Shown here: one piece after another, positions 1-64,000 of the stretch
Layout: each line of letters starts with the position of its first letter
Position numbering within the stretch: position 1 is the first letter of the stretch
NCBI RefSeq assembly: GCF_001697185.1
Contig: NZ_CP014224.1
Location: 558,001-622,000, forward strand
Direction: 5' to 3'
DNA length: 64,000 nt
Origin: Wenyingzhuangia fucanilytica
Lineage (GTDB): Bacteria; Bacteroidota; Bacteroidia; Flavobacteriales; Flavobacteriaceae
Translations under genes and position numbers: made by a program
Notes under the pieces: generated by a model
Databases searched by the model: none
What the model was told of the DNA's origin: nothing
The model's input: the letters and a program-made list of their open reading frames with translations, nothing else

Positions 1-153
1 ATCAGTCTGTACTATTTGTATTTTATGTTGTTGTTTATGACTTCTTTGGTTGTGAATAAAAACATAACAGTAGCATTTTTATCTATCATTACTACTTTGG
101 TTCAAATGGCCGGATATGGGTTAGGTTTTTTAAAATCGATGTTTTTTAAATAA
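1..153 (+). CDS. C-terminal fragment of an integral membrane protein (possibly a family 2 glycosyltransferase)
   Basis: The window opens inside a gene. The first 50 codons are open and end in TAA at 151-153. The visible tail has two hydrophobic stretches (LYYLYFMLLFMTSLVV and ITVAFLSIITTLVQMAGYG) and a short basic end (LKSMFFK). The motif VQMAGYGLGFLKS resembles the last membrane segment of flavobacterial membrane-anchored family 2 glycosyltransferases. That is a recollection of the family rather than something this fragment can prove. No catalytic region is in view. Confidence 0.45.
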   Translation: MSLYYLYFMLLFMTSLVVNKNITVAFLSIITTLVQMAGYGLGFLKSMFFK

Positions 154-259
154 AGAGTTTTTCTCTTGGTTGTTGGAATTTTTTCATTGCGTTTTTTTAA
201 ACAGAAAAAAACAAAAGGCTTCTTATATTGTGATGTTATAACGTTAATATCCTTTCATT

Positions 260-1273
260 ATGAATTATAAAAAGTTTTTGTCTTTAGGGCTGTTTTTTAC
301 CTTATTGATTTTATCTACCAAAACCTATAGCAATCAAGTTTCTTTAACAGAAAATGCAAAACCACCTAAAAAAATAAAAGTATTAATTATTGATGGGCAA
401 AATAATCATGGTGTGTGGCCAAAGTCTACCATTATGATGAAGCAATATTTAGAAGAAACAGGTTTATTTAAAGTAGATATTGAAAGAACTAAATATTTGT
501 GGAAGGCAGAAGGAGAACAAGACTTTTTACCCTTAGCCGGTGTTGAAAAAGAAACAACTTTGGTAAAATCTCCAAAACAAGACCCTGATTTTTGTCCTAA
601 ATTCAGAAAATACGATGTAGTAGTATCAAACTTTGGTTGGAAGGCTGCAAGTTGGTCAGAAAAAGCTCAAAAATCTTTTGAAAAATTTATTAGAAAAGGA
701 GGAGGTTTTGTTTCTGTACATGCTGCTAACAATTCTTTTCCAGAATGGTTAGATTATAATAAAATGATTGGCCTTGGAGGTTGGGGAGGTAGAGATGAAA
801 CTAACGGACCATATGTGTATTATAATAATGATGGAGAGAAAATTGTAGATAATGCTCCAGGTAAAGCAGGATCTCATGGAAGTAGACATGAATTTCCTGT
901 AACCATAAGAGAAAACAATCATCCTATTACCAAAGGAATGCCAAAAGTTTGGTTAACTACAGCAGATGAATGTTATGCCAAGTTAAGAGGGCCAGCTGAG
1001 AACATGACTATTTTGGCTACTGGAAAAGATCAAAGTAAAAAAGCACCAACAAATAGACATGAACCTATTTTTATTGTAACTGAATACGGAAAGGGAAAAG
1101 TGTTTAATACTATTTTAGGACACGATGCTGTATCTTTTGAAAGTGTAGGATTTATAACTTCGTTTACACGAGGTGTAGAATGGGTAGCTACAGGAAAAGT
1201 AACTCAAGAAATTCCAAGTGATTTTTCTACTCAAGATAAATCGTCGAGTAGACCTTTTGTGCTAAAAAAATAA
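260..1273 (+). CDS. Secreted ThuA-like domain protein
   Basis: A 337-residue protein with an N-terminal signal peptide (hydrophobic core LGLFFTLLILSTKTYS, residues about 8-24), so it is exported. The rest is a ThuA-like (trehalose utilisation, class I glutamine amidotransferase-like) fold: VLIIDGQNNHGVW near residue 41, YDVVVSNFGW near 118, then FVSVHAANNSFPEW near 152, and a late EYGKGKVFNTILGHD strand-turn near 277. ThuA-like domains occur in many secreted Bacteroidetes and Planctomycetes proteins linked to sugar metabolism, but the reaction is not established. It is monocistronic and shares a convergent terminator with the next gene. I infer a carbohydrate-related role only from the family name. 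Confidence 0.85.
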   Translation: MNYKKFLSLGLFFTLLILSTKTYSNQVSLTENAKPPKKIKVLIIDGQNNHGVWPKSTIMMKQYLEETGLFKVDIERTKYLWKAEGEQDFLPLAGVEKETTLVKSPKQDPDFCPKFRKYDVVVSNFGWKAASWSEKAQKSFEKFIRKGGGFVSVHAANNSFPEWLDYNKMIGLGGWGGRDETNGPYVYYNNDGEKIVDNAPGKAGSHGSRHEFPVTIRENNHPITKGMPKVWLTTADECYAKLRGPAENMTILATGKDQSKKAPTNRHEPIFIVTEYGKGKVFNTILGHDAVSFESVGFITSFTRGVEWVATGKVTQEIPSDFSTQDKSSSRPFVLKK

Positions 1274-1280
1274 TGAGTTG

Positions 1281-1319
1281 ACAAAAATCAACTAAGAAAT
1301 ACTCTTAGTTGATTTTTGT
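1281..1319. terminator. Bidirectional terminator shared by the ThuA-like and oxidase-like genes
   Basis: Perfect inverted repeat with 17-base arms (1281-1297 and 1303-1319) and a five-base loop. The arms end in runs of A and T, so the hairpin can work in both directions. The right arm overlaps the last codons of the minus-strand gene, whose stop is at 1305-1307. Confidence 0.85.
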
Positions 1320-1844
1320 TTCAAATCCATCAATACTTACAGAATTCTTTTCTGTCCAATATTGTTCAATTTTTTCTTGTCCTTGTTTTTGAGCCCAGTC
1401 TTTTAAAACAGTTCTATCTTCCTTATAATCCATAAAAGGAACCGCATATCCGCAAGAAGTTTGAACTAGATCCACTTGCATTTCTATAATTTGTCTAGAT
1501 CCAGGAGTTGTTGGGAATAAATCTATAAATTCTTGATATTCTTTATCTCTAGGGTGATACATTTTAGCGGTACCATAGAGTCTTAAAATCATAGGTTTTC
1601 CTTCAAAGGCACAAAACATAATGGTCATTCTATCATTTTTTAATAAATGAGCAGCCGTTTCGTTTCCGCTACCAGTTAAGTTTAACCAAACAATTTTGTT
1701 TTGATGAATTACCCTAAAAGCATCCATTCCTTTAGGAGATACATTTACGTTTCCTGTTTCTGCTGCCGTACCTACAAAAAATATTTTTTGATTTTTTATA
1801 AAATCTTGTAGATCAGGAGCTATTTCTGTGAATTTTTTTCCCAT
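1305..1844 (-). CDS. Pyridoxamine 5'-phosphate oxidase-family protein
   Basis: A 179-residue soluble protein with the split-barrel FMN-binding fold of the pyridoxamine-phosphate-oxidase-like superfamily. Visible landmarks are FFVGTAAETGNVNVSPKGMDAF near residue 22, VWLNLTGSGNETAAHLL near 52 and MTIMFCAFEGKPMILRLYGTA near 73. The ETGNVNVSPKG segment is typical of the subgroup that reduces or binds flavin/F420-like substrates rather than true PdxH, which is longer and carries a different C-terminus. There is no neighbour that indicates a pathway. The substrate is unknown. Its last codons lie inside the shared terminator hairpin. Confidence 0.85.
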   Translation of the reverse strand: MGKKFTEIAPDLQDFIKNQKIFFVGTAAETGNVNVSPKGMDAFRVIHQNKIVWLNLTGSGNETAAHLLKNDRMTIMFCAFEGKPMILRLYGTAKMYHPRDKEYQEFIDLFPTTPGSRQIIEMQVDLVQTSCGYAVPFMDYKEDRTVLKDWAQKQGQEKIEQYWTEKNSVSIDGFETKIN

Positions 1845-1946
1845 TTGTTTGATGATTAAAAGTATCCTAGTGTTGAGGATATTATCTGTATTAATGTTTG
1901 TTCTTAAATGATTTCTTTCACTATTTGGAGTAGCTTGTAAAATATT

Positions 1947-2588
1947 TTATAACAACTGTTTGGCAATTATATCAGCTATTTTGGCTGCTCCTTCTTTGTT
2001 AGGGTGAATTTTATCAGGAAACATTGCAGCATCATTTTTTAAAGGAGTATAAAGATCTATTAAATCAACTTTGGTTTTTTTAGCAATTTTTTTAATTCTA
2101 GGAATTATTTTAGAGACCAATACTTTATTGGTTATTTTAAAATTTCCTGGAAATGCAGGTACAGGTAAACAAATATAAATTTTAGGTTTAGAAGGAAGTT
2201 CTTTAAAAATATTGATCAATTCAACATAGTTGTCCACAAACTCTTTTTTGAATTTTATATTGTCAGGTTTGGTATCGTTGGTTCCTAGTTTGATAATTAC
2301 AATATCCGGATTAGCGTTTATAGCGTTATTAAACTCCTTTTGATTCCAATAAGGTTTGTTTCCTTTTTTTAATAGGGTAGATCCGCTATTCCCAAAGTTT
2401 TCAACTAACCATTCATTTCCCAATAAATTTTGTAATTGAGCAGGATAAGAGTTTTCTTCTCTGTTTTCTATTCTTGCTCCAAAAGTAATGCTGTCACCAA
2501 TACAAGCTACTTTTTTTTGAGCAAAGACATTGATGTTAAATATTAATATGGCACTAATGATGAATAGTTGTTTTTTTAAAAGAATCAT
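1947..2588 (-). CDS. Secreted SGNH/GDSL-type esterase
   Basis: A 213-residue protein with a signal peptide (LFIISAILIFNINVFAQ). All four SGNH blocks are present: the nucleophile serine in CIGDSITFGARI near residue 31, the oxyanion glycine in FGNSGSTLL, the asparagine in KLGTNDTKPDN near 102, and the catalytic Asp-His pair in FPDKIHPNKEGAAKIA near 193. This supports a lipase/acylhydrolase or carbohydrate (deacetyl)esterase acting in the periplasm or outside the cell. The exact acyl substrate cannot be read from the sequence. A consensus -7 box at 2608-2615 on the minus strand suggests it is transcribed separately from dnaB. Confidence 0.9.
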   Translation of the reverse strand: MILLKKQLFIISAILIFNINVFAQKKVACIGDSITFGARIENREENSYPAQLQNLLGNEWLVENFGNSGSTLLKKGNKPYWNQKEFNNAINANPDIVIIKLGTNDTKPDNIKFKKEFVDNYVELINIFKELPSKPKIYICLPVPAFPGNFKITNKVLVSKIIPRIKKIAKKTKVDLIDLYTPLKNDAAMFPDKIHPNKEGAAKIADIIAKQLL

Positions 2589-2607
2589 ATGTTTAGTTTA
2601 AGCCTTT

Positions 2608-2615
2608 CAAATATA
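2608..2615 (-). promoter_or_regulatory. Bacteroidetes -7 box for the SGNH esterase
   Basis: The minus strand reads TATATTTG, matching TAnnTTTG. It lies 19 bases before the start codon at 2588 and just downstream of the dnaB terminator. No clear -33 box was seen. Confidence 0.5.
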
Positions 2616-2619
2616 AAAA

Positions 2620-2643
2620 AAGCCTCTTATTAATAAGAGGCTT
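2620..2643 (-). terminator. dnaB terminator
   Basis: A 24-base perfect palindrome with arms AAGCCTCTTAT, followed on the minus strand by a T-run. It lies 26 bases after the dnaB stop codon. Confidence 0.85.
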
Positions 2644-2669
2644 AAAGTGTTATTTAGAAGTTTTTTTTA

Positions 2670-4193
2670 TTAAAAAGGAACATCATCATCATCGTCTGGA
2701 GTTACAGGAGCATCAAAAGCATCTGCTGGATTGATACTGCTAGATAAATCGTTAAAACTACTGTTCATAGAAGATTCTAGTTGACCTCCAAAATCATCTT
2801 CTAAATCAGAGAATTTTGCTAAATGACCTGTAAATTTTAATCTAATATTGTCTAATCCACCGTTACGATGTTTGGCAACAATAAATTCTCCTTGACCTTC
2901 ACATGGGCTATGATCATCATCATCCCATTCAGTCATTCCATAATATTCTGGACGGAAAATAAATGATACAATATCTGCATCTTGCTCAATCGCTCCAGAT
3001 TCACGTAAATCGGATAATAAAGGACGTTTACTACCTCCACGAGTTTCTACCGAACGAGATAACTGAGACAGTGCAATTACAGGAATGTGTAATTCTTTTG
3101 CTAAGGCTTTAAGGTTACGAGAAATCATAGAAATTTCTTGTTCACGGTTTCCTCCAGCCGCTCCACCGGCAGTCATCAGCTGCAAGTAGTCAATTACAAT
3201 AACTTTAATATCGTGTTGCGATTTTAACCTTCGAGCTTTTGCACGTAAATCAAAAATAGATAACGAAGGTGTATCATCAATAAAAATAGGAGCTTCGGAT
3301 AAGTTTTTAACTTTTACGTTTAATTGTTCCCACTCATGCGGTTCTAGGGTTCCTTTTCTTAATTTTTCTGAAGACAAACCTGTTTCCGAAGAAATCATAC
3401 GGGTAATTAGCTGTACAGATGACATCTCTAAAGAGAATACGGCAACTCCGTGACCAAAATCGATAGCCATGTTTTTAGCCATAGAAATTACAAAGGCGGT
3501 TTTACCCATACCCGGACGTGCTGCAATAATAATTAAATCCGAAGGTTGCCAACCAGAAGTTAAGGCATCTAATTTGGTAAATCCGGTAGCAAATCCAGAC
3601 ATTCCTTCTCTACCTCCTAATTCTTCAATTTTCTTTAGGGCTTGTCTTACTAAAGAGTCTGAGGTTTCAGAACTCTTTTTTAAGTTTCCTTGGGTAACCT
3701 CAAAGAATTTGGTTTCTGCCATGTCTAGTAAATCAAAAACATCGGCAGTTTCATCATATGATTGTTCAATAATTTCACTAGAAATAGTAATCAATTGGCG
3801 TTGAATGTATTTCTGTAAAATAATACGAGCGTGGAATTCAATATGGGCTGATGAAGAAACTTTTTGAGTCAATCCAATCAGGTAAAAATCACCCCCAACC
3901 ATATTCAGTTTTCCATCCTTTTTTAATTGGTTAGAAACTGTTAATAAGTCAATAGGTTCAGAGTTTTGGAACAAAGTATGAATAGCAGCATAAATAGCTT
4001 GATGTTGCTCTTTGTAAAAAGCATCAGGGTGCAAAATATCAATAACGGTATCAATACCTTTTTTGTCAATCATCATGGCTCCAAGTGCAGCTTCTTCCAT
4101 ATCTACTGCTTGTGGAGGAATTTTTCCATGTGCTAAATTGATGATTTTACTCTTGTCAATTTTTTTTCCCGAAAAGCTTTTTGTTTGTTCCAT
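2670..4193 (-). CDS. dnaB: Replicative DNA helicase DnaB
   Basis: The 507-residue hexameric helicase unwinds DNA ahead of the replication fork. The N-terminal primase-interacting domain starts near residue 27 (PPQAVDMEEAALGAMM). The RecA-like C-terminal domain carries Walker A (ARPGMGKTAF, near residue 223), the Walker B region VIVIDYLQLM, and the arginine-finger region REQEISMISRNLKALAKEL. The length fits the family and no intein interrupts the gene. The acidic tail (VTPDDDDDVPF) is common in Bacteroidetes DnaB. A -7 box TAAATTTG ends eight bases before the start codon, so the mRNA leader is probably only a few bases long. It ends at a strong palindromic terminator. Confidence 0.98.
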   Translation of the reverse strand: MEQTKSFSGKKIDKSKIINLAHGKIPPQAVDMEEAALGAMMIDKKGIDTVIDILHPDAFYKEQHQAIYAAIHTLFQNSEPIDLLTVSNQLKKDGKLNMVGGDFYLIGLTQKVSSSAHIEFHARIILQKYIQRQLITISSEIIEQSYDETADVFDLLDMAETKFFEVTQGNLKKSSETSDSLVRQALKKIEELGGREGMSGFATGFTKLDALTSGWQPSDLIIIAARPGMGKTAFVISMAKNMAIDFGHGVAVFSLEMSSVQLITRMISSETGLSSEKLRKGTLEPHEWEQLNVKVKNLSEAPIFIDDTPSLSIFDLRAKARRLKSQHDIKVIVIDYLQLMTAGGAAGGNREQEISMISRNLKALAKELHIPVIALSQLSRSVETRGGSKRPLLSDLRESGAIEQDADIVSFIFRPEYYGMTEWDDDDHSPCEGQGEFIVAKHRNGGLDNIRLKFTGHLAKFSDLEDDFGGQLESSMNSSFNDLSSSINPADAFDAPVTPDDDDDVPF

Positions 4194-4200
4194 AGAAGAG

Positions 4201-4208
4201 CAAATTTA
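4201..4208 (-). promoter_or_regulatory. -7 box for dnaB, implying a very short leader
   Basis: The minus strand reads TAAATTTG (TAnnTTTG). Only seven bases separate it from the ATG at 4193, so transcription would start at or just before the start codon. No good -33 box was found. Confidence 0.45.
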
Positions 4209-4412
4209 ATCGATATTCTGATTTTTTAATAAAAAAATGAAAGTTAATTTCTGAACAAAATCTGTTAACAACTTTTTATTTTGTTGATAAGTTTTTAGGA
4301 ATCTAGCCTAAGCAATACACACAGCGTTTTTTTATTAAAAACTTCATTATATTTTAATAAAAACAACCCTTTACAAAGTGTATTTTAGCAAAAAGAAATA
4401 AAAGTAAAAAAC

Positions 4413-5216
4413 ATGGATTTATCTAAAGTAAAACTAATTGTTTCCGATATGGACGGAACCTTATTAAATTCCCAACATCAAGTAAGCAGTTTGTTTTTTG
4501 AGCAATTTGAAATCTTAAAGGCTAATAACATAAAATTTGTAGCGGCAAGCGGAAGACAGTATCACAGTATTTTAGATAAATTAAAAAGTATTAAAGAGGA
4601 TATTACTATTGTAGCCGAAAATGGTGCTTATGTAATGGAAAATGAGCAAGAGTTATTTGTAAATGCTATAGAGGAGAAAGACATCAAACAGTTGATAAAA
4701 GTAGCACAGCAAATACCCAATACACATATTATTCTTTGTGGTAAAAAGAGGGCTTATTTTTTAAAAGACTCAGGAACATTTAAAAATATTGTAACAGAAT
4801 ATTATAGTGAGTATGAGTTGATAGATACTTTTGAGGAATTACCTAAGGATGACTTTTTAAAGATTGCCTTATGTCACTACGATGGTTCCGAAGCGAATAT
4901 ATATCCTTACTTAAAAAATATAGAAGGAGAGTGGCAAATTAAGGTTTCGGGAGAGTTGTGGGTAGATATAGCTTTGCCAGCAAATCACAAAGGAAATGCT
5001 TTGGAGCGCATACAAGAGCAATATGGAATTACTGATGAGGAAACAATGGCTTTTGGTGATTATCAAAACGATGTTGAAATGTTAAAAAAAGCAAAGTTTA
5101 GTTTTGCTATGGAAAACGCTCATCCGGATGTAAAGAAAATTGCTAATTATGGAACGTTATCTAATAATCATTTTGGAGTAGAATCTGTTTTGAAACAGTT
5201 GATAGAAGGATTTTAG
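4413..5216 (+). CDS. Cof-type HAD-IIB phosphatase
   Basis: A 267-residue cytosolic HAD-superfamily hydrolase of the Cof/IIB type, which usually dephosphorylates sugar phosphates, nucleotides or cofactor intermediates. Motif I is VSDMDGTLLNS near residue 10, with the nucleophile Asp and general acid Asp. Motif II is AASGRQ near 47. The acidic motif IV is AFGDYQNDVEMLKKA near 214, followed by ENAHPDVKKIANYG. The C2-type cap lies between motifs II and III. The substrate is not predictable. A box TATTTTAG at 4381-4388 is a likely variant -7 promoter. It is followed 26 bases later by the RNA methyltransferase gene. Confidence 0.93.
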   Translation: MDLSKVKLIVSDMDGTLLNSQHQVSSLFFEQFEILKANNIKFVAASGRQYHSILDKLKSIKEDITIVAENGAYVMENEQELFVNAIEEKDIKQLIKVAQQIPNTHIILCGKKRAYFLKDSGTFKNIVTEYYSEYELIDTFEELPKDDFLKIALCHYDGSEANIYPYLKNIEGEWQIKVSGELWVDIALPANHKGNALERIQEQYGITDEETMAFGDYQNDVEMLKKAKFSFAMENAHPDVKKIANYGTLSNNHFGVESVLKQLIEGF

Positions 5217-5242
5217 TATTTTCGCATCAAATTAAAATAAAC

Positions 5243-6040
5243 ATGCACAAGCAAATTAGTAGTGTTCAAAATAGTATCATTAAATCTTTGGTGGTTCTTG
5301 GTGAAAAATCAAAAGCACGAAAACAATCGGGAACCTTTATTGTTGAAGGTAGAAGAGAGTTAGGTTTGGCTATGCAAGGAGGATATCAAATTCAACAAGT
5401 ATTTTATTACAAAGCATTGTTACCTCAAGATTTTGATCTTAACCAATTTGCTGCAAACGAATATATTGAGGTTAGTAAAGAAGTGTATGAGAAAATTGCT
5501 TATAGAGCCACTACCGAAGGGGTTTTAGCAGTGGTTAAAGACAAATCTTTAGCACTAAAAGATTTAAAATTTAACACCCAAACACCATTAATTATGGTGG
5601 CAGAAGCTCCAGAAAAACCAGGAAATATAGGGGCTATATTAAGAACTGCCGATGCTGCTAATGTAGATGCTGTTTTAATTGCGAACCCTAAAACAGATAT
5701 GTTTAATCCGAACATTATTCGTTCAAGTGTAGGATGTTTGTTTACTACACAAATTGCGACAGGAACTACACAAGAAATTTTAGAATATCTAAAAAAAGAA
5801 AATATCGCAACTTATGCTGCGGCTTTAAAAGAAGATTCAGAATATTACCATGAGCAAGATTTTACCAAAGCAACGGCCTTAGTAGTAGGTACAGAGGCAG
5901 TGGGACTTTCTGATGAGTGGTTAAACAATGCCAATAAAAAAATTATCATTCCTATGTTAGGGAAAATAGATTCTATGAATGTATCTGTAGCGGCAGGGAT
6001 TTTAATGTACGAAGCTAAAAGGCAACGTAATTTTAAGTAA
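5243..6040 (+). CDS. SpoU/TrmH-family RNA 2'-O-methyltransferase
   Basis: A 265-residue SPOUT enzyme expected to 2'-O-methylate a ribose in rRNA or tRNA using S-adenosylmethionine. The N-terminal RNA-binding substrate domain includes GTFIVEGRRELGLAM. The SPOUT knot motifs are VAEAPEKPGNIGAILRTADAANVDAV near residue 120 (motif 1), VVGTEAVGLSDEWL near 214 (motif 2) and IPMLGKIDSMNVSVAAGILMYEA near 236 (motif 3). These match the family closely. The target nucleotide is not known. It is followed by an unusual tandem repeat before the next gene. Confidence 0.93.
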   Translation: MHKQISSVQNSIIKSLVVLGEKSKARKQSGTFIVEGRRELGLAMQGGYQIQQVFYYKALLPQDFDLNQFAANEYIEVSKEVYEKIAYRATTEGVLAVVKDKSLALKDLKFNTQTPLIMVAEAPEKPGNIGAILRTADAANVDAVLIANPKTDMFNPNIIRSSVGCLFTTQIATGTTQEILEYLKKENIATYAAALKEDSEYYHEQDFTKATALVVGTEAVGLSDEWLNNANKKIIIPMLGKIDSMNVSVAAGILMYEAKRQRNFK

Positions 6041-6120
6041 AAGTATTGAGTAAAGAGGAGTTAAGAATACAGTAGTTAAGGATTTGTAACATAGTAAAGT
6101 AAAAAAATCGTAGTTCTTTA

Positions 6121-6160
6121 ACCAACAACCAACAACCAACAACCAACAACCAACAACCAA
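6121..6160. repeat. Heptanucleotide tandem repeat, 5.7 copies of ACCAACA
   Basis: The 40 bases hold five perfect copies of ACCAACA plus a partial ACCAA. The array ends three bases before the ATG of the M48 protease gene. It is in the 5' untranslated region, so length changes would alter leader length rather than reading frame. Confidence 0.95.
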
Positions 6161-6163
6161 AAT

Positions 6164-7396
6164 ATGACAGGAAGTATTTTATTTATCATTATCATCGCTT
6201 TAATTGTGATCAATTTTATCAAAGATGAAATCATCAGTTTTGTAAATGCACAACATTTTAACGATCCTATTCCTAAAGAGTTGAGTGATGTTTATGATGC
6301 AGAAGCTTATGAAAAATCACAATCGTATAAAATGGCAAACTATCAGTTTTCAACCCTTTCGGGCTTGTTTACCTTTATTATTACTTTGTTGTTCTTTTTA
6401 TTAGATGGAGTAGCATTATTAGAACATTGGTCTTTACAAATCACCTCAAATAGTTTGTTACAAACACTTGTGTTTTTTGGAATTATAGGTTTGGTTAGTT
6501 CTATTATTCAAATTCCATTTGGTTACTATCATACTTTTGTTATTGAAGAGAAGTTTGGATTTAACAAAAGCACTAAAAAATTATTTGTGATTGATAAGAT
6601 TAAAGGATTGTTAATGACTTTGGTGTTAGGAGGTGGATTATTGTTGTTAATTACTTGGTTGTATAGTAAAATGGAGCAAAATTTTTGGTGGTATGCCTGG
6701 TTAGTTTTCTCGGTGTTTACCGTTTTTTTAACCATGTTTTACTCAAGTTTAATAGTGCCTTTGTTTAATAAGCAAACACCTTTAGAAGAAGGAACTTTAA
6801 AAGATAAATTAAAATCTTATGCAGCCGATCAGGGTTTTAAATTAGCTAATATTTATGTGATAGACGGATCTAAACGATCTACCAAAGCCAATGCATATTT
6901 TACAGGTTTTGGACCTAAAAAAAGAATTGTATTGTACGATACTTTGGTGAATGATTTAAGCGAAGAAGAAATTGTAGCCGTATTTGCACACGAAGTTGGG
7001 CATTACAAAAGAAAACACACTACTTTTAATATGATAGCATCTTTGTGTTTAACAGGATTTACGTTATTTATTTTAGGTAAATTATTAGGAAATCCATTGT
7101 TAGCAGATGCTTTTGGAGTGGAGCGTAGTAGTTTTCATATAGGAATGTTGGCTTTTGGAATTTTGTACAGCCCTATTTCAGAAATTACAGGGGTTATTAT
7201 GAATATGATTTCTAGAAAATTTGAGTATCAAGCAGATGATTTTGCTAAAGAAACTTATGAGGGAAAACATTTAATTTCTTCTCTTAAAAAATTGTCTAAA
7301 AACAGTTTAAGTAATTTAACTCCACATAAATGGAATGTGTTTTTTCACTATTCACATCCAACCTTATTACAACGAATATTGAATTTAAAAAAATAG
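6164..7396 (+). CDS. M48-family membrane zinc metalloprotease (Ste24/CAAX prenyl protease 1 type)
   Basis: A 410-residue integral membrane protein. Hydrophobic segments lie near residues 3-17, 65-90, 105-125, 150-168 and 175-198. The zinc site HEVGHYKRKH is near residue 276, and the third ligand is probably the Glu in SRKFEYQADDFAKE near 350. Length and layout match the Ste24-like M48A group rather than the shorter HtpX, so a role in membrane-protein quality control or peptide cleavage at the inner membrane is likely. The natural substrate in bacteria without CAAX proteins is unclear. The ATG follows directly after the ACCAACA tandem repeat. Confidence 0.93.
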   Translation: MTGSILFIIIIALIVINFIKDEIISFVNAQHFNDPIPKELSDVYDAEAYEKSQSYKMANYQFSTLSGLFTFIITLLFFLLDGVALLEHWSLQITSNSLLQTLVFFGIIGLVSSIIQIPFGYYHTFVIEEKFGFNKSTKKLFVIDKIKGLLMTLVLGGGLLLLITWLYSKMEQNFWWYAWLVFSVFTVFLTMFYSSLIVPLFNKQTPLEEGTLKDKLKSYAADQGFKLANIYVIDGSKRSTKANAYFTGFGPKKRIVLYDTLVNDLSEEEIVAVFAHEVGHYKRKHTTFNMIASLCLTGFTLFILGKLLGNPLLADAFGVERSSFHIGMLAFGILYSPISEITGVIMNMISRKFEYQADDFAKETYEGKHLISSLKKLSKNSLSNLTPHKWNVFFHYSHPTLLQRILNLKK

Positions 7397-7476
7397 TCGT
7401 TTTTCTCTTAAAAAACAGTATATTTATTAAGAAGATACATAGCAATTTACTGATGGTATTTTAAAAATGCCATCGG

Positions 7477-7484
7477 TATTTTTG
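7477..7484 (+). promoter_or_regulatory. -7 box for the RSH gene
   Basis: TATTTTTG matches TAnnTTTG and lies 19 bases before the start codon at 7504. A G-U-containing inverted repeat just before it (about 7452-7474) may terminate the upstream protease transcript. Confidence 0.45.
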
Positions 7485-7503
7485 TTTAAAAAATAATCGG
7501 TTT

Positions 7504-9708
7504 ATGGGCTATATAATTGATGCAGAAGCGGAAAATAAAGAAATTACGCGCAGGTATAAAGATCTTTTAAAAGATAGCTATCAGTATTTATCAGATGATG
7601 ATAAAAAATTGATACGTAAAGCTTTTGATGTAGCTGTAGAAGCACATAGTGAGCAACGAAGAAAAACAGGAGAGCCTTATATTTATCATCCTATTGCAGT
7701 AGCTAAATTGGTTGCTGTAGAAATAGGGTTGGGCGCAGTGTCTATTGCTGCTGCCTTGTTACACGATGTTGTAGAAGATACCGATTACACCATAGAAGAT
7801 ATGGAGCGTTTGTTTGGTGAGAAAATTGCCAAAATTGTAAACGGGTTGACAAAGATTTCTAGAATGAGTAAAGACCAAATGGCTTCTATTCAGGCAGAAA
7901 ACTTTCGTAAAATGTTGCTAACGCTAAATGATGATGTTCGTGTTATTTTAATAAAAATTGCAGATCGTTTACACAATATGCAAACGATGGATGCAATGCC
8001 ACCACATAAGCAAGTTAAGATAGCCTCAGAAACTTTATATATATATGCTCCTTTGGCTCATCGTTTAGGGTTGTTTAACATCAAAAGTGAGTTAGAAGAT
8101 TTAGGTTTAAAATATACTGAGCCAGAAGTTTATAATTCTATAGCTCAAAAAATCATTGCGAATAAGGACAATCAGTTAGATTATATAGAAAATTTTTCTT
8201 CTAAAATTAGTGAAGCTTTAGAAAGACAAGGATTTAATTTTGAAATTAAAGGAAGAACTAAATCTATTTTTTCTATCCGTAAAAAAATGCTTTCTCAAGG
8301 AGTAAAGTACGAAGAGGTTTACGATAAGTTTGCCATTCGTATTATATATGATTCCGTAGGAGAAAACGAAAAATTTGATGCTTGGAAAATATATTCTATT
8401 GTTACAGATAATTATAGACCTAATCCTAGTCGTTTAAGAGATTGGATTTCTCAACCTAAAACAACAGGGTACGAAGCTTTACATATTACTGTAATGGGGC
8501 CAGAAGGGCGTTGGGTAGAAGTACAGGTTCGTTCTAAAAGAATGAATGAGATTGCAGAAAAAGGATATGCTGCTCATTTTAAATATAAGCAAGGAGATAT
8601 TAACGAAAGTGGTTTAGAATCTTGGTTAAATAAATTAAAAGATACTTTAGAGAATCACAGTATGAATGCTGTGGATTTTGTAGAAGATTTTAAATTAAAC
8701 TTATATTCTAAAGAAATCTTTTTGTTTACTCCTAAAGGAGATATTAAATCTTTGCCAAAAGGAGCCTCTGCTTTAGATTTTGCTTTTAGTATTCACACAG
8801 ATGTAGGTCTAAAATGTAGAGGAGTAAAAGTAAACGGTAAGTTAACTCCGCTAGACAGGGTATTAAATAGTGGTGATCAGGTAGAGGTGATTACATCCGA
8901 AAATCAAAAACCATCAGAACGTTGGTTAACTTTTGTTGTTACAGCCAGAGCGAGAACAAAAATCCGTCAAGCCTTAAAAGAAGAGGAAAGAAAAGTAGCT
9001 GATTACGGACGTGAAGTTTTAAGAAGAAAATTACGTCATTTAAAAATTGAGCCAACAGACAAGAATTTAGGCTCAATGGTTAACTATTTTAAGCTTAAAA
9101 CAACTTTTGATTTATTTTATAGAGTAGGAGTTGGAACGATAGACAATACGCAAATAAGAAATTTTGCAAATCAGCAAACCAGTGCTTTTGCCAAATTGTT
9201 CCGTAGAACAAAATCTGATCCATCTAAAATAGAAAAGAAAGAAGTATTGTCTACCAATTATGATATGCTTCTGTTTGGAAATGATAACGAGCGTTTAGAA
9301 TATACCTTGTCTAAATGTTGTAATCCAATTCCGGGAGATAAAGTTTTTGGTTTTTTAACAGTAAATGAGGGAATCAAAATTCATAAAAACAATTGTCCAA
9401 ACGCCATCAGTATGCAGTCTAATTATGCCTACAGAATTATGAAGGCCAATTGGGTAGATTCAACCAAACAAGAGTTTAAAGTAACCTTAAGCATTACAGG
9501 TGAGGATAGCGCCGGAATGCTAGGAAATATAACAAGAGTTATTTCTAATAACAATCAAGTAAACATTAATAGTTTAAGTATTTCTGGAGACGGAAGCTTG
9601 TTCGAAGGAAAATTTACAATTACTGTTAATAACAAAAGTAAACTAAAAAAAATAACAGGGCAGTTACAAGGTGTAAAAGGGGTGAAGCGTATAAAACGTA
9701 TTATTTAA
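7504..9708 (+). CDS. relA: Bifunctional (p)ppGpp synthetase/hydrolase (Rel/SpoT homologue)
   Basis: The 734-residue long RSH protein makes and degrades the stringent-response alarmone (p)ppGpp. The HD hydrolase domain shows YIYHPIAVAKLV, LLHDVVEDTDY near residue 86 and IKIADRLHNMQTM near 152, so the hydrolase is intact. The synthetase domain follows, with KGRTKSIFSIRKKM near 250, DKFAIRIIYD and TGYEALHITVMGPEGRWVEVQVRS near 322. A TGS domain (IFLFTPKGDIKSLPKGASALDFAFSIH) lies near 400, a zinc-finger-like KCCNPIPGD near 603, and an ACT domain at the end. Its own -7 box is at 7477-7484. Long monocistronic RSH genes are normal in Bacteroidetes. Confidence 0.97.
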   Translation: MGYIIDAEAENKEITRRYKDLLKDSYQYLSDDDKKLIRKAFDVAVEAHSEQRRKTGEPYIYHPIAVAKLVAVEIGLGAVSIAAALLHDVVEDTDYTIEDMERLFGEKIAKIVNGLTKISRMSKDQMASIQAENFRKMLLTLNDDVRVILIKIADRLHNMQTMDAMPPHKQVKIASETLYIYAPLAHRLGLFNIKSELEDLGLKYTEPEVYNSIAQKIIANKDNQLDYIENFSSKISEALERQGFNFEIKGRTKSIFSIRKKMLSQGVKYEEVYDKFAIRIIYDSVGENEKFDAWKIYSIVTDNYRPNPSRLRDWISQPKTTGYEALHITVMGPEGRWVEVQVRSKRMNEIAEKGYAAHFKYKQGDINESGLESWLNKLKDTLENHSMNAVDFVEDFKLNLYSKEIFLFTPKGDIKSLPKGASALDFAFSIHTDVGLKCRGVKVNGKLTPLDRVLNSGDQVEVITSENQKPSERWLTFVVTARARTKIRQALKEEERKVADYGREVLRRKLRHLKIEPTDKNLGSMVNYFKLKTTFDLFYRVGVGTIDNTQIRNFANQQTSAFAKLFRRTKSDPSKIEKKEVLSTNYDMLLFGNDNERLEYTLSKCCNPIPGDKVFGFLTVNEGIKIHKNNCPNAISMQSNYAYRIMKANWVDSTKQEFKVTLSITGEDSAGMLGNITRVISNNNQVNINSLSISGDGSLFEGKFTITVNNKSKLKKITGQLQGVKGVKRIKRII

Positions 9709-9750
9709 AAAAAAGCCCTTATTTTTAACAAGATAAAACAAATAAAAGTA

Positions 9751-9758
9751 TAAATTTG
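9751..9758 (+). promoter_or_regulatory. -7 box for the Fur-family gene
   Basis: TAAATTTG matches TAnnTTTG. It predicts transcription starting near 9765, which rules out an upstream TTG at 9763 and supports the ATG at 9790. Confidence 0.45.
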
Positions 9759-9789
9759 CATCTTGCTGTTTTTAAACAACAACCTAGTC

Positions 9790-10230
9790 ATGGATACTAA
9801 AGAGAAAAATCAAGAAATCGTTAAAAATGTGTTTGTTAAGTTTTTAGAAACTAACAAGCATCGTAAAACACCCGAACGTTTTGCTATTTTACAAGAGATT
9901 TATGATTTAGAAGAACATTTTGATATTGAATCTTTATACATCAATATGAAAAACAAAAAGTATCGTGTAAGTAGAGCAACACTTTACAATACTATTGAGT
10001 TGTTATTAGAATGTGGATTGGTTAGAAGACATCAGTTTGGACAAAACCAAGCACATTACGAAAAAAGTTTTTTTGACAAGCAGCACGATCATTTGATTTT
10101 AGACAATGGTGAAGTAGTGGAGTTTTGCGACCCAAGAATACAAACCATAAAGAAAACAATAGAAGACGTATTTAACGTAGAGATTCATAAACACTCTCTA
10201 TATTTTTACGGAACCAAGAAAGAAAATTAG
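9790..10230 (+). CDS. Fur-family transcriptional regulator
   Basis: A 146-residue metal-dependent DNA-binding regulator. The winged helix is residues about 12-80 ([27 protein letters not shown], then [25 protein letters not shown]). The C-terminal dimerisation and metal-binding part includes [24 protein letters not shown]. The CxxC pair that binds structural zinc in many Fur/PerR/Zur proteins is replaced by LDNG, so the protein probably relies on the histidine and acidic sites. I chose the ATG at 9790 over the upstream TTG because of the -7 box at 9751-9758. It is followed after 22 bases by purA, probably in one transcript. Confidence 0.9.
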
Positions 10231-10252
10231 AATTATACATTTAGAAAGCAAA

Positions 10253-11524
10253 ATGGCGGTAGATTTATTATTAGGCTTGCAGTGGGGTGATGAAGGTAAA
10301 GGAAAAATAGTTGATGTTTTAACTCAAAACTACAATTTAATATCTCGTTTTCAAGGAGGTCCAAATGCAGGACACACTTTGATTTTTGATGGGTACAAAC
10401 ATGTTTTACACACAATTCCTTCTGGAATATTCCATAAAGATGCTGTAAATGTTGTTGGTAACGGAGTGGTAATAGACCCTGTTATTTTTAACAAGGAAAT
10501 TGAAAACTTATCTCAGTTTGATATTGACTTCAAGAATGTGTTATTAATTTCTAGAAAAGCACACTTAATTTTACCAACTCACCGTTTGTTAGATGCTGCA
10601 TCTGAAAAAGCAAAAGGTAAAGATAAAATTGGTTCTACTTTAAAAGGTATTGGTCCAACTTATATGGATAAAACAGGACGTAATGGTATGCGTGTTGGAG
10701 ATCTTGAGTTAGAGAACTGGAAAGAAATTTTTGAAACCTTAACTCAAAAGCACATTAACATGTTAGATTTCTACAATGTAGAATTAGAATATGATTTGGA
10801 TGCTTTAAGAGAAGAATTTTTTGCTAGTGTAGCAGAATTAAGAAAATTAACTTTTATTGATAGTGAAGAGTACTTACACCAAGCTATTAAAAATAATAAA
10901 ACCATTTTAGCCGAAGGAGCACAAGGTTCTTTGTTAGATGTTGACTTTGGAACTTATCCATTTGTAACTTCATCTAATACTACAGCAGCAGGTGCTTGTA
11001 CTGGTTTAGGAATTGCACCTAACCAAATTGGTGAGGTTTATGGAATTTTTAAAGCTTATACTACTCGTGTAGGTTCTGGACCTTTCCCAACAGAATTATT
11101 TGATGAAGATGGAGCTACAATGGCTAAAGTTGGTCATGAGTTTGGAGCTACTACTGGTCGTGCACGTAGATGTGGATGGTTAGATATGGTTGCTTTAAAG
11201 TATGCTTGTCAAGTAAACGGAGTTACACAATTAAATATGATGAAGGCTGATGTATTATCAGGTTTTAAAACATTAAAAGTGTGTACTGCTTATGAATATA
11301 AAGGAGAAGTTATAGAACATTTCCCATATAATATTGAGCCAGAAAATGTAAAGCCTATTTATACTGAAATTCCAGGTTGGCAAGAAGACTTAACTGGAAT
11401 GACTTCAGAAGATCAATTACCACAGGCTTTATTAGACTATATTGACTTTATTGAAAAAGGAACAGGTATTAAAATTACGATTGTTTCTGTAGGACCAGAT
11501 AGAAAACAAACTATTGAAAGATAG
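10253..11524 (+). CDS. purA: Adenylosuccinate synthetase
   Basis: This 423-residue cytosolic enzyme joins IMP and aspartate using GTP, the first committed step to AMP. The GTP-binding loop LGLQWGDEGKGKIVD starts at residue 6. Other landmarks are FQGGPNAGHT near 35, GIGPTYMDKTGRNGMRVGD, LAEGAQGSLLDVDFGTYPFVTSSNT near 222, and the base-recognition region TTGRARRCGWLDMVALKYA near 300. Length and motifs match PurA fully. It follows the Fur-family gene closely and ends at a clear terminator. Confidence 0.98.
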   Translation: MAVDLLLGLQWGDEGKGKIVDVLTQNYNLISRFQGGPNAGHTLIFDGYKHVLHTIPSGIFHKDAVNVVGNGVVIDPVIFNKEIENLSQFDIDFKNVLLISRKAHLILPTHRLLDAASEKAKGKDKIGSTLKGIGPTYMDKTGRNGMRVGDLELENWKEIFETLTQKHINMLDFYNVELEYDLDALREEFFASVAELRKLTFIDSEEYLHQAIKNNKTILAEGAQGSLLDVDFGTYPFVTSSNTTAAGACTGLGIAPNQIGEVYGIFKAYTTRVGSGPFPTELFDEDGATMAKVGHEFGATTGRARRCGWLDMVALKYACQVNGVTQLNMMKADVLSGFKTLKVCTAYEYKGEVIEHFPYNIEPENVKPIYTEIPGWQEDLTGMTSEDQLPQALLDYIDFIEKGTGIKITIVSVGPDRKQTIER

Positions 11525-11541
11525 TTTTAAACTTATATAAT

Positions 11542-11577
11542 AAAAAGCCTCATCATTTTTTTGATGAGGTTTTTTTA
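11542..11577 (+). terminator. purA terminator
   Basis: Hairpin with arms CCTCATCA (11548-11555) and TGATGAGG (11562-11569) followed by a T-run. Confidence 0.9.
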
Positions 11578-11868
11578 TTTATACATATTAAGTTGTAAGG
11601 TTAACGTTTTTATAAAGAATTAATATAAATAGAGCTGGCGATTTTAATGTATTTAGAAAGTCATTTTTGATTTAAAGTTTATCACAATTTTTTTATTGTT
11701 ATTATTATAATAATTGTTCGGAAATTTATGGAATAGTAGTAAAATAGGGCGTTTTTTAATAAAATGAGTATTATTTTAAAGGTTTTGAATGATAAATTAT
11801 AATTTTTCGGATTGAAATATTGTTAATTTGACTAACAAACTAAACTTTAATTAACTAAAACTTTTTTT
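11578..11868. other. Long AT-rich upstream region of the surface-protein gene
   Basis: About 290 bases without a convincing gene. The sequence is very A+T-rich. A near-consensus -7 box, TTAATTTG, lies at 11823-11830, 38 bases before the ATG at 11869, so a promoter for the surface-protein gene is the only function I can suggest. No RNA gene or obvious hairpin other than the preceding terminator was seen. Confidence 0.5.
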
Positions 11869-13617
11869 ATGAAAAAAACATTAAAAATTTTATCATTAGC
11901 ACTTTTTGCGATTTCGTTTGCAAGTGCACAAACGGTAGGTGATACCTACACAGTAGGAGATTATGCTTACGAAGTTACAAGTGTAGCTCCTAATGAGGCG
12001 AAAGTAACAGGTTTTTCAGGTGCTTCGGTTTCATCAGTTGTGATTCCATCAACTGCTGAAGATACAGGTACTTCTACTACATATAGTGTGGTAGCAGTTG
12101 GAGCTAATGCTTTTGAAAGTGATGCAACTATTACAACTGTTAGTTTACCATCAAGTGTAACTACTTTGGAGGAGTTTGCATTCGGAACTGTATCTAATTT
12201 AACAACCATTAACCTAGATGATGTTGAAGTATTAGCCCTTAAAGCTTTTGTAGTTTGTGGTTCTTTGTCTGATGTTGGTAGTATGGAGAAAGTAATTAGC
12301 ATTGGAGACTATTGTTTTAACAGATGTACATCTATTACTGAATATACATTTTCTTCTACGTTAACTACTATTGGTACAGGAGCTATTTACAATTCAAGTG
12401 GTAATACTTTGCCAAATGTCGGGCCTGAAACGATTAATATTCCAAGCTCTGTAACAAGCATTGGAAATCTTAACTTAGGTGGATATGGTAATTTAGATGC
12501 TATTCAGGTAAATTGGACAACACCTTATAGTGCTGCAATTACTAATTTTGTTAGATATAAAGATCATTCAACCATTAAATTATTTGTTCCAGATGGGACA
12601 TTAGCAGCATATGAAGCTAGTGCCGTATGGGGTGGTTTTGATGTTGTAGAAGGTACTTTAGCAGACTACGTTCCTGTTTTAACAGTTGGAGATGGGTTTA
12701 CCGTTGGAGATTATAACTATACAATTACATCTCAAAGCCCTTATGAGGCGGAAGTAGCTGGAACCACAAATGCATCTTTAGCAGCAATAGTTGTTTCTTC
12801 TTCTGTTGTATATGGAGATGATACATATTCAGTAACAGCTATTGGAACTGATGCTTTTAAGGAAAATACAACTATTACTTCTGTTTCACTACCAAGTTCT
12901 GTTACTAAAATTGGTGAATCTGCTTTTTTACAAGCAACTAATTTAGCAACCATAAATACAGAGAATATTACAGAAATTGAAACCTCTGGATTAAGAGAAA
13001 CGGGTGTTTCTAGTCTAGATTTATCAAATTTAGTAACTTCGGGGTCTAACTGTTTAAGCCGTAACTATGGTTTAACAAGCTTAGATTTACCAGCAATACA
13101 AGAATTAGGAACTTATGTTTTTGTATTTAACAATAACATCACAAGTATTAAGTTGGGAGCCTCTGCAACTACTTTTTATAATACTTCTTTTAGTGGATTA
13201 CCAGGTTTAACATCTTTAGAGATGGCTGCAGAAACACCACCTACGTTACCAACACAAACACAAAGTCAGTCTACTACTTTGTCAAATGTTACGTTAATTG
13301 CTCCAACATCTGCTTCGGCAACAGCATATAGTAATGCTTCAGGGTGGAGTGACTTTGGAACGTTTACAGAAGCTGGTAGTTTAAGTAATGAACTTATTTC
13401 TGCTGCAGAATTTAATGTTTACCCTAACCCAGTAGAAGATGTAGTTACAATTCAGAATGTAGATGTTATTTCAGCATCAATTATAGGTGTTACAGGTAAA
13501 GTTGTTTTATCTGCAACTACAAATACTGTAGATTTATCTTCTTTATCTTCTGGAGTTTACTTATTAAAAGTTACTACAGATAATAATATTTATGTTGAGA
13601 GAATTATTAAAAAGTAA
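11869..13617 (+). CDS. BspA-like leucine-rich-repeat surface protein with T9SS sorting domain
   Basis: A 582-residue exported protein: signal peptide (LKILSLALFAISFASAQ), two homologous modules, and a Por-type C-terminal sorting domain. Module 1 starts near residue 23 (TVGDTYTVGDYAYEVTS) and module 2 near 268 (TVGDGFTVGDYNYTITS). Each continues into BspA-type repeats such as ITTVSLPSSVTTLEEFAF and ITSVSLPSSVTKIGESAF. The tail from about residue 512 (FNVYPNPVEDVVTI, GVTGKV, LSSLSSGVYLLKV) is a classic type A T9SS signal, so the protein should be moved across the outer membrane and anchored or released. LRR_5 proteins often bind host or polymer surfaces, but the ligand here is unknown. It is monocistronic and ends at a strong terminator. 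Confidence 0.92.
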   Translation: MKKTLKILSLALFAISFASAQTVGDTYTVGDYAYEVTSVAPNEAKVTGFSGASVSSVVIPSTAEDTGTSTTYSVVAVGANAFESDATITTVSLPSSVTTLEEFAFGTVSNLTTINLDDVEVLALKAFVVCGSLSDVGSMEKVISIGDYCFNRCTSITEYTFSSTLTTIGTGAIYNSSGNTLPNVGPETINIPSSVTSIGNLNLGGYGNLDAIQVNWTTPYSAAITNFVRYKDHSTIKLFVPDGTLAAYEASAVWGGFDVVEGTLADYVPVLTVGDGFTVGDYNYTITSQSPYEAEVAGTTNASLAAIVVSSSVVYGDDTYSVTAIGTDAFKENTTITSVSLPSSVTKIGESAFLQATNLATINTENITEIETSGLRETGVSSLDLSNLVTSGSNCLSRNYGLTSLDLPAIQELGTYVFVFNNNITSIKLGASATTFYNTSFSGLPGLTSLEMAAETPPTLPTQTQSQSTTLSNVTLIAPTSASATAYSNASGWSDFGTFTEAGSLSNELISAAEFNVYPNPVEDVVTIQNVDVISASIIGVTGKVVLSATTNTVDLSSLSSGVYLLKVTTDNNIYVERIIKK

Positions 13618-13637
13618 ATAATTATTTTTAATATATT

Positions 13638-13676
13638 AAAGTCCGTATCAGTAATTACTGATACGGACTTTTTTTA
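13638..13676 (+). terminator. Terminator of the leucine-rich-repeat gene
   Basis: A perfect 34-base palindrome (13638-13671, half-site AAAGTCCGTATCAGTA) followed by Ts. It is among the longest perfect hairpins in the window. Confidence 0.9.
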
Positions 13677-13733
13677 TAGAATAAACTTATATTCAATAGC
13701 ACAACAAACATTTCTGTAATAAATGGAATAGAG

Positions 13734-13741
13734 TATCTTTG
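13734..13741 (+). promoter_or_regulatory. -7 box for the OstA-like gene, implying a very short leader
   Basis: TATCTTTG matches TAnnTTTG and ends only seven bases before the ATG at 13749. The -33 region is weak. Confidence 0.45.
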
Positions 13742-13748
13742 TTTACGT

Positions 13749-15254
13749 ATGAAAATATCAATTAAACACCAATTATTGTTTTTGCTTATTCCTTTTTTAG
13801 GAATGGCTCAAGCTAGTAGAATAAAAGTGCTACACGCCAATCAAACTTATGCAGATCAAAAGCAATATCCAAATGCTTTGGTCTTAAACGGTGAAGTTCG
13901 CGTGTCACATCAAGGAGCTTTAATGACTTGTAAAAAAGCTTTGTACTATAGGCAAGAAAATAGATTATACGCCTATGGTGATGTTGTAATTAATCAAGGA
14001 GATACCATTAGGCAGTATAGCGATCATTTACAATACGATGGTGACTCTCAAAAAGCACTGTCTTGGGGAACTGTAAAAGTTAAGGATAAAGATATGATCT
14101 TAACTACAGATACTCTTCATTTTAATAGAGCAACCCAAGTATTGAGTTATGATTGTTTTGGGAAAATTGTGAATAAAGAAAATACTTTGACTAGTCAAAT
14201 TGGGGAGTATTTTGCCAATGATAAAAAACTAACTGCTAAACAAAATGTAAAAGTTGTCAATCCAGATATGGATTTAAAAACAGGGCATTTAGATTATTAT
14301 ACAGAAACAGGTAAATCATATTTGTATGGGCCTTCTACTATTAATAATAAGGAGAGTGATTTGTATACAGAAAGAGGTATATATGATACCAGATTATCTT
14401 TAGGCTATTTGTTAAAAAACTCAGTGATTTATCATCAAGACAACGAAATTAAAGGAGATAGTCTATATTACAATCAAGCCAATGATTTTGCTTCGGGTAC
14501 AGGAAATTTAATCATTACAGATACTGTAAACAAAATTGTGGTTAAAGGTGATTATGGAGAAATTTATAGAAGAAAAGATTCTATGATTGTTTATAAAAGA
14601 CCATTGGCTATTTCTATTATAGATAAAGATTCAATGTACATTCATGGAGATACAATATCTGTTACAGGAAAAGAAAACAATAAATTGATGAAAGTTTATC
14701 ATCATGTAAAGTTTTTTAAATCGGATTTAAGTGGAAAATGCGATTCCTTGGTAACCCATCAAGAAGAAGGAGTTACAGAATTATTTACCAATCCTATTTT
14801 ATGGTCAGAAGAAAATCAAATTACAGGAGATAGTATTCGTTTGTTAAGTGATAAAGTCACCAAAAAATTAGATTCTTTAAAGATTATCAAGCATGCATTT
14901 ATTGTTCAAAAAGATAGTGTAAAAGGATATAATCAAATTAAAGGGAAAGACATGTTTGGAAAGTTTATAGAACAAAAACTGTCTACACTTTTGGTAAAAG
15001 GAAATGGAGCTGTAATTAATTACGCTAGGAGCGAAGAAACTAAAGAATTAACAGCTATCATGAAAATGGAATGCAGTAATATTCTTTTTTCTTTAAAGGA
15101 TAATAAAATGGAAACCATCAAGTTTTTAAAAATGCCAGAAGGGAAAACTTATCCGCCCTCGCAATTTCCAGAAGATCAAGCTTTGCTAAAAGGATTTATT
15201 TGGAGGGGTAGTGAGCGTCCGCTAAACAAAGAAGATATTTTTATTCATGACTAA
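13749..15254 (+). CDS. OstA/LptA-like periplasmic LPS-transport family protein
   Basis: A 501-residue exported protein (signal peptide HQLLFLLIPFLGMAQA) built of repeating beta-jellyroll OstA/LptA segments: GEVRVSHQGALMTCKKALYYRQENRLYAYGDVVINQGDT near residue 50, then ILTTDTLHFNRATQVLSYDCFGKIVN, and similar units up to about residue 430. The LptA/OstA fold binds lipid A chains on the way to the outer membrane. This protein is much longer than LptA and shorter than LptD, and is the OstA-like form seen in many Bacteroidetes. I infer a role in LPS bridging or assembly. It overlaps the next gene by eight bases, suggesting translational coupling. Confidence 0.85.
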   Translation: MKISIKHQLLFLLIPFLGMAQASRIKVLHANQTYADQKQYPNALVLNGEVRVSHQGALMTCKKALYYRQENRLYAYGDVVINQGDTIRQYSDHLQYDGDSQKALSWGTVKVKDKDMILTTDTLHFNRATQVLSYDCFGKIVNKENTLTSQIGEYFANDKKLTAKQNVKVVNPDMDLKTGHLDYYTETGKSYLYGPSTINNKESDLYTERGIYDTRLSLGYLLKNSVIYHQDNEIKGDSLYYNQANDFASGTGNLIITDTVNKIVVKGDYGEIYRRKDSMIVYKRPLAISIIDKDSMYIHGDTISVTGKENNKLMKVYHHVKFFKSDLSGKCDSLVTHQEEGVTELFTNPILWSEENQITGDSIRLLSDKVTKKLDSLKIIKHAFIVQKDSVKGYNQIKGKDMFGKFIEQKLSTLLVKGNGAVINYARSEETKELTAIMKMECSNILFSLKDNKMETIKFLKMPEGKTYPPSQFPEDQALLKGFIWRGSERPLNKEDIFIHD

Positions 15255-16437
15255 TTTAAGAGAAGATTTTTTTAAACATCAAGCACAAACATCTCCTCAT
15301 CCATTAATGATAGAGGTTGCTAGTGCAAAAGGTTCTTATGTGTATGATGTACAAGGCAAGGCTTATTTAGATTTTATCGCTGGGGTTTCTGCCAATAGTT
15401 TAGGACACAATCATCCTAAAGTTTCTAAAGCCATCAAAGATCAAGTAGATACTTATACTCATGTAATGGTTTATGGAGAATTTGTACAACAACCACAAAC
15501 AGAACTTTGTAAGCTTTTGGTTGATTTATTACCCCAAAACTTGAATTCTGTGTATTTGGTTAACTCTGGAACAGAAGCCACGGAGGGAGCTTTAAAATTA
15601 GCCAAAAGAGTCACCAAAAGATCAGAGGTGATAGCCGCTAAAAATGCTTATCATGGAAATACACAAGGATCTATGAGTGTTTGTGGTGCAGAAGTGCAAA
15701 ACCGGGCTTTTAGACCTTTAATTCCGGGAACCAAATTTATTACCTATAACAAAGTAGAAGATTTGTCTAAAATCACCACAGATACTGCTGCGGTAATTTT
15801 GGAGACCATACAAGGAGGAGCAGGGTTTATAGTATCTCAAAATGGTTATTTAGAAAAAGTTCGTAAAAGATGTGATGAGGTTGGAGCATTGTTGATTTTG
15901 GATGAAATACAATCAGGAATAGGGAGAACAGGAACTTTTTTTGGTTTTGAACAATACAATTGTGTTCCAGACATAGTGATTACAGGAAAAGGTTTGGGAG
16001 GAGGAATGCCAATAGGAGCTTTTATTAGTAGTTATGAGCATATGAGTTTGTTAAAACAAAATCCTATGTTAGGACATGTAACTACTTTTGGAGGACATCC
16101 TGTTATTGCTGCTGCCGCTTTGGCAACAGTTAAAGAAATTACAGAAACCAACTTAATGCAAGAGGCTTTGCGTAAAGAACAATTGATTAAAGATTGTTTA
16201 CAGCACTCCGCTATCAAAGAAATTAGAGGAAAAGGACTAATGTTGGCTTTAATGATGGGAAATGCCACTATAGCAGCGGACCTTGTTTTAAAATGTATGG
16301 ACGAAGGTTTATTGTTGTTCTTTTTGTTGTTTGAAAAGAGAGCAGTAAGAATTAGTCCACCACTAACCATTTCTGACGAGGAAATTAAATTAGGTTGTGC
16401 TAAAATATTAAAGGTTATTGATGAGATTACCGCATAA
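15247..16437 (+). CDS. Class III PLP-dependent aminotransferase
   Basis: A 396-residue fold-type I aminotransferase. Landmarks are GVSANSLGHNHPKVSKAIKDQV near residue 45, the phosphate-binding SGTEATEGALKLAKR near 107, the metal-independent AYHGNTQGSMS, the Asp of LLILDEIQSGIGRTGTFF near 217, and the Schiff-base lysine in DIVITGKGLGGGMPIGAF near 248. This is the acetylornithine/ornithine/4-aminobutyrate group. The exact amino donor cannot be assigned. The start overlaps the OstA-like gene by eight bases, so the two are co-translated. No arginine-pathway genes are nearby, so argD is not supported. Confidence 0.9.
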   Translation: MTNLREDFFKHQAQTSPHPLMIEVASAKGSYVYDVQGKAYLDFIAGVSANSLGHNHPKVSKAIKDQVDTYTHVMVYGEFVQQPQTELCKLLVDLLPQNLNSVYLVNSGTEATEGALKLAKRVTKRSEVIAAKNAYHGNTQGSMSVCGAEVQNRAFRPLIPGTKFITYNKVEDLSKITTDTAAVILETIQGGAGFIVSQNGYLEKVRKRCDEVGALLILDEIQSGIGRTGTFFGFEQYNCVPDIVITGKGLGGGMPIGAFISSYEHMSLLKQNPMLGHVTTFGGHPVIAAAALATVKEITETNLMQEALRKEQLIKDCLQHSAIKEIRGKGLMLALMMGNATIAADLVLKCMDEGLLLFFLLFEKRAVRISPPLTISDEEIKLGCAKILKVIDEITA

Positions 16438-16471
16438 AAAAAGAGGATGAAATTTTCATCCTCTTTTTTTA
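16434..16471. terminator. Bidirectional terminator between the aminotransferase and LacI-family genes
   Basis: Stem GAGGATGAAA (16443-16452) with TTTCATCCTC (16454-16463), flanked by A- and T-runs. Its stem is nearly identical to the terminator at 22288-22325. Confidence 0.88.
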
Positions 16472-17488
16472 TTTTCTTTTTTGAGAAGATTGTCTTATAA
16501 TCAACTCAGTCCCTAAAGTTTTAGAATGTTCTGCTGGGGATTCGATTGTTTTTTTAATCAATTCAATTAATAATGAAGAGGCAATAATTCCCATTTCAAC
16601 ATCAGGTTGATTAACCGTTGTTAGACCAGGCTCGATTACTGCAGATATTGTGTCGTTGTTAAAACCAACAATAGCAATATCATCTGGTATTTTTAAACCT
16701 TCTTTTTTAAAGAATTGTATAGCACTAATGGCTGCCGTGTCATTAGAGGAATATATACCATCTACTTTTGGTAAGCTCAGTACTTTTTTAGCCAATTCAA
16801 TACCATCAGCTTCAGAAAGTTGAGACTCTAAAATATATTCTTCTCTAATCGGAATGTTATGATTTTTTAGGGCGGTAATATACCCTTGCATTCTTTGTTT
16901 ATAAAGTTCAATTTTTTGAAATCCAGAAAAGTGTACAATATCTTTACAACCATTTTTGATTAGGTGTTCTGTAGCTTTATAACTAGCATCAAAATCATCA
17001 ATACCAATGTTTGGCGTATCACCCATTACAATAGGTCTATCAAAAAAGACAATAGGTCCACCATTGTTTTTAAAATTATGTAAATGATCGTAATTAGTTG
17101 TTCCCATTGAAACAGAAATTAACAATCCATCTACACGGTTAGAAAGTAAGGTAGAAACCAGTTGTTGTTCCCTTTCAAAACTTTCTAAAGATTGTCCAAT
17201 AACTACATTGTATCCTGCTTTATAAGCGGTTTCTTCTATTCCTGAAATTACAGAAGAGAAAAAGTTTCTAGAAATTCTAGGTACAATAATACCAATAGTG
17301 TTGGTTTTATTGGTTCTTAAGTTAGAGGCTAAAATATTTTTTTGATATCCTAATTCAGCTGCTTTTTTCTGAATTAAGTCTTTTGTTTTTTGTGAAACTC
17401 TTGGACTATTATTCAGCGCTCTAGAGACAGTAGAACTGTTAATCTTTAGTGCTCTAGAAATATCATGAATAGTTGTCTTTTTTTTCAT
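16469..17488 (-). CDS. LacI-family transcriptional repressor, probably of the TRAP/kdu regulon
   Basis: A 339-residue LacI/GalR regulator. The helix-turn-helix is residues about 3-30 (TIHDISRALKINSSTVSRALNN), followed by the hinge region and a periplasmic-binding-protein-like effector domain (TIGIIVPRISRNFFSSVISGIEETA, then VDGLLISVS, DGIYSSNDTAAISAIQFFKKEG, TVNQPDVEMGIIASSLLIELI). The basal position downstream of dctPQM suggests it controls that operon and the divergent kduID genes. The likely operator is the 22-bp palindrome at 20525-20546, which has the central CG typical of LacI-family sites. The inducer is probably a ketodeoxyuronate or uronate; that is inference. Confidence 0.93.
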   Translation of the reverse strand: MKKKTTIHDISRALKINSSTVSRALNNSPRVSQKTKDLIQKKAAELGYQKNILASNLRTNKTNTIGIIVPRISRNFFSSVISGIEETAYKAGYNVVIGQSLESFEREQQLVSTLLSNRVDGLLISVSMGTTNYDHLHNFKNNGGPIVFFDRPIVMGDTPNIGIDDFDASYKATEHLIKNGCKDIVHFSGFQKIELYKQRMQGYITALKNHNIPIREEYILESQLSEADGIELAKKVLSLPKVDGIYSSNDTAAISAIQFFKKEGLKIPDDIAIVGFNNDTISAVIEPGLTTVNQPDVEMGIIASSLLIELIKKTIESPAEHSKTLGTELIIRQSSQKRK

Positions 17489-17513
17489 TTTAATTAGGGG
17501 GTATCTTAATGTA

Positions 17514-17560
17514 AAGTAAAACTAAAAATTATAAACATATTATAATTTTTAGTTTTACTT
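17514..17560. repeat. Perfect 21-base inverted repeat between dctM and the LacI gene
   Basis: Arms 17514-17534 and 17540-17560 with a five-base loop. Each arm has only two G/C pairs. It lies 24 bases after the dctM stop and 25 bases before the regulator start. There is no clean U-tract, so it may be a weak attenuator or an mRNA-stabilising or processing hairpin that sets regulator level below transporter level. It is unlike the 22-bp operator farther upstream. Confidence 0.8.
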
Positions 17561-17584
17561 AATTTATAAAGATAAAATAAGAGG

Positions 17585-18886
17585 TTAATTTAATAAACCA
17601 AATACACCTGGTAACCATAAACTTAAAGAAGGGAAATAAGTTACAAGGAATAAAGAAACTATCATGGCTAAAAATAAAGGCAATAATGGTTTGATAACTT
17701 TATCGATAGTAGTATTTGCAACTCCAATCCCTACAAATAGTACAGATCCTACAGGAGGAGTACATAATCCAATACTTAGATTTAAAACCATAATCATTCC
17801 AAAGTGAATTGGATCCATTCCTAAAGCTGTTACTACTGGTAAGAAAATAGGAGTAAAAATTAATACAGCAGGTGTCATATCCATAAACACTCCAACAAAT
17901 AATAATAAAAGGTTGATGATGATTAGAATAACAATTTTATTATCGCTAATTCCTAATAGTACATTACTAATATCTTGAGGAATGTTTTCAAAAGACATTA
18001 CCCATGACATACTCATAGAAGCTCCAATTAACAACATTACAATAGCTGTGGTACAAGAAGAGTCTAATAAAATTTCTGGTAAGCTTTTTAAGTTAATTTC
18101 TTTATAAATAATCCCTAAAAGGAATGTGTATAGCACCGCAATTGCAGAAGCTTCGGTAGCTGTAAAAACTCCTACTACAATTCCACCAATCACAATAATT
18201 AATAATAATAAACTAGGAACGGCATCAATAAAAGTTTTAAATACTTGTTTTAAAGTACTACGCTCTCCTAATTTATATCCTTTCTTTTTTGCCCAAAACG
18301 AAGCTACAAGCATTAAAAGTAATCCTGTTAAGATTCCAGGAACATACCCTGCTAAGAACAATGCGGCAATAGAAACACCACCACTAGCTAAAGAATATAC
18401 AATTAATACATTACTAGGAGGGATGATTAACCCAGTAGTTGATGAGGTAATATTTACCGCAGCTCCAAATTCTTTAGAGTATCCTTCTTTTTCCATTTCA
18501 GGACCTAAGATACTTCCCATTGCAGATGCAGATGCCATTGCAGATCCTGCAATAGCTCCCATAAGCATAGCTCCAATAACATTAATAAGTGCTAAACCAC
18601 CAGGTAAAGAACCTACTAATGTTTTGGCAAAAGCAATTAATCGATGGGCAATTCCACCTTTATTCATTAACTGTCCAGACAATACAAAGAAAGGGATTGC
18701 TAATAAAGAAAAACTATCTAATCCTGTTCCCATTCTTTGGGAAACAGTTGTTAATGCAGGCATCACAGGGATGCTTACCAACATTGTTAATACTGAAGAA
18801 ATGGCAATACTCCAAGCTACAGGTGTTCCGATGGTTAGTAAGATCAGAAAACTTACTACTAATACTAATTCTGGTAAAAATTCCAT
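17585..18886 (-). CDS. dctM: TRAP transporter large permease subunit DctM
   Basis: The 433-residue membrane subunit carries substrate across the inner membrane in symport with sodium ions. It has roughly 12 hydrophobic segments throughout (LVLVVSFLILLTIGTPVAWSI, then FSLLAIPFFVLSGQLMN, VIGAMLMGAIAGSAMASASAMG near residue 105, TGLIIPPSNVLIVYSLASGG near 150). These are the DctM family signatures. It is third in the operon dctP-dctQ-dctM with five bases to dctQ. A regulator follows after a long hairpin. The linked kduI and kduD suggest the substrate is a uronate or a breakdown product of acidic polysaccharides. Confidence 0.95.
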   Translation of the reverse strand: MEFLPELVLVVSFLILLTIGTPVAWSIAISSVLTMLVSIPVMPALTTVSQRMGTGLDSFSLLAIPFFVLSGQLMNKGGIAHRLIAFAKTLVGSLPGGLALINVIGAMLMGAIAGSAMASASAMGSILGPEMEKEGYSKEFGAAVNITSSTTGLIIPPSNVLIVYSLASGGVSIAALFLAGYVPGILTGLLLMLVASFWAKKKGYKLGERSTLKQVFKTFIDAVPSLLLLIIVIGGIVVGVFTATEASAIAVLYTFLLGIIYKEINLKSLPEILLDSSCTTAIVMLLIGASMSMSWVMSFENIPQDISNVLLGISDNKIVILIIINLLLLFVGVFMDMTPAVLIFTPIFLPVVTALGMDPIHFGMIMVLNLSIGLCTPPVGSVLFVGIGVANTTIDKVIKPLLPLFLAMIVSLFLVTYFPSLSLWLPGVFGLLN

Positions 18887-18891
18887 AATAT

Positions 18892-19350
18892 TTATGATCT
18901 TAAAAGGTCTGTAATTTTATAATAAATAATTAATGCTCCACTTACAGGAATTACTGCGTATACAAAAGCCAGTGGTATTTGTAATGCTGGAGAGGTTTGT
19001 CCAAGTAAAAAACTAATGTATACCAATCTTAATCCACCAACAACCATGGCAGCAAAAGCAAAAAGTATCACTAAAATAAAAACTAATATTCTTAATTTTT
19101 TTTGAGTAGCAGGACCTGTTTTTAAAGGAACTACATCAATAGCAACATGCATGTTTCTACCCGATACATATGCAGCACCTAAAATTCCGACCCAAATCAT
19201 TAAGTATCTAGATAATTCATCCGTAAAAGAACTAGGAGATCCGATGACAAATCTTGAAAATACTTGCCATAACACATTAATAACCATCAATCCCATGATA
19301 ATCGTTAAGGCAGTACCTAGTGTTTTATCTATTTTTTTTCTTAATTCCAT
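18892..19350 (-). CDS. dctQ: TRAP transporter small permease subunit DctQ
   Basis: A 152-residue membrane protein with four hydrophobic segments (TALTIIMGLMVINVLWQVFSRFV, YLMIWVGILGAAYVSG, ILVFILVILFAFAAMVVGG, IPLAFVYAVIPVSGALIIYY). The motif SSFTDELSRYLMIWVGILGAA is diagnostic of DctQ. It pairs with DctM to form the inner-membrane part of the tripartite transporter. The gene starts one base after the dctP stop and ends five bases before dctM, so the operon is tightly coupled. Confidence 0.95.
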   Translation of the reverse strand: MELRKKIDKTLGTALTIIMGLMVINVLWQVFSRFVIGSPSSFTDELSRYLMIWVGILGAAYVSGRNMHVAIDVVPLKTGPATQKKLRILVFILVILFAFAAMVVGGLRLVYISFLLGQTSPALQIPLAFVYAVIPVSGALIIYYKITDLLRS

Positions 19351-19351
19351 T

Positions 19352-20332
19352 TTACTTCGTGTTTTTAATTCGTTGAATTAATTTATAAACTTCAGGGTCT
19401 TTTTTTACTTCATCATAAATAGGAGTTACCATATCAGAGAATAAAGTTTTGTCAGGTCTAATAATTTTAACTCCTGCTTTTTCAACTTCAGTAAGGGCTT
19501 CTTTTTCGGCTTCTAACCAAAGTTCTCTTTGATACTTCACAGAGTTTTTGATAGCTATTTTAACCCATTCTTTTTCTTGTTCGGTTAAAGCATCCCAAAA
19601 GTGAGTACTTCCTACAAGAATGTCTGGAACTACAGTGTGTTCATCTAAGGTGTAATTTTTACAAACTTCGTAATGTCTAGATAAATAAAAAGAAGGAGGA
19701 TTGTTTTCAGCTGCATCCACCACTCCTTGTTGTAATGAAGTGTATAATTCTCCCCATGAAATAGGTGTTGGAGAACCACCAAGACTACGAACCATATTCA
19801 TGGCACTAACACTTTCCATCACACGTATTTTTAATCCTTTTAAATCTTCGGGAGAGTGAATAGCTTTGTCTTTGCTATAAAAACTTCTACTTCCAGCATC
19901 ATAATATCCTAAACCTTTTAACCAAAACTGAATTCCATCATCTAATAATTCTTGACCAATTTCACCGTCTAATACATTAAAAGTATGTTCGCGATCTCTA
20001 AATAAATAAGGCAATCCTAATACTTTCATTTTAGGCGCAAAATTCTCTAAAACCGCTGCAGATACTTTAGTCATTTCTAAACTACCAATTTGTAGTAACT
20101 CTAAACATTCTCTTTCTGTTCCAAGTTGTTGACTAGGATAGACATTAATTTTTAATGTTCCGTTTGATAATTTGTATAAATCATCACTCATTTTAAGCAT
20201 GGCAATATGAACTGAGTGCTTTGTATCTAAACCATGAGCTAGTTTAATGGTTTTGGTTTTTTTTGTTAATTCATTACATCCGAATAATAGTGGAATGAAA
20301 AACAAACAATATAAGATTGTTTTAAGTCGCAT
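19352..20332 (-). CDS. dctP: TRAP transporter substrate-binding lipoprotein DctP
   Basis: A 326-residue solute-binding protein of the TRAP (DctP/SiaP) family. It has a lipoprotein signal peptide ending in the lipobox LLFGC (Cys near residue 19), so it is probably anchored rather than free. Family signatures include LAHGLDTKHSVHIAMLKMSDDLYKLSNG, VYPSQQLGTERECLELLQIG, LKGLKIRVMESVSAMNMVRSLGGSPTPISWGELYTSLQQGVVDAAENN near residue 165; the Arg in KIRVM is the usual carboxylate anchor. This supports an organic acid such as a sugar acid as substrate. The predicted promoter is at 20504-20533, giving an mRNA leader of roughly 165 bases. Confidence 0.95.
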   Translation of the reverse strand: MRLKTILYCLFFIPLLFGCNELTKKTKTIKLAHGLDTKHSVHIAMLKMSDDLYKLSNGTLKINVYPSQQLGTERECLELLQIGSLEMTKVSAAVLENFAPKMKVLGLPYLFRDREHTFNVLDGEIGQELLDDGIQFWLKGLGYYDAGSRSFYSKDKAIHSPEDLKGLKIRVMESVSAMNMVRSLGGSPTPISWGELYTSLQQGVVDAAENNPPSFYLSRHYEVCKNYTLDEHTVVPDILVGSTHFWDALTEQEKEWVKIAIKNSVKYQRELWLEAEKEALTEVEKAGVKIIRPDKTLFSDMVTPIYDEVKKDPEVYKLIQRIKNTK

Positions 20333-20503
20333 GAGTTTTGTCTTGTTATAAATTTAAATGATGATTTTTTTATTAATTACGATGTTATAAGGTGATTATA
20401 ATATGTTGAAGTTCAATATTATCTCTTTATATAAACCTTTCTGTTTTTTGTGTAATATATGTAAATTATTAGTGAATAAATTATAGAATTATTAGTGTTT
20501 GAG

Positions 20504-20533
20504 CAAATGTATAATTTTATTTCTACAATACAA
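20504..20533 (-). promoter_or_regulatory. Promoter of the dctPQM operon
   Basis: On the minus strand a TTG (20533-20531) is followed after 19 bases by TACATTTG (20511-20504), fitting TTG-N19-TAnnTTTG. Its -33 element lies inside the 22-bp palindrome. Confidence 0.6.
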
Positions 20534-20546
20534 TCGATTGTATTGT
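20525..20546. promoter_or_regulatory. Perfect 22-bp palindrome, probable LacI-family operator for dctPQM and kduID
   Basis: Half-site ACAATACAATC followed by its exact complement GATTGTATTGT, with the central CG pair typical of LacI-family operators. It covers the -33 elements of both divergent promoters (20504-20533 minus; 20538-20566 plus), so one bound dimer could block both. The regulator gene lies at the end of the dct operon. Confidence 0.75.
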
Positions 20547-20566
20547 GTTTTTTTTTACTACTTTTG
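20538..20566 (+). promoter_or_regulatory. Promoter of kduI-kduD
   Basis: TTG at 20538-20540, 18 bases, then TACTTTTG at 20559-20566, a full TAnnTTTG match. Expected transcription start is near 20572, about 20 bases before the kduI ATG. The -33 element is inside the palindrome. Confidence 0.65.
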
Positions 20567-20594
20567 CTAGCATTAAAATTAATATAGCAAACGT

Positions 20595-21437
20595 ATGAAA
20601 CAGAATATTGAAACTAGATATGCAGCTTCTCCAAGAGAGGTAAAACAGATGGATACTCAAGGATTAAGAGATGAATTCTTAGTAGAGGATTTGTTTACTG
20701 AGGACAATGTTAAATTGGTGTATTCTCATTATGATAGATATGTTATAGGAGGGGTTTCACCAGTAAACAAAGCGATTTCTTTAGAAACGATAGATCAGTT
20801 AAAGTCTTCTTACTTTTTAGAAAGAAGAGAGTTAGGAGTTATAAACGTTGGTGAAGCAGGATCTGTTAGTGTTGATGGTCAAGTATATGAACTAGGACAC
20901 AAAGAAGCTTTATACATTGGAAAAGGAAATAAAGAAATTATTTTCTCAAGTAAGTCTTCTAGTAACCCAGCACTTTTTTATATCAATTCAACTCCAGCAC
21001 ATAAAACTTATCCAACTAAAAAGATTGGTTTAGATGATGTTGAGGTAGTAGAGTTAGGTACACCAGAAACTAGTAATGCTAGAACCATTCGTAAGTATAT
21101 TGTAAATAGTGTGGTTGATGTATGTCAATTACAAATGGGGATGACTACTTTAAAATCTGGAAGTGTATGGAATACTATGCCAGCTCACGTTCATGATAGA
21201 AGAATGGAAGTTTATTTCTATTTAGATGTACCACAAGACCAAGCAGTATCTCATTTTATGGGAGAGCCAACAGAAACAAGACATGTTTGGATGGCAAATC
21301 ATCAAGCAATCATTTCTCCACCATGGTCAATTCACTCTGGAGCAGGAACTTCATCATATACTTTTATTTGGGGTATGGCTGGTGAAAATCTTGATTATGG
21401 AGATATGGATGTATGTGCAATAAACGAATTACGATAA
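20595..21437 (+). CDS. kduI: 5-dehydro-4-deoxy-D-glucuronate isomerase KduI
   Basis: The 280-residue cytosolic zinc isomerase interconverts 5-dehydro-4-deoxy-D-glucuronate (4-deoxy-L-threo-5-hexosulose uronate) and 3-deoxy-D-glycero-2,5-hexodiulosonate. That substrate arises spontaneously from unsaturated uronates released by polysaccharide lyases and unsaturated glucuronyl hydrolases. The cupin fold and zinc site are visible: TMPAHVHDRRMEVYFYLDVP near residue 195 (His, His, Glu) and PPWSIHSGAGTSSYTFIWGMAGEN near 241 (fourth ligand His). The N-terminal ETRYAASPREVKQMDTQGLR is also diagnostic. It starts under an operator-controlled promoter and is followed by kduD after 26 bases. Confidence 0.97.
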   Translation: MKQNIETRYAASPREVKQMDTQGLRDEFLVEDLFTEDNVKLVYSHYDRYVIGGVSPVNKAISLETIDQLKSSYFLERRELGVINVGEAGSVSVDGQVYELGHKEALYIGKGNKEIIFSSKSSSNPALFYINSTPAHKTYPTKKIGLDDVEVVELGTPETSNARTIRKYIVNSVVDVCQLQMGMTTLKSGSVWNTMPAHVHDRRMEVYFYLDVPQDQAVSHFMGEPTETRHVWMANHQAIISPPWSIHSGAGTSSYTFIWGMAGENLDYGDMDVCAINELR

Positions 21438-21463
21438 TCTAACCAATTAATTATAATAATATT

Positions 21464-22255
21464 ATGTCAAAACAATTGTTTGATTTAACAGGGAAAGTAG
21501 CTCTTATCACAGGAGCAACTCATGGTTTAGGTATGGCTATGGCTAAAGGATTAGGGTTTGCAGGAGCAACTATTGTTGTTAACGGAAATTCGTCACAAGA
21601 AAAATTAGATACTGCAGTAGCAGCATACAAAGAATTGGGATTAAATGCTCATGGATATTTGTTTGATGTAACTAATGAAGAGCAGGTTATAGCAAGTGTA
21701 AAAAAGATTGAAAAAGAGGTTGGTGCTATTGATGTTTTGGTAAATAATGCTGGAATTATAAAGAGAACTCCTTTGGTAGAAATGGAGGTAGCAGATTTTA
21801 AACAAGTAATAGATGTAGATTTAGTATCTCCTTTTATTGTTTCTAAAGCTGTAGTACCAGGAATGATTGAAAGAAATAGCGGGAAAATTATTAACATTTG
21901 CTCTATGATGAGTGAGTTAGGAAGAAATTCTGTAGGAGCATATGCAGCTGCCAAAGGTGGATTGAAGATGTTGACTCAAAATATGGCTACAGAATGGGCT
22001 AAGTTTAATATTCAAACCAATGGGATTGGGCCAGGATATTTTGCTACAAGCCAAACAGCTCCTATTAGAGTAGAAGGAAACCCTTTTAACGATTTTATTA
22101 TAAGTAGAACGCCAGCAGGAAAATGGGGAGACCCAGATGATTTACAAGGAGCAGCTATTTTCTTAAGTTCTAATGCAAGTAACTTTATTAATGGTCAGGT
22201 ATTATATGTTGATGGAGGAATTTTAGCTACTATTGGTAAACCATCAAACGAATAA
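21464..22255 (+). CDS. kduD: 2-dehydro-3-deoxy-D-gluconate 5-dehydrogenase KduD (short-chain dehydrogenase)
   Basis: A 263-residue short-chain dehydrogenase. The Rossmann motif is ITGATHGLGMAMAKGLG near residue 16, NNAG is near 92, the catalytic Ser lies in NICSMMSELG and the Tyr-Lys pair in YAAAKGG near 160. In this operon it should reduce 3-deoxy-D-glycero-2,5-hexodiulosonate with NAD(P)H to 2-keto-3-deoxygluconate, following KduI. Cofactor choice cannot be decided from the sequence. The downstream enzymes KDG kinase and KDPG aldolase are not in the window, although a ROK kinase is next on the other strand. Confidence 0.93.
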   Translation: MSKQLFDLTGKVALITGATHGLGMAMAKGLGFAGATIVVNGNSSQEKLDTAVAAYKELGLNAHGYLFDVTNEEQVIASVKKIEKEVGAIDVLVNNAGIIKRTPLVEMEVADFKQVIDVDLVSPFIVSKAVVPGMIERNSGKIINICSMMSELGRNSVGAYAAAKGGLKMLTQNMATEWAKFNIQTNGIGPGYFATSQTAPIRVEGNPFNDFIISRTPAGKWGDPDDLQGAAIFLSSNASNFINGQVLYVDGGILATIGKPSNE

Positions 22256-22287
22256 ATAAGTTAATCTTTTTAAATTAAGTGTTTTAT

Positions 22288-22325
22288 AAAAAAAGAGGAT
22301 GATTATTTCATCCTCTTTTTTTGTT
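22288..22325. terminator. Bidirectional terminator between kduD and the ROK gene
   Basis: Stem GAGGATGA (22295-22302) with TCATCCTC (22308-22315), flanked by A- and T-runs. The stem matches that of the terminator at 16434-16471 on the other side of the cassette. Confidence 0.88.
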
Positions 22326-23231
22326 TTAATCTTCTTTAAAGCAAAGAGCGGCAGCACCAATAATTCCGGCATCATTACCTAGGGTTGCAAGTCTAATGTC
22401 TAGATTTTCAAGATAGTATTCAGGAAGTCTTTTCTTAAGTACTTTATTCATATTCTTTTTCACAATCTTAAAAGCTTTACTAACCCCTCCTCCAATAAAA
22501 ACAGTTTTAACGTCCAATATTCTTAAAGTAGACACAAGGGTTTCACCTAAAACAAATCCTACTTTTTCAAATACTTCAACAGCTACGGGATCATCATTTG
22601 TAGCAGCAATTACAATATCTTTTGCATTTAGGTTTTTAGAAACTAAATTGGTTTTCTGTCCTTTTTTTATTTTTTTCAAAGCCATTTCAATCAAAGCTTT
22701 TTTTCCCATATTTTCTTCAGCGGTTTTTCCGTTAGAGGAAATAATATGACCTGCTTCCATAGCATTTCCATTTCCCCCTTTAAAAATTTTACCATCTAAC
22801 ACGGCTGCACTTCCAAGTCCAGTTCCTAAAGTCATAAATAAAAAGTTTTTAGGTACTTTGTTTTTGGCAAAATGCAATTCACCAATAGCCGCAGCATTGG
22901 CATCGTTTTCAAGAAAGAAAGAAGTATTAGGATGTTTATTTTCTAAAATACTAATTAGATCAACATTATTAAATTCAGGAATATTTTCCATGTAAACCGT
23001 TGTTTTTCGGTTTTTAGAAATCATTCCAGGAACAGCAATTCCCACTTTTTTTATTTGCGGATTTTCTTTTAGTTCTAGATTAATTAATTTTACAAACTCG
23101 CTGATGAAGTTTCCTGTATCACGTAAAATTTTGGTAGGATGTTTTTCTTTTTTAAGTAAAGAACCTTTTTTATTTACAACTCCAATTTTTATATTGGTTC
23201 CACCAACATCAATTCCTATATACTCTTCCAT
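22326..23231 (-). CDS. ROK-family sugar kinase
   Basis: A 301-residue protein of the ROK (repressor, ORF, kinase) family without a DNA-binding domain, so a kinase. The ATP-binding motif is IGIDVGGTNIKIGVVNK near residue 4. The catalytic Asp lies in FLENDANAAAIGELHF near 109, and GTGLGSAAVLDGKIFKGGNGNAMEAGHI is near 138. The usual zinc-binding cysteine cluster after the GH motif (CxCGxxGC) is absent; the sequence there is SSNGKTAEENMGKKALIEMA. The substrate is most often glucose, fructose or an amino sugar. Being next to kduID it could phosphorylate a ketodeoxy sugar acid, but this is speculation; KDG kinases are normally PfkB-type. Confidence 0.88.
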   Translation of the reverse strand: MEEYIGIDVGGTNIKIGVVNKKGSLLKKEKHPTKILRDTGNFISEFVKLINLELKENPQIKKVGIAVPGMISKNRKTTVYMENIPEFNNVDLISILENKHPNTSFFLENDANAAAIGELHFAKNKVPKNFLFMTLGTGLGSAAVLDGKIFKGGNGNAMEAGHIISSNGKTAEENMGKKALIEMALKKIKKGQKTNLVSKNLNAKDIVIAATNDDPVAVEVFEKVGFVLGETLVSTLRILDVKTVFIGGGVSKAFKIVKKNMNKVLKKRLPEYYLENLDIRLATLGNDAGIIGAAALCFKED

Positions 23232-23398
23232 TTAAATTTAGTTTTATGAATTAGATAAAAAATATGGGGTATGAGTAAATATAGGTAAAATCTGTTTTTT
23301 AATAAGAGTTATAAGGTGATTATCTGATTTGATTATGAATTATTTTGCTTTTAAATGTGTTTTTTGATGAAATTACACTGATTTACAATTCAAAATAA

Positions 23399-23429
23399 TT
23401 TGTCCTACATAAATAAAACTGTATTTTTG
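23399..23429 (+). promoter_or_regulatory. Consensus promoter of the transketolase half gene
   Basis: TTTG at 23399-23402, 19 bases, then TATTTTTG at 23422-23429, an exact TTTG-N19-TAnnTTTG promoter. The ATG is at 23449, so the leader is about 13 bases. Confidence 0.75.
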
Positions 23430-23448
23430 CCGCACTAAATTAAATATA

Positions 23449-24297
23449 ATGGCAAGTATTCAAGAGCTAAAAGATTTTACACAACAAGTAAGAAGAGATA
23501 TTTTACGTATGGTTCATGCTGTGAATTCAGGACATCCAGGAGGATCATTAGGGTGTGCGGAATATATTACAGTGTTGTATCAAGAAATTATGAAGCACAA
23601 TGCTGAGAAATTTGACATGGATGGAAAAGATCAAGATTTGTTCTTTTTATCTAATGGACATATTTCTCCAGTTTTTTATAGTGTATTGTCTCGTAGCGGA
23701 TATTTTCCAGTATCTGAATTATCGACTTTCCGTTTGCTAAATTCTAGATTACAAGGACATCCAACTACTCACGAAGGTTTAGAAGGAATTCGTATCGCAT
23801 CTGGTTCTTTAGGACAAGGAATGAGTGTTGCTCTTGGAGCAGCTCAAGCTAAAAAATTAAATGGTGATGATCGTTTGGTATATAGCTTACACGGTGATGG
23901 TGAGTTACAAGAAGGTCAAAACTGGGAAGCAATTATGTATGCTGCTGCTAAGAAAGTAGATAATTATATTGCTGCGGTTGATGTTAACTTAAAACAAATT
24001 GATGGTACAACTGATCAGGTTTTACCAATGGGATCTATTAAAGCTAAATTTGAAGCTTTTGGATGGGAAGTTTTAGAGGTTAAAGAAGGAAATGATATCG
24101 AAGCAATTATTGCAGGTTTAAAGAAAGCTCAATCTTTAACAGGTAACGGAAAACCAGTTTGTATTTTATTATATACAGAAATGGGTAACGGAGTTGATTT
24201 TATGATGCACACTCACGCATGGCACGGTAAAGCACCAAATGATGAGCAATTAGAAAATGCATTGGCTCAAAATCCTGAAACTTTAGGAGATTATTAA
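23449..24297 (+). CDS. Transketolase, N-terminal (thiamine-diphosphate-binding) subunit
   Basis: A 282-residue protein covering only the N-terminal TPP-binding third of transketolase. Landmarks are HAVNSGHPGGSLGCAEYITVLY near residue 23, FLSNGHISPVFYS, GHPTTHEGLEGIRIASGSLGQGMSVALGAA near 103 and the TPP/metal motif YSLHGDGELQEGQNWEA near 144. Split transketolases work as an alpha2-beta2 complex in the non-oxidative pentose phosphate pathway. The gene for the C-terminal (pyrimidine-binding) half normally follows at once. Here a terminator and an unrelated minus-strand gene follow instead, so the partner must be elsewhere or outside the window. The promoter is a full consensus match. Confidence 0.93.
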   Translation: MASIQELKDFTQQVRRDILRMVHAVNSGHPGGSLGCAEYITVLYQEIMKHNAEKFDMDGKDQDLFFLSNGHISPVFYSVLSRSGYFPVSELSTFRLLNSRLQGHPTTHEGLEGIRIASGSLGQGMSVALGAAQAKKLNGDDRLVYSLHGDGELQEGQNWEAIMYAAAKKVDNYIAAVDVNLKQIDGTTDQVLPMGSIKAKFEAFGWEVLEVKEGNDIEAIIAGLKKAQSLTGNGKPVCILLYTEMGNGVDFMMHTHAWHGKAPNDEQLENALAQNPETLGDY

Positions 24298-24331
24298 GAA
24301 TAGCAATTCTTTATTATAAAATATATTAGTT

Positions 24332-24367
24332 AAAAAAGCGCTGTAGTAAATACAGCGCTTTTTTTTA
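24332..24367 (+). terminator. Transketolase terminator
   Basis: GC-rich stem GCGCTGTA (24338-24345) with TACAGCGC (24351-24358), A-run before and T-run after. Confidence 0.9.
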
Positions 24368-24380
24368 TTGATTATTATTT

Positions 24381-24417
24381 AAGTAAAGACTTATTCTTTT
24401 CGGATAAGTCTTTACTT
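24381..24417 (-). terminator. Terminator of the choice-of-anchor lipoprotein gene
   Basis: Inverted repeat of 14 bases (24381-24394 and 24404-24417) with a nine-base loop, just past the stop of the minus-strand gene. The stem is AT-rich, so strength is uncertain. Confidence 0.65.
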
Positions 24418-24427
24418 ATTTTAAAGA

Positions 24428-25978
24428 TTATTTTATTTCGTAAATAGCAATGGTACTAGATACTTCATGAGTAGCAATCATTAAATAGTTTCCTGTTGGG
24501 CTGTCTGTTTTATCAACAACAATTAAGCCTTCTGGAGCAATGTCGTTAGCATCATATAGCCAAGTGATGAATTCTGGGTTTAAAGGATTGGTTATGTTGT
24601 AAACAAGAATACCACTCGTTCTTTCTAAACCAACAAATAACATGATTTCATCTCCTACTTTTAAAGTTTTTACCGCTTCTGGTTCAGCACCTTTATCGTC
24701 AGATCTTCCATCAGCATCTCCTTCATCTTGATTGAAAATTGATGGAGCAAGGGCTAGTGTTCTTCTAGAGATTTCAGAACCTGAATCGTAAACCAATTGT
24801 CCGCTAGTATTCCATATAGAAAAAGAACGACCACCATATCCGTAGATTTGTTCATACAAACCATCGTTGTTTTCATCACCATTAGCAGTTGTAATTTTTA
24901 AGCGCCCTAAGTTTTCGTCTTCTTGTAACCAACTTGCATTAGGGTATGTAGCAGGATCTAAACTTAAGTCTTTTACTCTTTCTTCTTCGGAATAACCACC
25001 GTAGTCTCTTGCATCACCTTCGTTAGCAGATACAATATATCCATTTCCGTTAGTGGTAAAATAGTCAATAGCATCAGGCATATAAAAACTTAAAACATTC
25101 CAGCTTTTTAAATTTCCTGCAATTCCATCTTTATCAGAAGCATCTATTTCGTTACCAGAAATATTATAGTTTTTAGTACCTAATCCCACTAAACTTGTAA
25201 TTGTTTTTGTTTCTAAATCAACAACAGCCATTCCGTTATTTTCTTGTAAGACAACGTAAGCTGTTTTAGAGTCATCAGAAATAGTTATGTATTCTGGTTC
25301 TATATCTTCTTGTAGAGTTGCTGTTCCATTATTTCCAAAAATTCTAAATCCATTACCAGGATTTGATTGTGAAGTAAAATCTATTTGAGTAATAGTTCCT
25401 GAAGCAATTTCAACAACAGTAATAGATCCTTCTGGGTCTATAGTGTAGTCATCGTTAGGTTCTCCTTCGTTTGCTGATAAAATATATTTTCCATCAGGAG
25501 AAAAAGTAACCATATCAGGTAAAGCACCGGCTGTATATGATTTTATCAATACTTGTGTGTTGGTATTGTAAGTTTCAATAGTTCCGTTAGCTTGTTTGTT
25601 GTTGTTTTCAACCGCAACAGCTAAAATACCATTGTGAACGGCAACAGAGTTAGGACTTCCTGTTAAAGAAATAGAAGTTAGTTTGCTAGGAGCGGTAGCA
25701 TCGGTTAAGTTTAATACAGAGATTTCGTTTTCTTCTGGATTTACAATAAATAATTTATTGGTTGTTGGGTCAAAAGCCGAGATTTCTGAGTATGCCTCAT
25801 CATTACCATTGGTAAAAGTTCCGATTTTAGTAAAACTTAGTTGGTTTATATTAATAGCGTTGTGACCGTCTTGACCGTTTTCACTATCAATACCATTAAG
25901 GCCATCTTCGGAACAAGATGTTAGTATGCTTGAGGTACCAATAATTCCGATAAATAATAATTTAAATAATTTTTTCAT
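24428..25978 (-). CDS. Choice-of-anchor I family beta-propeller lipoprotein
   Basis: A 516-residue lipoprotein. I place the start at 25978 (MKKLFKLLFIGIIGTSSILT) because it begins a proper signal peptide with lipobox ILTSC. An upstream ATG at 26011 would add 11 residues before the signal. The mature part has repeated blade-like segments, including LFIVNPEENEISVLNLTDATAPSK, GSPNSVAVHNGILAVAVEN, PDMVTFSPDGKYILSANEGEPNDDY near residue 155 and GYIVSANEGDARDY. These are typical of choice-of-anchor I proteins, seven-bladed or similar propellers found on bacterial surfaces. An early GIDSENGQDGHN stretch is collagen-like. The function is unknown; surface binding or phytase-like activity are both possible but not supported. 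Confidence 0.85.
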   Translation of the reverse strand: MKKLFKLLFIGIIGTSSILTSCSEDGLNGIDSENGQDGHNAININQLSFTKIGTFTNGNDEAYSEISAFDPTTNKLFIVNPEENEISVLNLTDATAPSKLTSISLTGSPNSVAVHNGILAVAVENNNKQANGTIETYNTNTQVLIKSYTAGALPDMVTFSPDGKYILSANEGEPNDDYTIDPEGSITVVEIASGTITQIDFTSQSNPGNGFRIFGNNGTATLQEDIEPEYITISDDSKTAYVVLQENNGMAVVDLETKTITSLVGLGTKNYNISGNEIDASDKDGIAGNLKSWNVLSFYMPDAIDYFTTNGNGYIVSANEGDARDYGGYSEEERVKDLSLDPATYPNASWLQEDENLGRLKITTANGDENNDGLYEQIYGYGGRSFSIWNTSGQLVYDSGSEISRRTLALAPSIFNQDEGDADGRSDDKGAEPEAVKTLKVGDEIMLFVGLERTSGILVYNITNPLNPEFITWLYDANDIAPEGLIVVDKTDSPTGNYLMIATHEVSSTIAIYEIK

Positions 25979-26131
25979 TTTTAAAAGTTGTTTGTTTAAA
26001 ATTGCAAACAAAACAACAGTTTAAAGGTCAAGTAAAGGTTAATAGATAACAAAGGAATTGTTACTATGTTGCTAAGTAAATGTTAGTAGAATTGTTTAAT
26101 GTTAATTTTATGTGATTGAAGCAGAAAGAAG

Positions 26132-26214
26132 TATATAAAACAAAAAACCACAACAATTAAGTTGTGGTTTTTAATGTGGTGTCTCCAGTCCCGAAACTTC
26201 GGGAGAACCAGGGA
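26132..26214 (-). repeat. Partial duplicate of the tRNA-Phe 3' end and terminator, interrupted by a hairpin
   Basis: Bases 26132-26188 match 26294-26350 at 55 of 57 positions, covering the terminator hairpin and the acceptor/T-arm 3' side of tRNA-Phe. A 16-base palindrome TCCCGAAACTTCGGGA (26189-26204) replaces the five bases of the T loop present in the intact gene. Similarity then resumes for ten bases (GAACCAGGGA, 26205-26214) and stops. The rest of the tRNA is missing, so this copy cannot make a tRNA. Confidence 0.9.
26142..26172 (-). terminator. Duplicate terminator hairpin
   Basis: Same hairpin as the functional tRNA-Phe terminator: ACCACAAC paired with GTTGTGGT, A-run and T-run flanks. 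It is left behind by the partial tRNA duplication. Confidence 0.7.
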
Positions 26215-26303
26215 GATTTATTTTTTATAGAGAGTATCAATTAAAATAGCTTGGTTGTCAATTATTTTTCTGAACCAACTTTTTATATTCAGATATATAA
26301 AAC

Positions 26304-26334
26304 AAAAAACCACAACAATTAAGTTGTGGTTTTT
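26304..26334 (-). terminator. tRNA-Phe terminator
   Basis: Stem ACCACAAC/GTTGTGGT between A- and T-runs, a few bases past the tRNA 3' end on the minus strand. Confidence 0.85.
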
Positions 26335-26338
26335 ATTG

Positions 26339-26411
26339 TGGTGCCTCCAGGAATCGAACCAGGGACACAAGGATTTTCAGTCCTTTGCTCTACCAACTGA
26401 GCTAAGGCACC
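26339..26411 (-). tRNA. tRNA-Phe (anticodon GAA)
   Basis: A 73-base tRNA on the minus strand. The acceptor stem GGTGCCT pairs with AGGCACC. The D arm is GCTC-AGTTGGTA-GAGC, the anticodon arm AAGGA-CTGAAAA-TCCTT with anticodon GAA, and the T arm CCTGG-TTCGATT-CCTGG. All stems pair and the discriminator base is A. CCA is not encoded. A terminator follows, and a truncated copy of its 3' end lies about 160 bases farther on. Confidence 0.97.
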
Positions 26412-26483
26412 ATGCTTAACTTAGCGGTTGCAAATATATAATCTTTTTAAAGTTCTACAAATTTTTTGACCAAAAAATGTTTC

Positions 26484-26491
26484 TATATTTG
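26484..26491 (+). promoter_or_regulatory. -7 box for coaX
   Basis: TATATTTG matches TAnnTTTG, 20 bases before the ATG. A TTTG at 26465-26468 could be the -33 element, though the 15-base spacing is short. Confidence 0.5.
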
Positions 26492-26511
26492 AAGAGTATA
26501 ATAAGAAAGAA

Positions 26512-27255
26512 ATGAATTTAATTATTGATGAAGGGAATACCAGAATAAAACTAGCTGTTTTTGATGAAACTTTATTGGTTGATTTAGTGGTGACTAGCAT
26601 TGATGGATGTGAAGAAACCATTCAAAAAGTAATCACTAAATATGATATTAAATCTTTGATAGTGTCATCGGTAACAGATGAAATAAATCATATAGTTTCA
26701 GGTTTAAAATTGCTGAATAAGGTTGTTTTATCTAACGAAACCCCTTTGCCTTTTAAAAACTTATATGATACTCCCAAAACTTTGGGGGTAGATAGACTAG
26801 CGTTGGTTACAGCTGCTTGGTCTCAATATCCTAATCAAAACTCTTTGGTGATAGATGCAGGAACTTGTGTGACTTATGATTTTATCAATAAACAAGGAGA
26901 GTATTTAGGAGGAGCCATTTCTCCAGGATTAAAAATGCGTTTTAAAAGCATGCATTCTTTCACCAAAAAGCTTCCAGATTTAGATATTCCATTAAGTAGA
27001 GTAGATATTATTGGAAAAAGCACAAAACAATCTATGGAAAGTGGCGTTTTAAATGGTATGGTGTTTGAGATTGATGGAGCTATTGCGCATTATCAACAAA
27101 AATTTAAAGATGTTAATATAATATTAACGGGAGGAGATGCTAATTCCTTGTGTAAACAATTAAAAAATAGCATATTTGTCAACCCGAATTTTTTGTTAGA
27201 AGGATTAAATGCGGTTCTAACGTATCAAAGTAAAAATGAAGCAAAACTTAAGTAA
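26512..27255 (+). CDS. coaX: Type III pantothenate kinase
   Basis: The 247-residue cytosolic enzyme phosphorylates pantothenate, the first step of coenzyme A synthesis. The ASKHA-fold ATP-binding motif is LIIDEGNTRIKLAVFDE at residue 3. GVDRLALVTAAW near residue 92 and VIDAGTCVTYDFINKQGEYLGGAISPGLKMRFKSMHSFTKKLP near 120 are CoaX signatures, including the catalytic Asp of the DAGT motif. Length fits the family. It overlaps the next gene by 20 bases, so the two are translated from one mRNA. Confidence 0.97.
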   Translation: MNLIIDEGNTRIKLAVFDETLLVDLVVTSIDGCEETIQKVITKYDIKSLIVSSVTDEINHIVSGLKLLNKVVLSNETPLPFKNLYDTPKTLGVDRLALVTAAWSQYPNQNSLVIDAGTCVTYDFINKQGEYLGGAISPGLKMRFKSMHSFTKKLPDLDIPLSRVDIIGKSTKQSMESGVLNGMVFEIDGAIAHYQQKFKDVNIILTGGDANSLCKQLKNSIFVNPNFLLEGLNAVLTYQSKNEAKLK

Positions 27256-28495
27256 TGTCGTTGTAGGATTAGTATTGTTGTTTTTTGTATCTGCAAAAGC
27301 ACAAGAACAACAAGTTTCATCCCTATTATCAAATATAGGTTTAGGAACAACTTTTTCTGAAGCAACTATAGCCGAAAAGGCTCAAGGAGATTTATCAGTA
27401 GTAGGTAATAATAATGTTGAGGTACTTTCTTTTACCAATCCAGCATTGTTGTCTGATTTACAATTAACATCATTTGGTGTTGCTTTTCAAGTTCAAAGCA
27501 ATAATGTAACCGCTCAAGAATCAAATTTTTCAACTTCAAATACTACAATTTCTAATTTATCTTTTGGTGTGCCTTTAGGTGTAAAAGGAGGACTTTCTTT
27601 GGGGTTAAGAGTGCATTCTGCTGTAGGTTTTGAGGTAAATACAGATAATTTTTACAATCAAGGAAGTGGAAGTGTAAATCAAATTTATGCTGGAATTGGG
27701 TATGAGATTTTTAAGAACTTCTCTCTAGGTTTACAAGCCAATATGTACTTTGGAGAAACAACAAAAACACAGGCTTTTAAAAATGTTCAAAAATCTACTG
27801 TTTATGACGAAACATATAATGTTAAAGGACTTGCTACAAAAGTAGGTGCACAATATAAATTAAATCTTTCTGAAAAGTTAATAGCACAAGTAGGTGCTTA
27901 TGGAGTTTTGAATCATCAACTTACAGCAACTGGGAATGCAAGGTTTTATGAAGCTATTCAAACCGATGAGAATTCATTTTCCATGATAGCTACTCCAATT
28001 ACTTCAAACTTGTCTGGAACTCAAGAAAATCCATTTAAATCAGTATTAGGATTAGGTTTAGGAACTTATAATCATTGGTTTGCTGGAGTTTCATATGAAA
28101 GTCAAGGAGCTACAACATATTCAGGAAATGTTTTTAACCAAACCAATAACACTGATGTACCTGTTGATTTTGAATCAAAATCTAAAATAAGTGTTGGGGG
28201 GTATATAATACCTAAAAAATATGCTTTAAAAAACTACTTAAATCGAGTGACTTATAGAGCTGGATTTAAGTATGAAAATACAGGAACTGTACTGAATAAT
28301 GAGAGTTTAAAGAATATTGGCATGTCTTTTGGGGTAGGATTACCAATAGGAAAGAGAATTTCTTACGCAAACTTTACTCTTGAAGTAGGGCAATTAGGAG
28401 AATTCTCTAAAAACAATTATCAAGAAGAATACATCAACGTTGGTGTCAATTTTTCATTATCAGATAAATGGTTCGAAAAAAGAGTAATACGCTAA
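27236..28495 (+). CDS. Putative outer-membrane beta-barrel protein
   Basis: A 419-residue exported protein (signal peptide VVVGLVLLFFVSAKAQ). The mature part alternates hydrophobic and polar residues in repeated short strands, for example LSLGLRVHSAVGFEVN, QIYAGIGYEIFKNFSLGLQANMYFG and YANFTLEVGQLGEFS, ending in NVGVNFSLSDKWFEKRVIR. It resembles the FadL/PorV-like barrels that follow coaX in many Flavobacteriaceae, so it is probably an outer-membrane channel. The cargo is unknown. The start overlaps coaX by 20 bases, and the TPR gene follows after 15 bases. Confidence 0.75.
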   Translation: MKQNLSNVVVGLVLLFFVSAKAQEQQVSSLLSNIGLGTTFSEATIAEKAQGDLSVVGNNNVEVLSFTNPALLSDLQLTSFGVAFQVQSNNVTAQESNFSTSNTTISNLSFGVPLGVKGGLSLGLRVHSAVGFEVNTDNFYNQGSGSVNQIYAGIGYEIFKNFSLGLQANMYFGETTKTQAFKNVQKSTVYDETYNVKGLATKVGAQYKLNLSEKLIAQVGAYGVLNHQLTATGNARFYEAIQTDENSFSMIATPITSNLSGTQENPFKSVLGLGLGTYNHWFAGVSYESQGATTYSGNVFNQTNNTDVPVDFESKSKISVGGYIIPKKYALKNYLNRVTYRAGFKYENTGTVLNNESLKNIGMSFGVGLPIGKRISYANFTLEVGQLGEFSKNNYQEEYINVGVNFSLSDKWFEKRVIR

Positions 28496-28510
28496 ATAAT
28501 CAATAATAAT

Positions 28511-29869
28511 ATGAAAACAAGACTAACTACATTTTTTACAATTTTATTTTCAGTTATGATGTTTACGGCTCAGGCACAAGATGATCCGAGCTTACGTTAT
28601 AATATGTTAAAAACAGACTATAAGACCAAAAATTATGACTCAGCTCTTAAAAATTTAGAGTGGTGTTTAGATAATAGTCCAAAATTAACTGCAAATATTT
28701 ATAAGTATGGAGGGAATTTATTGGATGATGTATTAAAAGAAGCAACACCAGAGAAAAAAGCAAAGATTGCTGCTTTAGGTAAAAAGATGTACGAAAAAAG
28801 ATTTGAAAATTATCCTGATGAAGATCCAGCAAAGGCTCATAGTGATTATGCTGACTTTTTGAAAGAAGTTGGAGGGGATAAAGAAGAAATTTTCAAAAAT
28901 TACGATGAAGCATTTAAGGTTGATCCAACTAAATTAGGAGTAGGTTCTATCATTAGTTATTTTACTACAGTAATTGATAAATATAAGGATACTGATTTAC
29001 AATTGGTGTTTAACACTTATGATGCTACTGTTGAAGCTATTGACGCTAAAGTTGAAGGATATTTAGATAATATTCAAAAACTACACGCAAAAGAAGATGA
29101 AGGACAAACTTTAATTTCTTCTGAAAAAAGAAAATTACACGCTTATACCGTAAACTCTAAGGCATTAGGACAAGTTGAAGCTATTTTAGATCAAAAAATG
29201 GAAGAAATTTCTACTTGTGAGTACTTAATTCCTTTATATACAGAAGAGTTTGAAGCTAATAAAACAAACAAAGTTTGGGTTACAAGAGCGATCAACCGTA
29301 TGTTTAAAAAAGATTGTACAGAAGACCCTTTATATGCTAGTTTGGTAGAACAATATCAAGAAATAGATCCTTCTCCAGAAGCATCTGTATTATATGCAGG
29401 TTTATTAATGGATAAAGGAGAAACTGAAAAAGCTATTTCTTTCTTTGATAAAGCTATTTCTCAAGAAACAGATCCAGCTAAAAAAGCTAAAAACTTATAT
29501 AAAGTAGCAGATATTTTTAAGAAAAGAGGTCAAAATGCAAAGGCAGTTTCTTATGCTAAAAAGGCGATTGCAGCAAAGTCTAACTTTGGTAGAGCTTATA
29601 CTATGATTGCAACTTTATACGCAGATGGAGTTAATAACTGTGGAACTGATGAGTTTGAAAAGCGTATGGTATACGTAGCAGCAAAAACTTACGCATTAAA
29701 AGCAGCTAGAGTAGATCCAAGTATTGGAGTGTATGCTTCTAAATTAGGAAAAGCTTATGCAGCAAATGAACCAAGTAAAAAATTAGTATTTAATAACGAA
29801 TTAGGATTAAAATCTGGAGATTCGTACACTATTAAATGTTGGATTAATGAAACTGTAAGAGTTCCTTAA
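28511..29869 (+). CDS. Exported TPR-repeat protein
   Basis: A 452-residue protein with a signal peptide (FFTILFSVMMFTAQAQ). Helical repeats of tetratricopeptide type are visible near residues 28-60, 95-125 and most clearly 290-380 (ASVLYAGLLMDKGETEKAISFFDKAI, then KNLYKVADIFKKRGQNAKAVSYAKKAIA and FGRAYTMIATLYADG). TPR proteins act as scaffolds. In this cluster (outer-membrane protein, TPR, lptC) it probably works in the periplasm in outer-membrane assembly, but no partner is proven. It ends at a strong terminator. Confidence 0.85.
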   Translation: MKTRLTTFFTILFSVMMFTAQAQDDPSLRYNMLKTDYKTKNYDSALKNLEWCLDNSPKLTANIYKYGGNLLDDVLKEATPEKKAKIAALGKKMYEKRFENYPDEDPAKAHSDYADFLKEVGGDKEEIFKNYDEAFKVDPTKLGVGSIISYFTTVIDKYKDTDLQLVFNTYDATVEAIDAKVEGYLDNIQKLHAKEDEGQTLISSEKRKLHAYTVNSKALGQVEAILDQKMEEISTCEYLIPLYTEEFEANKTNKVWVTRAINRMFKKDCTEDPLYASLVEQYQEIDPSPEASVLYAGLLMDKGETEKAISFFDKAISQETDPAKKAKNLYKVADIFKKRGQNAKAVSYAKKAIAAKSNFGRAYTMIATLYADGVNNCGTDEFEKRMVYVAAKTYALKAARVDPSIGVYASKLGKAYAANEPSKKLVFNNELGLKSGDSYTIKCWINETVRVP

Positions 29870-29891
29870 TTAAACTTTACTAAAAAGAAAT

Positions 29892-29926
29892 AAAAAGCCA
29901 AAGATTCATTTCTTTGGCTTTTTTTA
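29892..29926 (+). terminator. Terminator of the TPR gene
   Basis: Stem GCCAAAGA (29897-29904) with TCTTTGGC (29911-29918), A-run before and T-run after. Confidence 0.9.
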
Positions 29927-29973
29927 TGAATCAATGGAGTGATTGTAATGGTTTACTTTAGAATTTATAATCC

Positions 29974-29981
29974 TATATTTG
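29974..29981 (+). promoter_or_regulatory. -7 box for lptC
   Basis: TATATTTG matches TAnnTTTG, 18 bases before the ATG at 30000. The only upstream candidate is a TTTA near the -33 position. Confidence 0.5.
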
Positions 29982-29999
29982 TAATAGTTATTAAAAAGC

Positions 30000-30581
30000 A
30001 TGAGGCAGAAAAGTAATTTTATTTTTTTTATCAAACCCATAAGCGCAATAGGCTTAATCTTAGTGTTTTTGGCAAGTTGTAAGAATTCATCAAAAGAGAT
30101 TAATGACTTTTTAGCAGATAAAAATTTACCTGTAGGTGTTGCCGAAAATATGAATCATGTGTACAAAGATTCTGGTAAAGTAACCAGTAGGTTAATCGCT
30201 CCTGTATTTTGGGATTTTAAAAACAGAAAGTTAAATCCATACTCAGAATTTCCAAAAGGAGTAAAAATAGTAAACATCAATAGAGTTTCAAGAGATTCAG
30301 TAACTATACTTGGCGATTATGCAATTAGTTATGAAAAAACTAGGGTTTCAGAAATTATTGGTCATGTAGTAGTTATTAATCACCTAAATGGAGTGATTTT
30401 AAATACCGATCAAATGTATTGGGATCAAAAAGAAAAATATTACTTTACCAAGAGTCCTTTTACTATTTATACAGAAACGGATACTCTAACAGGAGTAGGA
30501 TTTGAGTCTGAAAGTAACTTAAGTAATTGGATATTAAATAATACACAAGGCGATTTTATCGTAAATCAAAAAGAGAAATAA
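30000..30581 (+). CDS. lptC: LPS export protein LptC (lipoprotein form)
   Basis: A 193-residue LptC/YrbK-family protein. The N-terminus has a lipoprotein signal with lipobox VFLASC near residue 27, so it is membrane-anchored by lipid instead of the helix of E. coli LptC. The LptC signature is the beta-jellyroll: VYKDSGKVTSRLIAPVFWDFKNRKLNPYSEFPKGVKIV near residue 53 and HVVVINHLNGVILNTDQMYWDQKEKYYFTKSPFTIYTETDTLTGVGFESESNLSNW near 120. It passes LPS from the inner membrane LptBFG complex to LptA-like proteins. It is followed at once by a small membrane protein and a CorC-like gene. Confidence 0.92.
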   Translation: MRQKSNFIFFIKPISAIGLILVFLASCKNSSKEINDFLADKNLPVGVAENMNHVYKDSGKVTSRLIAPVFWDFKNRKLNPYSEFPKGVKIVNINRVSRDSVTILGDYAISYEKTRVSEIIGHVVVINHLNGVILNTDQMYWDQKEKYYFTKSPFTIYTETDTLTGVGFESESNLSNWILNNTQGDFIVNQKEK

Positions 30582-30582
30582 A

Positions 30583-30768
30583 ATGCACAAATTTTCAAAA
30601 ATTATAGAGTGGGGATACTTAGCTTTAGGAGTTGTTTTTTTAGTAGAAGTATTTACCAATTGGAATACAGATAGACAAAAAGCAATTGTATCTATTTTAT
30701 TTTCTGCTCTTGCTATTTTTATGTTTATTTTTAAACGTAGATTTAGAAAAAATCGCACAGAAAAATAA
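30583..30768 (+). CDS. Small membrane protein of unknown function between lptC and the CorC-like gene
   Basis: A 61-residue protein with two hydrophobic segments (IIEWGYLALGVVFLVEVF and AIVSILFSALAIFMFIF) separated by TNWNTDRQKA, and a strongly basic tail (KRRFRKNRTEK) that should sit in the cytoplasm. It starts one base after the lptC stop and ends six bases before the next gene, so it is almost certainly translated. I recognise no family. Its position suggests a role near LPS export or the neighbouring membrane transporter. Confidence 0.75.
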   Translation: MHKFSKIIEWGYLALGVVFLVEVFTNWNTDRQKAIVSILFSALAIFMFIFKRRFRKNRTEK

Positions 30769-30774
30769 AAACCT

Positions 30775-32040
30775 ATGGATTTAGAAATCCTTATAATTGT
30801 TGTTTCTATTCTTTTATCAGCTTTTTTTTCGGGCTTAGAAATTGCGTTTGTTTCTTCTAATAAACTGCAAGTTGCTTTAGAAAAGAAAAAAGAAGGATTA
30901 ACATCAAAATTGTTGACCAAGTTAACAGAAAAATCATCAAAATTTATAACCACCATGTTGGTCGGTAATAATATTGCTTTGGTGGTGTATAGTTTTTATA
31001 TGGGAAAAAAGTTGGTGACTTTGTTTCCGCAGGATATGAATGATTTTACATTACTATTACTACAAACTATTATTTCTACTTTGGTAATTTTAATTACTGC
31101 AGAGTTTTTGCCAAAAGCAATTTTTAGAGTTTATGCCAATGAAACATTAATCATATTTGCATTACCGGCATATTTTTTCTATTTGTTGTTTCACCTTATT
31201 TCTGGGTTTATAGAGCAAATATCTAATGGACTTTTAAAATTGTTTTTTGGAGCAGATGCAGATGAAAAAGATACTGAGTTTAGTAAAGAAGAATTAGGTC
31301 ATTATATTGATAAACAATTAGAAATTGGTAAAAAAGATGACGAAGAAATTGATTCTGAAATTCAGATTTTTCAAAACGCATTAAGTTTTAATTCTGTAAA
31401 AGCACGTGAAATTATGGTGCCAAGAACAGATATTGAAGCTATTGAAATTCACGATAGAGTTAGTAAACTAAAACAACGTTTTGTAGATACAGGTTTTTCA
31501 AAAATTTTAATTTATAAAACCTCTTTTGATGATATTATAGGTTACGTTCATGCTTATGAAATGTTTAAAATGCCTAAAACCATTAAGTCCATTTTATTAC
31601 CTGTTGAGTATATTCCAGAATCTATGATGATTAACGAGGTGCTAAACGTAATGATGAAAAAACGTAAAAGCATTGCTGTGGTGATTGATGAATATGGAGG
31701 AACCTCTGGAGTTATTACTGTAGAAGATATTATAGAGGAATTGTTTGGTGAAATAGAAGATGAACATGATAAAATAGCTTTAACTGATAAAAAGTTAGAC
31801 GAAAATGAATTTGAATTATCAGGAAGGTTAGAGGTTGATTATTTAAATGAAACTTATGGATTAAATATTCCTGAGTCAGAATCCTACGAAACTTTAGGAG
31901 GATATATTATTGAAAGTATAGAAGATATTCCTCAATTGGGAGAAGAATTCCAAATTGATGGTTTTTTTATTAAAATAACACAAGTAAGTAACGCTAGAAT
32001 AGAAGAAGTTTATCTAAAATCTAATTATTATACAGAGTAA
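30775..32040 (+). CDS. CNNM/CorC-type transporter (hemolysin family protein)
   Basis: A 421-residue membrane protein. The N-terminal DUF21/CNNM transmembrane domain has hydrophobic segments near residues 2-22, 58-80, 90-112 and 120-150, with the characteristic FSGLEIAFVSSNKLQVALEKKK near 17. A pair of CBS domains follows (SVKAREIMVPRTDIEAIEI near residue 206 to VEDIIEELFGEIEDEHD near 320). The C-terminal CorC_HlyC domain (LDENEFELSGRLEVDYLNETYGLNIP) comes next. Such proteins export magnesium or cobalt; the older name hemolysin is misleading. It lies in a run with lptC and the ppiD-like gene. Confidence 0.93.
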   Translation: MDLEILIIVVSILLSAFFSGLEIAFVSSNKLQVALEKKKEGLTSKLLTKLTEKSSKFITTMLVGNNIALVVYSFYMGKKLVTLFPQDMNDFTLLLLQTIISTLVILITAEFLPKAIFRVYANETLIIFALPAYFFYLLFHLISGFIEQISNGLLKLFFGADADEKDTEFSKEELGHYIDKQLEIGKKDDEEIDSEIQIFQNALSFNSVKAREIMVPRTDIEAIEIHDRVSKLKQRFVDTGFSKILIYKTSFDDIIGYVHAYEMFKMPKTIKSILLPVEYIPESMMINEVLNVMMKKRKSIAVVIDEYGGTSGVITVEDIIEELFGEIEDEHDKIALTDKKLDENEFELSGRLEVDYLNETYGLNIPESESYETLGGYIIESIEDIPQLGEEFQIDGFFIKITQVSNARIEEVYLKSNYYTE

Positions 32041-32130
32041 TTGTTTTTTTCTTTAAAAACAGTCTTTTTATTTCCTGATTTCAATTGAAATTGTATTTTA
32101 GCGGACAATCAAAAAATTACATATATAGAA

Positions 32131-34281
32131 ATGGCAATATTATCAAAGATCAGAGATCGCTCAGGATTTTTAATCATCGTTATTGGATTAGCGATGTTTT
32201 CATTTGTAGTAAGTCCTAAAAACATTATAGACTTTTTTAGCAGTCAAAACCTAGATGCTATCGGAAAAGTAAATGATGAGGATATTTCATACAAAGAGTT
32301 TGCAACAAGAGTTGAGAACTTTAAAGCTCAAAACAGAAATGCTTCTGCTTATGGGGCTATGACTGTTGAGAACATGGTATGGGATCAAATGGTTAGAGAA
32401 AAAATTTATGAAACTAAATTAGCTCAAGCTGGTGTAGTTATTGGCGAGGGTGAAATTTGGCAAGCAATTATAGCAAGTAATGAAGTAGTAAACTCTCCTC
32501 AGTTTAAAGATAAAGATGGAAAGTTTAACGAAGATTTATTAAAAGCATACATTGCTGGTTTAGAATCAGACACTACTGAGCAAGGAAAACAATATTTACA
32601 AGGTTGGTTGGCATACGAAAAATCTGTGAAGCAAAGTTTGTTAACTCAAGCTTATAACTCTTTGGTTAATGTAGGTGTAGGAGTTACAGAAGCAGAAGCA
32701 ATTAATGATTATGTTATCAACAACACTAGCGTTAGTGCAGATTATGTTTATTTGCCATTCTCTTCAATTCCTAATACAGATGTTAAAGTAAGTAAAGATG
32801 ATGTAGCTGAATATATTAACGAGCACTCAAACTTGTATGAAACAGAAGCTACTAGAAACTTAAAATTGGTTAAGTTTTCTTTTACTGCCTCTCAAGAAGA
32901 TGAAGATGATATTAAGCATGGTTTAGAGAGTTTAATTGCTGATAAAGAAGAGTACAGTAAAATTTCTAAGTCTACAGAATTAGTTAAAGGATTTAAAAAC
33001 ACAGAAGACGCAAAATTATTTGTAGAAGAAAGTTCTTCAGATTTACCATTGGTTGATAGATTTCAGTTCGAAGATGAATTACCAACAGTTGCTAAAGAAG
33101 ATATCAAAAAGGCTTCTGTAGGTGATGTTGTAGGGCCATATAAGTTCTCTTCATACTATAAAATTTCTAAGTTGTTAGATGTTCAACAAATTCCAGATTC
33201 AGTTCAAGCAAGTCATATCTTAATTAACTTTATCGGATCTCAAGGAGCACAACCAACAGTAACTAGAACATTAGCTGATGCAGAAAAATTAGCAGATAGT
33301 CTTTTAACTGTTGTTAAAAAATCTTCTAAAAAATTCGGAACAATAGCTGAGAATTATTCTTCAGACCCAGGATCTGCTGCTAAGCAAGGTTCATTAGGAT
33401 GGTTTGGATACAGAGCTATGGTACCAGAATTTAGAGATTACTGTTTTGAAAATAAAAAAGGATCTGTAGGAATTGTTAAAACAGCTTATGGATTACATAT
33501 CATCAAAATAGAAGACCAAAAGAACTTTAGTAAAGCATATAAATTAGCAACTATTGCTAGACAAATTCAAGCTTCAGAAAAAACAGAAAATAAAGTTTTT
33601 GAACAAGCAGAGATTTTTGCTAACGAGTTAAGAAACGGAGGAGACTTTGAAGCTATTGCTAAAGAAAAAGGATATGCTGTAAGTCCAGTGAACGGATTAA
33701 AAGCTTTAGATGTTTACGTTGGTTCTGTGGGAGAAAACAGAAGAATTGTAAAATGGGCTTTTGATGAAGAAACAGAATTAAACGCTACTAATCGTTTTGA
33801 TTTAGACGAAAAAGGTTATGCGGTAGTAATGTTAACTAACAAGCAAGAAAAAGGATTAATGTCTGCAACAAGCGCATTTAGTCAAGTTGAGCCAATTTTA
33901 ATCAAACAAAAGAAAGCAGAACTTCTTGAAGAAAAAATGACAGCTGGTAGTTTAGAGGGTATTGCTAAAGCTAACAATATTAAAGTAGAAAGCTTTAGTA
34001 ATGTAACTTTAGGAGCCCCAACCATTCCTGGTGTTGGTATTGAGCCTGGTGTAGTTAGTGCAGCGGCTGTTAGCAAACAAGGAGTGTTGGTAAACAATAT
34101 TGTTGGAGATAAAGGAGTTTTTGCTATTGTAAATAAAGCTGTAACTGTACCAGAAGCAGATGCTACTAAGGTAAATGTTAAAACAGTAAATAACATGGTA
34201 AAATCTACTGTATCAAGTCAATTATACAATGGATTAAAAGACGAGTCTTCTATAGAAGATTATAGAGCAGCTCGTTATTAA
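32131..34281 (+). CDS. PpiD-like periplasmic peptidyl-prolyl isomerase
   Basis: A 716-residue folding factor tethered to the inner membrane by one N-terminal helix (GFLIIVIGLAMFSFVVSP near residue 11). A SurA/PpiD N-terminal chaperone region follows (GKVNDEDISYKEFATRVENF, then WDQMVREKIYETKLAQAGVVIGEGEIWQAI). The parvulin-type domain is near residues 357-455 (DSVQASHILINFIGS, then FGTIAENYSSDPGSAAKQGSLGWFGYRAMVPEFRDYCF and VKTAYGLHIIKIED), which is well preserved. A second degenerate parvulin-like region may follow. It should help fold outer-membrane proteins. A likely variant promoter TATTTTAG lies just upstream. Confidence 0.9.
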   Translation: MAILSKIRDRSGFLIIVIGLAMFSFVVSPKNIIDFFSSQNLDAIGKVNDEDISYKEFATRVENFKAQNRNASAYGAMTVENMVWDQMVREKIYETKLAQAGVVIGEGEIWQAIIASNEVVNSPQFKDKDGKFNEDLLKAYIAGLESDTTEQGKQYLQGWLAYEKSVKQSLLTQAYNSLVNVGVGVTEAEAINDYVINNTSVSADYVYLPFSSIPNTDVKVSKDDVAEYINEHSNLYETEATRNLKLVKFSFTASQEDEDDIKHGLESLIADKEEYSKISKSTELVKGFKNTEDAKLFVEESSSDLPLVDRFQFEDELPTVAKEDIKKASVGDVVGPYKFSSYYKISKLLDVQQIPDSVQASHILINFIGSQGAQPTVTRTLADAEKLADSLLTVVKKSSKKFGTIAENYSSDPGSAAKQGSLGWFGYRAMVPEFRDYCFENKKGSVGIVKTAYGLHIIKIEDQKNFSKAYKLATIARQIQASEKTENKVFEQAEIFANELRNGGDFEAIAKEKGYAVSPVNGLKALDVYVGSVGENRRIVKWAFDEETELNATNRFDLDEKGYAVVMLTNKQEKGLMSATSAFSQVEPILIKQKKAELLEEKMTAGSLEGIAKANNIKVESFSNVTLGAPTIPGVGIEPGVVSAAAVSKQGVLVNNIVGDKGVFAIVNKAVTVPEADATKVNVKTVNNMVKSTVSSQLYNGLKDESSIEDYRAARY

Positions 34282-34303
34282 TAATCCTAAGAGATTAAAT
34301 AAT

Positions 34304-34330
34304 AAAAGAGGCTTTAGAGCCTCTTTTTTT
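34304..34330 (+). terminator. ppiD-like terminator, touching the prfB promoter
   Basis: Stem AAAAGAGGCT (34304-34313) with AGCCTCTTTT (34318-34327) and a TTAG loop. Its T-run runs into the TTTG that serves as the -33 box of prfB. Confidence 0.9.
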
Positions 34331-34359
34331 GTACTCAATATCAACGTTTCTTACCTTTG
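34328..34359 (+). promoter_or_regulatory. prfB promoter giving a leaderless or near-leaderless mRNA
   Basis: TTTG at 34328-34331, 20 bases, then TACCTTTG at 34352-34359, a full TTTG-N20-TAnnTTTG match. Only five bases separate the -7 box from the ATG at 34365, so transcription should start at the start codon or within one to three bases of it. Confidence 0.7.
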
Positions 34360-34364
34360 TTATT

Positions 34365-35471
34365 ATGATAACTCAAGAACAATTACAAAAATTGGCCAAT
34401 AGAGTAGCCAAGCTTAAACAATATTTAGAGATAGATAAAAAATTGATTGAAATTGCCAATCAAGAAGAGAAATCTGTTGCCCCTGATTTTTGGAATAACC
34501 CAAAAGAAGCCGAAGCACATATGAAAGTGCTAAGAGGTTTAAAAAAATGGGTTGACGATTATAACAAAGCAAATACTCTTGTAGGTGATTTAAGTGTAAC
34601 ACTTGAGTTTTATAAAGAGGGTGAAGCAACCGAAGAGGAAGTAAATGATTTAGAAACAGAAGTCGTTACTTTAATAGAAGATATTGAGTTTAGGAATATG
34701 CTTTCTGAAGAAGGTGATGAAATGAGTGCCGTACTACAGATTACTGCAGGTGCTGGTGGAACCGAAAGTTGTGATTGGGCGGCAATGTTGTTGCGTATGT
34801 ACAGCATGTGGTCTAACAAACAAGGTTTTAAGCTTAAAGAACTTAATATGCAAGATGGTGATACGGCAGGAATTAAAACCGTTACCATTGAAATTGAAGG
34901 TGAGTTTGCTTTTGGTTATTTAAAGGGAGAAAATGGTGTTCACAGATTGGTGCGTATTTCTCCATTTGATAGTAATGCTAAAAGACATACTTCTTTTGCT
35001 TCGGTATATGTATATCCTTTGGTTGATGATTCTATCGAAATTAAAATAGATCCTTCGGATTATACTTTCGAAACAATGAGAGCTAGTGGAGCAGGAGGAC
35101 AAAATGTAAACAAGGTAGAAACTGCTGTACGTTTGCGTCACCATCCAACAGGTATTATTATAGAAAATTCAGAAACCAGATCTCAGTTAGATAATAAAAC
35201 CAAAGCCATGCAGTTGTTAAAATCTCAATTATATGAGTTAGAACTGCAAAAGAAAATGGCTGCAAGAACCGAAATTGAGGCGAATAAAATGAAAATTGAT
35301 TTTGGTTCTCAAATTCGTAATTATGTAATGCATCCTTATAAATTGGTAAAAGATGTTAGAACTGCTCACGAAACAGGTAATGTTGATGCGGTGATGAATG
35401 GAGATATAGATGGTTTCTTAAAATCATATTTAATGATGGCAGGACAGCCAGAACAAAACAACGAATTATAA
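34365..35471 (+). CDS. prfB: Peptide chain release factor 2
   Basis: The 368-residue factor recognises UGA and UAA stop codons and releases the finished protein. The tripeptide anticodon SPF is in [16 protein letters not shown] near residue 200 and the catalytic GGQ in [18 protein letters not shown] near 243. I place the start at 34365 (MITQEQLQ). An in-frame ATG-free extension upstream would overlap the promoter. The reading frame is continuous through the region where many RF2 genes carry an internal UGA and programmed +1 frameshift (here KQYLEIDKK), so this copy lacks that autoregulation. Confidence 0.97.
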
Positions 35472-35495
35472 CATATTTTTAAAGGTGTAAATGGT

Positions 35496-35515
35496 GTTCG
35501 AGCGAAGTCGAGAAC
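35496..35515. repeat. REP-like short palindromic element
   Basis: GTTCGAGCGAAGTCGAGAAC, an imperfect inverted repeat in the 85-base gap between prfB and the arsC-like gene. The core TCGAGCGAAGTCGA is of a kind that I recall recurring in Flavobacteriaceae intergenic regions; only this copy is in the window. Confidence 0.5.
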
Positions 35516-35556
35516 AAAAACCTGTTTAGTTCATAAATTATATAAACAATTTTAAA

Positions 35557-35898
35557 ATGATAAAAATATACCACAACCCAAGATGTACAAAAAGCAGACA
35601 AGGTGTTGCTTTTTTAGAAGAAAAAGGAGTAGTATTTGAAGTTGTAAAATATTTAGATGAAACATTTACTTTTCAGAGCCTAAGCGAAGTAATTGCTGAA
35701 TTGGGAATTTCTCCAATAGCATTGGTTCGTAAAAATGAAGCCATTTGGAAAAGTGATTTTAAAGGAAAAGAATTGTCTGATACTGAAATTATTCAAGCAA
35801 TGGTAGATTTTCCAAAATTAATAGAACGTCCTATTGTTGTTCATAATGGAAAAGCGGTAGTAGCAAGACCTACGGAGAAAATAGAAGAAGTTTTATAA
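35557..35898 (+). CDS. ArsC/Spx-family protein (arsenate reductase-like)
   Basis: A 113-residue thioredoxin-fold protein. The active-site cysteine is in IYHNPRCTKSRQGVAFLEEKG near residue 10, and IERPIVVHNGKAVVARPTEKIEEVL closes the protein with the RP-containing glutathione/arsenate site. This is the glutaredoxin-coupled ArsC group (arsenate reductase) or the closely related YffB type. There are no other ars genes, so a general redox role is equally possible. It is followed at 16 bases by the pseudouridine synthase. Confidence 0.88.
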   Translation: MIKIYHNPRCTKSRQGVAFLEEKGVVFEVVKYLDETFTFQSLSEVIAELGISPIALVRKNEAIWKSDFKGKELSDTEIIQAMVDFPKLIERPIVVHNGKAVVARPTEKIEEVL

Positions 35899-35913
35899 TT
35901 TAATACACAATAA

Positions 35914-36486
35914 GTGCATCACCATTTTATCATACATAAACCTTATGGTTATTTATCTCAGTTTACTAGTGGTGAAAAATTAGCACATAAAAAAAAGTAC
36001 TTAGGAGATTTATATACAGTGCCAGAAGGAACTATGGCTATTGGTAGACTAGATGAACCTAGTGAAGGTTTGTTGTTGTTGACTACCGATGGAAGTGAGA
36101 GCGAAAGAATAAGGTCTAATAAGGTAGAAAAAGAATATTACGCACAAGTTGATGGTCTTATCACTTTCGAAGCTTTAGAACTGCTAAAAAGCGGTGTTGT
36201 AATAGGAGTAAATGGTCAAGATTACAAAACAAAATCAGCTAAGGTTAAAAGCATAGTTTGTCCTGAAAAGTTGCCTCACAGAGCCAAAAGAATTCGAGAT
36301 GATAGGCATGGTCCTACCTCTTGGGTTTCTATTACTTTAACCGAAGGAAAATTTAGGCAAGTAAGAAAAATGTGTTCTGCTGTTGGTTTTCCTGTGCTTA
36401 GATTAATTAGAGTGAGAGTAGGGCAAATGCATTTGTCTCAAATAAATGACTCAGGAATTTTAAAAGTCGATTCTTTTTTAATTTAA
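35914..36486 (+). CDS. Pseudouridine synthase of the RsuA/RluE family
   Basis: A 190-residue enzyme that converts a uridine in rRNA to pseudouridine. It lacks an S4 domain. The N-terminal IHKPYGYLSQFTSG near residue 8 and the catalytic-Asp motif AIGRLDEPSEGLLLLTTDGSE near residue 42 are diagnostic, and the C-terminal GKFRQVRKMCSAVGFPVLRLIRVRVG is the family's RNA/uridine-binding element. It is the short, S4-less form like RluE (23S rRNA). The start codon is GTG. It is adjacent to the arsC-like gene. Confidence 0.93.
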   Translation: MHHHFIIHKPYGYLSQFTSGEKLAHKKKYLGDLYTVPEGTMAIGRLDEPSEGLLLLTTDGSESERIRSNKVEKEYYAQVDGLITFEALELLKSGVVIGVNGQDYKTKSAKVKSIVCPEKLPHRAKRIRDDRHGPTSWVSITLTEGKFRQVRKMCSAVGFPVLRLIRVRVGQMHLSQINDSGILKVDSFLI

Positions 36487-36516
36487 TCAATTCTAAAAAT
36501 CCTTATCTTTAGTTAT

Positions 36517-36942
36517 ATGGATATAAAAGATTTTATCATAAGGTTGATCGTGGCGCTTTTAGCTGGACTATGTATAGGGTTTGAAAGACAATGGAGACAT
36601 AAGTCAGCAGGGTTAAAAACCAATATGTTAGTATCAGCAGGTTCAGCCATTTTTGTTTTATTATCGGTTAGGTTTTCTGAATTAAATACAGATGTTGATG
36701 TTACAAGAATTGTGGCTCAAGTTGTAACAGGGGTTGGTTTTTTAGGTGCGGGTGTTATTTTTAGAGAAGGAACTAATGTTCATGGATTAACTTCTGCCGC
36801 AACTATTTGGTGTAGTGCAGCCATTGGTTGTGTTGCTGCAACGGGATTTTATTTAGAAACATTCGTTTGTACGCTATTGGTAATTATTGTAAATGTAGTT
36901 ATTAACCCTATTGATAATTGGTTAAAAGATAGGAAGAGTTAA
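36517..36942 (+). CDS. MgtC/SapB-family membrane protein
   Basis: A 141-residue protein with about four hydrophobic segments. The family signature is FIIRLIVALLAGLCIGFERQWRHKSAGLKTNMLVSAGSAIFVLLS at the N-terminus, followed by RIVAQVVTGVGFLGAGVIFREG near residue 70 and GLTSAATIWCSAAIGCVAATGFY near 92. MgtC-type proteins affect magnesium-limited growth and ATP synthase in pathogens. In this family context the exact role is unknown. It is probably monocistronic; a box TATCTTTA lies shortly before the start. Confidence 0.88.
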   Translation: MDIKDFIIRLIVALLAGLCIGFERQWRHKSAGLKTNMLVSAGSAIFVLLSVRFSELNTDVDVTRIVAQVVTGVGFLGAGVIFREGTNVHGLTSAATIWCSAAIGCVAATGFYLETFVCTLLVIIVNVVINPIDNWLKDRKS

Positions 36943-36956
36943 AACAATCTATGTTA

Positions 36957-37484
36957 TTATAGCTCACTAATCTTTGTGCAAAACTCATCTACTCTTTTCC
37001 AATCTGTGTACTCTATAGGTCTATCTGTGTGGATAGGACCATGAGTTATTTTCATAATAAGTTTAATCATCAGTTTATCAAAAAAGGAGTAAAGAGTATA
37101 ATCTAATTTACCTCCGAACACATCTGTTAATGTTGGTTTCCAAGTAATTTCATTAAGAAATTTTATAAGGTAAGGATTTGTATCAGCGCTATTTTTGTCT
37201 TTATTTCTAGCAACTAGATTTACCGAAAAGAAAGCAGTTTTTATTTTACTCAACTCAATTTTATATTGGTTGATAAGGCGATAAATTGATTTATGATGTT
37301 TACCATATCTAATACTAGAACCAATAATTAATATTTTATAATCTAAGGAGAGATCATCAATAGTATCAGCAGGAATAAGTTCTACATTGTAGTTTTTACG
37401 TGATAATTGATCTTGAATAAATTCGCATATCTTTTTTGTATGCCCATCAACAGATGCATAAATGATTCCTATTTTATCAGCCAT
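36957..37484 (-). CDS. Flavodoxin-domain protein, HemG-like protoporphyrinogen oxidase
   Basis: A 175-residue flavodoxin-fold protein. The FMN phosphate loop is IGIIYASVDGHTKKICEFI at the N-terminus, and IIGSSIRYGKHHKSIYRLINQY near residue 53 is the HemG-type loop. AFFSVNLVARN near 85 and DVFGGKLDYTLYSFFDKLMIKLIMKITHG near 120 also match the HemG group, which oxidises protoporphyrinogen IX with menaquinone in haem synthesis. I chose ATG 37484 over a GTG one codon upstream. No other hem genes are nearby. Confidence 0.85.
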   Translation of the reverse strand: MADKIGIIYASVDGHTKKICEFIQDQLSRKNYNVELIPADTIDDLSLDYKILIIGSSIRYGKHHKSIYRLINQYKIELSKIKTAFFSVNLVARNKDKNSADTNPYLIKFLNEITWKPTLTDVFGGKLDYTLYSFFDKLMIKLIMKITHGPIHTDRPIEYTDWKRVDEFCTKISEL

Positions 37485-37648
37485 CACTTAATTTTTAGTA
37501 TGAAAACAATTGTTGTTTTCTCTATCTAATTTAGTTAATTCTTAGTTAAAAATAGGACTAGTTAGAGGTTGTTTTGTTTTAAAATGAGGAAAAATGTAAG
37601 AGTTTTTTCTAAGAACGATGATAGTTTAAGAGGATAAAATTTTGTTAG

Positions 37649-38215
37649 CTAATCAATGATAATATTGTATTTATTTAATAAGCCTTGAATGTTTTCTATA
37701 GAAAAGATGGCTTTTTTAATATTATTGTTTTCAGGGTCTATAATATAATTTTTGGAAGTCTTAAAGTTGGCTTTTTCTAAATTAGTACGTTCAAATTTTG
37801 CTTTTGTAAAATCACAATTGTCAAAAAAAGCTTGTGATAAGTCACATTCAGAAAAATCTACATTTTGTAAAGAGGTATTTCTAAAAATAGTTTTTTTGAT
37901 TTTTTGTTGATAAAAAGATGCATGGTTTAATGAGCAATTTTCAAATTGAAAAGAAAGACCAAAAGGATTACAGTTTTCAAATAGGATACCAATCATCTTA
38001 CAGCTTTTAAATACAACTTCTTGTAATACTGTTTTGTTTAGTTTAACATTACTTAGGTTACAATCTATAAACTCACAGTTAGTAAATTCAATACCCGATA
38101 AATCACAGTCAGAAAAATTACAATTCACAAAAGAACATTCCTCATATTCTCCAGTTCTTAGAGGTGATCTTGTGTAATCTTCTTGTTCAAAAGTTTCTTC
38201 TTCAAAGTAATCCAC
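37649..38215 (-). CDS. Pentapeptide-repeat protein, Qnr-like
   Basis: A 188-residue protein made almost wholly of A(D/N)LXX-type pentapeptide repeats (CSFVNCNFSDCDLSGIEFTNCEFIDCNLSNVKL from about residue 27, then CNPFGLSFQFENCSLNHASFYQQ, FRNTSLQNVDFSECDLSQAFFDNCDFTKAKFERTNLEKANF). It ends in ENIQGLLNKYNIIID, like the C-terminal dimerisation helix of Qnr proteins. Qnr folds mimic DNA and protect gyrase from quinolones and toxins. Length is a little under plasmid Qnr (about 218), so function is inferred. The start codon is GTG. It is flanked by unrelated genes. Confidence 0.88.
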   Translation of the reverse strand: MDYFEEETFEQEDYTRSPLRTGEYEECSFVNCNFSDCDLSGIEFTNCEFIDCNLSNVKLNKTVLQEVVFKSCKMIGILFENCNPFGLSFQFENCSLNHASFYQQKIKKTIFRNTSLQNVDFSECDLSQAFFDNCDFTKAKFERTNLEKANFKTSKNYIIDPENNNIKKAIFSIENIQGLLNKYNIIID

Positions 38216-38294
38216 GTTTTTACAATATTTAAAAGGTGATAAGTTATATTTTAATTTAAGTGATTTTATATCACTCCGTTTGGTGCTTAAAAAT

Positions 38295-38329
38295 AAAAAA
38301 CCGCTAACAAATAATGTAGCGGTTTTTTG
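38295..38329 (-). terminator. fumC terminator
   Basis: Stem CCGCTA (38301-38306) with TAGCGG (38317-38322) inside A/T-runs, just beyond the fumC stop on the minus strand. Confidence 0.85.
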
Positions 38330-38349
38330 ATAATAAAAGATTTCTTATT

Positions 38350-39747
38350 TTATTTTAAAGAACCAATCATGTCTTCTGGTTTTACCCATTCGTCATATTG
38401 TTCTGGAGTAACATGTCCTAAACGTACTGCTTCTTCTTTTAAAGTAGTTCCGTTTGCATGAGCTGTATTTGCTATTTCAGCAGCTTTGTAATATCCAATT
38501 TTGGTGTTTAAAGCAGTTACCAACATTAAAGAGTTGTTTAATAACTTTTCTATAACAGGATAGTTTGGTTCAATTCCAACAGCACAGTGCTCTTCAAATG
38601 ATACACAAGCATCACCAATTAAACGAGCAGATTCAATTAAGTTTTTAGCCATTACAGGTTTAAATACGTTTAATTCGTAATGACCTTGTAATCCACCAAC
38701 ACCAATAGCTACATCGTTACCCATAACTTGTGCAGCTACCATAGTAATAGCCTCACATTGTGTTGGGTTAACTTTTCCTGGCATAATAGAAGAACCTGGT
38801 TCGTTAGCAGGAATGATTAATTCTCCAATTCCAGAACGTGGTCCAGAAGCCATTAAACGAATGTCATTTGCTATTTTGTTTAAGGATACAGCAATTTGTT
38901 TTAATGCTCCATGCGTTTCTACAAATGCATCATGAGCAGCTAAAGCTTCAAACTTGTTTTCAGCAGTTACAAAAGGTAATCCTGTAAATTCTGCAATCTT
39001 TTGAGCAACCAATACATCGTAACCTTTAGGAGTGTTTAATCCTGTTCCTACAGCAGTACCACCTAAAGCCAATTCAGCTAAGTGAGCTAAAGTATTTTTT
39101 AAAGCTTTTAAACCATGGTTTAATTGAGATACATAACCAGAAAATTCTTGACCAATAGTTAATGGCGTAGCATCCATTAAATGGGTTCTACCAATTTTAA
39201 CTACATCTTTAAACGCTTCTGATTTTGCTTGTAAAGTATCACGTAATTTTTCAACTCCAGGAATGGTGTTTTCTACAATAATTTTGTAAGCTGCAATATG
39301 CATTCCTGTTGGGAATGTATCGTTAGATGATTGAGATTTGTTTACATCATCGTTAGGTTGGATTGCTTTTTCACCTTCTCCAATAACCCCACCAGCTAAT
39401 TCTTGAGCACGGTTGGCAATTACTTCGTTAGTGTTCATGTTAGATTGAGTTCCAGAACCTGTTTGCCAAACAACTAAAGGAAATTGATCATCTAATTTAC
39501 CAGCTAAAATTTCATCACATACTGCAGAAATTAAATCTCTTTTGTTTTCAGCCAACACTCCTAAATCACAGTTTGCGTGTGCAGCTGCTTTTTTTAAGTA
39601 AGCAAAACCATAGACTATTTCTAAAGGCATGCTCCCTGCAGGACCAATTTTAAAATTGTTTCTAGATCTTTCTGTTTGTGCTCCCCAATACTTATCAGCA
39701 GGTACTTGTACCTCACCCATAGTATCTTTTTCTATACGATATTTCAT
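38350..39747 (-). CDS. fumC: Class II fumarate hydratase
   Basis: The 465-residue iron-independent tetrameric fumarase interconverts fumarate and malate in the TCA cycle. It has the N-terminal [30 protein letters not shown], the region [19 protein letters not shown] near residue 96, [22 protein letters not shown] near 183, and the signature [16 protein letters not shown] near 315 with the active-site loop. Length and motifs match FumC fully. A -7 box TATCTTTG lies 28 bases before the start (39776-39783, minus strand). Confidence 0.98.
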
Positions 39748-39775
39748 TGGATATTTATTTTATTCTCTTAACAAT

Positions 39776-39783
39776 CAAAGATA
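39776..39783 (-). promoter_or_regulatory. -7 box for fumC
   Basis: TATCTTTG on the minus strand matches TAnnTTTG. No clear -33 element. Confidence 0.45.
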
Positions 39784-39885
39784 AGCCGATTGCTTTTTTA
39801 TTTAAAAAATTGTTGTTAAAACTTGTTCAAATTCTGCAACATTACACAGATTTTTATAATTGTTGAAGTATTTCAACATCTTTAT

Positions 39886-40896
39886 TTAGGGTAAACTTTT
39901 TAACAAATCATCAATTTGATTGCTAGAGGGTCTAGGTGCGTTTGCAGATATGATTTTTCCTTCAGTATCTAATAAAATAAAGCGAGGAATTCCTGTTACA
40001 TTATAAGCATTTGTGAATTCTTGATCTTCATCAGCAAATAGCTGTACACCCCCCATTTCTTTTTCTTCAATCATTTTTTTCCATGCTGATTTAGCATTTT
40101 TTCTATCCACAGAAATACTCACAAATTTGATATTCTTTTTATGAAATTTCTTTTCTAGTTTTTTAAGGTATGGAATTTCAGCTTTACAAGGTGGACACCA
40201 AGTAGCCCAAATATCGATATACACATAATTACCACGCAAATCTTTTAAAGAGGTTGTTCCTCCTTTAAAGTTTTCGTAATTGTTAAATTCAGGGGATAAA
40301 TCTCCTTTTTTTAAGCTTCCATCAAGTCCATTGATAGCCTTATATTGTTGTTCTAAATTTTTAATAAAGAACTCTAAATTTTCTTTTTCTGTTTTGATGA
40401 CAAAGGGATTGATGTCTTCGTATTCTTTTAACAATGCTTCTATATTACCAACCATTGTTATTTTAAAATCTTTAAAAGCATCTGGTTCTAAACCATTAAT
40501 ACTATCTATACTCTCAAAGATTTGTTCTGTATAAGCTTCTCTTTCTTTTAAATAGTTATTAGCTCTTTCACCATGACCAGAATAGCTTAATGAGTGCTCA
40601 TAATCCTTGGCATCTAAGTTGATTTTTAATTGAGTTTCTTTGTCTAAAAAAAGTGTTTTTTGAAAAGGCCCAATTTGGATAAAACAAAACTTTCCATCAA
40701 CATTAATAGTGTCTTTAAAAGTTCCATTATTGATCTTTATTTTTTTTACTTGTGATGGGGTTTTTAAAAGAACCTCGGTAATTTCACTTGGTAAGTTGTC
40801 TATTTTTCCTGAGATGCTTGATTGTTTAGGAGTATTGTTACAAGCTATAACAAGCAAAGTTATGCTTGCTATAAAAATTCTTTTTAAATGATTCAT
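39886..40896 (-). CDS. TlpA/ResA-like thiol-disulfide oxidoreductase lipoprotein
   Basis: A 336-residue periplasmic-side lipoprotein (lipobox LLVIAC near residue 19). The N-terminal half, about residues 25-120, is a DUF4369-like beta domain (SGKIDNLPSEITEVLLKTPSQVKKIKINNGTF). The C-terminal half is a thioredoxin/AhpC-TSA domain with the redox motif VYIDIWATWCPPCKAEIPYLKKLEKKF near residue 225 (WCxxC). This architecture is common in Bacteroidetes, where it reduces disulfides in the periplasm or delivers reducing power for cytochrome assembly. The partner is unknown. It is followed by fumC after a gap and preceded by a terminator. Confidence 0.9.
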   Translation of the reverse strand: MNHLKRIFIASITLLVIACNNTPKQSSISGKIDNLPSEITEVLLKTPSQVKKIKINNGTFKDTINVDGKFCFIQIGPFQKTLFLDKETQLKINLDAKDYEHSLSYSGHGERANNYLKEREAYTEQIFESIDSINGLEPDAFKDFKITMVGNIEALLKEYEDINPFVIKTEKENLEFFIKNLEQQYKAINGLDGSLKKGDLSPEFNNYENFKGGTTSLKDLRGNYVYIDIWATWCPPCKAEIPYLKKLEKKFHKKNIKFVSISVDRKNAKSAWKKMIEEKEMGGVQLFADEDQEFTNAYNVTGIPRFILLDTEGKIISANAPRPSSNQIDDLLKSLP

Positions 40897-41000
40897 GTTT
40901 TTTTATTCTGTTAAAAAATATATCTTAAGAATCTAATAGCATATATCAAGCCAATTTTAAGAATATAATTTCTTAGTTCTTACAAAATCTAAGATATAAA

Positions 41001-41035
41001 AAAAACACCTTTGTAATGAAACAAAGGTGTTTTTA
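41001..41035 (-). terminator. Terminator of the pdhA-E2 operon
   Basis: Stem AAACACCTTTGT (41003-41014) with ACAAAGGTGTTT (41021-41032) and A/T-run flanks, 20 bases after the E2 stop on the minus strand. Confidence 0.9.
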
Positions 41036-41054
41036 GATATGTTTATAAAATTGC

Positions 41055-42698
41055 TTAAGCAATCATAGTAACAGGGTTTTCTATATACTGTTTTAATGTA
41101 TTTAAGAAAGCAGCTCCAACAGCACCATCAATAGTTCTGTGGTCGCAAGACAAAGTTAAATTCATTACGTTACCAACAACAATTTCTCCGTTTTTAACAA
41201 CAGGTTTTTGTTTGATACCACCAACAGATAAAATAGCTGAGTTAGGTTGATTGATGATAGAAGTAAAGTTATCTACACCAAACATTCCTAAGTTAGATAC
41301 TGTAAAAGTACTTCCAGACATTTCTGCAGGAGTTAACTTTTTGTTTTTAGCTTTGATAGCTAAGTCTTTTACTTCAGCACCAATTTGAGTTAAACTCTTA
41401 GTGTCTGTAAAAGGAATTACAGGAACTACTAAACCATCTTCAATAGCAACAGCAACACCAATAGCAATATGTTCGTTATAGATTGTTTTTTCAACAGTCC
41501 ATTCAGTATTGATTTGTGGGTGTTTTCTCAATGCCATTGCAGAAGCTTTTACTACTAAGTCATTAAAAGAAACTTTAGTATCAGGTAACTCATTAATTTG
41601 TTTACGAGAAGCCATGGCATTGTCCATGTCTACATCTAAACTAATAGTAAAGTTTACATTTTCCGTTTGAGATTTGTCTAAAGCTCTAGCAATTGCTTTA
41701 CGCATGTTAGAGTTTTTCTCTTCTCTTTGGCTAATTTCTCCAGCAGGAGCAGCAGCTACAGCTTTCGCAGCAGGAGCAGCAGCTTCAGTAGCAGGAGTAT
41801 AGTTCTCGATATCTACTTTTACAATTCTTCCACCTTCACCAGTACCTACAACTTTTGCTAAGTTGATTCCTTTTTCTTCAGCCAAAGCTTTAGCTAAAGG
41901 AGAGGCAACGATTCTTCCGTTTTCAGAATTGATTGCACTTACTTTTTTAGTAGCAGTAGGAGCAGATGCTTTAGGAGCCTCTGTTTTTGCTGGAGCAGGA
42001 GCGGCAGCAGCTTTTGGCGCTTCGGCAGCAGGAGCAGCTTTAGGAGCTGGAGCACTTGCTTTACCAAAATTAGCAGCTACAGCAGAAACATCAGTTCCAG
42101 CTTCACCAATAATTGCTAATAAACTATCAACAGGAGCAGTTTCTCCTTCTTCTAGTCCAACATATAAAAGAGTTCCTTCGTTAAAAGACTCAAACTCCAT
42201 CGTAGCTTTATCTGTTTCGATTTCAGCTAAAATATCACCTTCTTCAACCTTGTCTCCAACTTTCTTTAACCAAGAAGCAACAGTACCATCAGTCATTGTA
42301 TCACTTAAACGAGGCATTGTCACAACAATTACTCCTTCAGGGATAGCAACTTCTTCACTTGCAGGAGCTTCTTCTGCAACAGGAGCAGCTTCCTCAGTTT
42401 TTGGTGCTTCAGCAGCAGGTTCAGCAGAACCACCACCTAATAATCCAGAAATGTCTTCACCTTCTTCACCAATGATAGCTAATAAACTATCAACAGGTGC
42501 TGTTTCTCCATCTTCTAAACCAATGTGTAATAAAACACCTTCGTTAAAAGATTCAAATTCCATAGTAGCTTTATCAGTTTCGATTTCAGCTAAAATGTCA
42601 CCTTCTTCAATTTTGTCTCCAACTTTTTTAAGCCATTGAGCAACGGTTCCTTCAGTCATCGTATCACTCAAACGTGGCATGTTAATTATAGTAGCCAT
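41055..42698 (-). CDS. pdhC: Pyruvate dehydrogenase E2 (dihydrolipoamide acetyltransferase)
   Basis: The 547-residue core of the pyruvate dehydrogenase complex transfers acetyl groups to CoA. It has two tandem lipoyl domains, each with the lipoylated lysine in ETDKATMEFESF (residues about 39-50 and 165-176), joined by Ala/Pro-rich linkers. A peripheral subunit-binding domain follows (GRIVASPLAKALAEEKGINLAKVVGTGEGGRIVKVDIENY near 265). The catalytic domain runs from about 320 to the end and carries the active-site motif SCDHRTIDGAVGAAFL near the end. It starts 16 bases after the pdhA stop, so the pair is one operon. The E1-beta gene is not in the window. Confidence 0.97.
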   Translation of the reverse strand: MATIINMPRLSDTMTEGTVAQWLKKVGDKIEEGDILAEIETDKATMEFESFNEGVLLHIGLEDGETAPVDSLLAIIGEEGEDISGLLGGGSAEPAAEAPKTEEAAPVAEEAPASEEVAIPEGVIVVTMPRLSDTMTDGTVASWLKKVGDKVEEGDILAEIETDKATMEFESFNEGTLLYVGLEEGETAPVDSLLAIIGEAGTDVSAVAANFGKASAPAPKAAPAAEAPKAAAAPAPAKTEAPKASAPTATKKVSAINSENGRIVASPLAKALAEEKGINLAKVVGTGEGGRIVKVDIENYTPATEAAAPAAKAVAAAPAGEISQREEKNSNMRKAIARALDKSQTENVNFTISLDVDMDNAMASRKQINELPDTKVSFNDLVVKASAMALRKHPQINTEWTVEKTIYNEHIAIGVAVAIEDGLVVPVIPFTDTKSLTQIGAEVKDLAIKAKNKKLTPAEMSGSTFTVSNLGMFGVDNFTSIINQPNSAILSVGGIKQKPVVKNGEIVVGNVMNLTLSCDHRTIDGAVGAAFLNTLKQYIENPVTMIA

Positions 42699-42714
42699 AA
42701 TTTATTGTATGGGA

Positions 42715-43713
42715 TTATTTATGTTTAACAAATGGGTAGTTCTCTTGCTCATATACCATATCGTATAATTGTTGCTTATCTGGATATGGAGATTCTTCTG
42801 CGAATTTCTCACACTCAGCTACCTTGCTCTTAACGTCTTTATCAATCTGTTTGATTTCCTCGTCTGTTAAGTATTTTTCTTTTTTAATAATATCTAATAC
42901 TTGCGTAATAGGATCTATTTTTTTGTACTCTTCAACTTCTTCTTTAGTACGGTAGTGTTGCGCATCCGACATAGAGTGACCTCTATAACGGTAAGTTTTC
43001 ATTTCTAAGAAAGTTGGTCCATCTCCTCTACGAGCTCTTTCCATCGCTTCGTCCATTGCCTCAGCAACTTTTATAGGGTTCATTGCATCAACAGGTCCAC
43101 AAGGCATTTCGTAACCTAAACCTAACTTCCAAATATCTTGGTGGTTTGCAGTACGTTCAACAGAAGTTCCCATTGCATATCCATTGTTTTCTACAATAAA
43201 TACTACTGGTAATTTCCAAAGCATTGCCATGTTAAAAGTTTCATGTAAAGAACCTTGACGAGCAGCACCATCACCAAAACAACAAATAGTAACACCACCT
43301 GTATTGTGGTACTTGTCACCAAAAGCCATACCAGCACCTAAAGGAATTTGTCCTCCTACGATACCATGACCTCCATAAAAACCATGTTCTTTAGAGAAAA
43401 TGTGCATAGAACCTCCCATACCATGAGAAGTACCTGTAGCTTTTCCGTACAATTCGGCCATTACTCTTTTAGGATCTACTCCCATACCAATCGGTTGTAC
43501 GTGGTTACGGTAAGCTGTAATCATTTTGTCTTTACCTCCTAATTCCATAACATGTAAACATCCTGCTAAAATAGCTTCTTGACCGTTGTACAAGTGCAAG
43601 AATCCTCTAACTTTTTGTTGGATGTACACTGCAGCTAGTTTATCCTCAAACTTTCTCCAGAAAAGCATGTCCTTATACCAGTTGATATAGGTTTCTTTGG
43701 TGATTTCTTTCAT
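42715..43713 (-). CDS. pdhA: Pyruvate dehydrogenase E1 component, alpha subunit
   Basis: This 332-residue TPP-binding subunit of the E1 heterotetramer decarboxylates pyruvate and passes acetyl to the E2 lipoyl group. I place the start at 43713 (MKEITKETYINW); an ATG 27 bases upstream only adds a non-conserved lead. The TPP/Mg motif is CCFGDGAARQGSLHETFNMAMLWKLPVVFIVENNGYAMG near residue 155, the phosphorylation-loop-like YRYRGHSMSDAQHYR near 255. It lies directly before the E2 gene. A -7 box TATTTTTG is at 43788-43795, and a palindrome lies in the leader. Confidence 0.96.
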   Translation of the reverse strand: MKEITKETYINWYKDMLFWRKFEDKLAAVYIQQKVRGFLHLYNGQEAILAGCLHVMELGGKDKMITAYRNHVQPIGMGVDPKRVMAELYGKATGTSHGMGGSMHIFSKEHGFYGGHGIVGGQIPLGAGMAFGDKYHNTGGVTICCFGDGAARQGSLHETFNMAMLWKLPVVFIVENNGYAMGTSVERTANHQDIWKLGLGYEMPCGPVDAMNPIKVAEAMDEAMERARRGDGPTFLEMKTYRYRGHSMSDAQHYRTKEEVEEYKKIDPITQVLDIIKKEKYLTDEEIKQIDKDVKSKVAECEKFAEESPYPDKQQLYDMVYEQENYPFVKHK

Positions 43714-43742
43714 GATTTGTTTTAAATTTATAATAAACAACC

Positions 43743-43758
43743 TACGTATTTATACGTA
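43743..43758. promoter_or_regulatory. Palindrome in the pdhA leader
   Basis: TACGTATTTATACGTA: seven-base arms with a TT spacer, 30 bases before the pdhA ATG and downstream of the predicted promoter. It could be an operator or a small mRNA hairpin. Confidence 0.4.
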
Positions 43759-43787
43759 AATTAAGCTTTATATTTATAGAATAGGAG

Positions 43788-43795
43788 CAAAAATA
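43788..43795 (-). promoter_or_regulatory. -7 box for pdhA-pdhC
   Basis: TATTTTTG on the minus strand matches TAnnTTTG. The leader would be about 70 bases. Confidence 0.45.
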
Positions 43796-44032
43796 AGACA
43801 TTATAAGTAAGTAATAAACATCTAGAATCACTTTTTTAATGCCTGTTTCATAAGATTTTAACAGGTTTTTAAAATTGATGGGTTGAATTTCGTGGGAGGT
43901 GTAAAATTGATTTTAGTTATATCGCTGTAGTTTAGTTGTTTATGTTGTTTTTTTATTATTTTTTTTGATGTTGAATATCGTTATGAAAAAAATTATATTT
44001 TTTTGAAATTTTTTCTAAAAAAATATGTTCAA

Positions 44033-44073
44033 AATAAAAAACTCTATCCATTTAACATAGATAGAGTTTTTGT
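44033..44073 (-). terminator. gcvP terminator
   Basis: Stem ACTCTATC (44041-44048) with GATAGAGT (44060-44067) flanked by A/T-runs, 20 bases after the gcvP stop on the minus strand. Confidence 0.85.
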
Positions 44074-44093
44074 AAAATTTTTATAGACTTATT

Positions 44094-46943
44094 TTAAGCT
44101 TCTATATAACTTTCAATTGGTTCACAAGAACAAACTAAGTTTCTATCACCATAAGCATCGTCTACTCTACGAACTGTAGGCCAAAATTTATTTTCGGCTA
44201 TATTCTCAATTGGGTAGGCTGCTTTTTGTCTAGAATAGCTAAAATTCCACTCATCCCCAGTAAGCATTTGTTGGGTGTGAGGAGCGTTTTTTAATACTGA
44301 GTTTTCATCGTGTATTTCCTGTTCATCAATTTCTGCTTTGATGCTCAATAAGGCGTTGATAAATGTATCTAATTCCTCTTTATTTTCGCTTTCCGTTGGC
44401 TCAATCATTAATGTACCAGCTACAGGAAATGATACTGTTGGTGCGTGGAATCCATAATCCATCAATCTTTTTGCGATATCAACCACCTCAATTCCTTTGG
44501 CTTTAAAGCTTCTAAAGTCAACAATCATTTCATGTGCACAGAACCCGTTTTCTCCAGAATATAAAATATTGTATTCAGATTCTAATTTTGTTTTGATGTA
44601 GTTGGCGTTTAAAATAGCATTTTCAGTTGCAGATTTTAATCCTTTTGCTCCTAACATTTTTATATATCCATAAGATATCAAACAAACTAGGGCAGACCCC
44701 CAAGGAGCTGCAGAAACTGCTTTGATAGCTTTTTCTCCACCCGTTTTAATAACAGGGTTTGAAGGTAAAAAAGGAGCAAGGTGCTCTACTACACAAATAG
44801 GTCCAACTCCAGGTCCACCACCTCCGTGTGGAATGGCAAAAGTTTTATGTAGGTTTAAGTGACATACATCTGCTCCAATAGTTGCAGGATTTGTTAATCC
44901 TACTTGTGCATTCATATTAGCGCCATCCATGTATACTTGACCACCGTTGTCGTGAATTAACTGGGTGATTTCTTTAATTCCGCTTTCAAAAACCCCGTGA
45001 GTAGAAGGATAAGTTACCATTAAACAAGATAAATTGTCTTTGTGTAAAATGGCTTTTTCTTTTAGGTCTTCAAAATCAATATTTCCTTCATCTGTAGCTT
45101 TTGTTACTACTACTTTCATTCCAGCCATTACTGCTGATGCAGGGTTGGTTCCATGAGCTGATGAAGGGATTAAACAAATATTTCTGTGATGATCTCCTCT
45201 AGATTCATGGTATGCTTTAATGGCTAATAAACCTGCATATTCACCTTGTGCCCCAGAGTTTGGTTGTAATGATGTAGCGTAAAATCCTGTGATTTCGTTC
45301 AAATCATTTTCTAAACCTTTTAAAACTTCTTGGTATCCTTGTGCTTGGTCTACAGGAACAAATGGGTGAATATTCCCCCAGTTAGGCCAACTTAAAGGCA
45401 GCATTTCTGAGGCTGCGTTTAATTTCATGGTACAAGACCCTAAGGAAATCATTGAGTGGTTTAATGATAAATCTTTACGCTCTAATTTTTTAATATAACG
45501 CATCATTGCTGTTTCAGAATGATGGGTGTTAAAAACAGAATTTGTTAAATATTCCGAAGTTCTTTTGAATTCAGGTTTTACATCAACTTCTATTAGTTCG
45601 TGAATTTGAGTAAAGTTTTTACCTGCTGCCTTGGTTAAAATTCTAACAATCTCATTAATATCTTCAAGATTGGTCGTTTCGTTAATGGCAATGGTAACAG
45701 AGGTTTCTGAATTGTATAAAAAGTTAACATGTAATAATTCTGCTATTTCTTTTACTTTGCTTGCAGAAGGTACAGTTACATTTAAAGTATCAAAAAACAC
45801 TTTGTTTACTTGTTCAAAACCTAAATCTGTTAATGTTTTGTGTAATGTATAAGTGTGGTTTAAAATTTTGTTGGCAATGTATTTTAATCCTTTAGGCCCG
45901 TGAAAAACGGTATACATTCCTGCCATTACAGCTAATAATACTTGAGCTGTACAGATGTTAGAAGTAGCTTTTTCTCTTTTGATATGTTGTTCACGAGTTT
46001 GTAAAGCCATACGTAAAGCACGATTTCCATCAGTGTCTTTAGTTACTCCAATAATTCTACCTGGTAAAGATCTTTTATATTCTTCTTTTGTAGCAAAATA
46101 AGCTGCATGAGGTCCACCATATCCCATTGGGATTCCAAAACGTTGAGTAGTACCCACAACAACATCTGCTCCCCATTCTCCTGGAGGTGTTAATAAAGTT
46201 AAACTTAATAAATCTGCAGCTACCGCTATTCTGGTTTCTGTTTCGTTTGCTTTTTTAACAAAATCGGTATAATCAACTACTTTTCCGTTTTTTCCTGGGT
46301 ACTGCACAAGTCCACCAAAAATATTATCAGAAAACTCAAAAGTTTCATGGTTACCAATAATCAAATCAATGTGTAATGGAGTTGCTCTAGAGATTAATAC
46401 ATCAATAGTTTGTGGCAATACATTGTCTGATACAAAAAATTGTAATGCATTTTTTTTCTTTTGATTTCTACTTCTTGTATTAAAAAGTAAAATCATAGCT
46501 TCTGCTGCTGCGGTTCCTTCATCTAACAAAGAAGCATTGGCAATTTCCATCCCAGTTAAATCTGTAACCATGGTTTGGAAATTCAGTAAAGCTTCTAATC
46601 TTCCTTGAGCAATTTCTGCTTGGTAAGGAGTGTATGCTGTATACCATCCCGGATTTTCTAATACATTACGTTGGATTACTCCAGGAGTAATGGTTGGGTG
46701 ATATCCTAAACCAATATAGTTTTTGAATAATTTATTTTTTACAGATAATTTTTGAATGTGATCCATGTATTCATGTTCACTTAAGGCAGGAGCTAATTGT
46801 AGTTCTTTTTGTAAAAGAATATCTTTTGGAACTGTTTTCTCTATTAATTCTTGTATAGACTCAACATTAATAGCTTTAAGCATTTCAGCTTGTTCCTCTT
46901 GGTTAGAACCTATGTGTCTTTGTGCAAAAACATCTGTTTTCAT
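44094..46943 (-). CDS. gcvP: Glycine dehydrogenase (decarboxylating), P-protein
   Basis: The 949-residue PLP enzyme of the glycine cleavage system decarboxylates glycine and passes the aminomethyl group to lipoylated H-protein. This is the fused full-length form (both halves in one chain). The N-terminal half starts with FAQRHIGSNQEEQAEMLKAI and has LLDEGTAAAEAMIL. The PLP lysine is in HLNLHKTFAIPHGGGGPGVGPI near residue 699, and GANMNAQVGLTNPATIGADVCHLNLHK precedes it. Length matches GcvP. No gcvT or gcvH is in the window, and I see no glycine riboswitch in the 120-base upstream region. A -7 box lies at 46972-46979. Confidence 0.98.
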   Translation of the reverse strand: MKTDVFAQRHIGSNQEEQAEMLKAINVESIQELIEKTVPKDILLQKELQLAPALSEHEYMDHIQKLSVKNKLFKNYIGLGYHPTITPGVIQRNVLENPGWYTAYTPYQAEIAQGRLEALLNFQTMVTDLTGMEIANASLLDEGTAAAEAMILLFNTRSRNQKKKNALQFFVSDNVLPQTIDVLISRATPLHIDLIIGNHETFEFSDNIFGGLVQYPGKNGKVVDYTDFVKKANETETRIAVAADLLSLTLLTPPGEWGADVVVGTTQRFGIPMGYGGPHAAYFATKEEYKRSLPGRIIGVTKDTDGNRALRMALQTREQHIKREKATSNICTAQVLLAVMAGMYTVFHGPKGLKYIANKILNHTYTLHKTLTDLGFEQVNKVFFDTLNVTVPSASKVKEIAELLHVNFLYNSETSVTIAINETTNLEDINEIVRILTKAAGKNFTQIHELIEVDVKPEFKRTSEYLTNSVFNTHHSETAMMRYIKKLERKDLSLNHSMISLGSCTMKLNAASEMLPLSWPNWGNIHPFVPVDQAQGYQEVLKGLENDLNEITGFYATSLQPNSGAQGEYAGLLAIKAYHESRGDHHRNICLIPSSAHGTNPASAVMAGMKVVVTKATDEGNIDFEDLKEKAILHKDNLSCLMVTYPSTHGVFESGIKEITQLIHDNGGQVYMDGANMNAQVGLTNPATIGADVCHLNLHKTFAIPHGGGGPGVGPICVVEHLAPFLPSNPVIKTGGEKAIKAVSAAPWGSALVCLISYGYIKMLGAKGLKSATENAILNANYIKTKLESEYNILYSGENGFCAHEMIVDFRSFKAKGIEVVDIAKRLMDYGFHAPTVSFPVAGTLMIEPTESENKEELDTFINALLSIKAEIDEQEIHDENSVLKNAPHTQQMLTGDEWNFSYSRQKAAYPIENIAENKFWPTVRRVDDAYGDRNLVCSCEPIESYIEA

Positions 46944-46971
46944 AAACGAAAAAATAATTATTTTGAAGCCA

Positions 46972-46979
46972 CAAAAATA
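46972..46979 (-). promoter_or_regulatory. -7 box for gcvP
   Basis: TATTTTTG on the minus strand matches TAnnTTTG, 28 bases before the start codon. A second TATTTTTG on the plus strand (46996-47003) could serve the UbiA-like gene. Confidence 0.45.
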
Positions 46980-47063
46980 CGGATAATAAAAGTTTTATTT
47001 TTGTTCTATTGTCAAATGTTTTAACCAATTTTGATAGTTATTGTTGATAAGTACAAATAAAGG

Positions 47064-47888
47064 ATGAAATTTATAAAAGCCCTTTTTCAATTTTACGTCT
47101 ATAGCAATTTACATGTATCTATTGCAGTAGCTTGTTTGGTGATGAGTGTTGGTTTTTTATTTGATGTAGCTGTTAGTAGAGAAGCGCTGTTGTTAATGTG
47201 TGCTACTTTTGTTTCATATCACTTAATTAGATTTTTAAACCGTCATAAATATGGTAAAAAACATTTGTTAGATGTTTTTAGTAATGAGTATAAAGTGTTG
47301 ATTTACCTAATGATAGCGGTTGCAATGATTGTAGGTTTATATGAGTTGATACAGTTAAAATTGATTCAGTTTTTACATCTACTTCCCTTTGTAGTGTTAA
47401 CCTTGTTGTATGCTTATAGCTTTATAGGTAAAAATGGTGTTAGACATTCTATTCGTTTTGTTCCAGGAATAAAAATATTTGTGATTGCTTTTGTTTGGGC
47501 AGGGACAGTAGTGTTTTTTCCTGTAGCTTCATCGGTGGTTTTTGATGTAAATCACTTTTTATACTTTTTAAGTTTATTACTCTTTGTTGTGGTGTTAACA
47601 CTTCCTTTTGATATTAGAGATTTGTCTTTTGATGAAAAAAGCATAAGAACTTTACCTATGCTCTTAGGGTTAAAAGGAGTTAAGTTTTTAGGAGTTGTTT
47701 TGTTAGTATTATCTATTGGTTTACATTGGTTTGTGTTTGCAAGCCGTGGTTTGTTTGCGTTTTTAATATGTGCGGTAATCCTAGCTTTTTTATTGTTTTA
47801 TGCTAAAGAAAAACAACCTAAGTATTACGCTTCCTTTTGGGTAGAAGGAATTCCGATATTGTATTATATTTTATTGATATATGCATAA
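47064..47888 (+). CDS. UbiA-like integral membrane protein
   Basis: A 274-residue protein with about eight hydrophobic segments. The late motif LTLPFDIRDLSFDEKSIRTLPMLLG near residue 180 matches the second Asp-rich motif of UbiA prenyltransferases (DxxDxxxD followed by RTLP). The first motif, normally NDxxDxxxD near residue 60, is replaced by RFLNRHKYGKKHL, so the prenyl-diphosphate magnesium site looks degenerate. It may be a divergent UbiA enzyme or a non-catalytic relative. It is monocistronic, convergent with YceI, and shares its terminator. Confidence 0.75.
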   Translation: MKFIKALFQFYVYSNLHVSIAVACLVMSVGFLFDVAVSREALLLMCATFVSYHLIRFLNRHKYGKKHLLDVFSNEYKVLIYLMIAVAMIVGLYELIQLKLIQFLHLLPFVVLTLLYAYSFIGKNGVRHSIRFVPGIKIFVIAFVWAGTVVFFPVASSVVFDVNHFLYFLSLLLFVVVLTLPFDIRDLSFDEKSIRTLPMLLGLKGVKFLGVVLLVLSIGLHWFVFASRGLFAFLICAVILAFLLFYAKEKQPKYYASFWVEGIPILYYILLIYA

Positions 47889-47917
47889 AAAAAAAGCACC
47901 TTAGATAGGTGCTTTTT
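47886..47917. terminator. Bidirectional terminator between the UbiA-like and YceI genes
   Basis: Stem AAAAAGCACCT (47891-47901) with AGGTGCTTTTT (47907-47917) and a short TAGAT loop. Confidence 0.88.
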
Positions 47918-47939
47918 GATAAAGTATGTGATGATGGGA

Positions 47940-48533
47940 TTAGAAGTTTAGAACAACATCTAAATCTACAGTATCCCAAGTTTTACTAATTTGATCTTCA
48001 CCTGTATGTAATAATTCACACGCTTTGTGTAAAGAAGCCAAAGCTTTTTCTGCGTGCCAAGTATTTAAATTGATTGTTGCTTTTAAATACGCCGTTCTAT
48101 CTTGAACTTGTAAAGTATATGGTAAATCGTGAGTTTCGTTGTTCATGGTTAAAGAAATAATTCCTGAATTATTATTTGTTTTGGTAACAGTACCAGAAAG
48201 CATTTCTGTATTGTCCATAACCCCAAAGAATAAAGTTTTTAGTTTGGTGTCTCTAATTTCGTTATCACTAAAAACACTACTTACAGGAATAGAAAATTCT
48301 ACACCATTTAAAGCTTCATCAATAGTTGCTCCTTGTTGATTGTTATTGATGTTAACAGTCTGCATTTGACCTTTTACACCAACTTTATTTGTAAACTTAT
48401 AACCTGTCCAGTTTACAACAACCGTTTCTGCATTTAACTGATAACTTGGTGTTTCAGTTTTGTTTTCTTTTTTTGATGGTTTACATGCTGCCAATGTTGC
48501 AACAGCCAATAAAATAAGAGCTACTTTTTTCAT
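47940..48533 (-). CDS. YceI-family lipoprotein
   Basis: A 197-residue YceI-family lipocalin-like protein with a lipoprotein signal (lipobox TLAAC near residue 17). The mature part shows YQLNAETVVVNWTGYKFTNKVGVKGQMQTVNI near 31, followed by GVEFSIPVSSVFSDNEIRDTKLKTLFFGVMDN near 80 and DLPYTLQVQDRTAYLKATINLNTWHAEKALASLHKACELLHTG near 137. YceI proteins bind polyisoprenoids or fatty acids in the periplasm. It overlaps the ACBP gene by four bases (ATGA), so it is translated with the lipid operon upstream. Confidence 0.88.
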   Translation of the reverse strand: MKKVALILLAVATLAACKPSKKENKTETPSYQLNAETVVVNWTGYKFTNKVGVKGQMQTVNINNNQQGATIDEALNGVEFSIPVSSVFSDNEIRDTKLKTLFFGVMDNTEMLSGTVTKTNNNSGIISLTMNNETHDLPYTLQVQDRTAYLKATINLNTWHAEKALASLHKACELLHTGEDQISKTWDTVDLDVVLNF

Positions 48534-48808
48534 GATATTTTTTGATTTGTATATTTTTCTACGAGTTTAATATATTCTTTTTGAGCTTTCTTGGGTGAAA
48601 TTCCTCTTAATTGCATCCAAGCATTGTATTTAAACGAACTTCTTAAGTCTTGTTCTTGATTTGCATTAAAGCTAAAATCATCTCCTTTGGTCGCTTGCTT
48701 ATAATACGCATAGAATTCTAGCATAATATCAGGTGGAAGCGTATCCATTTCTAAGGCCAACTTTACCGCTTTGTTAAAGCGTTCTTTTAATAAAGAATCA
48801 TCACTCAT
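48530..48808 (-). CDS. Acyl-CoA-binding protein
   Basis: A 92-residue cytosolic four-helix protein of the ACBP family, which sequesters and carries long-chain acyl-CoA. The signature is LEFYAYYKQATKGDD near residue 26 and RSSFKYNAWMQLRGISPKKAQKEYIKLVEKY near 51, including the Tyr and Lys residues that contact acyl-CoA. ACBP is typical of eukaryotes and occurs in only some bacteria, among them Flavobacteria. It is placed between psd and YceI in a phospholipid-synthesis operon, which fits an acyl-CoA supply role. Confidence 0.93.
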   Translation of the reverse strand: MSDDSLLKERFNKAVKLALEMDTLPPDIMLEFYAYYKQATKGDDFSFNANQEQDLRSSFKYNAWMQLRGISPKKAQKEYIKLVEKYTNQKIS

Positions 48809-48821
48809 AAATTATAAAAAA

Positions 48822-49475
48822 TTATAAAGATGCAATTACATCTTCTGCACCTTTTACCGTTTGATTTAAAGATACATTAATTTTAGAATTTAAAGGTAAA
48901 AACAAGTCTACTCTTGAACCAAATTTAATAAACCCAGCGTCAGTACCTTGTAATACCTCTGTTCCTTCAACAGCATAGTTTACAATTCTTTTTGCCAAAG
49001 CTCCAGCAATTTGTCTATATAAAACTTCTCCAAAAGTAGTGTTTTCTATCACAACAGTTGTGCGCTCATTTTCTTCAGAAGCTTTAGGGTGCCAAGCTAC
49101 CAAAAATTTTCCTGGATGATATTTGCTAAATTTTACCAATCCGCTTAAACCATATCTTGTAACGTGTACATTTAATGGGCTCATAAAAATAGAAACCTGT
49201 AACCTTTTATCTTTAAAGTATTCAGGTTCATATACCTCTTCTATAACAACAACCTTGCCATCAACTGGAGCTACCACATGGTTTTCAGAAACATTTGTAA
49301 CTCTTTTAGGATTTCTAAAAAACTGTAACACAATTACCACAAAGAATAATAAAACAGCATAGATGATATATTGCAACCAAGGCAAATCTTCTAATAAAAA
49401 ATAAGTTAAGTCTGTACCAATTAATGCTAAGATTAAGGTCGCTAAAATGATGGTTTTTCCTTCTTTGTGAAACAT
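48822..49475 (-). CDS. psd: Phosphatidylserine decarboxylase (short, proenzyme type)
   Basis: A 217-residue phosphatidylserine decarboxylase of the short form. It makes phosphatidylethanolamine, the main phospholipid of Bacteroidetes. Two N-terminal hydrophobic stretches (TIILATLILALIGTDLTYFLL, YIIYAVLLFFVVIVLQFF) anchor it. VHVTRYGLSGLVKFSKYHPGKF lies near residue 102. The serinolysis site that creates the pyruvoyl group is in GFIKFGSRVDLFLP near 185 (cleavage between Gly and Ser). It lies four bases after cdsA, so supply of CDP-diacylglycerol and headgroup conversion are co-transcribed. Phosphatidylserine synthase is not in view. Confidence 0.94.
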   Translation of the reverse strand: MFHKEGKTIILATLILALIGTDLTYFLLEDLPWLQYIIYAVLLFFVVIVLQFFRNPKRVTNVSENHVVAPVDGKVVVIEEVYEPEYFKDKRLQVSIFMSPLNVHVTRYGLSGLVKFSKYHPGKFLVAWHPKASEENERTTVVIENTTFGEVLYRQIAGALAKRIVNYAVEGTEVLQGTDAGFIKFGSRVDLFLPLNSKINVSLNQTVKGAEDVIASL

Positions 49476-49478
49476 AGT

Positions 49479-50306
49479 TTATGAAATTAGTTGTAAGTAA
49501 AAGTATATAAATGGAGAGGCAAAAACCAAGCTATCAAAACGATCTAAGACACCTCCATGACCAGGAATTAAATTCCCGCTATCTTTAATGTTTGCTGCGC
49601 GTTTAAACATAGATTCTACCAAGTCTCCAAGACTACCAAAAATGCTTATGACCAAACTTAGCCCAAGCCATTGTAGTAAAGAAAATTGAGTAAAATATAT
49701 AGATAAAATACTAGCAGTAATTAATGTAAAAAGAAGTCCCCCAACAGAACCTTCAACAGTTTTGTTAGGTGATATTCTTTCGAATAATTTTGTTTTACCA
49801 ATACTTTTTCCTGTTAAATAAGCAAAAGTATCTGTAGACCATACTAAAATGATACATCCTAAAAATGTAGTTCCCTCGTATGTGTTTGTGGCATTACAAA
49901 ATGGTATGGCTATTATAATGGTAAAAGGAAGGATGGCGTATAAATAAGTTAAAAATACAATCCCTAAATCCATAAAAGGCGATTTGTTTACTCTTTTAAA
50001 AAGTACAATTAAAAAAGCCAAAAATAGTAAAACATATATAAAAGCAGCATTTATTTCGGTAACGGAAATGTAGTTGCTAAGGTTAAAATGTTCTTTTAAA
50101 ATAGTAATACTTCCAGCAGATAATAAAAACGAAAAGATTCCAAGAATATTAAAAAATGGGGTTTTATAGTTGCTTAGTTTTTGAAATTCATGAATAGCTA
50201 CTAACATGAAAAAGAAAAACAATATATAAAAGGTAATACTACTATATAGTGTTGCAAACACTAATATGGTAACAAAAATGATTCCTGAAAAAGCTCTTTG
50301 CAACAT
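49479..50306 (-). CDS. cdsA: Phosphatidate cytidylyltransferase
   Basis: The 275-residue membrane enzyme makes CDP-diacylglycerol from phosphatidate and CTP. It has about seven hydrophobic segments. The CDS signature is FKRAANIKDSGNLIPGHGGVLDRFDSLVFASPF near residue 232, with the conserved KD, GHGG and DRFDS elements. ISPNKTVEGSVGGLL near 178 is also typical. The gene lies between the LUD protein and psd with 4 to 10 base gaps, forming one envelope operon with ftsH upstream. Confidence 0.95.
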   Translation of the reverse strand: MLQRAFSGIIFVTILVFATLYSSITFYILFFFFMLVAIHEFQKLSNYKTPFFNILGIFSFLLSAGSITILKEHFNLSNYISVTEINAAFIYVLLFLAFLIVLFKRVNKSPFMDLGIVFLTYLYAILPFTIIIAIPFCNATNTYEGTTFLGCIILVWSTDTFAYLTGKSIGKTKLFERISPNKTVEGSVGGLLFTLITASILSIYFTQFSLLQWLGLSLVISIFGSLGDLVESMFKRAANIKDSGNLIPGHGGVLDRFDSLVFASPFIYFYLQLIS

Positions 50307-50316
50307 AAATTAAATA

Positions 50317-50910
50317 TTATAAATCTTCTATTAAGATAAGGTAGGTGTTTTTGCAGTTAGAAAGACCATAGTTCATAAAAGTTTCCTTTTTTTCGTCATT
50401 ACCATAGTTTCTAATATCACAAATATTGGTTGGAATTTTATGTTTACAGTTGGTTTTAATTCCTGTTAAACCTTCTCCCATGTTTTTTACAATTTGACTT
50501 GTGGTAGCCATAACAATAAAATTATTGTTCAACTCGGCCAATCTCATTTCGCTAATTTGATTAGAGGATAACATAATGTTTCCTGAATCAGCTACAAGGT
50601 GTTCACAAGTAGTGAAAAAGGGGCTATTATAGTTAGAGGTAGAGATTGGGGTTTTAGTTTTGTTTGAGAACTCTATTAATTTGGGGGTAATACAAGAAAC
50701 TTGATCCCAGTCATTTTCTTTTAATATTCGGATAAAAATTTCTAAAGCTTCATTTTCTGAAATACAGTATAGAAATTTTCCTCCTTTATTGATAAAGTTA
50801 TGTACAAACAAATCATCTAAAGACAAAACAACGGGATGTTCGTTGATTTTTTTGTCTTTAGATGATGGTTTAGATTTTGAATTTTTAAAAAGTTTATCAA
50901 ATAAACCCAT
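50317..50910 (-). CDS. LUD-domain protein
   Basis: A 197-residue protein of the LUD/DUF162 family, related to the C-type subunits of the LutABC/LldG lactate-utilisation enzymes. NYNSPFFTTCEHLVADSGNIMLSSNQIS near residue 90 and NFIVMATTSQIVKNMGEGLTGIK near 130 are the family's ligand-binding loops. It has no iron-sulfur partner genes here, unlike lut operons. Its steady place between ftsH and cdsA in Flavobacteria suggests a different, unknown role. It starts after a basic lead (LFDKLFKNSKSKPSSKDKK). Confidence 0.8.
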   Translation of the reverse strand: MGLFDKLFKNSKSKPSSKDKKINEHPVVLSLDDLFVHNFINKGGKFLYCISENEALEIFIRILKENDWDQVSCITPKLIEFSNKTKTPISTSNYNSPFFTTCEHLVADSGNIMLSSNQISEMRLAELNNNFIVMATTSQIVKNMGEGLTGIKTNCKHKIPTNICDIRNYGNDEKKETFMNYGLSNCKNTYLILIEDL

Positions 50911-50937
50911 ATAAATAAATTCTTGCTTTACTGAGGT

Positions 50938-52929
50938 TTAGCTTTTAACCTCAGAATTGTTTTCTTCTGTTGTTTCTTCTTGGTCTTTAAGTTTTTTTTC
51001 TAAGACTTCACTTTCAGATAAAAAAGCTCTTTGTCCAAAAATCTTAATTAAATCGTCTTTAAAGATAACTTCTTTTTCTAACAATCGTTCAGCTAACTCG
51101 GTTAATTTGTCTTTGTTCTCTGTTAAGATTTGGATGGCTCTTTGATATTGTTGTTCAATTAAAAGACTAATTTCTTCGTCAATTAACTGAGCAGTATTTT
51201 CACTATAAGGTTTTGTAAACCCATATTCTTGACCACTTGAATCGTAATAAGTTAAGTTTCCAACCTTTTCGCTTAAACCATAAATACTTACCATGGCTCT
51301 AGCTTGTTTGGTAACTTTTTCTAAGTCGCTTAAAGCACCAGTAGAAATTCTATCAAAAATAATTTTTTCTGCAGCTCTACCCGCTAAAGTAGCACACATT
51401 TCATCTAACATTTGTTCTGTTTGAACAATCATTCTTTCTTCTGGTAAATACCAAGCAGCACCCAAAGATTGACCTCTAGGAACAATGGTTACTTTTACCA
51501 ATGGTGCAGCGTGCTCCAACATCCAGCTAGCAGTAGCATGTCCTGCTTCGTGGAAAGCAATAGTTTTCTTTTCTTTAGCAGAAATAATTTTATTTTTCTT
51601 TTCTAAACCTCCTACAATTCTATCTACAGAATCTAAAAAGTCTTCGTTTTCAATAGCTTCTTTTCCTTTACGAGCAGCCATTAAAGCAGCTTCGTTACAA
51701 AGGTTTGCAATATCTGCTCCAGAAAAACCAGGTGTTTGTTGTGCTAAGAAATCAACCTTAACATCGTTTCCTAATTTTAAAGGTTTTAAGTGTACTTTAA
51801 AAATAGCGTTACGCTCATTTAAATCTGGTAAGTCAACATAAATTTGTCTATCAAATCTACCTGCACGCATTAAAGCTTTATCTAATACATCTGCACGGTT
51901 AGTAGCAGCAATAACAATAACATTTACATCGGTACCAAAACCGTCCATTTCGGTTAACAATTGGTTTAATGTATTTTCACGTTCATCGTTACCACCTGTC
52001 ATATTGTTTTTTCCTCTAGCTCTACCAATGGCGTCAATTTCATCGATAAAAATAATAGAAGGAGATTTTTGAGCAGCTTGTTTAAATAAATCTCTTACTC
52101 TAGAAGCTCCAACTCCAACAAACATCTCCACAAAATCAGAACCTGATAAAGAGAAAAAAGGAACACCAGCTTCACCAGCAACAGCTTTTGCTAATAAAGT
52201 TTTACCTGTACCTGGAGGCCCTACTAATAAAGCTCCTTTAGGAATTTTACCACCAAGGTTTGTGTATTTTTCTGGACTCTTTAAAAAGTCTACAATTTCT
52301 TGAACTTCTTCTTTAGCTCCTTCTAAACCAGCAACATCTTTAAAAGATACTTTTACTTTTTGATTTTCATCAAATAGCTTTGCTTTAGATTTTCCGATGC
52401 TAAAAATTTGACCACCAGCACCTCCGCCAGCAGCTCCACCAGACATTCTTCTCATAAAGAAGATCCATAATCCTAAGATTAAGATGAATGGTAAAAATCC
52501 TAAGATAGAATCAAAAAGGTCTGTTTTGTTTACGTTTTTAAGGTCAATAGACAAGTTGTACTTCTCTTTATTTTCCTTAATAACATTTTCAAAATTTTCT
52601 AAACTACCAAAATTATAAGTCAATACAGGTTTTGCATTTACCCACGGCAAAGATTCGTCTTTGCTTTGAGAAGTAAATTCTTTTTGAGCTTCTTCTGTTA
52701 AATGAATTTCGGCATAATCGTTATTAACAATTAGGATGTTTTCAATACTGTTAGAGCGTAATAAATCTTCAAATTTATTTCTAGAAATATCTGTATTGGT
52801 GATATTGTTTCCAAAAAAGTTAAAAGATATAATTACGGCAATAATAGCTGCGTAAATCCAATAAGAATTAAATTTTGGCTTAAACCCATTAGGATTGGGT
52901 TTAGGTTGGTTTTTTGGCTCTTTGTTCAT
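50938..52929 (-). CDS. ftsH: ATP-dependent zinc metalloprotease FtsH
   Basis: This 663-residue hexameric membrane protease degrades misfolded membrane proteins and regulators. Two N-terminal transmembrane helices ([18 protein letters not shown] near residue 23; [17 protein letters not shown] near 142) flank a periplasmic domain. The AAA module has Walker [15 protein letters not shown] near 236 and Walker [19 protein letters not shown] near 290. The zinc site is [15 protein letters not shown] near 457. The C-terminal tail is acidic. It sits 24 bases after rsfS and 27 before the LUD gene. The pairing with lipid-synthesis genes fits its known role in controlling lipid balance. Confidence 0.97.
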
Positions 52930-52953
52930 TTTGTTTTTTGTATGCTTTTTTGA

Positions 52954-53316
52954 TTATGAAATCTTAGTGATTTTAGCATCACCCCATAACCCTTCAATAT
53001 CATAAAGTTCTCTAACTGGTTTTTGGAAAACATGTACTACAACATGAATATAGTCTAATAATATCCAATTGGCTTGTGATTCTCCTTCTACGTGAAAAGG
53101 TTTTTCTTGAGCTTCTTTTCCGACTATTTTTTGAATTGACCCTGATATGGCACTAACATGGGTGTTAGAAGTACCCGATGCTACTACAAAATAGTCACAT
53201 ACTGTGTTATCTATTTCGCGTAAATCTATCAATTGGATGTTCTCTCCTTTTACCTCGTCAATTCCTTTTAAAATGGTACTAATTAGTTGATCAGTACTTA
53301 CGTGTTTTTTAGACAT
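52954..53316 (-). CDS. rsfS: Ribosomal silencing factor RsfS
   Basis: The 120-residue factor binds ribosomal protein uL14 and blocks subunit joining under nutrient limitation. The Iojap/RsfS signature is ENIQLIDLREIDNTVCDYFVVASGTSNTHVSAISGSI near residue 20, with EAQEKPFHVEGESQANWILLDYIHVVVHVFQKPVRELYDIEGLWGDA following. It is the first gene of the rsfS-ftsH-LUD-cdsA-psd-ACBP-YceI operon. Its -7 box TAACTTTG is at 53339-53346, overlapped by an inverted repeat. Confidence 0.95.
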   Translation of the reverse strand: MSKKHVSTDQLISTILKGIDEVKGENIQLIDLREIDNTVCDYFVVASGTSNTHVSAISGSIQKIVGKEAQEKPFHVEGESQANWILLDYIHVVVHVFQKPVRELYDIEGLWGDAKITKIS

Positions 53317-53338
53317 TAAAAAATCTTTAGTTTTGCTG

Positions 53339-53346
53339 CAAAGTTA
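53339..53346 (-). promoter_or_regulatory. -7 box of the rsfS-ftsH operon
   Basis: TAACTTTG on the minus strand matches TAnnTTTG, 22 bases before the start codon. An inverted repeat with eight-base arms (AAGTTATC 53341-53348, GATAACTT 53360-53367) overlaps it. Confidence 0.5.
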
Positions 53347-53392
53347 TCGTTTTTTAAGTGATAACTTACACTAATATAATTATAATTTATTT

Positions 53393-54133
53393 GTGAATAT
53401 AATCAAACTTAATGCCATCGACTCTACAAGTCAATTTTTGAAAGATTTGGCAAAAAAATCGGAATTAGAAAACTTTACTGTTGTGGTGGCCGATGAGCAA
53501 TTGGCAGGGAAAGGACAGATGAATACTGTGTGGCATTCGGAAAAAGGAAAAAACTTATTGTTTACAGTTTATGTGGAATTAAAGGGCTTACCTGTAAATT
53601 TAATTCCCTATATCAGTTTTTTATCGGCAGTAAAAATAAAAGAAGTAATTGTAAATGTTTTAGGCGGTACCTCTAAAATAAAGGTAAAGTGGCCTAACGA
53701 CATAATGTCATATAACGACAAGATTTCGGGAATATTAGTAGAAAATCAATTAAGGCAACAGCAAGTTGATGCCTGTTTTATAGGTGTTGGGTTAAATGTA
53801 AATCAACTTCAATTTCCTTCGCATTTAACTAAGGCTAACTCTTTAGCCAATATAAAAGGAGTTGTTTTTGATAAAGAAATATTGCTAGAAAAAATAATTT
53901 TGGCATTAAAAAAAGTGATGTATGTTGATTATATCATCAATAATTTAGAAAAAATAAAGCAAGATTATTTAAATAGTTTGTACAAAATCAATACTCCAAC
54001 CATGTTTATGGATGGAGATGAAAAACCTTTTATGGGTAAAATTGTTGATGTTACCGATGAAGGTCTCTTGCAATTAGAAAAAGAAGATGAGCAAATTTAT
54101 AGTTACGCAGTTAAAGAAATTAAACTCCTTTAA
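53393..54133 (+). CDS. birA: Biotin-[acetyl-CoA-carboxylase] ligase
   Basis: The 246-residue enzyme attaches biotin to the biotin carboxyl carrier protein. It lacks the N-terminal winged-helix found in E. coli BirA, so it is an enzyme only and not a repressor. The biotinyl-AMP loop is AGKGQMNTVWHSEKGKNLLFTVYV near residue 40, then IKVKWPNDIMSYNDKISGILVEN near 99 and FIGVGLNVNQ near 126. The start codon is GTG, the only good candidate upstream of the conserved DSTSQFLKDL. It is divergent from rsfS. Confidence 0.93.
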   Translation: MNIIKLNAIDSTSQFLKDLAKKSELENFTVVVADEQLAGKGQMNTVWHSEKGKNLLFTVYVELKGLPVNLIPYISFLSAVKIKEVIVNVLGGTSKIKVKWPNDIMSYNDKISGILVENQLRQQQVDACFIGVGLNVNQLQFPSHLTKANSLANIKGVVFDKEILLEKIILALKKVMYVDYIINNLEKIKQDYLNSLYKINTPTMFMDGDEKPFMGKIVDVTDEGLLQLEKEDEQIYSYAVKEIKLL

Positions 54134-54519
54134 ATGTTTTGCAAATTATTGCTTAATGCGTTAATAAAATTGGTTAACGGTTTTTTAACCATCATAGCCA
54201 TCATAGGGTTAAAATTACCATTAAAAAATAATTGAGCAGAGGTGCTGTTTTCCGAAATAGCTTTTAACTCAATTGTTAAAGTAAAATCTAATTTGCTAGA
54301 AGCTGCTCCTAAAACTATTTTATTAGGGGCTGTTTTTTCTTTTAATATCAATCTAATTTCTGGCATTCCTGTTAAACCAAAAATAAAAGAGTCACCATCT
54401 ACCTCAAACTTTTCTTTATTGTCTGGCATCAATTTTTCAAAGTTGTTTAAATCTGTTAAAAAATCAAAAGTTTCTTGGTTTGATTTAAATATGGTTACTA
54501 ATGGCGTTTCTAATTTCAT
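54130..54519 (-). CDS. SRPBCC-fold protein
   Basis: A 129-residue protein with the START/Bet v1-like (SRPBCC) fold: an opening LETPLVTIFKSNQETFDFLTDLNNFEKLMP and a closing helix MVKKPLTNFINALSNNLQNI. The middle (FIFGLTGMPEIRLILKEKTAPNKIVLGAASS) has the hydrophobic-ligand cavity pattern. I place the start at 54519; an upstream ATG at 54570 would add 17 unlikely residues. Its stop overlaps the end of birA by four bases, convergent. The ligand is unknown. Confidence 0.78.
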   Translation of the reverse strand: MKLETPLVTIFKSNQETFDFLTDLNNFEKLMPDNKEKFEVDGDSFIFGLTGMPEIRLILKEKTAPNKIVLGAASSKLDFTLTIELKAISENSTSAQLFFNGNFNPMMAMMVKKPLTNFINALSNNLQNI

Positions 54520-54566
54520 TTTGATATTATTTTGAAGTACAAATATAATTATTGAAGCTAAAAAAA

Positions 54567-54594
54567 GCATCTTAAAATAATTAAGATGCTTTTT
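54567..54594. terminator. Terminator downstream of pyrE
   Basis: AAAAAAGCATCTT followed, after AAAATAATT, by AAGATGCTTTTT. The arms AAAAGCATCTT and AAGATGCTTTT pair. It lies between the pyrE stop (54610) and the SRPBCC start, so it ends the pyrE transcript on the minus strand. Confidence 0.8.
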
Positions 54595-54609
54595 GATATG
54601 TTGATTTTA

Positions 54610-55260
54610 TTAATCTTCTTCGTTAGTCCATTTGTCTGGAGCTTTTCTCCAAGTTTGTATCATTGCCAATTCATTAGCAGTAATATAGTTGTTTTTAACA
54701 GCTTGTTCTATTAAAACTTGATAGTTGCTTAAGGTAGTTAAGCTAACATTTGCTGCTTCAAAGTTTTTATCTGCAATAGGAAAACCATAAGTAAAAATAG
54801 CCATCATTCCTTTAATGTTTACACCAGCTTCCTTTAAAGCTTCAACAGCTAATAAACTACTTTTACCTGTGCTAATTAAATCCTCAACAACTACAACATT
54901 AGAACCTTTTTCAAGATATCCTTCAATTTGATTCATTCTACCATGCTTTTTAGGCTCTGGTCTAACATATACAAAAGGAATTCCTAGTTCTTGAGCAACC
55001 AAAACACCAATAGCAATAGCTCCAGTAGCAACACCAGCAATTACATCTGGTTTACCATATTGTTCTTCAATAGCTTTTGCCATATTGGTTTTTAGAAAAT
55101 TTCTTATCATAGGATAAGAAAGCGTAATTCTATTATCGCAATATATTGGTGATTTCCAACCCGATGCCCATGTAAATGGATTAGAAGGTTGTAATTTAAT
55201 TGCTTTTATTTTTAAAAGCTGTTCTGCGGTATTATTTGCTGTATCTTTGTTAAAAATCAT
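54610..55260 (-). CDS. pyrE: Orotate phosphoribosyltransferase
   Basis: The 216-residue cytosolic enzyme makes orotidine monophosphate from orotate and PRPP in pyrimidine synthesis. The PRPP-binding motif is VVVVEDLISTGKSSLLAVEAL near residue 121; SGWKSPIYCDNRITLSYP near 33 and PDVIAGVATGAIAIGVLVAQ near 65 also match PyrE. I place the start at 55260 (MIFNKDT); a longer version would overlap the divergent promoter. The -7 box TACATTTG ends five bases before the ATG, predicting a leaderless mRNA. The Nudix gene starts only seven bases away on the other strand. Confidence 0.95.
   Translation of the reverse strand: MIFNKDTANNTAEQLLKIKAIKLQPSNPFTWASGWKSPIYCDNRITLSYPMIRNFLKTNMAKAIEEQYGKPDVIAGVATGAIAIGVLVAQELGIPFVYVRPEPKKHGRMNQIEGYLEKGSNVVVVEDLISTGKSSLLAVEALKEAGVNIKGMMAIFTYGFPIADKNFEAANVSLTTLSNYQVLIEQAVKNNYITANELAMIQTWRKAPDKWTNEED
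55242..55249 (+). promoter_or_regulatory. -7 box of the Nudix gene, lying inside pyrE codons
   Basis: TATCTTTG matches TAnnTTTG. It overlaps the first codons of pyrE on the other strand. Transcription would start near 55255, about 12 bases before the Nudix ATG. Confidence 0.55.
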
Positions 55261-55264
55261 AGTG

Positions 55265-55272
55265 CAAATGTA
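55265..55272 (-). promoter_or_regulatory. -7 box of pyrE, lying across the Nudix start codon
   Basis: TACATTTG on the minus strand matches TAnnTTTG. It includes the Nudix ATG (55268-55270). Transcription would start at about the pyrE ATG (55260). Confidence 0.55.
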
Positions 55273-55864
55273 TAAAGTTTTTATCAATGAAGTTCCAGTT
55301 TTTTTTACAGAAAAAAACAATGAATTAGCAGGTTTTTTTTCTGTAAAATATCAAGAACTTGATTTCTTAAATATGTATCAACAGATTCAAAAGAATCTTG
55401 CTGCGAAAATAAATGTTATTTGTGACAATTTGGAAAATGATTGGTGCAATTTTCTATTAAATTTTCAAGTTCGAAGCGCAGCAGGTGGTGTAGTAAAAAA
55501 TACACATGATGAAATTTTATGGATTTATAGATTTGATACCTGGGATTTACCCAAAGGACATATAGAAAATGGGGAGTCTAAAGAAATTGCAGCGGTTAGA
55601 GAAGTAGAGGAGGAGTGCAATGTTACTGAGCTAAAGATTGATAAAGAACTAGAAACTACTTATCATGTTTTTGAACACAAAGGTGTTTTGGTGATGAAAG
55701 TTACTTATTGGTTTGCTATGCATACTAATTTAAAAGATTTTGATTTGGTTCCGCAAGTAGAAGAAGGAATTACCAAAGTTGTTTTTAAATCGGTTCAAGA
55801 TTCTAAAAAATGTTTGGAGAACACCTATGGAAACATCAAACTATTGTTGGAACAATTGTTGTAG
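55268..55864 (+). CDS. Nudix hydrolase with an N-terminal extension
   Basis: A 198-residue protein. The Nudix box is GHIENGESKEIAAVREVEEECNV near residue 97, matching GX5EX7REUXEEXGU except that Cys replaces the last Gly. Around it WDLPKG and VRSAAGGVVKN are typical. About 75 residues precede the Nudix fold (VFINEVPVFFTEKNNELAGFFSVKYQELDFLN), which I do not recognise. The substrate could be a nucleotide sugar, a dinucleotide or a damaged nucleotide. I chose ATG 55268; the extra 21 bases upstream overlap the predicted transcription start. It is back-to-back with pyrE. Confidence 0.87.
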   Translation: MYKVFINEVPVFFTEKNNELAGFFSVKYQELDFLNMYQQIQKNLAAKINVICDNLENDWCNFLLNFQVRSAAGGVVKNTHDEILWIYRFDTWDLPKGHIENGESKEIAAVREVEEECNVTELKIDKELETTYHVFEHKGVLVMKVTYWFAMHTNLKDFDLVPQVEEGITKVVFKSVQDSKKCLENTYGNIKLLLEQLL

Positions 55865-55915
55865 ATAGCCTGTAAAGTTTATAAAAAGTATTCGTCTTAG
55901 TATTAAATTATTTTC

Positions 55916-57829
55916 ATGAAAATTTCATTACATCTCCTTAAAATAGCTATTCTTTTTGCTTTTTTTTCTGTTAATGCTCAAATTCACAACCCTGTTTCAT
56001 GGACTACTTCTGTAGAAAAAACAGACAAAGGTAATTTGGTTTTGGTCAGCACGGCAACTATTGAAAAAGGTTGGCATTTATACAGTCAAAATATTGGTGA
56101 TGGTGGCCCAATACCTACTACTTTTTATTATCCAGAAAACATAAAAACTGTTGGAGATACAAAAGAAGAAGATGGTGTTGAGGTAGATGATCCTATTTTT
56201 AATATGCCAATTAAATACTTTGGAGATAAAGCTGTTTTTAAACAAGAAATAACAGTTACAGATTTGTCCTCAGTAGAAGCTTCTGTAGAGTATATGGTTT
56301 GTAATGATGAAATGTGTTTACCTCCAAAAGAGGTGAGTTTAACTTATGATTTAACTAAAGTTACAACCAAAAACACAAGTGTAACAAGTATTGATGATAA
56401 CAAAGATAAAAGTTATTGGACCTTATTTATTTTGAGCTTTTTAGCAGGTTTAACCGCTTTGTTAACTCCATGTGTTTTTCCAATGATTCCTATGACGGTG
56501 AGCTTTTTTACCAAACAAAGTAAAAACAGAGCTGTTGGAATTAAAAATGCAATTATTTACGGAATAAGCATTGTGGTAATTTATGTTTTACTAGGAACTT
56601 TTGTGGTTGGAGTTTTTGGAGCAGATTCTCTAAATAAATTGTCTACAAGTGTAACTTTTAATATAGCCTTTTTTGCGATTTTAGTCTTTTTTGCCTTGTC
56701 ATTTTTAGGGGCTTATGAATTGGTTTTACCAAGTTCTTGGGGGACTAAATTAGATGAAAAAGCAGATAGAGGTGGGTTGATTGGAATCTTTTTTATGGCT
56801 TTGGCTTTGGCAGTGGTTTCCTTTTCTTGTACTGGGCCAATTGTGGGTACTGCATTAGTGCAATCTGCATCGCAAGGAGGAGTCGCTCCTATTATTTCTA
56901 TGCTAGGATTTTCTTTAGCCATAGCAATTCCATTTACTTTATTTGCAGTTTTTCCAGGATGGTTAAATTCTTTGCCAAAATCTGGTGGATGGCTAAATAC
57001 GGTAAAAGTAGTTTTAGGTTTTTTAGAATTGGCCTTAGCGTTTAAATTTTTATCAAATGCAGATTTGGTGTTACAAGCACATTGGTTAGAAAGAGAAATA
57101 TTTATTGCTATTTGGATTGTTATTTTCTTATTCTTAGGGATTTATTTGTTAGGAAAAATACGTTTACCTCACGATTATCAGCCTGTTGAACAAGTGTCTG
57201 TAACTCGATTGATGTTGGCTATATTGAGTTTTACATTTGTGGTATATATGATTCCAGGATTGTTTGGAGCGCCTGTAAAATTGATTGGGGCATTTGTGCC
57301 TCCGTTGGAATATAGTGAATCTCCAAATGGAGTTTTAAATGCAACATCATCATCAATTAATACGCATCAAGATTTACCAGATGGAGCTCATATTTTAGCT
57401 CCCTATAATATTTTAACTTTTAACGATTACGAAAAAGGTTTGGCCTATGCTCAAAAAGTAAACAAACCTGTGTTGTTAGATTTTACAGGTAGGGCTTGTG
57501 TAAATTGTAGAAAGATGGAACAAAATGTTTGGACAGTTCCTGCAGTTTTAGATGTTTTGCAAAATAAAGTAGTGTTGATTTCTTTGTATGTAGATGATCG
57601 TCAGAAATTACCCACAGAAGAAATATCTCCAGTTACAGGTAAACCGTATAGATATATTGGTCAAAAATGGTCAGAATTTCAAGAAAAGAGATACAAAACC
57701 AATGCGCAACCTTATTATGTGATTTTAAATTCTAAAGGAGAAGATGTTGGTAGTCCTGTAGGATATACACCTGATGCTGAAGAATATTTAGATTGGTTAC
57801 AGCAAGGAGTTGCTCAAGCAGGGAATTAA
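55916..57829 (+). CDS. dsbD: Thiol-disulfide interchange protein DsbD
   Basis: The 637-residue inner-membrane protein brings reducing power from the cytoplasm to periplasmic disulfide isomerases and cytochrome c assembly. After a signal peptide (IAILFAFFSVNAQ), the N-terminal alpha domain holds CNDEMCLPPKEV near residue 136 (redox pair). The membrane domain carries LTPCVFPMIPMTVSFF near 184 and a second Cys in FSCTGPIVG near 302. The C-terminal thioredoxin-like domain has DFTGRACVNCRKMEQNVW near 522. All three redox modules are intact. It stands alone with 73 bases to the PAP2 gene. Confidence 0.95.
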   Translation: MKISLHLLKIAILFAFFSVNAQIHNPVSWTTSVEKTDKGNLVLVSTATIEKGWHLYSQNIGDGGPIPTTFYYPENIKTVGDTKEEDGVEVDDPIFNMPIKYFGDKAVFKQEITVTDLSSVEASVEYMVCNDEMCLPPKEVSLTYDLTKVTTKNTSVTSIDDNKDKSYWTLFILSFLAGLTALLTPCVFPMIPMTVSFFTKQSKNRAVGIKNAIIYGISIVVIYVLLGTFVVGVFGADSLNKLSTSVTFNIAFFAILVFFALSFLGAYELVLPSSWGTKLDEKADRGGLIGIFFMALALAVVSFSCTGPIVGTALVQSASQGGVAPIISMLGFSLAIAIPFTLFAVFPGWLNSLPKSGGWLNTVKVVLGFLELALAFKFLSNADLVLQAHWLEREIFIAIWIVIFLFLGIYLLGKIRLPHDYQPVEQVSVTRLMLAILSFTFVVYMIPGLFGAPVKLIGAFVPPLEYSESPNGVLNATSSSINTHQDLPDGAHILAPYNILTFNDYEKGLAYAQKVNKPVLLDFTGRACVNCRKMEQNVWTVPAVLDVLQNKVVLISLYVDDRQKLPTEEISPVTGKPYRYIGQKWSEFQEKRYKTNAQPYYVILNSKGEDVGSPVGYTPDAEEYLDWLQQGVAQAGN

Positions 57830-57902
57830 GGTTTTGTTAAAACTAGCTTAACTTCATCGGCTTATCTTCAAACTAACTTTGTGATTTAATCACTGTATAG
57901 TT

Positions 57903-58583
57903 ATGAAGATTAATCATAAGGTTTTATTACCGTTTTTAGTTTTAATAGTATTGTCTTTATTCTTTTTTGCTTACGCCAAAGGAGAGGTGGTTTTACTGAT
58001 TAATAAACATCATACTTTATTTTTAGATAGATTTTTTACTAGCCTAAGCTCTATAGGAAATACCATGAGTATTTTCTTTTTTTTAGCTATTGTGTTAAGA
58101 TATAAATTAAAGTTTTTATACTTTTTTGTTTTGGCTTTTTTAATTGAATCTACAATTGTGATCCTTTGTAAGCATCTTATTTTTGATGGTTTTCCTAGGC
58201 CATATTTAATGTTTGAAGCCAAAGGAATTTTGTCTCAAATAAACTTTGTAGAAGGGGTAAGAGTAAATAAAAGAGATTCTTTTCCATCTGGTCATACGGC
58301 TTATGCATTTTTAATAGCGACTTATTTTTCTTTAAAGATTAAAAAAACACTTCCTGCCATTGGTTTGTGTTTGATTGCTACGCTTATAGGAATTTCTAGA
58401 ATGTATTTGGTACAACATTTTTTTATGGATGTTTTTGCGGGAGCAATCGTAGGAGTTTCATCTGCATATGTAGCCATTGTATTGATAAAGAATTCTCGTA
58501 AAAAGAAATGGTACAACATGAAAATAAGGTTTACTCCAATGCGTAAAAATTGGATAGAATTTATTCCAACCCCAGAAAATTAA
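57903..58583 (+). CDS. PAP2-family membrane phosphatase
   Basis: A 226-residue membrane phosphatase of the type 2 phosphatidic acid phosphatase family. All three motifs are present: KHLIFDGFPRP near residue 80 (Kx6RP), DSFPSGHTAYAF near 120 (PSGH) and SRMYLVQHFFMDVFAGAIVG near 163 (SRx5Hx3D). At least six hydrophobic segments surround them. In this setting it could dephosphorylate undecaprenyl diphosphate or remove a phosphate from lipid A. It overlaps the following glycosyltransferase start by one base (TAATG). Confidence 0.93.
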   Translation: MKINHKVLLPFLVLIVLSLFFFAYAKGEVVLLINKHHTLFLDRFFTSLSSIGNTMSIFFFLAIVLRYKLKFLYFFVLAFLIESTIVILCKHLIFDGFPRPYLMFEAKGILSQINFVEGVRVNKRDSFPSGHTAYAFLIATYFSLKIKKTLPAIGLCLIATLIGISRMYLVQHFFMDVFAGAIVGVSSAYVAIVLIKNSRKKKWYNMKIRFTPMRKNWIEFIPTPEN

Positions 58584-60166
58584 TGAAGTTTTTTGATCTT
58601 AAAAATCCATTATGGTGGATGTTTTTACTTGCTTTTGTTTTGTGTCTTTTTGGTAGCGGAAGTTCTATTATTTACATTTTAGATGAAGCAAAAAATAGCG
58701 AAGCAGCAAGAGAAATGTTGCAATATGGAAATGTTTTTAGGCCTACTTTTAATGATGTTATAAGAACAGATAAACCTCCTTTTCATTATTTTTTTATGAT
58801 GATAGGGTATAAATTGTTTGGTGTAAATGCCTTTGGAGCAAGGTTATTTTCTGCATTGTTTGGAACATTAACTATTTTGATGACTTTTATTTTTACCCAA
58901 AAACATTTAGGGGATAAAATTGCAAAAATCACTTTTTGGATATTATTGTCTTCGTTTTATTTTATTCAAGAATTTCATTTGGCAGTTCCAGATCCATATC
59001 TAATTTTTTGGATGAGTTTGATCTTTTTTTGTTACATAGATTTTTTTATTTCAAAAAACGTTAAAATACTTTGGTTGCTGTATTTTTCTATGGGTTTTGG
59101 TGTTTTAACTAAAGGACCTGTAGCCATTGCTCTACCGACTTTGGTAGCTTTTGTACATTTAATTTTGGTAAAACAATTTACTTTTAAACAAATTTTATCA
59201 TTTAAACCTTTTTTAGGGTTGATTTTGGTTTTATTGATTAGCGTTCCTTGGTTTTATCTTGCTCATATAGAAACACAAGGGGTTTTTACTGAAGGATTTT
59301 TTTTAAAACACAATGTGGCTAGGTTTCAAGATAAAATGGAAGGTCATGGAGGTAGTTTTTTAATCACCATAGGTTTTGTGTTGTTGGGCATGTTACCGTT
59401 TTCTTTATGGATTTTTAGAGCATTGTTTTTGGCTTTAAAACAAAAAGGACAAAATAAATTCTTGTTTTTTTGTTCTGTTGCAGTTGTTGTTTTTGTAACC
59501 TTTTTTGCTATTTCTGCTACTAAACTTCCTAATTATACCATGCCTTGTTATCCTTTAATAGCAATTGTGTTGGCTTGGTTTTTTAATGAGGTTTTGAATG
59601 CTAAAAGTTTTAAAGGGAAATATATTGAATGGGCTTTTTTAATTTTAATAGCAATCGCTTTACCTGTGGCAGGGTATATTGGTTTGTCTTTAGAGAGTTC
59701 TTTAGAGTCAAAAAAATGGATTGCCTTGTTGTTGGTTTTTATTCCTATAGGAGTCGTTGTTGCTTTTTACTGTTTTATTAAAAAGAACTTTGTAATAAGT
59801 TTTAAAATAATCTCATCAATATTTATAGGGTTTAGTTTGTTGTTGTTTGGTTTTGTTTTTCCTCAATTAACAAAAGAATCTCCTGTAGAAAAATTTAAGG
59901 AAAGCATAGCTAGTCATAGACCAGTAATAGTATACAAAAGAATGGATGCAGCTTTTCCAATCAACTTTAACAGAACTTATAAAATTGTAGATACCGTAGA
60001 AGAGATTGAAACTTTTTTTAAGGAGTTTCCTAATGGTGTTGTAATGACCAATACAAGAAATAAAGATGAAATAAATGAATTAAGTATCTTTAATCAATTA
60101 TTTTCGCAAAAAAGTTTGTTCGAAAATCATACGACTAGAGTGTATGAAAAAGATCAATCAAAATAG
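58583..60166 (+). CDS. ArnT-like GT-C glycosyltransferase (GT39/GT83 type), first copy
   Basis: A 527-residue integral membrane glycosyltransferase with about 11 hydrophobic segments. It has the GT-C catalytic loop: YILDEAKNSEAAREMLQYGNVFRPTFNDVIRTDKPPFHYFFMMIGYKLFG, with the acidic DE pair near residue 30 and the TDKPP motif near 63. It should move a sugar from a lipid-phosphate donor to lipid A or another periplasmic acceptor. I chose ATG 58583, which overlaps the PAP2 stop; the upstream ATG at 58550 lies within that gene. A second GT-C enzyme follows after 22 bases. Confidence 0.88.
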   Translation: MKFFDLKNPLWWMFLLAFVLCLFGSGSSIIYILDEAKNSEAAREMLQYGNVFRPTFNDVIRTDKPPFHYFFMMIGYKLFGVNAFGARLFSALFGTLTILMTFIFTQKHLGDKIAKITFWILLSSFYFIQEFHLAVPDPYLIFWMSLIFFCYIDFFISKNVKILWLLYFSMGFGVLTKGPVAIALPTLVAFVHLILVKQFTFKQILSFKPFLGLILVLLISVPWFYLAHIETQGVFTEGFFLKHNVARFQDKMEGHGGSFLITIGFVLLGMLPFSLWIFRALFLALKQKGQNKFLFFCSVAVVVFVTFFAISATKLPNYTMPCYPLIAIVLAWFFNEVLNAKSFKGKYIEWAFLILIAIALPVAGYIGLSLESSLESKKWIALLLVFIPIGVVVAFYCFIKKNFVISFKIISSIFIGFSLLLFGFVFPQLTKESPVEKFKESIASHRPVIVYKRMDAAFPINFNRTYKIVDTVEEIETFFKEFPNGVVMTNTRNKDEINELSIFNQLFSQKSLFENHTTRVYEKDQSK

Positions 60167-60188
60167 TTGAGTAAAAATTTATGACCTT

Positions 60189-61856
60189 ATGATTTTATCA
60201 AGAAGAGATCTTTATGTTCTTTATCCATTATTGTTACTTGTTTATATAGCAGGTTTGTTTATTCCAGTGATGGAAAACGATTCTGCACAACATGCAACCA
60301 TGGCGATGAGGATGTATCTTGAGAATGATTTTTTACATATATATAAAGGAACTCATGATTATTTAGACAAGCCACACATGCATTTTTGGTTGGCGGCTTT
60401 GTCTTTTAAACTTTTTGGAATATCTGCATGGGCTTATAGATTACCAGCTTTTTTATTCACCTTAATTGGTGCCATGTACACTCATAGATTGGCAAAATAT
60501 TTTTATGGAAGAAAAATAGGTCATATGGCTTCATTGGTTTTTTTATCATCTCAAGCGATTATTTTGTCTAATCACGATGTAAGAACTGATGCAGTTTTAA
60601 CTGGAGCTACTATTTTTGCTTTGTATCATTTTGTGAAATATTTAGATAGGCAAACTATTAAAAACGTGATTCTAGGTTTTTTAGGATTGGCTATTGGTTT
60701 TTCTACCAAAGGTCAATTGGCCGTTTTTGTTTGCGGAATGGTTTTGTTTGTACACGTGTTGTATGCAAATAAATGGAAGTCGGTTTTCTCATGGAAAGTA
60801 TTGGTAGGGTTGGCGAGTTTCTTTCTTTTCATCAGTCCCGTTTTATATGCTTATTATATTCAGTTTGATTTGCATCCAGAGAAAGTATTTAACGGCCATT
60901 CTAACATTTCTGGAATTAAATTTATTTTATGGGATCAGAGTTTTAATAGACTCACAGCTACAGGATTTGGGAATACAAGTCCAGATTATTTGTTCTTTTT
61001 TCACTCTATTCTTTGGGCATTTTTACCATGGCCTTTAATTATGTACACAGCAATGTTTAGCAACATAAAAAGAGCTCTTAAATATAAATTTAAGTCTTAC
61101 GAAAGTTTTGAGTTGATGACTTCACTTGGTGTTTTACTGGTTTTATTGGTGATTAGTACCTCAAAATTTAAGCTACCACATTACTTAAACAGTTTAATTC
61201 CGTTAATGTCTATTTTGGTAGTTGGTTTTTTATGGTATTTACAAAAAAGTCAAAAAGTTAAATACATAAAAAGATGGTTTAATTTTCAAGTAGGATTATT
61301 TTCGGTATTGTCAGTTTTGGTGATTTATTTATGTTTTTGGGCATTTCCAGTTCATCATATTTCTATCATTATTGGTTTAGTGGTGATTGCTGTTTTGTTA
61401 ATTCTCTTTTTAATCAAAGAAAAAGCAAGTCCTTTTAGAAAATTAATTGTGAGTTCTGTTGGTTTTATGATTTTGATTAATTTTTGTTTAAACACTCAGT
61501 TTTATCCTAATTTGTTACAATATCAATCTGGAATTACAGCAAGTAAAATCATCAAAGAAAATAATATAGATGTGAATCATTTGTATTTAAGAAAAGATAT
61601 AGAAGCTTGGTCTGTTAGTTTTTATGCCCATAAAAATTTAAAAGAAGTTTCAGTTGATGAAATTCCGAATCAAATTAAAAAAGGAGAATGGGTGTATTTA
61701 GAAGAGGCTTCTTATTTAAGAACCCAAAAAGAGGGAGTAGTGTGGTCAAAAGTTTATCCTTTAGATCACTATAGAATTACGAGATTAAAAATGAAATTTT
61801 TAAATCCAAATTCAAGACCATCAACTTTGAGTAAAAGATATTTGGTGCAACGATAA
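60189..61856 (+). CDS. ArnT-like GT-C glycosyltransferase, second copy
   Basis: A 555-residue integral membrane protein of the same GT-C group as the gene before it, with about 12 hydrophobic segments. The catalytic region is MENDSAQHATMAMRMYLENDFLHIYKGTHDYLDKPHMHFWLAALSFKLFG (residues about 28-77). The acidic pair here is ND rather than DE, and the second motif DKPHMHFW is a variant of TDKPPFHY. The copies are distant paralogues, so they probably use different sugars or acceptors. The donor is presumably made by the GT2 enzyme encoded next. Confidence 0.86.
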   Translation: MILSRRDLYVLYPLLLLVYIAGLFIPVMENDSAQHATMAMRMYLENDFLHIYKGTHDYLDKPHMHFWLAALSFKLFGISAWAYRLPAFLFTLIGAMYTHRLAKYFYGRKIGHMASLVFLSSQAIILSNHDVRTDAVLTGATIFALYHFVKYLDRQTIKNVILGFLGLAIGFSTKGQLAVFVCGMVLFVHVLYANKWKSVFSWKVLVGLASFFLFISPVLYAYYIQFDLHPEKVFNGHSNISGIKFILWDQSFNRLTATGFGNTSPDYLFFFHSILWAFLPWPLIMYTAMFSNIKRALKYKFKSYESFELMTSLGVLLVLLVISTSKFKLPHYLNSLIPLMSILVVGFLWYLQKSQKVKYIKRWFNFQVGLFSVLSVLVIYLCFWAFPVHHISIIIGLVVIAVLLILFLIKEKASPFRKLIVSSVGFMILINFCLNTQFYPNLLQYQSGITASKIIKENNIDVNHLYLRKDIEAWSVSFYAHKNLKEVSVDEIPNQIKKGEWVYLEEASYLRTQKEGVVWSKVYPLDHYRITRLKMKFLNPNSRPSTLSKRYLVQR

Positions 61857-61892
61857 TTATTAAAATATCAAAATTATTATTTAGCAAACAAC

Positions 61893-61924
61893 TTGTTTTA
61901 GTTTTAGGATTATGAGTAAGTTTG
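61893..61924 (+). promoter_or_regulatory. Promoter of the GT2 gene
   Basis: TTG at 61893-61895, 21 bases, then TAAGTTTG at 61917-61924 (TAnnTTTG). It overlaps an in-frame TTG at 61922, which therefore cannot be the start codon. The ATG at 61946 is favoured. Confidence 0.6.
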
Positions 61925-61945
61925 TCAAATCGAAATAAAAGAAAA

Positions 61946-62893
61946 ATGAGTAAATCAAGTTTGTTATCTATTGTAGTTCCTGTTTATAATGAAGAAGGGA
62001 ATGTAACCTTGTTGACAGAAAATATAGACAACGGTTTAAAAGGATATAATTACGAAATTATTTATGTTGATGATTGTTCTACAGACAATACTCGTAAAGA
62101 GGTAAAAGATTTAAATCATCCTAAAGTAATTTTGGTTGAACTTAGAAAAAACTACGGACAAAGTTCTGCTATTGCTGCGGGAATTGATATTGCCAAAGGA
62201 GCGTATATTATTACGATGGATGGAGATTTACAAAACGATCCATCGGACTTACCTGCGATGTTAGACAAATTGATAGAAGATGATTTGGATATGATAACAG
62301 GGATTCGTCAAAAAAGACAGGATAATTTTTTAAGAACTTTACCCTCTAAAATTGCGAATTACATCATTAGAAAAACTACGGGTTTACATATTACAGATCA
62401 TGGTTGTGCTATTAAAATTTTTACAGCCGAAACTGCAAAAGGATTAAAATTATATGGAGAAATGCACCGTTTTATTTCTTTGGTTACTTTTATGAATGGA
62501 GCAAGAATATCAGAAATGCCAGTAAAACACCATGCTCGTCAATTTGGAGTTTCTAAATACGGATTGGGGAGAACTTTTAAGGTGATTAATGATTTGTTAT
62601 TGATTTTATTTCAACGTAAATACTTGCAAAAACCTATTTATCTATTTGGAAATATAGGGTTGAGTTTTGCTGGAGTAGGAATGTTAATCAATTTTTATTT
62701 GTTAATTCTTAAACTTTTAGGTGAAGATATTTGGGGAAGACCATTATTGATTTTAGGAGTGATGTTAGTCGTGATGGGAATTCAGTTTTTTACCGTTGGA
62801 ATTATTATAGATTTGTTGATGAAAACTTATTACGAGTCTCAAGACAAACGACCATACAACTTAAGAAAAGTAACTACTTTTGAAAAAATATAA
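61946..62893 (+). CDS. DPM1/GtrB-like family 2 glycosyltransferase
   Basis: A 315-residue enzyme that probably makes polyprenyl-phosphate sugars, the donors for GT-C enzymes. The GT2 domain opens with LLSIVVPVYNEEGNVTLLTENI and has the nucleotide-sugar motif YIITMDGDLQNDPSDLPAMLD near residue 89. Two C-terminal hydrophobic segments (YLFGNIGLSFAGVGMLINFYLLIL; LILGVMLVVMGIQFFTVGIIIDLLM) anchor it, as in GtrB/ArnC. I place the start at 61946, consistent with the promoter. The next gene overlaps its end by 14 bases. Confidence 0.9.
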   Translation: MSKSSLLSIVVPVYNEEGNVTLLTENIDNGLKGYNYEIIYVDDCSTDNTRKEVKDLNHPKVILVELRKNYGQSSAIAAGIDIAKGAYIITMDGDLQNDPSDLPAMLDKLIEDDLDMITGIRQKRQDNFLRTLPSKIANYIIRKTTGLHITDHGCAIKIFTAETAKGLKLYGEMHRFISLVTFMNGARISEMPVKHHARQFGVSKYGLGRTFKVINDLLLILFQRKYLQKPIYLFGNIGLSFAGVGMLINFYLLILKLLGEDIWGRPLLILGVMLVVMGIQFFTVGIIIDLLMKTYYESQDKRPYNLRKVTTFEKI

Positions 62894-63773
62894 AGTAAAA
62901 AAAATAGCAGGAACAGTATTAAAAATAGGAGTGAGCGTACTCCTATTTTACTTTGTGGTAACTAAAATATCTTTTGCAGAGGTATTTAAGATTATCAAAA
63001 ACAGCAATGTCTTGTTATTGCTTTTAAGCGGTGTTTTTTTACTTTTATCTCAGTGGGTCTCTTCCATTAGGTTAAACACTTTTTTTCATTCCTTAGGTTA
63101 TCACTTGTCTAACAAAAGCAATCATGTGTTGTATTTAATAGGAATGTTTTACAATTTTTTTATTCCTGGAGGAATAGGAGGTGATGCTTATAAAGTTTAT
63201 AAGCTTCATAAAAAGTTTGATTGGAATGTTAAAAAATTATCTGCCGCCATTTTTATAGATCGCTTTTTAGGATTGACTGCTATTGGAATGTTATTGGTTT
63301 TGTTGGCAGTTCCTTTTGTACAATCTTTAGGATGGATTTCTTCAAATTTTATATTGATTGGAGTAGCAGTTTTGTTGTTGATTTTAATTCCATTAATGGC
63401 TTTTGCCTTGGTGCAAAAACTTTTTCCCTCATTTAAAAAAGTTTACATTAAAACTTTAGGCTTGTCTTTAGTAGTGCAAACACTACAATTAATTTGTGTG
63501 TATTGTTTGGTCTTAAATTTTAATGTGGTTTCTGATTTGTTTGCCTATTTATTAGTGTTTTTAATTTCGGTAATTTTATCAATAGTTTCTTTTGCAGGAA
63601 TTGGGGTAAGAGAATTTGTGTTTTATCAAGCAGCAGATTTACTACATTACAACAAAGATATTTCAGTAGCTATTGGTTTACTGTTTACTTTTTTAACAGC
63701 ACTATTATCATTAATTGGAGTTTTCTTTCAGCTTAAAAAGGTGAAATTATCTCTACAAGAAAAAAATAGTTAA
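62880..63773 (+). CDS. YbhN/LPG-synthase-TM-like membrane protein
   Basis: A 297-residue protein with about eight hydrophobic segments and the UPF0104/lysylphosphatidylglycerol synthase transmembrane signature FFIPGGIGGDAYKVYKLHKKF near residue 93. Members such as AglD and YbhN are often found beside polyprenol-linked glycosyltransferases and are suspected flippases or regulators. The start codon is TTG at 62880, overlapping the GT2 gene by 14 bases and so translationally coupled. No good ATG exists before the first hydrophobic segment. Confidence 0.85.
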   Translation: MKKYKVKKIAGTVLKIGVSVLLFYFVVTKISFAEVFKIIKNSNVLLLLLSGVFLLLSQWVSSIRLNTFFHSLGYHLSNKSNHVLYLIGMFYNFFIPGGIGGDAYKVYKLHKKFDWNVKKLSAAIFIDRFLGLTAIGMLLVLLAVPFVQSLGWISSNFILIGVAVLLLILIPLMAFALVQKLFPSFKKVYIKTLGLSLVVQTLQLICVYCLVLNFNVVSDLFAYLLVFLISVILSIVSFAGIGVREFVFYQAADLLHYNKDISVAIGLLFTFLTALLSLIGVFFQLKKVKLSLQEKNS

Positions 63774-63811
63774 CTAGCTGTTTTTGTGTGTGCTTACTTA
63801 AAAATATTTTG

Positions 63812-63819
63812 TATATTTG
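63812..63819 (+). promoter_or_regulatory. -7 box of the final gene
   Basis: TATATTTG matches TAnnTTTG. The predicted leader is about 118 bases, unusually long here, and contains a possible GCGAG/CTCGC pairing (63832 and 63893 regions). Confidence 0.5.
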
Positions 63820-63941
63820 CAGTCCTTTTTGGCGAGCTAGGTTAAGAAAAGGAATAAAAACAATTTAATTTAACATCTTTAGTTGTTGTTACTCGCTCTA
63901 AAAACATAACTATCAGCTAGATACAAATTATTTTTAGACAC

Positions 63942-64000
63942 ATGTCTGAAGCAAACCAAAACGCAGCGGAAGCTCAAGAGCAAGAAACTGTACAAGTAAA
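63942..64000 (+). CDS. N-terminus of a gene cut by the window edge, possibly ribosomal protein S1
   Basis: The first 19 codons are visible: MSEANQNAAEAQEQETVQV. An acidic, glutamine-rich lead like this occurs on some Bacteroidetes ribosomal or translation proteins, including S1, but nothing diagnostic is in view. The long leader and strong -7 box fit a highly expressed gene. Identity is a guess. Confidence 0.4.
   Translation, partial: MSEANQNAAEAQEQETVQV

Follow-up and report, generated by a model that had tools for sequence, protein, structure and literature searches.

The region between dctP and kduI in Wenyingzhuangia fucanilytica holds a palindrome that overlaps two divergent candidate promoters, which raises the question of which protein reads it and with what effect on the genes at either side. 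The Flavobacteriaceae include numerous species that break down the polysaccharides of algae and plants. To our knowledge, few operators have been mapped in the phylum Bacteroidetes. Comparison of genomes indicates that the palindrome is very probably where a LacI-type switch protein for uronic-acid sugars binds. The window is the whole 64-kb stretch of DNA that was analysed, and coordinates are window positions except where another locus or contig is named.

Genes of the unit

The unit is composed of two divergent arms, with dctP, dctQ, dctM and lacI in that order on the minus strand and kduI followed by an SDR gene on the plus strand. kduI (20595..21437) encodes 5-dehydro-4-deoxy-D-glucuronate isomerase (NF002091, 451.4 bits, cut-off 250). 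The SDR (21464..22255) is a gluconate 5-dehydrogenase per NCBIfam (NF005488, 454.5 bits, cut-off 369). The first-pass annotation had taken it for KduD, a name that the models do not bear out. The protein is below the KduD-model cut-offs (TIGR01832, 229.9 vs 338.85), and since it passes the gluconate 5-dehydrogenase cut-off and fails the KduD ones, "kduD" is a role guess.

On the minus strand, dctP (19352..20332; PF03480, TIGR00787) encodes the solute-binding protein of a TRAP transporter, dctQ (18892..19350; PF04290) the small permease, and dctM (17585..18886; PF06808, TIGR00786) the large permease. The lacI-family gene (16469..17488; PF00356, PF00532, PF13377) encodes the regulator that is the predicted palindrome binder, from its co-occurrence with the site. 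The annotation had placed lacI last on the dct side. This stands as to position, but co-transcription with dctM would have to pass a 96-nt gap (17489..17584, minus strand) with a strong hairpin that separates the two genes. The hairpin has a 21-bp stem, an MFE of -24.2 kcal/mol and a z of -7.95; similar stems are visible by eye, unfolded, in the congeners G001 and G003. It may lower lacI expression or separate it from that of the transporter genes.

The whole lacI-dctMQP-kduI-SDR unit is framed by a pair of terminator-like hairpins that are nearly identical, one of 39 nt at the lacI end (16434..16472, plus strand) and one after the SDR gene (22286..22324, plus strand). Both are taken from the terminator part of a sigma-70 promoter scan, the promoter part of which is unsuited to this phylum. 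Beyond the unit, at 23449-24297, a 282-aa ORF matches transketolase models in their N-terminal part alone.

The regulator has the layout of the LacI/GalR family, an N-terminal LacI HTH followed by a periplasmic-binding-protein-like effector domain (PF00356, 40.8 bits, cut-off 27; PF00532, 119.6; PF13377, 102). The motif [SAP]STVSRAL, which we take to be the recognition helix, is present in 49/49 members of its similarity cluster. ASxLR, presumably the hinge with the hinge leucine, is present in 48/49, with AANLR in the remaining one. The protein appears to be one of a group of flavobacterial regulators of uronate genes.

The palindrome in the dctP-kduI intergenic region

A perfect 22-bp palindrome with a central CG, ACAATACAATCGATTGTATTGT, lies at 20525..20546, flanked by the dctP start on the minus strand (20332) and the kduI ATG on the plus strand (20595), as the first-pass annotation had described. 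It has no strand, is the predicted LacI-family operator, and contains a core, TACAATCGATTGTA (20529-20542), that is found across family genomes. Section 9 of PMC4052901 describes most LacI motifs as palindromes of even length, 16-22 nt, around a central CG, a form that the site has at its 22 bp and that agrees with the earlier claim about LacI operators in general.

The length by itself proves little, because perfect palindromes of at least 22 bp are also present in 8/60 first-order Markov windows of 64 kb; such a length is not rare in 64 kb. The evidence for the palindrome is its position and its conservation. The conserved part is 14-18 bp, and the outermost AC/GT pairs of the 22-mer are absent in G001 and G003. 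No other place in the 64-kb window is within 3 mismatches of the palindrome, and 0/100 shuffled windows held any match within that distance. Two longer perfect palindromes are present in the window, one of 34 bp at 13638-13671, just past an ORF end at 13617, and one of 24 bp at 2620-2643.

Co-occurrence of the site and lacI

The exact core TACAATCGATTGTA was searched in 397 family genomes, and orthologous lacI was called at E<=1e-95. Each is present in 46/397 genomes: 38 have both, 8 lacI only, 8 the site only, and 343 neither. The Fisher test of site against lacI, which ignores the kinship of genomes, gives p 3e-37, and p 1e-34 after the three own-genus genomes are dropped. The reversed control pattern is found in 8/397 genomes, 0 of which have orthologous lacI. 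All 8 lacI-only genomes carry the 18-mer with 1-2 mismatches beside lacI. The exact sites number 64 in lacI-positive genomes and 9 in lacI-negative ones, and their placement differs. Sites lying deeper than 10 bp within a called ORF make up 8/64 in the former vs 7/9 in the latter; the counts are 4/64 vs 7/9 at more than 60 bp and 0/64 vs 6/9 at more than 150 bp.

Site presence follows orthologous lacI and not kduI. Within a 239-genome draw, 78 genomes are kduI-positive, and the exact core is present in 25/27 of those with lacI vs 1/51 of those lacking it. The same contrast is found at the kduI loci themselves, 29 of 30 kept loci having been scanned whole (3.8 kb) with the window's own excluded. 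The best 18-mer match has 0-2 mismatches at all 16 loci from genomes with orthologous lacI and 4-6 mismatches at all 13 from genomes without it. The sole kduI-positive, lacI-negative genome with the core is G036, in which the site and kduI are on different contigs. This exact core lies between genes, at 55 bp from one for a TonB receptor (L133, about 6002), and is one of two sites outside ORFs in lacI-negative genomes; the best LacI match in G036 is only 46% identical. The G036 site might be real, with another reader of the site possible there.

In a class-wide sample of 345 genomes, LacI matches at E<=1e-78 and >50% identity were found only in the own genome, G148 and G453. G453 is from another family and has a 54%-identical LacI and 3 exact cores, one of them just upstream of lacI. 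Apart from this genome, no LacI relative outside the family exceeds 47% identity, and the palindromes seen at such loci are different ones. The core is present in 11/345 genomes of the class and the reversed control, by table reading, in 9, so that the core in the other 8 genomes is at chance level. The site upstream of predicted target operons is thus conserved together with the regulator; the pairing is correlative, among genomes related by descent.

Conservation of the site at kduI

The first-pass annotation had set conservation upstream of orthologous operons in advance as a test on which its reading could fall, and the core recurs at kduI across genera. In the congeners G001 and G003, an 18-bp perfect palindrome lies between the same two genes, dctP and kduI. 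In G002, G004, G008 and G009, lacI is divergent from kduI with the 18-mer between them, and the fetched stretches of these four genomes hold no dctPQM match beside lacI/kduI. In G027, the core is upstream of kduI and a gene of a GH88-type cluster is opposite. Whether dctP, lacI or a GH88-type gene is opposite, the palindrome therefore keeps its place at kduI, and it is the divergent partner that differs; across the sites, the gene opposite kduI may also be a sensor-kinase gene.

G402 and G090 have the same outer change in both half-sites (AATCCAATCGATTGGATT), and G182, G363 and G367 have an outer change in one half-site only. The matching change in G402 and G090 is what a symmetric dimer would be expected to favour.

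Candidate divergent promoters at the site

In the Bacteroidetes, TTG usually lies about 19 nt upstream of the -7 box TAnnTTTG. Toward kduI, the candidate -33 element is the TTG at 20538..20540 (plus strand) in the right half-site, followed after an 18-nt spacer by the -7 box TACTTTTG at 20559..20566 (plus strand). Toward dctPQM, the candidate -33 TTG is at 20531..20533 (minus strand) in the left half-site, and a 19-nt spacer leads to the -7 box TACATTTG at 20504..20511 (minus strand), a box also found at +24 in G001 and G003. Both -7 boxes fit TAnnTTTG, the consensus taken from PMC6847099. The earlier claim that both divergent -33 TTGs fall inside the palindrome is borne out by these boxes and their 18- and 19-nt spacing, and the sigma-A promoter consensus of the phylum is matched on both strands, with transcription starts that are predicted only.

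According to section 14 of PMC6847099, the -7 box of Flavobacterium johnsoniae spans -12 to -5, and a strong -7 element is accompanied by a -33 element that is "much less evident". The promoter claim is consequently weaker for the TTGs than for the -7 boxes. If the -7 box is -12 to -5 here as well, transcription would start near 20571 (plus) and 20499 (minus), and the palindrome centre would be some 36 bp upstream of each predicted start.

The same geometry was followed across genomes at 65 of the 75 exact sites in fetched loci, 9 having been dropped as deep in ORFs and 1 as being at a contig edge. TAnnTTT(A/G) starts +21 to +27 from the centre in 58/101 directions with a called gene start, and in equal control windows in a mean of 1.75 and a maximum of 5. 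The stricter TAnnTTTG is found in 31/101 (control mean 0.39, maximum 3). Box position peaks at +24, so that the TTG of the half-site falls near -33 and the spacer is 19 nt. The looser box was also counted at +20 to +28. At 37 sites flanked by a gene start on each side, it is present on both at 19, on one at 13 and on neither at 5; at 28 sites with a gene start on one side or none, it is present in the gene's direction at 9. Given 19/37 two-sided sites and 9/28 others, the double -33 arrangement is found mainly at divergent promoters, chiefly that of kduI, and is not regulon-wide; some operators are placed other than at -33.

A further step would be that the half-sites are themselves the -33 elements. 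Each strand would present an ATTG that contacts both polymerase and regulator, the bound dimer would bar a two-way core promoter, and this arrangement would have been kept across the Flavobacteriaceae despite the change of partner gene. This proposal is tentative, and we hold it with more doubt than confidence. The recurrent geometry ties a regulator to the core promoter in Bacteroidetes.

The broader idea that LacI operators generally double as -33 elements in Bacteroidetes was considered and found unsupported. At paralog loci, the box at +21 to +27 is near control, on 3/30 strands (15 sites) vs 1/30 in the control window. A larger enrichment around non-identical sites, 22/80 strands vs a control of 4, includes variant sites of the same orthologs.

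Proposed mechanism

The observed site, consensus double-promoter geometry, conservation, co-occurrence with lacI and gene content elsewhere make it most probable that the LacI-family uronate repressor encoded at 16469-17488 controls both kduI-SDR and dctPQM from a single operator. We infer binding, repression, a ligand and the action of a single dimer on both sides as follows. In the absence of inducer, a LacI dimer would sit on the palindrome. Centred some 36 bp before each predicted start, the dimer would keep RNA polymerase off kduI-SDR and dctPQM. The inducer is probably a uronate breakdown product, and candidates are 5-keto-4-deoxyuronate, 2-keto-3-deoxygluconate or a hexuronate. Its binding would free both promoters and, via dctPQM-lacI, possibly the regulator's own gene too. 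The LacI-operator reading of the first-pass annotation is supported by conservation, by the tracking of orthologous lacI and by the recurring double -33 geometry.

There is a small chance that the same LacI binds the site and activates, or activates one side and represses the other, as the sign of regulation is unreadable from sequence. The weak -33 element of Flavobacterium (PMC6847099, section 14) would suit a bound protein that helps polymerase. Against activation, the predicted centre at about -36 is over the promoter itself, and at 14/29 of the sites unlinked to lacI or kduI the called start codon stands 2-64 bp away from the centre, which suits repression. Moreover, LacI-family sugar regulators are mostly repressors.

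It is very unlikely that another regulator, a LacI paralog or a member of another family, reads the palindrome and has been co-inherited with lacI. Such a reader has room in the data, in that there are several LacI relatives per genome (7 matches in the own genome), related operators with CAA/TTG arms exist, and the intergenic site of G036 occurs without a lacI ortholog. Paralog loci do carry other central-CG palindromes, such as TTCAAACGTTTGAA and TGCAAACGTTTGCA, but all 15 CAAnCGnTTG palindromes at these loci are at least 2 positions off the core. Site presence also tracks the lacI ortholog across genera, and the site is between lacI and kduI wherever these adjoin.

That the palindrome is a chance feature, as the 8/60 simulated windows could suggest, or is kept only since the promoters need a TTG on each strand, is almost certainly wrong: chance is rejected by the 0/100 shuffles, the co-occurrence with lacI and the absence of the site from the inspected kduI loci without lacI, and promoter symmetry alone by unlinked, one-sided sites at genes with no divergent partner.

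Predicted regulon

The exact sites in genomes with orthologous lacI would outline the regulon of this LacI. The 64 sites in lacI-positive genomes are distributed as 24 between kduI and lacI, 9 at kduI with another partner or none, 2 at lacI and 29 elsewhere. Sites at lacI/kduI are thus 35/64, and all of the other 29 adjoin a uronate or polysaccharide gene. The neighbours of these 29 were classed by their own Pfam hits or those of the representative of their similarity cluster (single linkage, 45% identity, 70% length). dctP accounts for 7/29, as do GH88-type genes, one of which (L120) is classed by cluster, its own Pfam match being absent. TonB receptors account for 5/29, KdgK-like PfkB kinases for 3/29, uxaC for 2/29, and a GH28 gene and a DUF2264 gene for 1/29 each. 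Polysaccharide-lyase genes make up 3/29, one of the heparinase II/III type and two PL8. At 3/29 sites (L159, LuxE-like; L108; L161), a second gene, unrelated or unscanned, starts opposite.

By gene content, this is a uronate regulon, and in having a predicted regulon of uronate catabolic genes the regulator is like the hexuronate regulators of the KdgR/UxaR/UxuR type in Bacteroidetes. Some other genomes have more exact sites than W. fucanilytica.

Relation to known systems

Passages of PMC3878776 and PMC4052901 describe predicted LacI-family regulons in Bacteroides for KdgR (BT0487), UxaR (BT0824), UxuR (BT1434) and UxmR (BT3613). The present case is like these in its regulator family, its basis in comparative genomics and its hexuronate pathways in Bacteroidetes. 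They differ in host, being from gut Bacteroides, and the likeness is one of regulator family and pathway.

Algoriphagus belongs to another lineage of the Bacteroidetes phylum. UxuR2 of Algoriphagus marincola, as presented in parts of PMC5507952, is a LacI-family regulator with predicted galacturonate/glucuronate loci and the TRAP transporter UxuPQM-II. It is alike in being a uronate regulator tied to a TRAP transporter, although kduI is unmentioned in those parts of PMC5507952, and the likeness is one of gene content. An Algoriphagus LacI (L188) is 45% identical to the window LacI, a figure that does not imply equivalence to UxuR2.

The pectin PUL of Gramella flava is a flavobacterial locus in which exuR, named as a hexuronate repressor, is annotated along with kduI, kduD, uxaC, kdgK and a TRAP-type transporter (PMC5306329, in part). 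The combination of kduI, TRAP-type transporter and hexuronate repressor is shared, the repressor of W. fucanilytica being a predicted one. The locus is known by annotation, and the parts of PMC5306329 describing it give neither an operator nor the family of exuR.

The site is like the operators of E. coli LacI, PurR and GalR in being an even palindrome with a central CG that goes with a hinge leucine, here in ASxLR. Unlike them, it is combined with Bacteroidetes -33/-7 promoters, and one palindrome covers both divergent -33 positions.

In a full-text search, with subscription papers, figures, supplements and regulon databases aside, the letters of the 14-mer and 18-mer were not found; those of the 12-mer occur once, in a plant retrotransposon paper. 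A description of the site was not found in titles, the starts of abstracts or passages of text, with the same four kinds of source aside. The type of system, LacI-family hexuronate regulators of Bacteroidetes, is already known, and the site and the predicted regulon appear to be a new member of it. For a uronate regulator of the LacI family in Flavobacteriaceae, they offer a defined operator that can be tested and a regulon predicted across multiple genomes.

Other sites and paralogs in W. fucanilytica

The exact 14-mer core occurs once in the W. fucanilytica genome, and the 18-mer with up to 3 mismatches has 10 matches there (9 outside the window) vs 6 for the control. With a single exact core and a near-control count of near-matches, the local regulon looks small on sequence grounds. 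A likely second target is G000:C1:2294891-2294908, with the core ACAATCGATTGTA and, read by eye, TATATTTG at +24. The gene there starts 63 bp from the centre of ACAATCGATTGTA and encodes a secreted protein with ricin-type lectin and T9SS sorting domains (L050 7892-7964, ORF 7964-9511), the N-terminal domain of which has no Pfam match. Among 199 genomes searched, one other has a homolog of this lectin-domain protein (52%).

A second kduI copy, at G000:C1:896875-897702, is 66% identical and has no exact core. Genes of the kdgA-kdgK type adjoin a 40%-identical LacI paralog, with a palindrome of its own, TTGTTCAAACGTTTGAACAA, between them (L185 1259-4507; G000:C1 about 2894258-2897506). Uronate catabolism in W. 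fucanilytica seems to be split between two LacI regulators.

G101 has two LacI genes of the regulator's similarity cluster, the second of which is divergent from genes of the uxuB/uxuA/uxaC type, as classed by cluster, with the differing site AACGCAATCGATTGCACA (L113 5465-10001). This is possibly a duplicated regulator with a shifted site preference.
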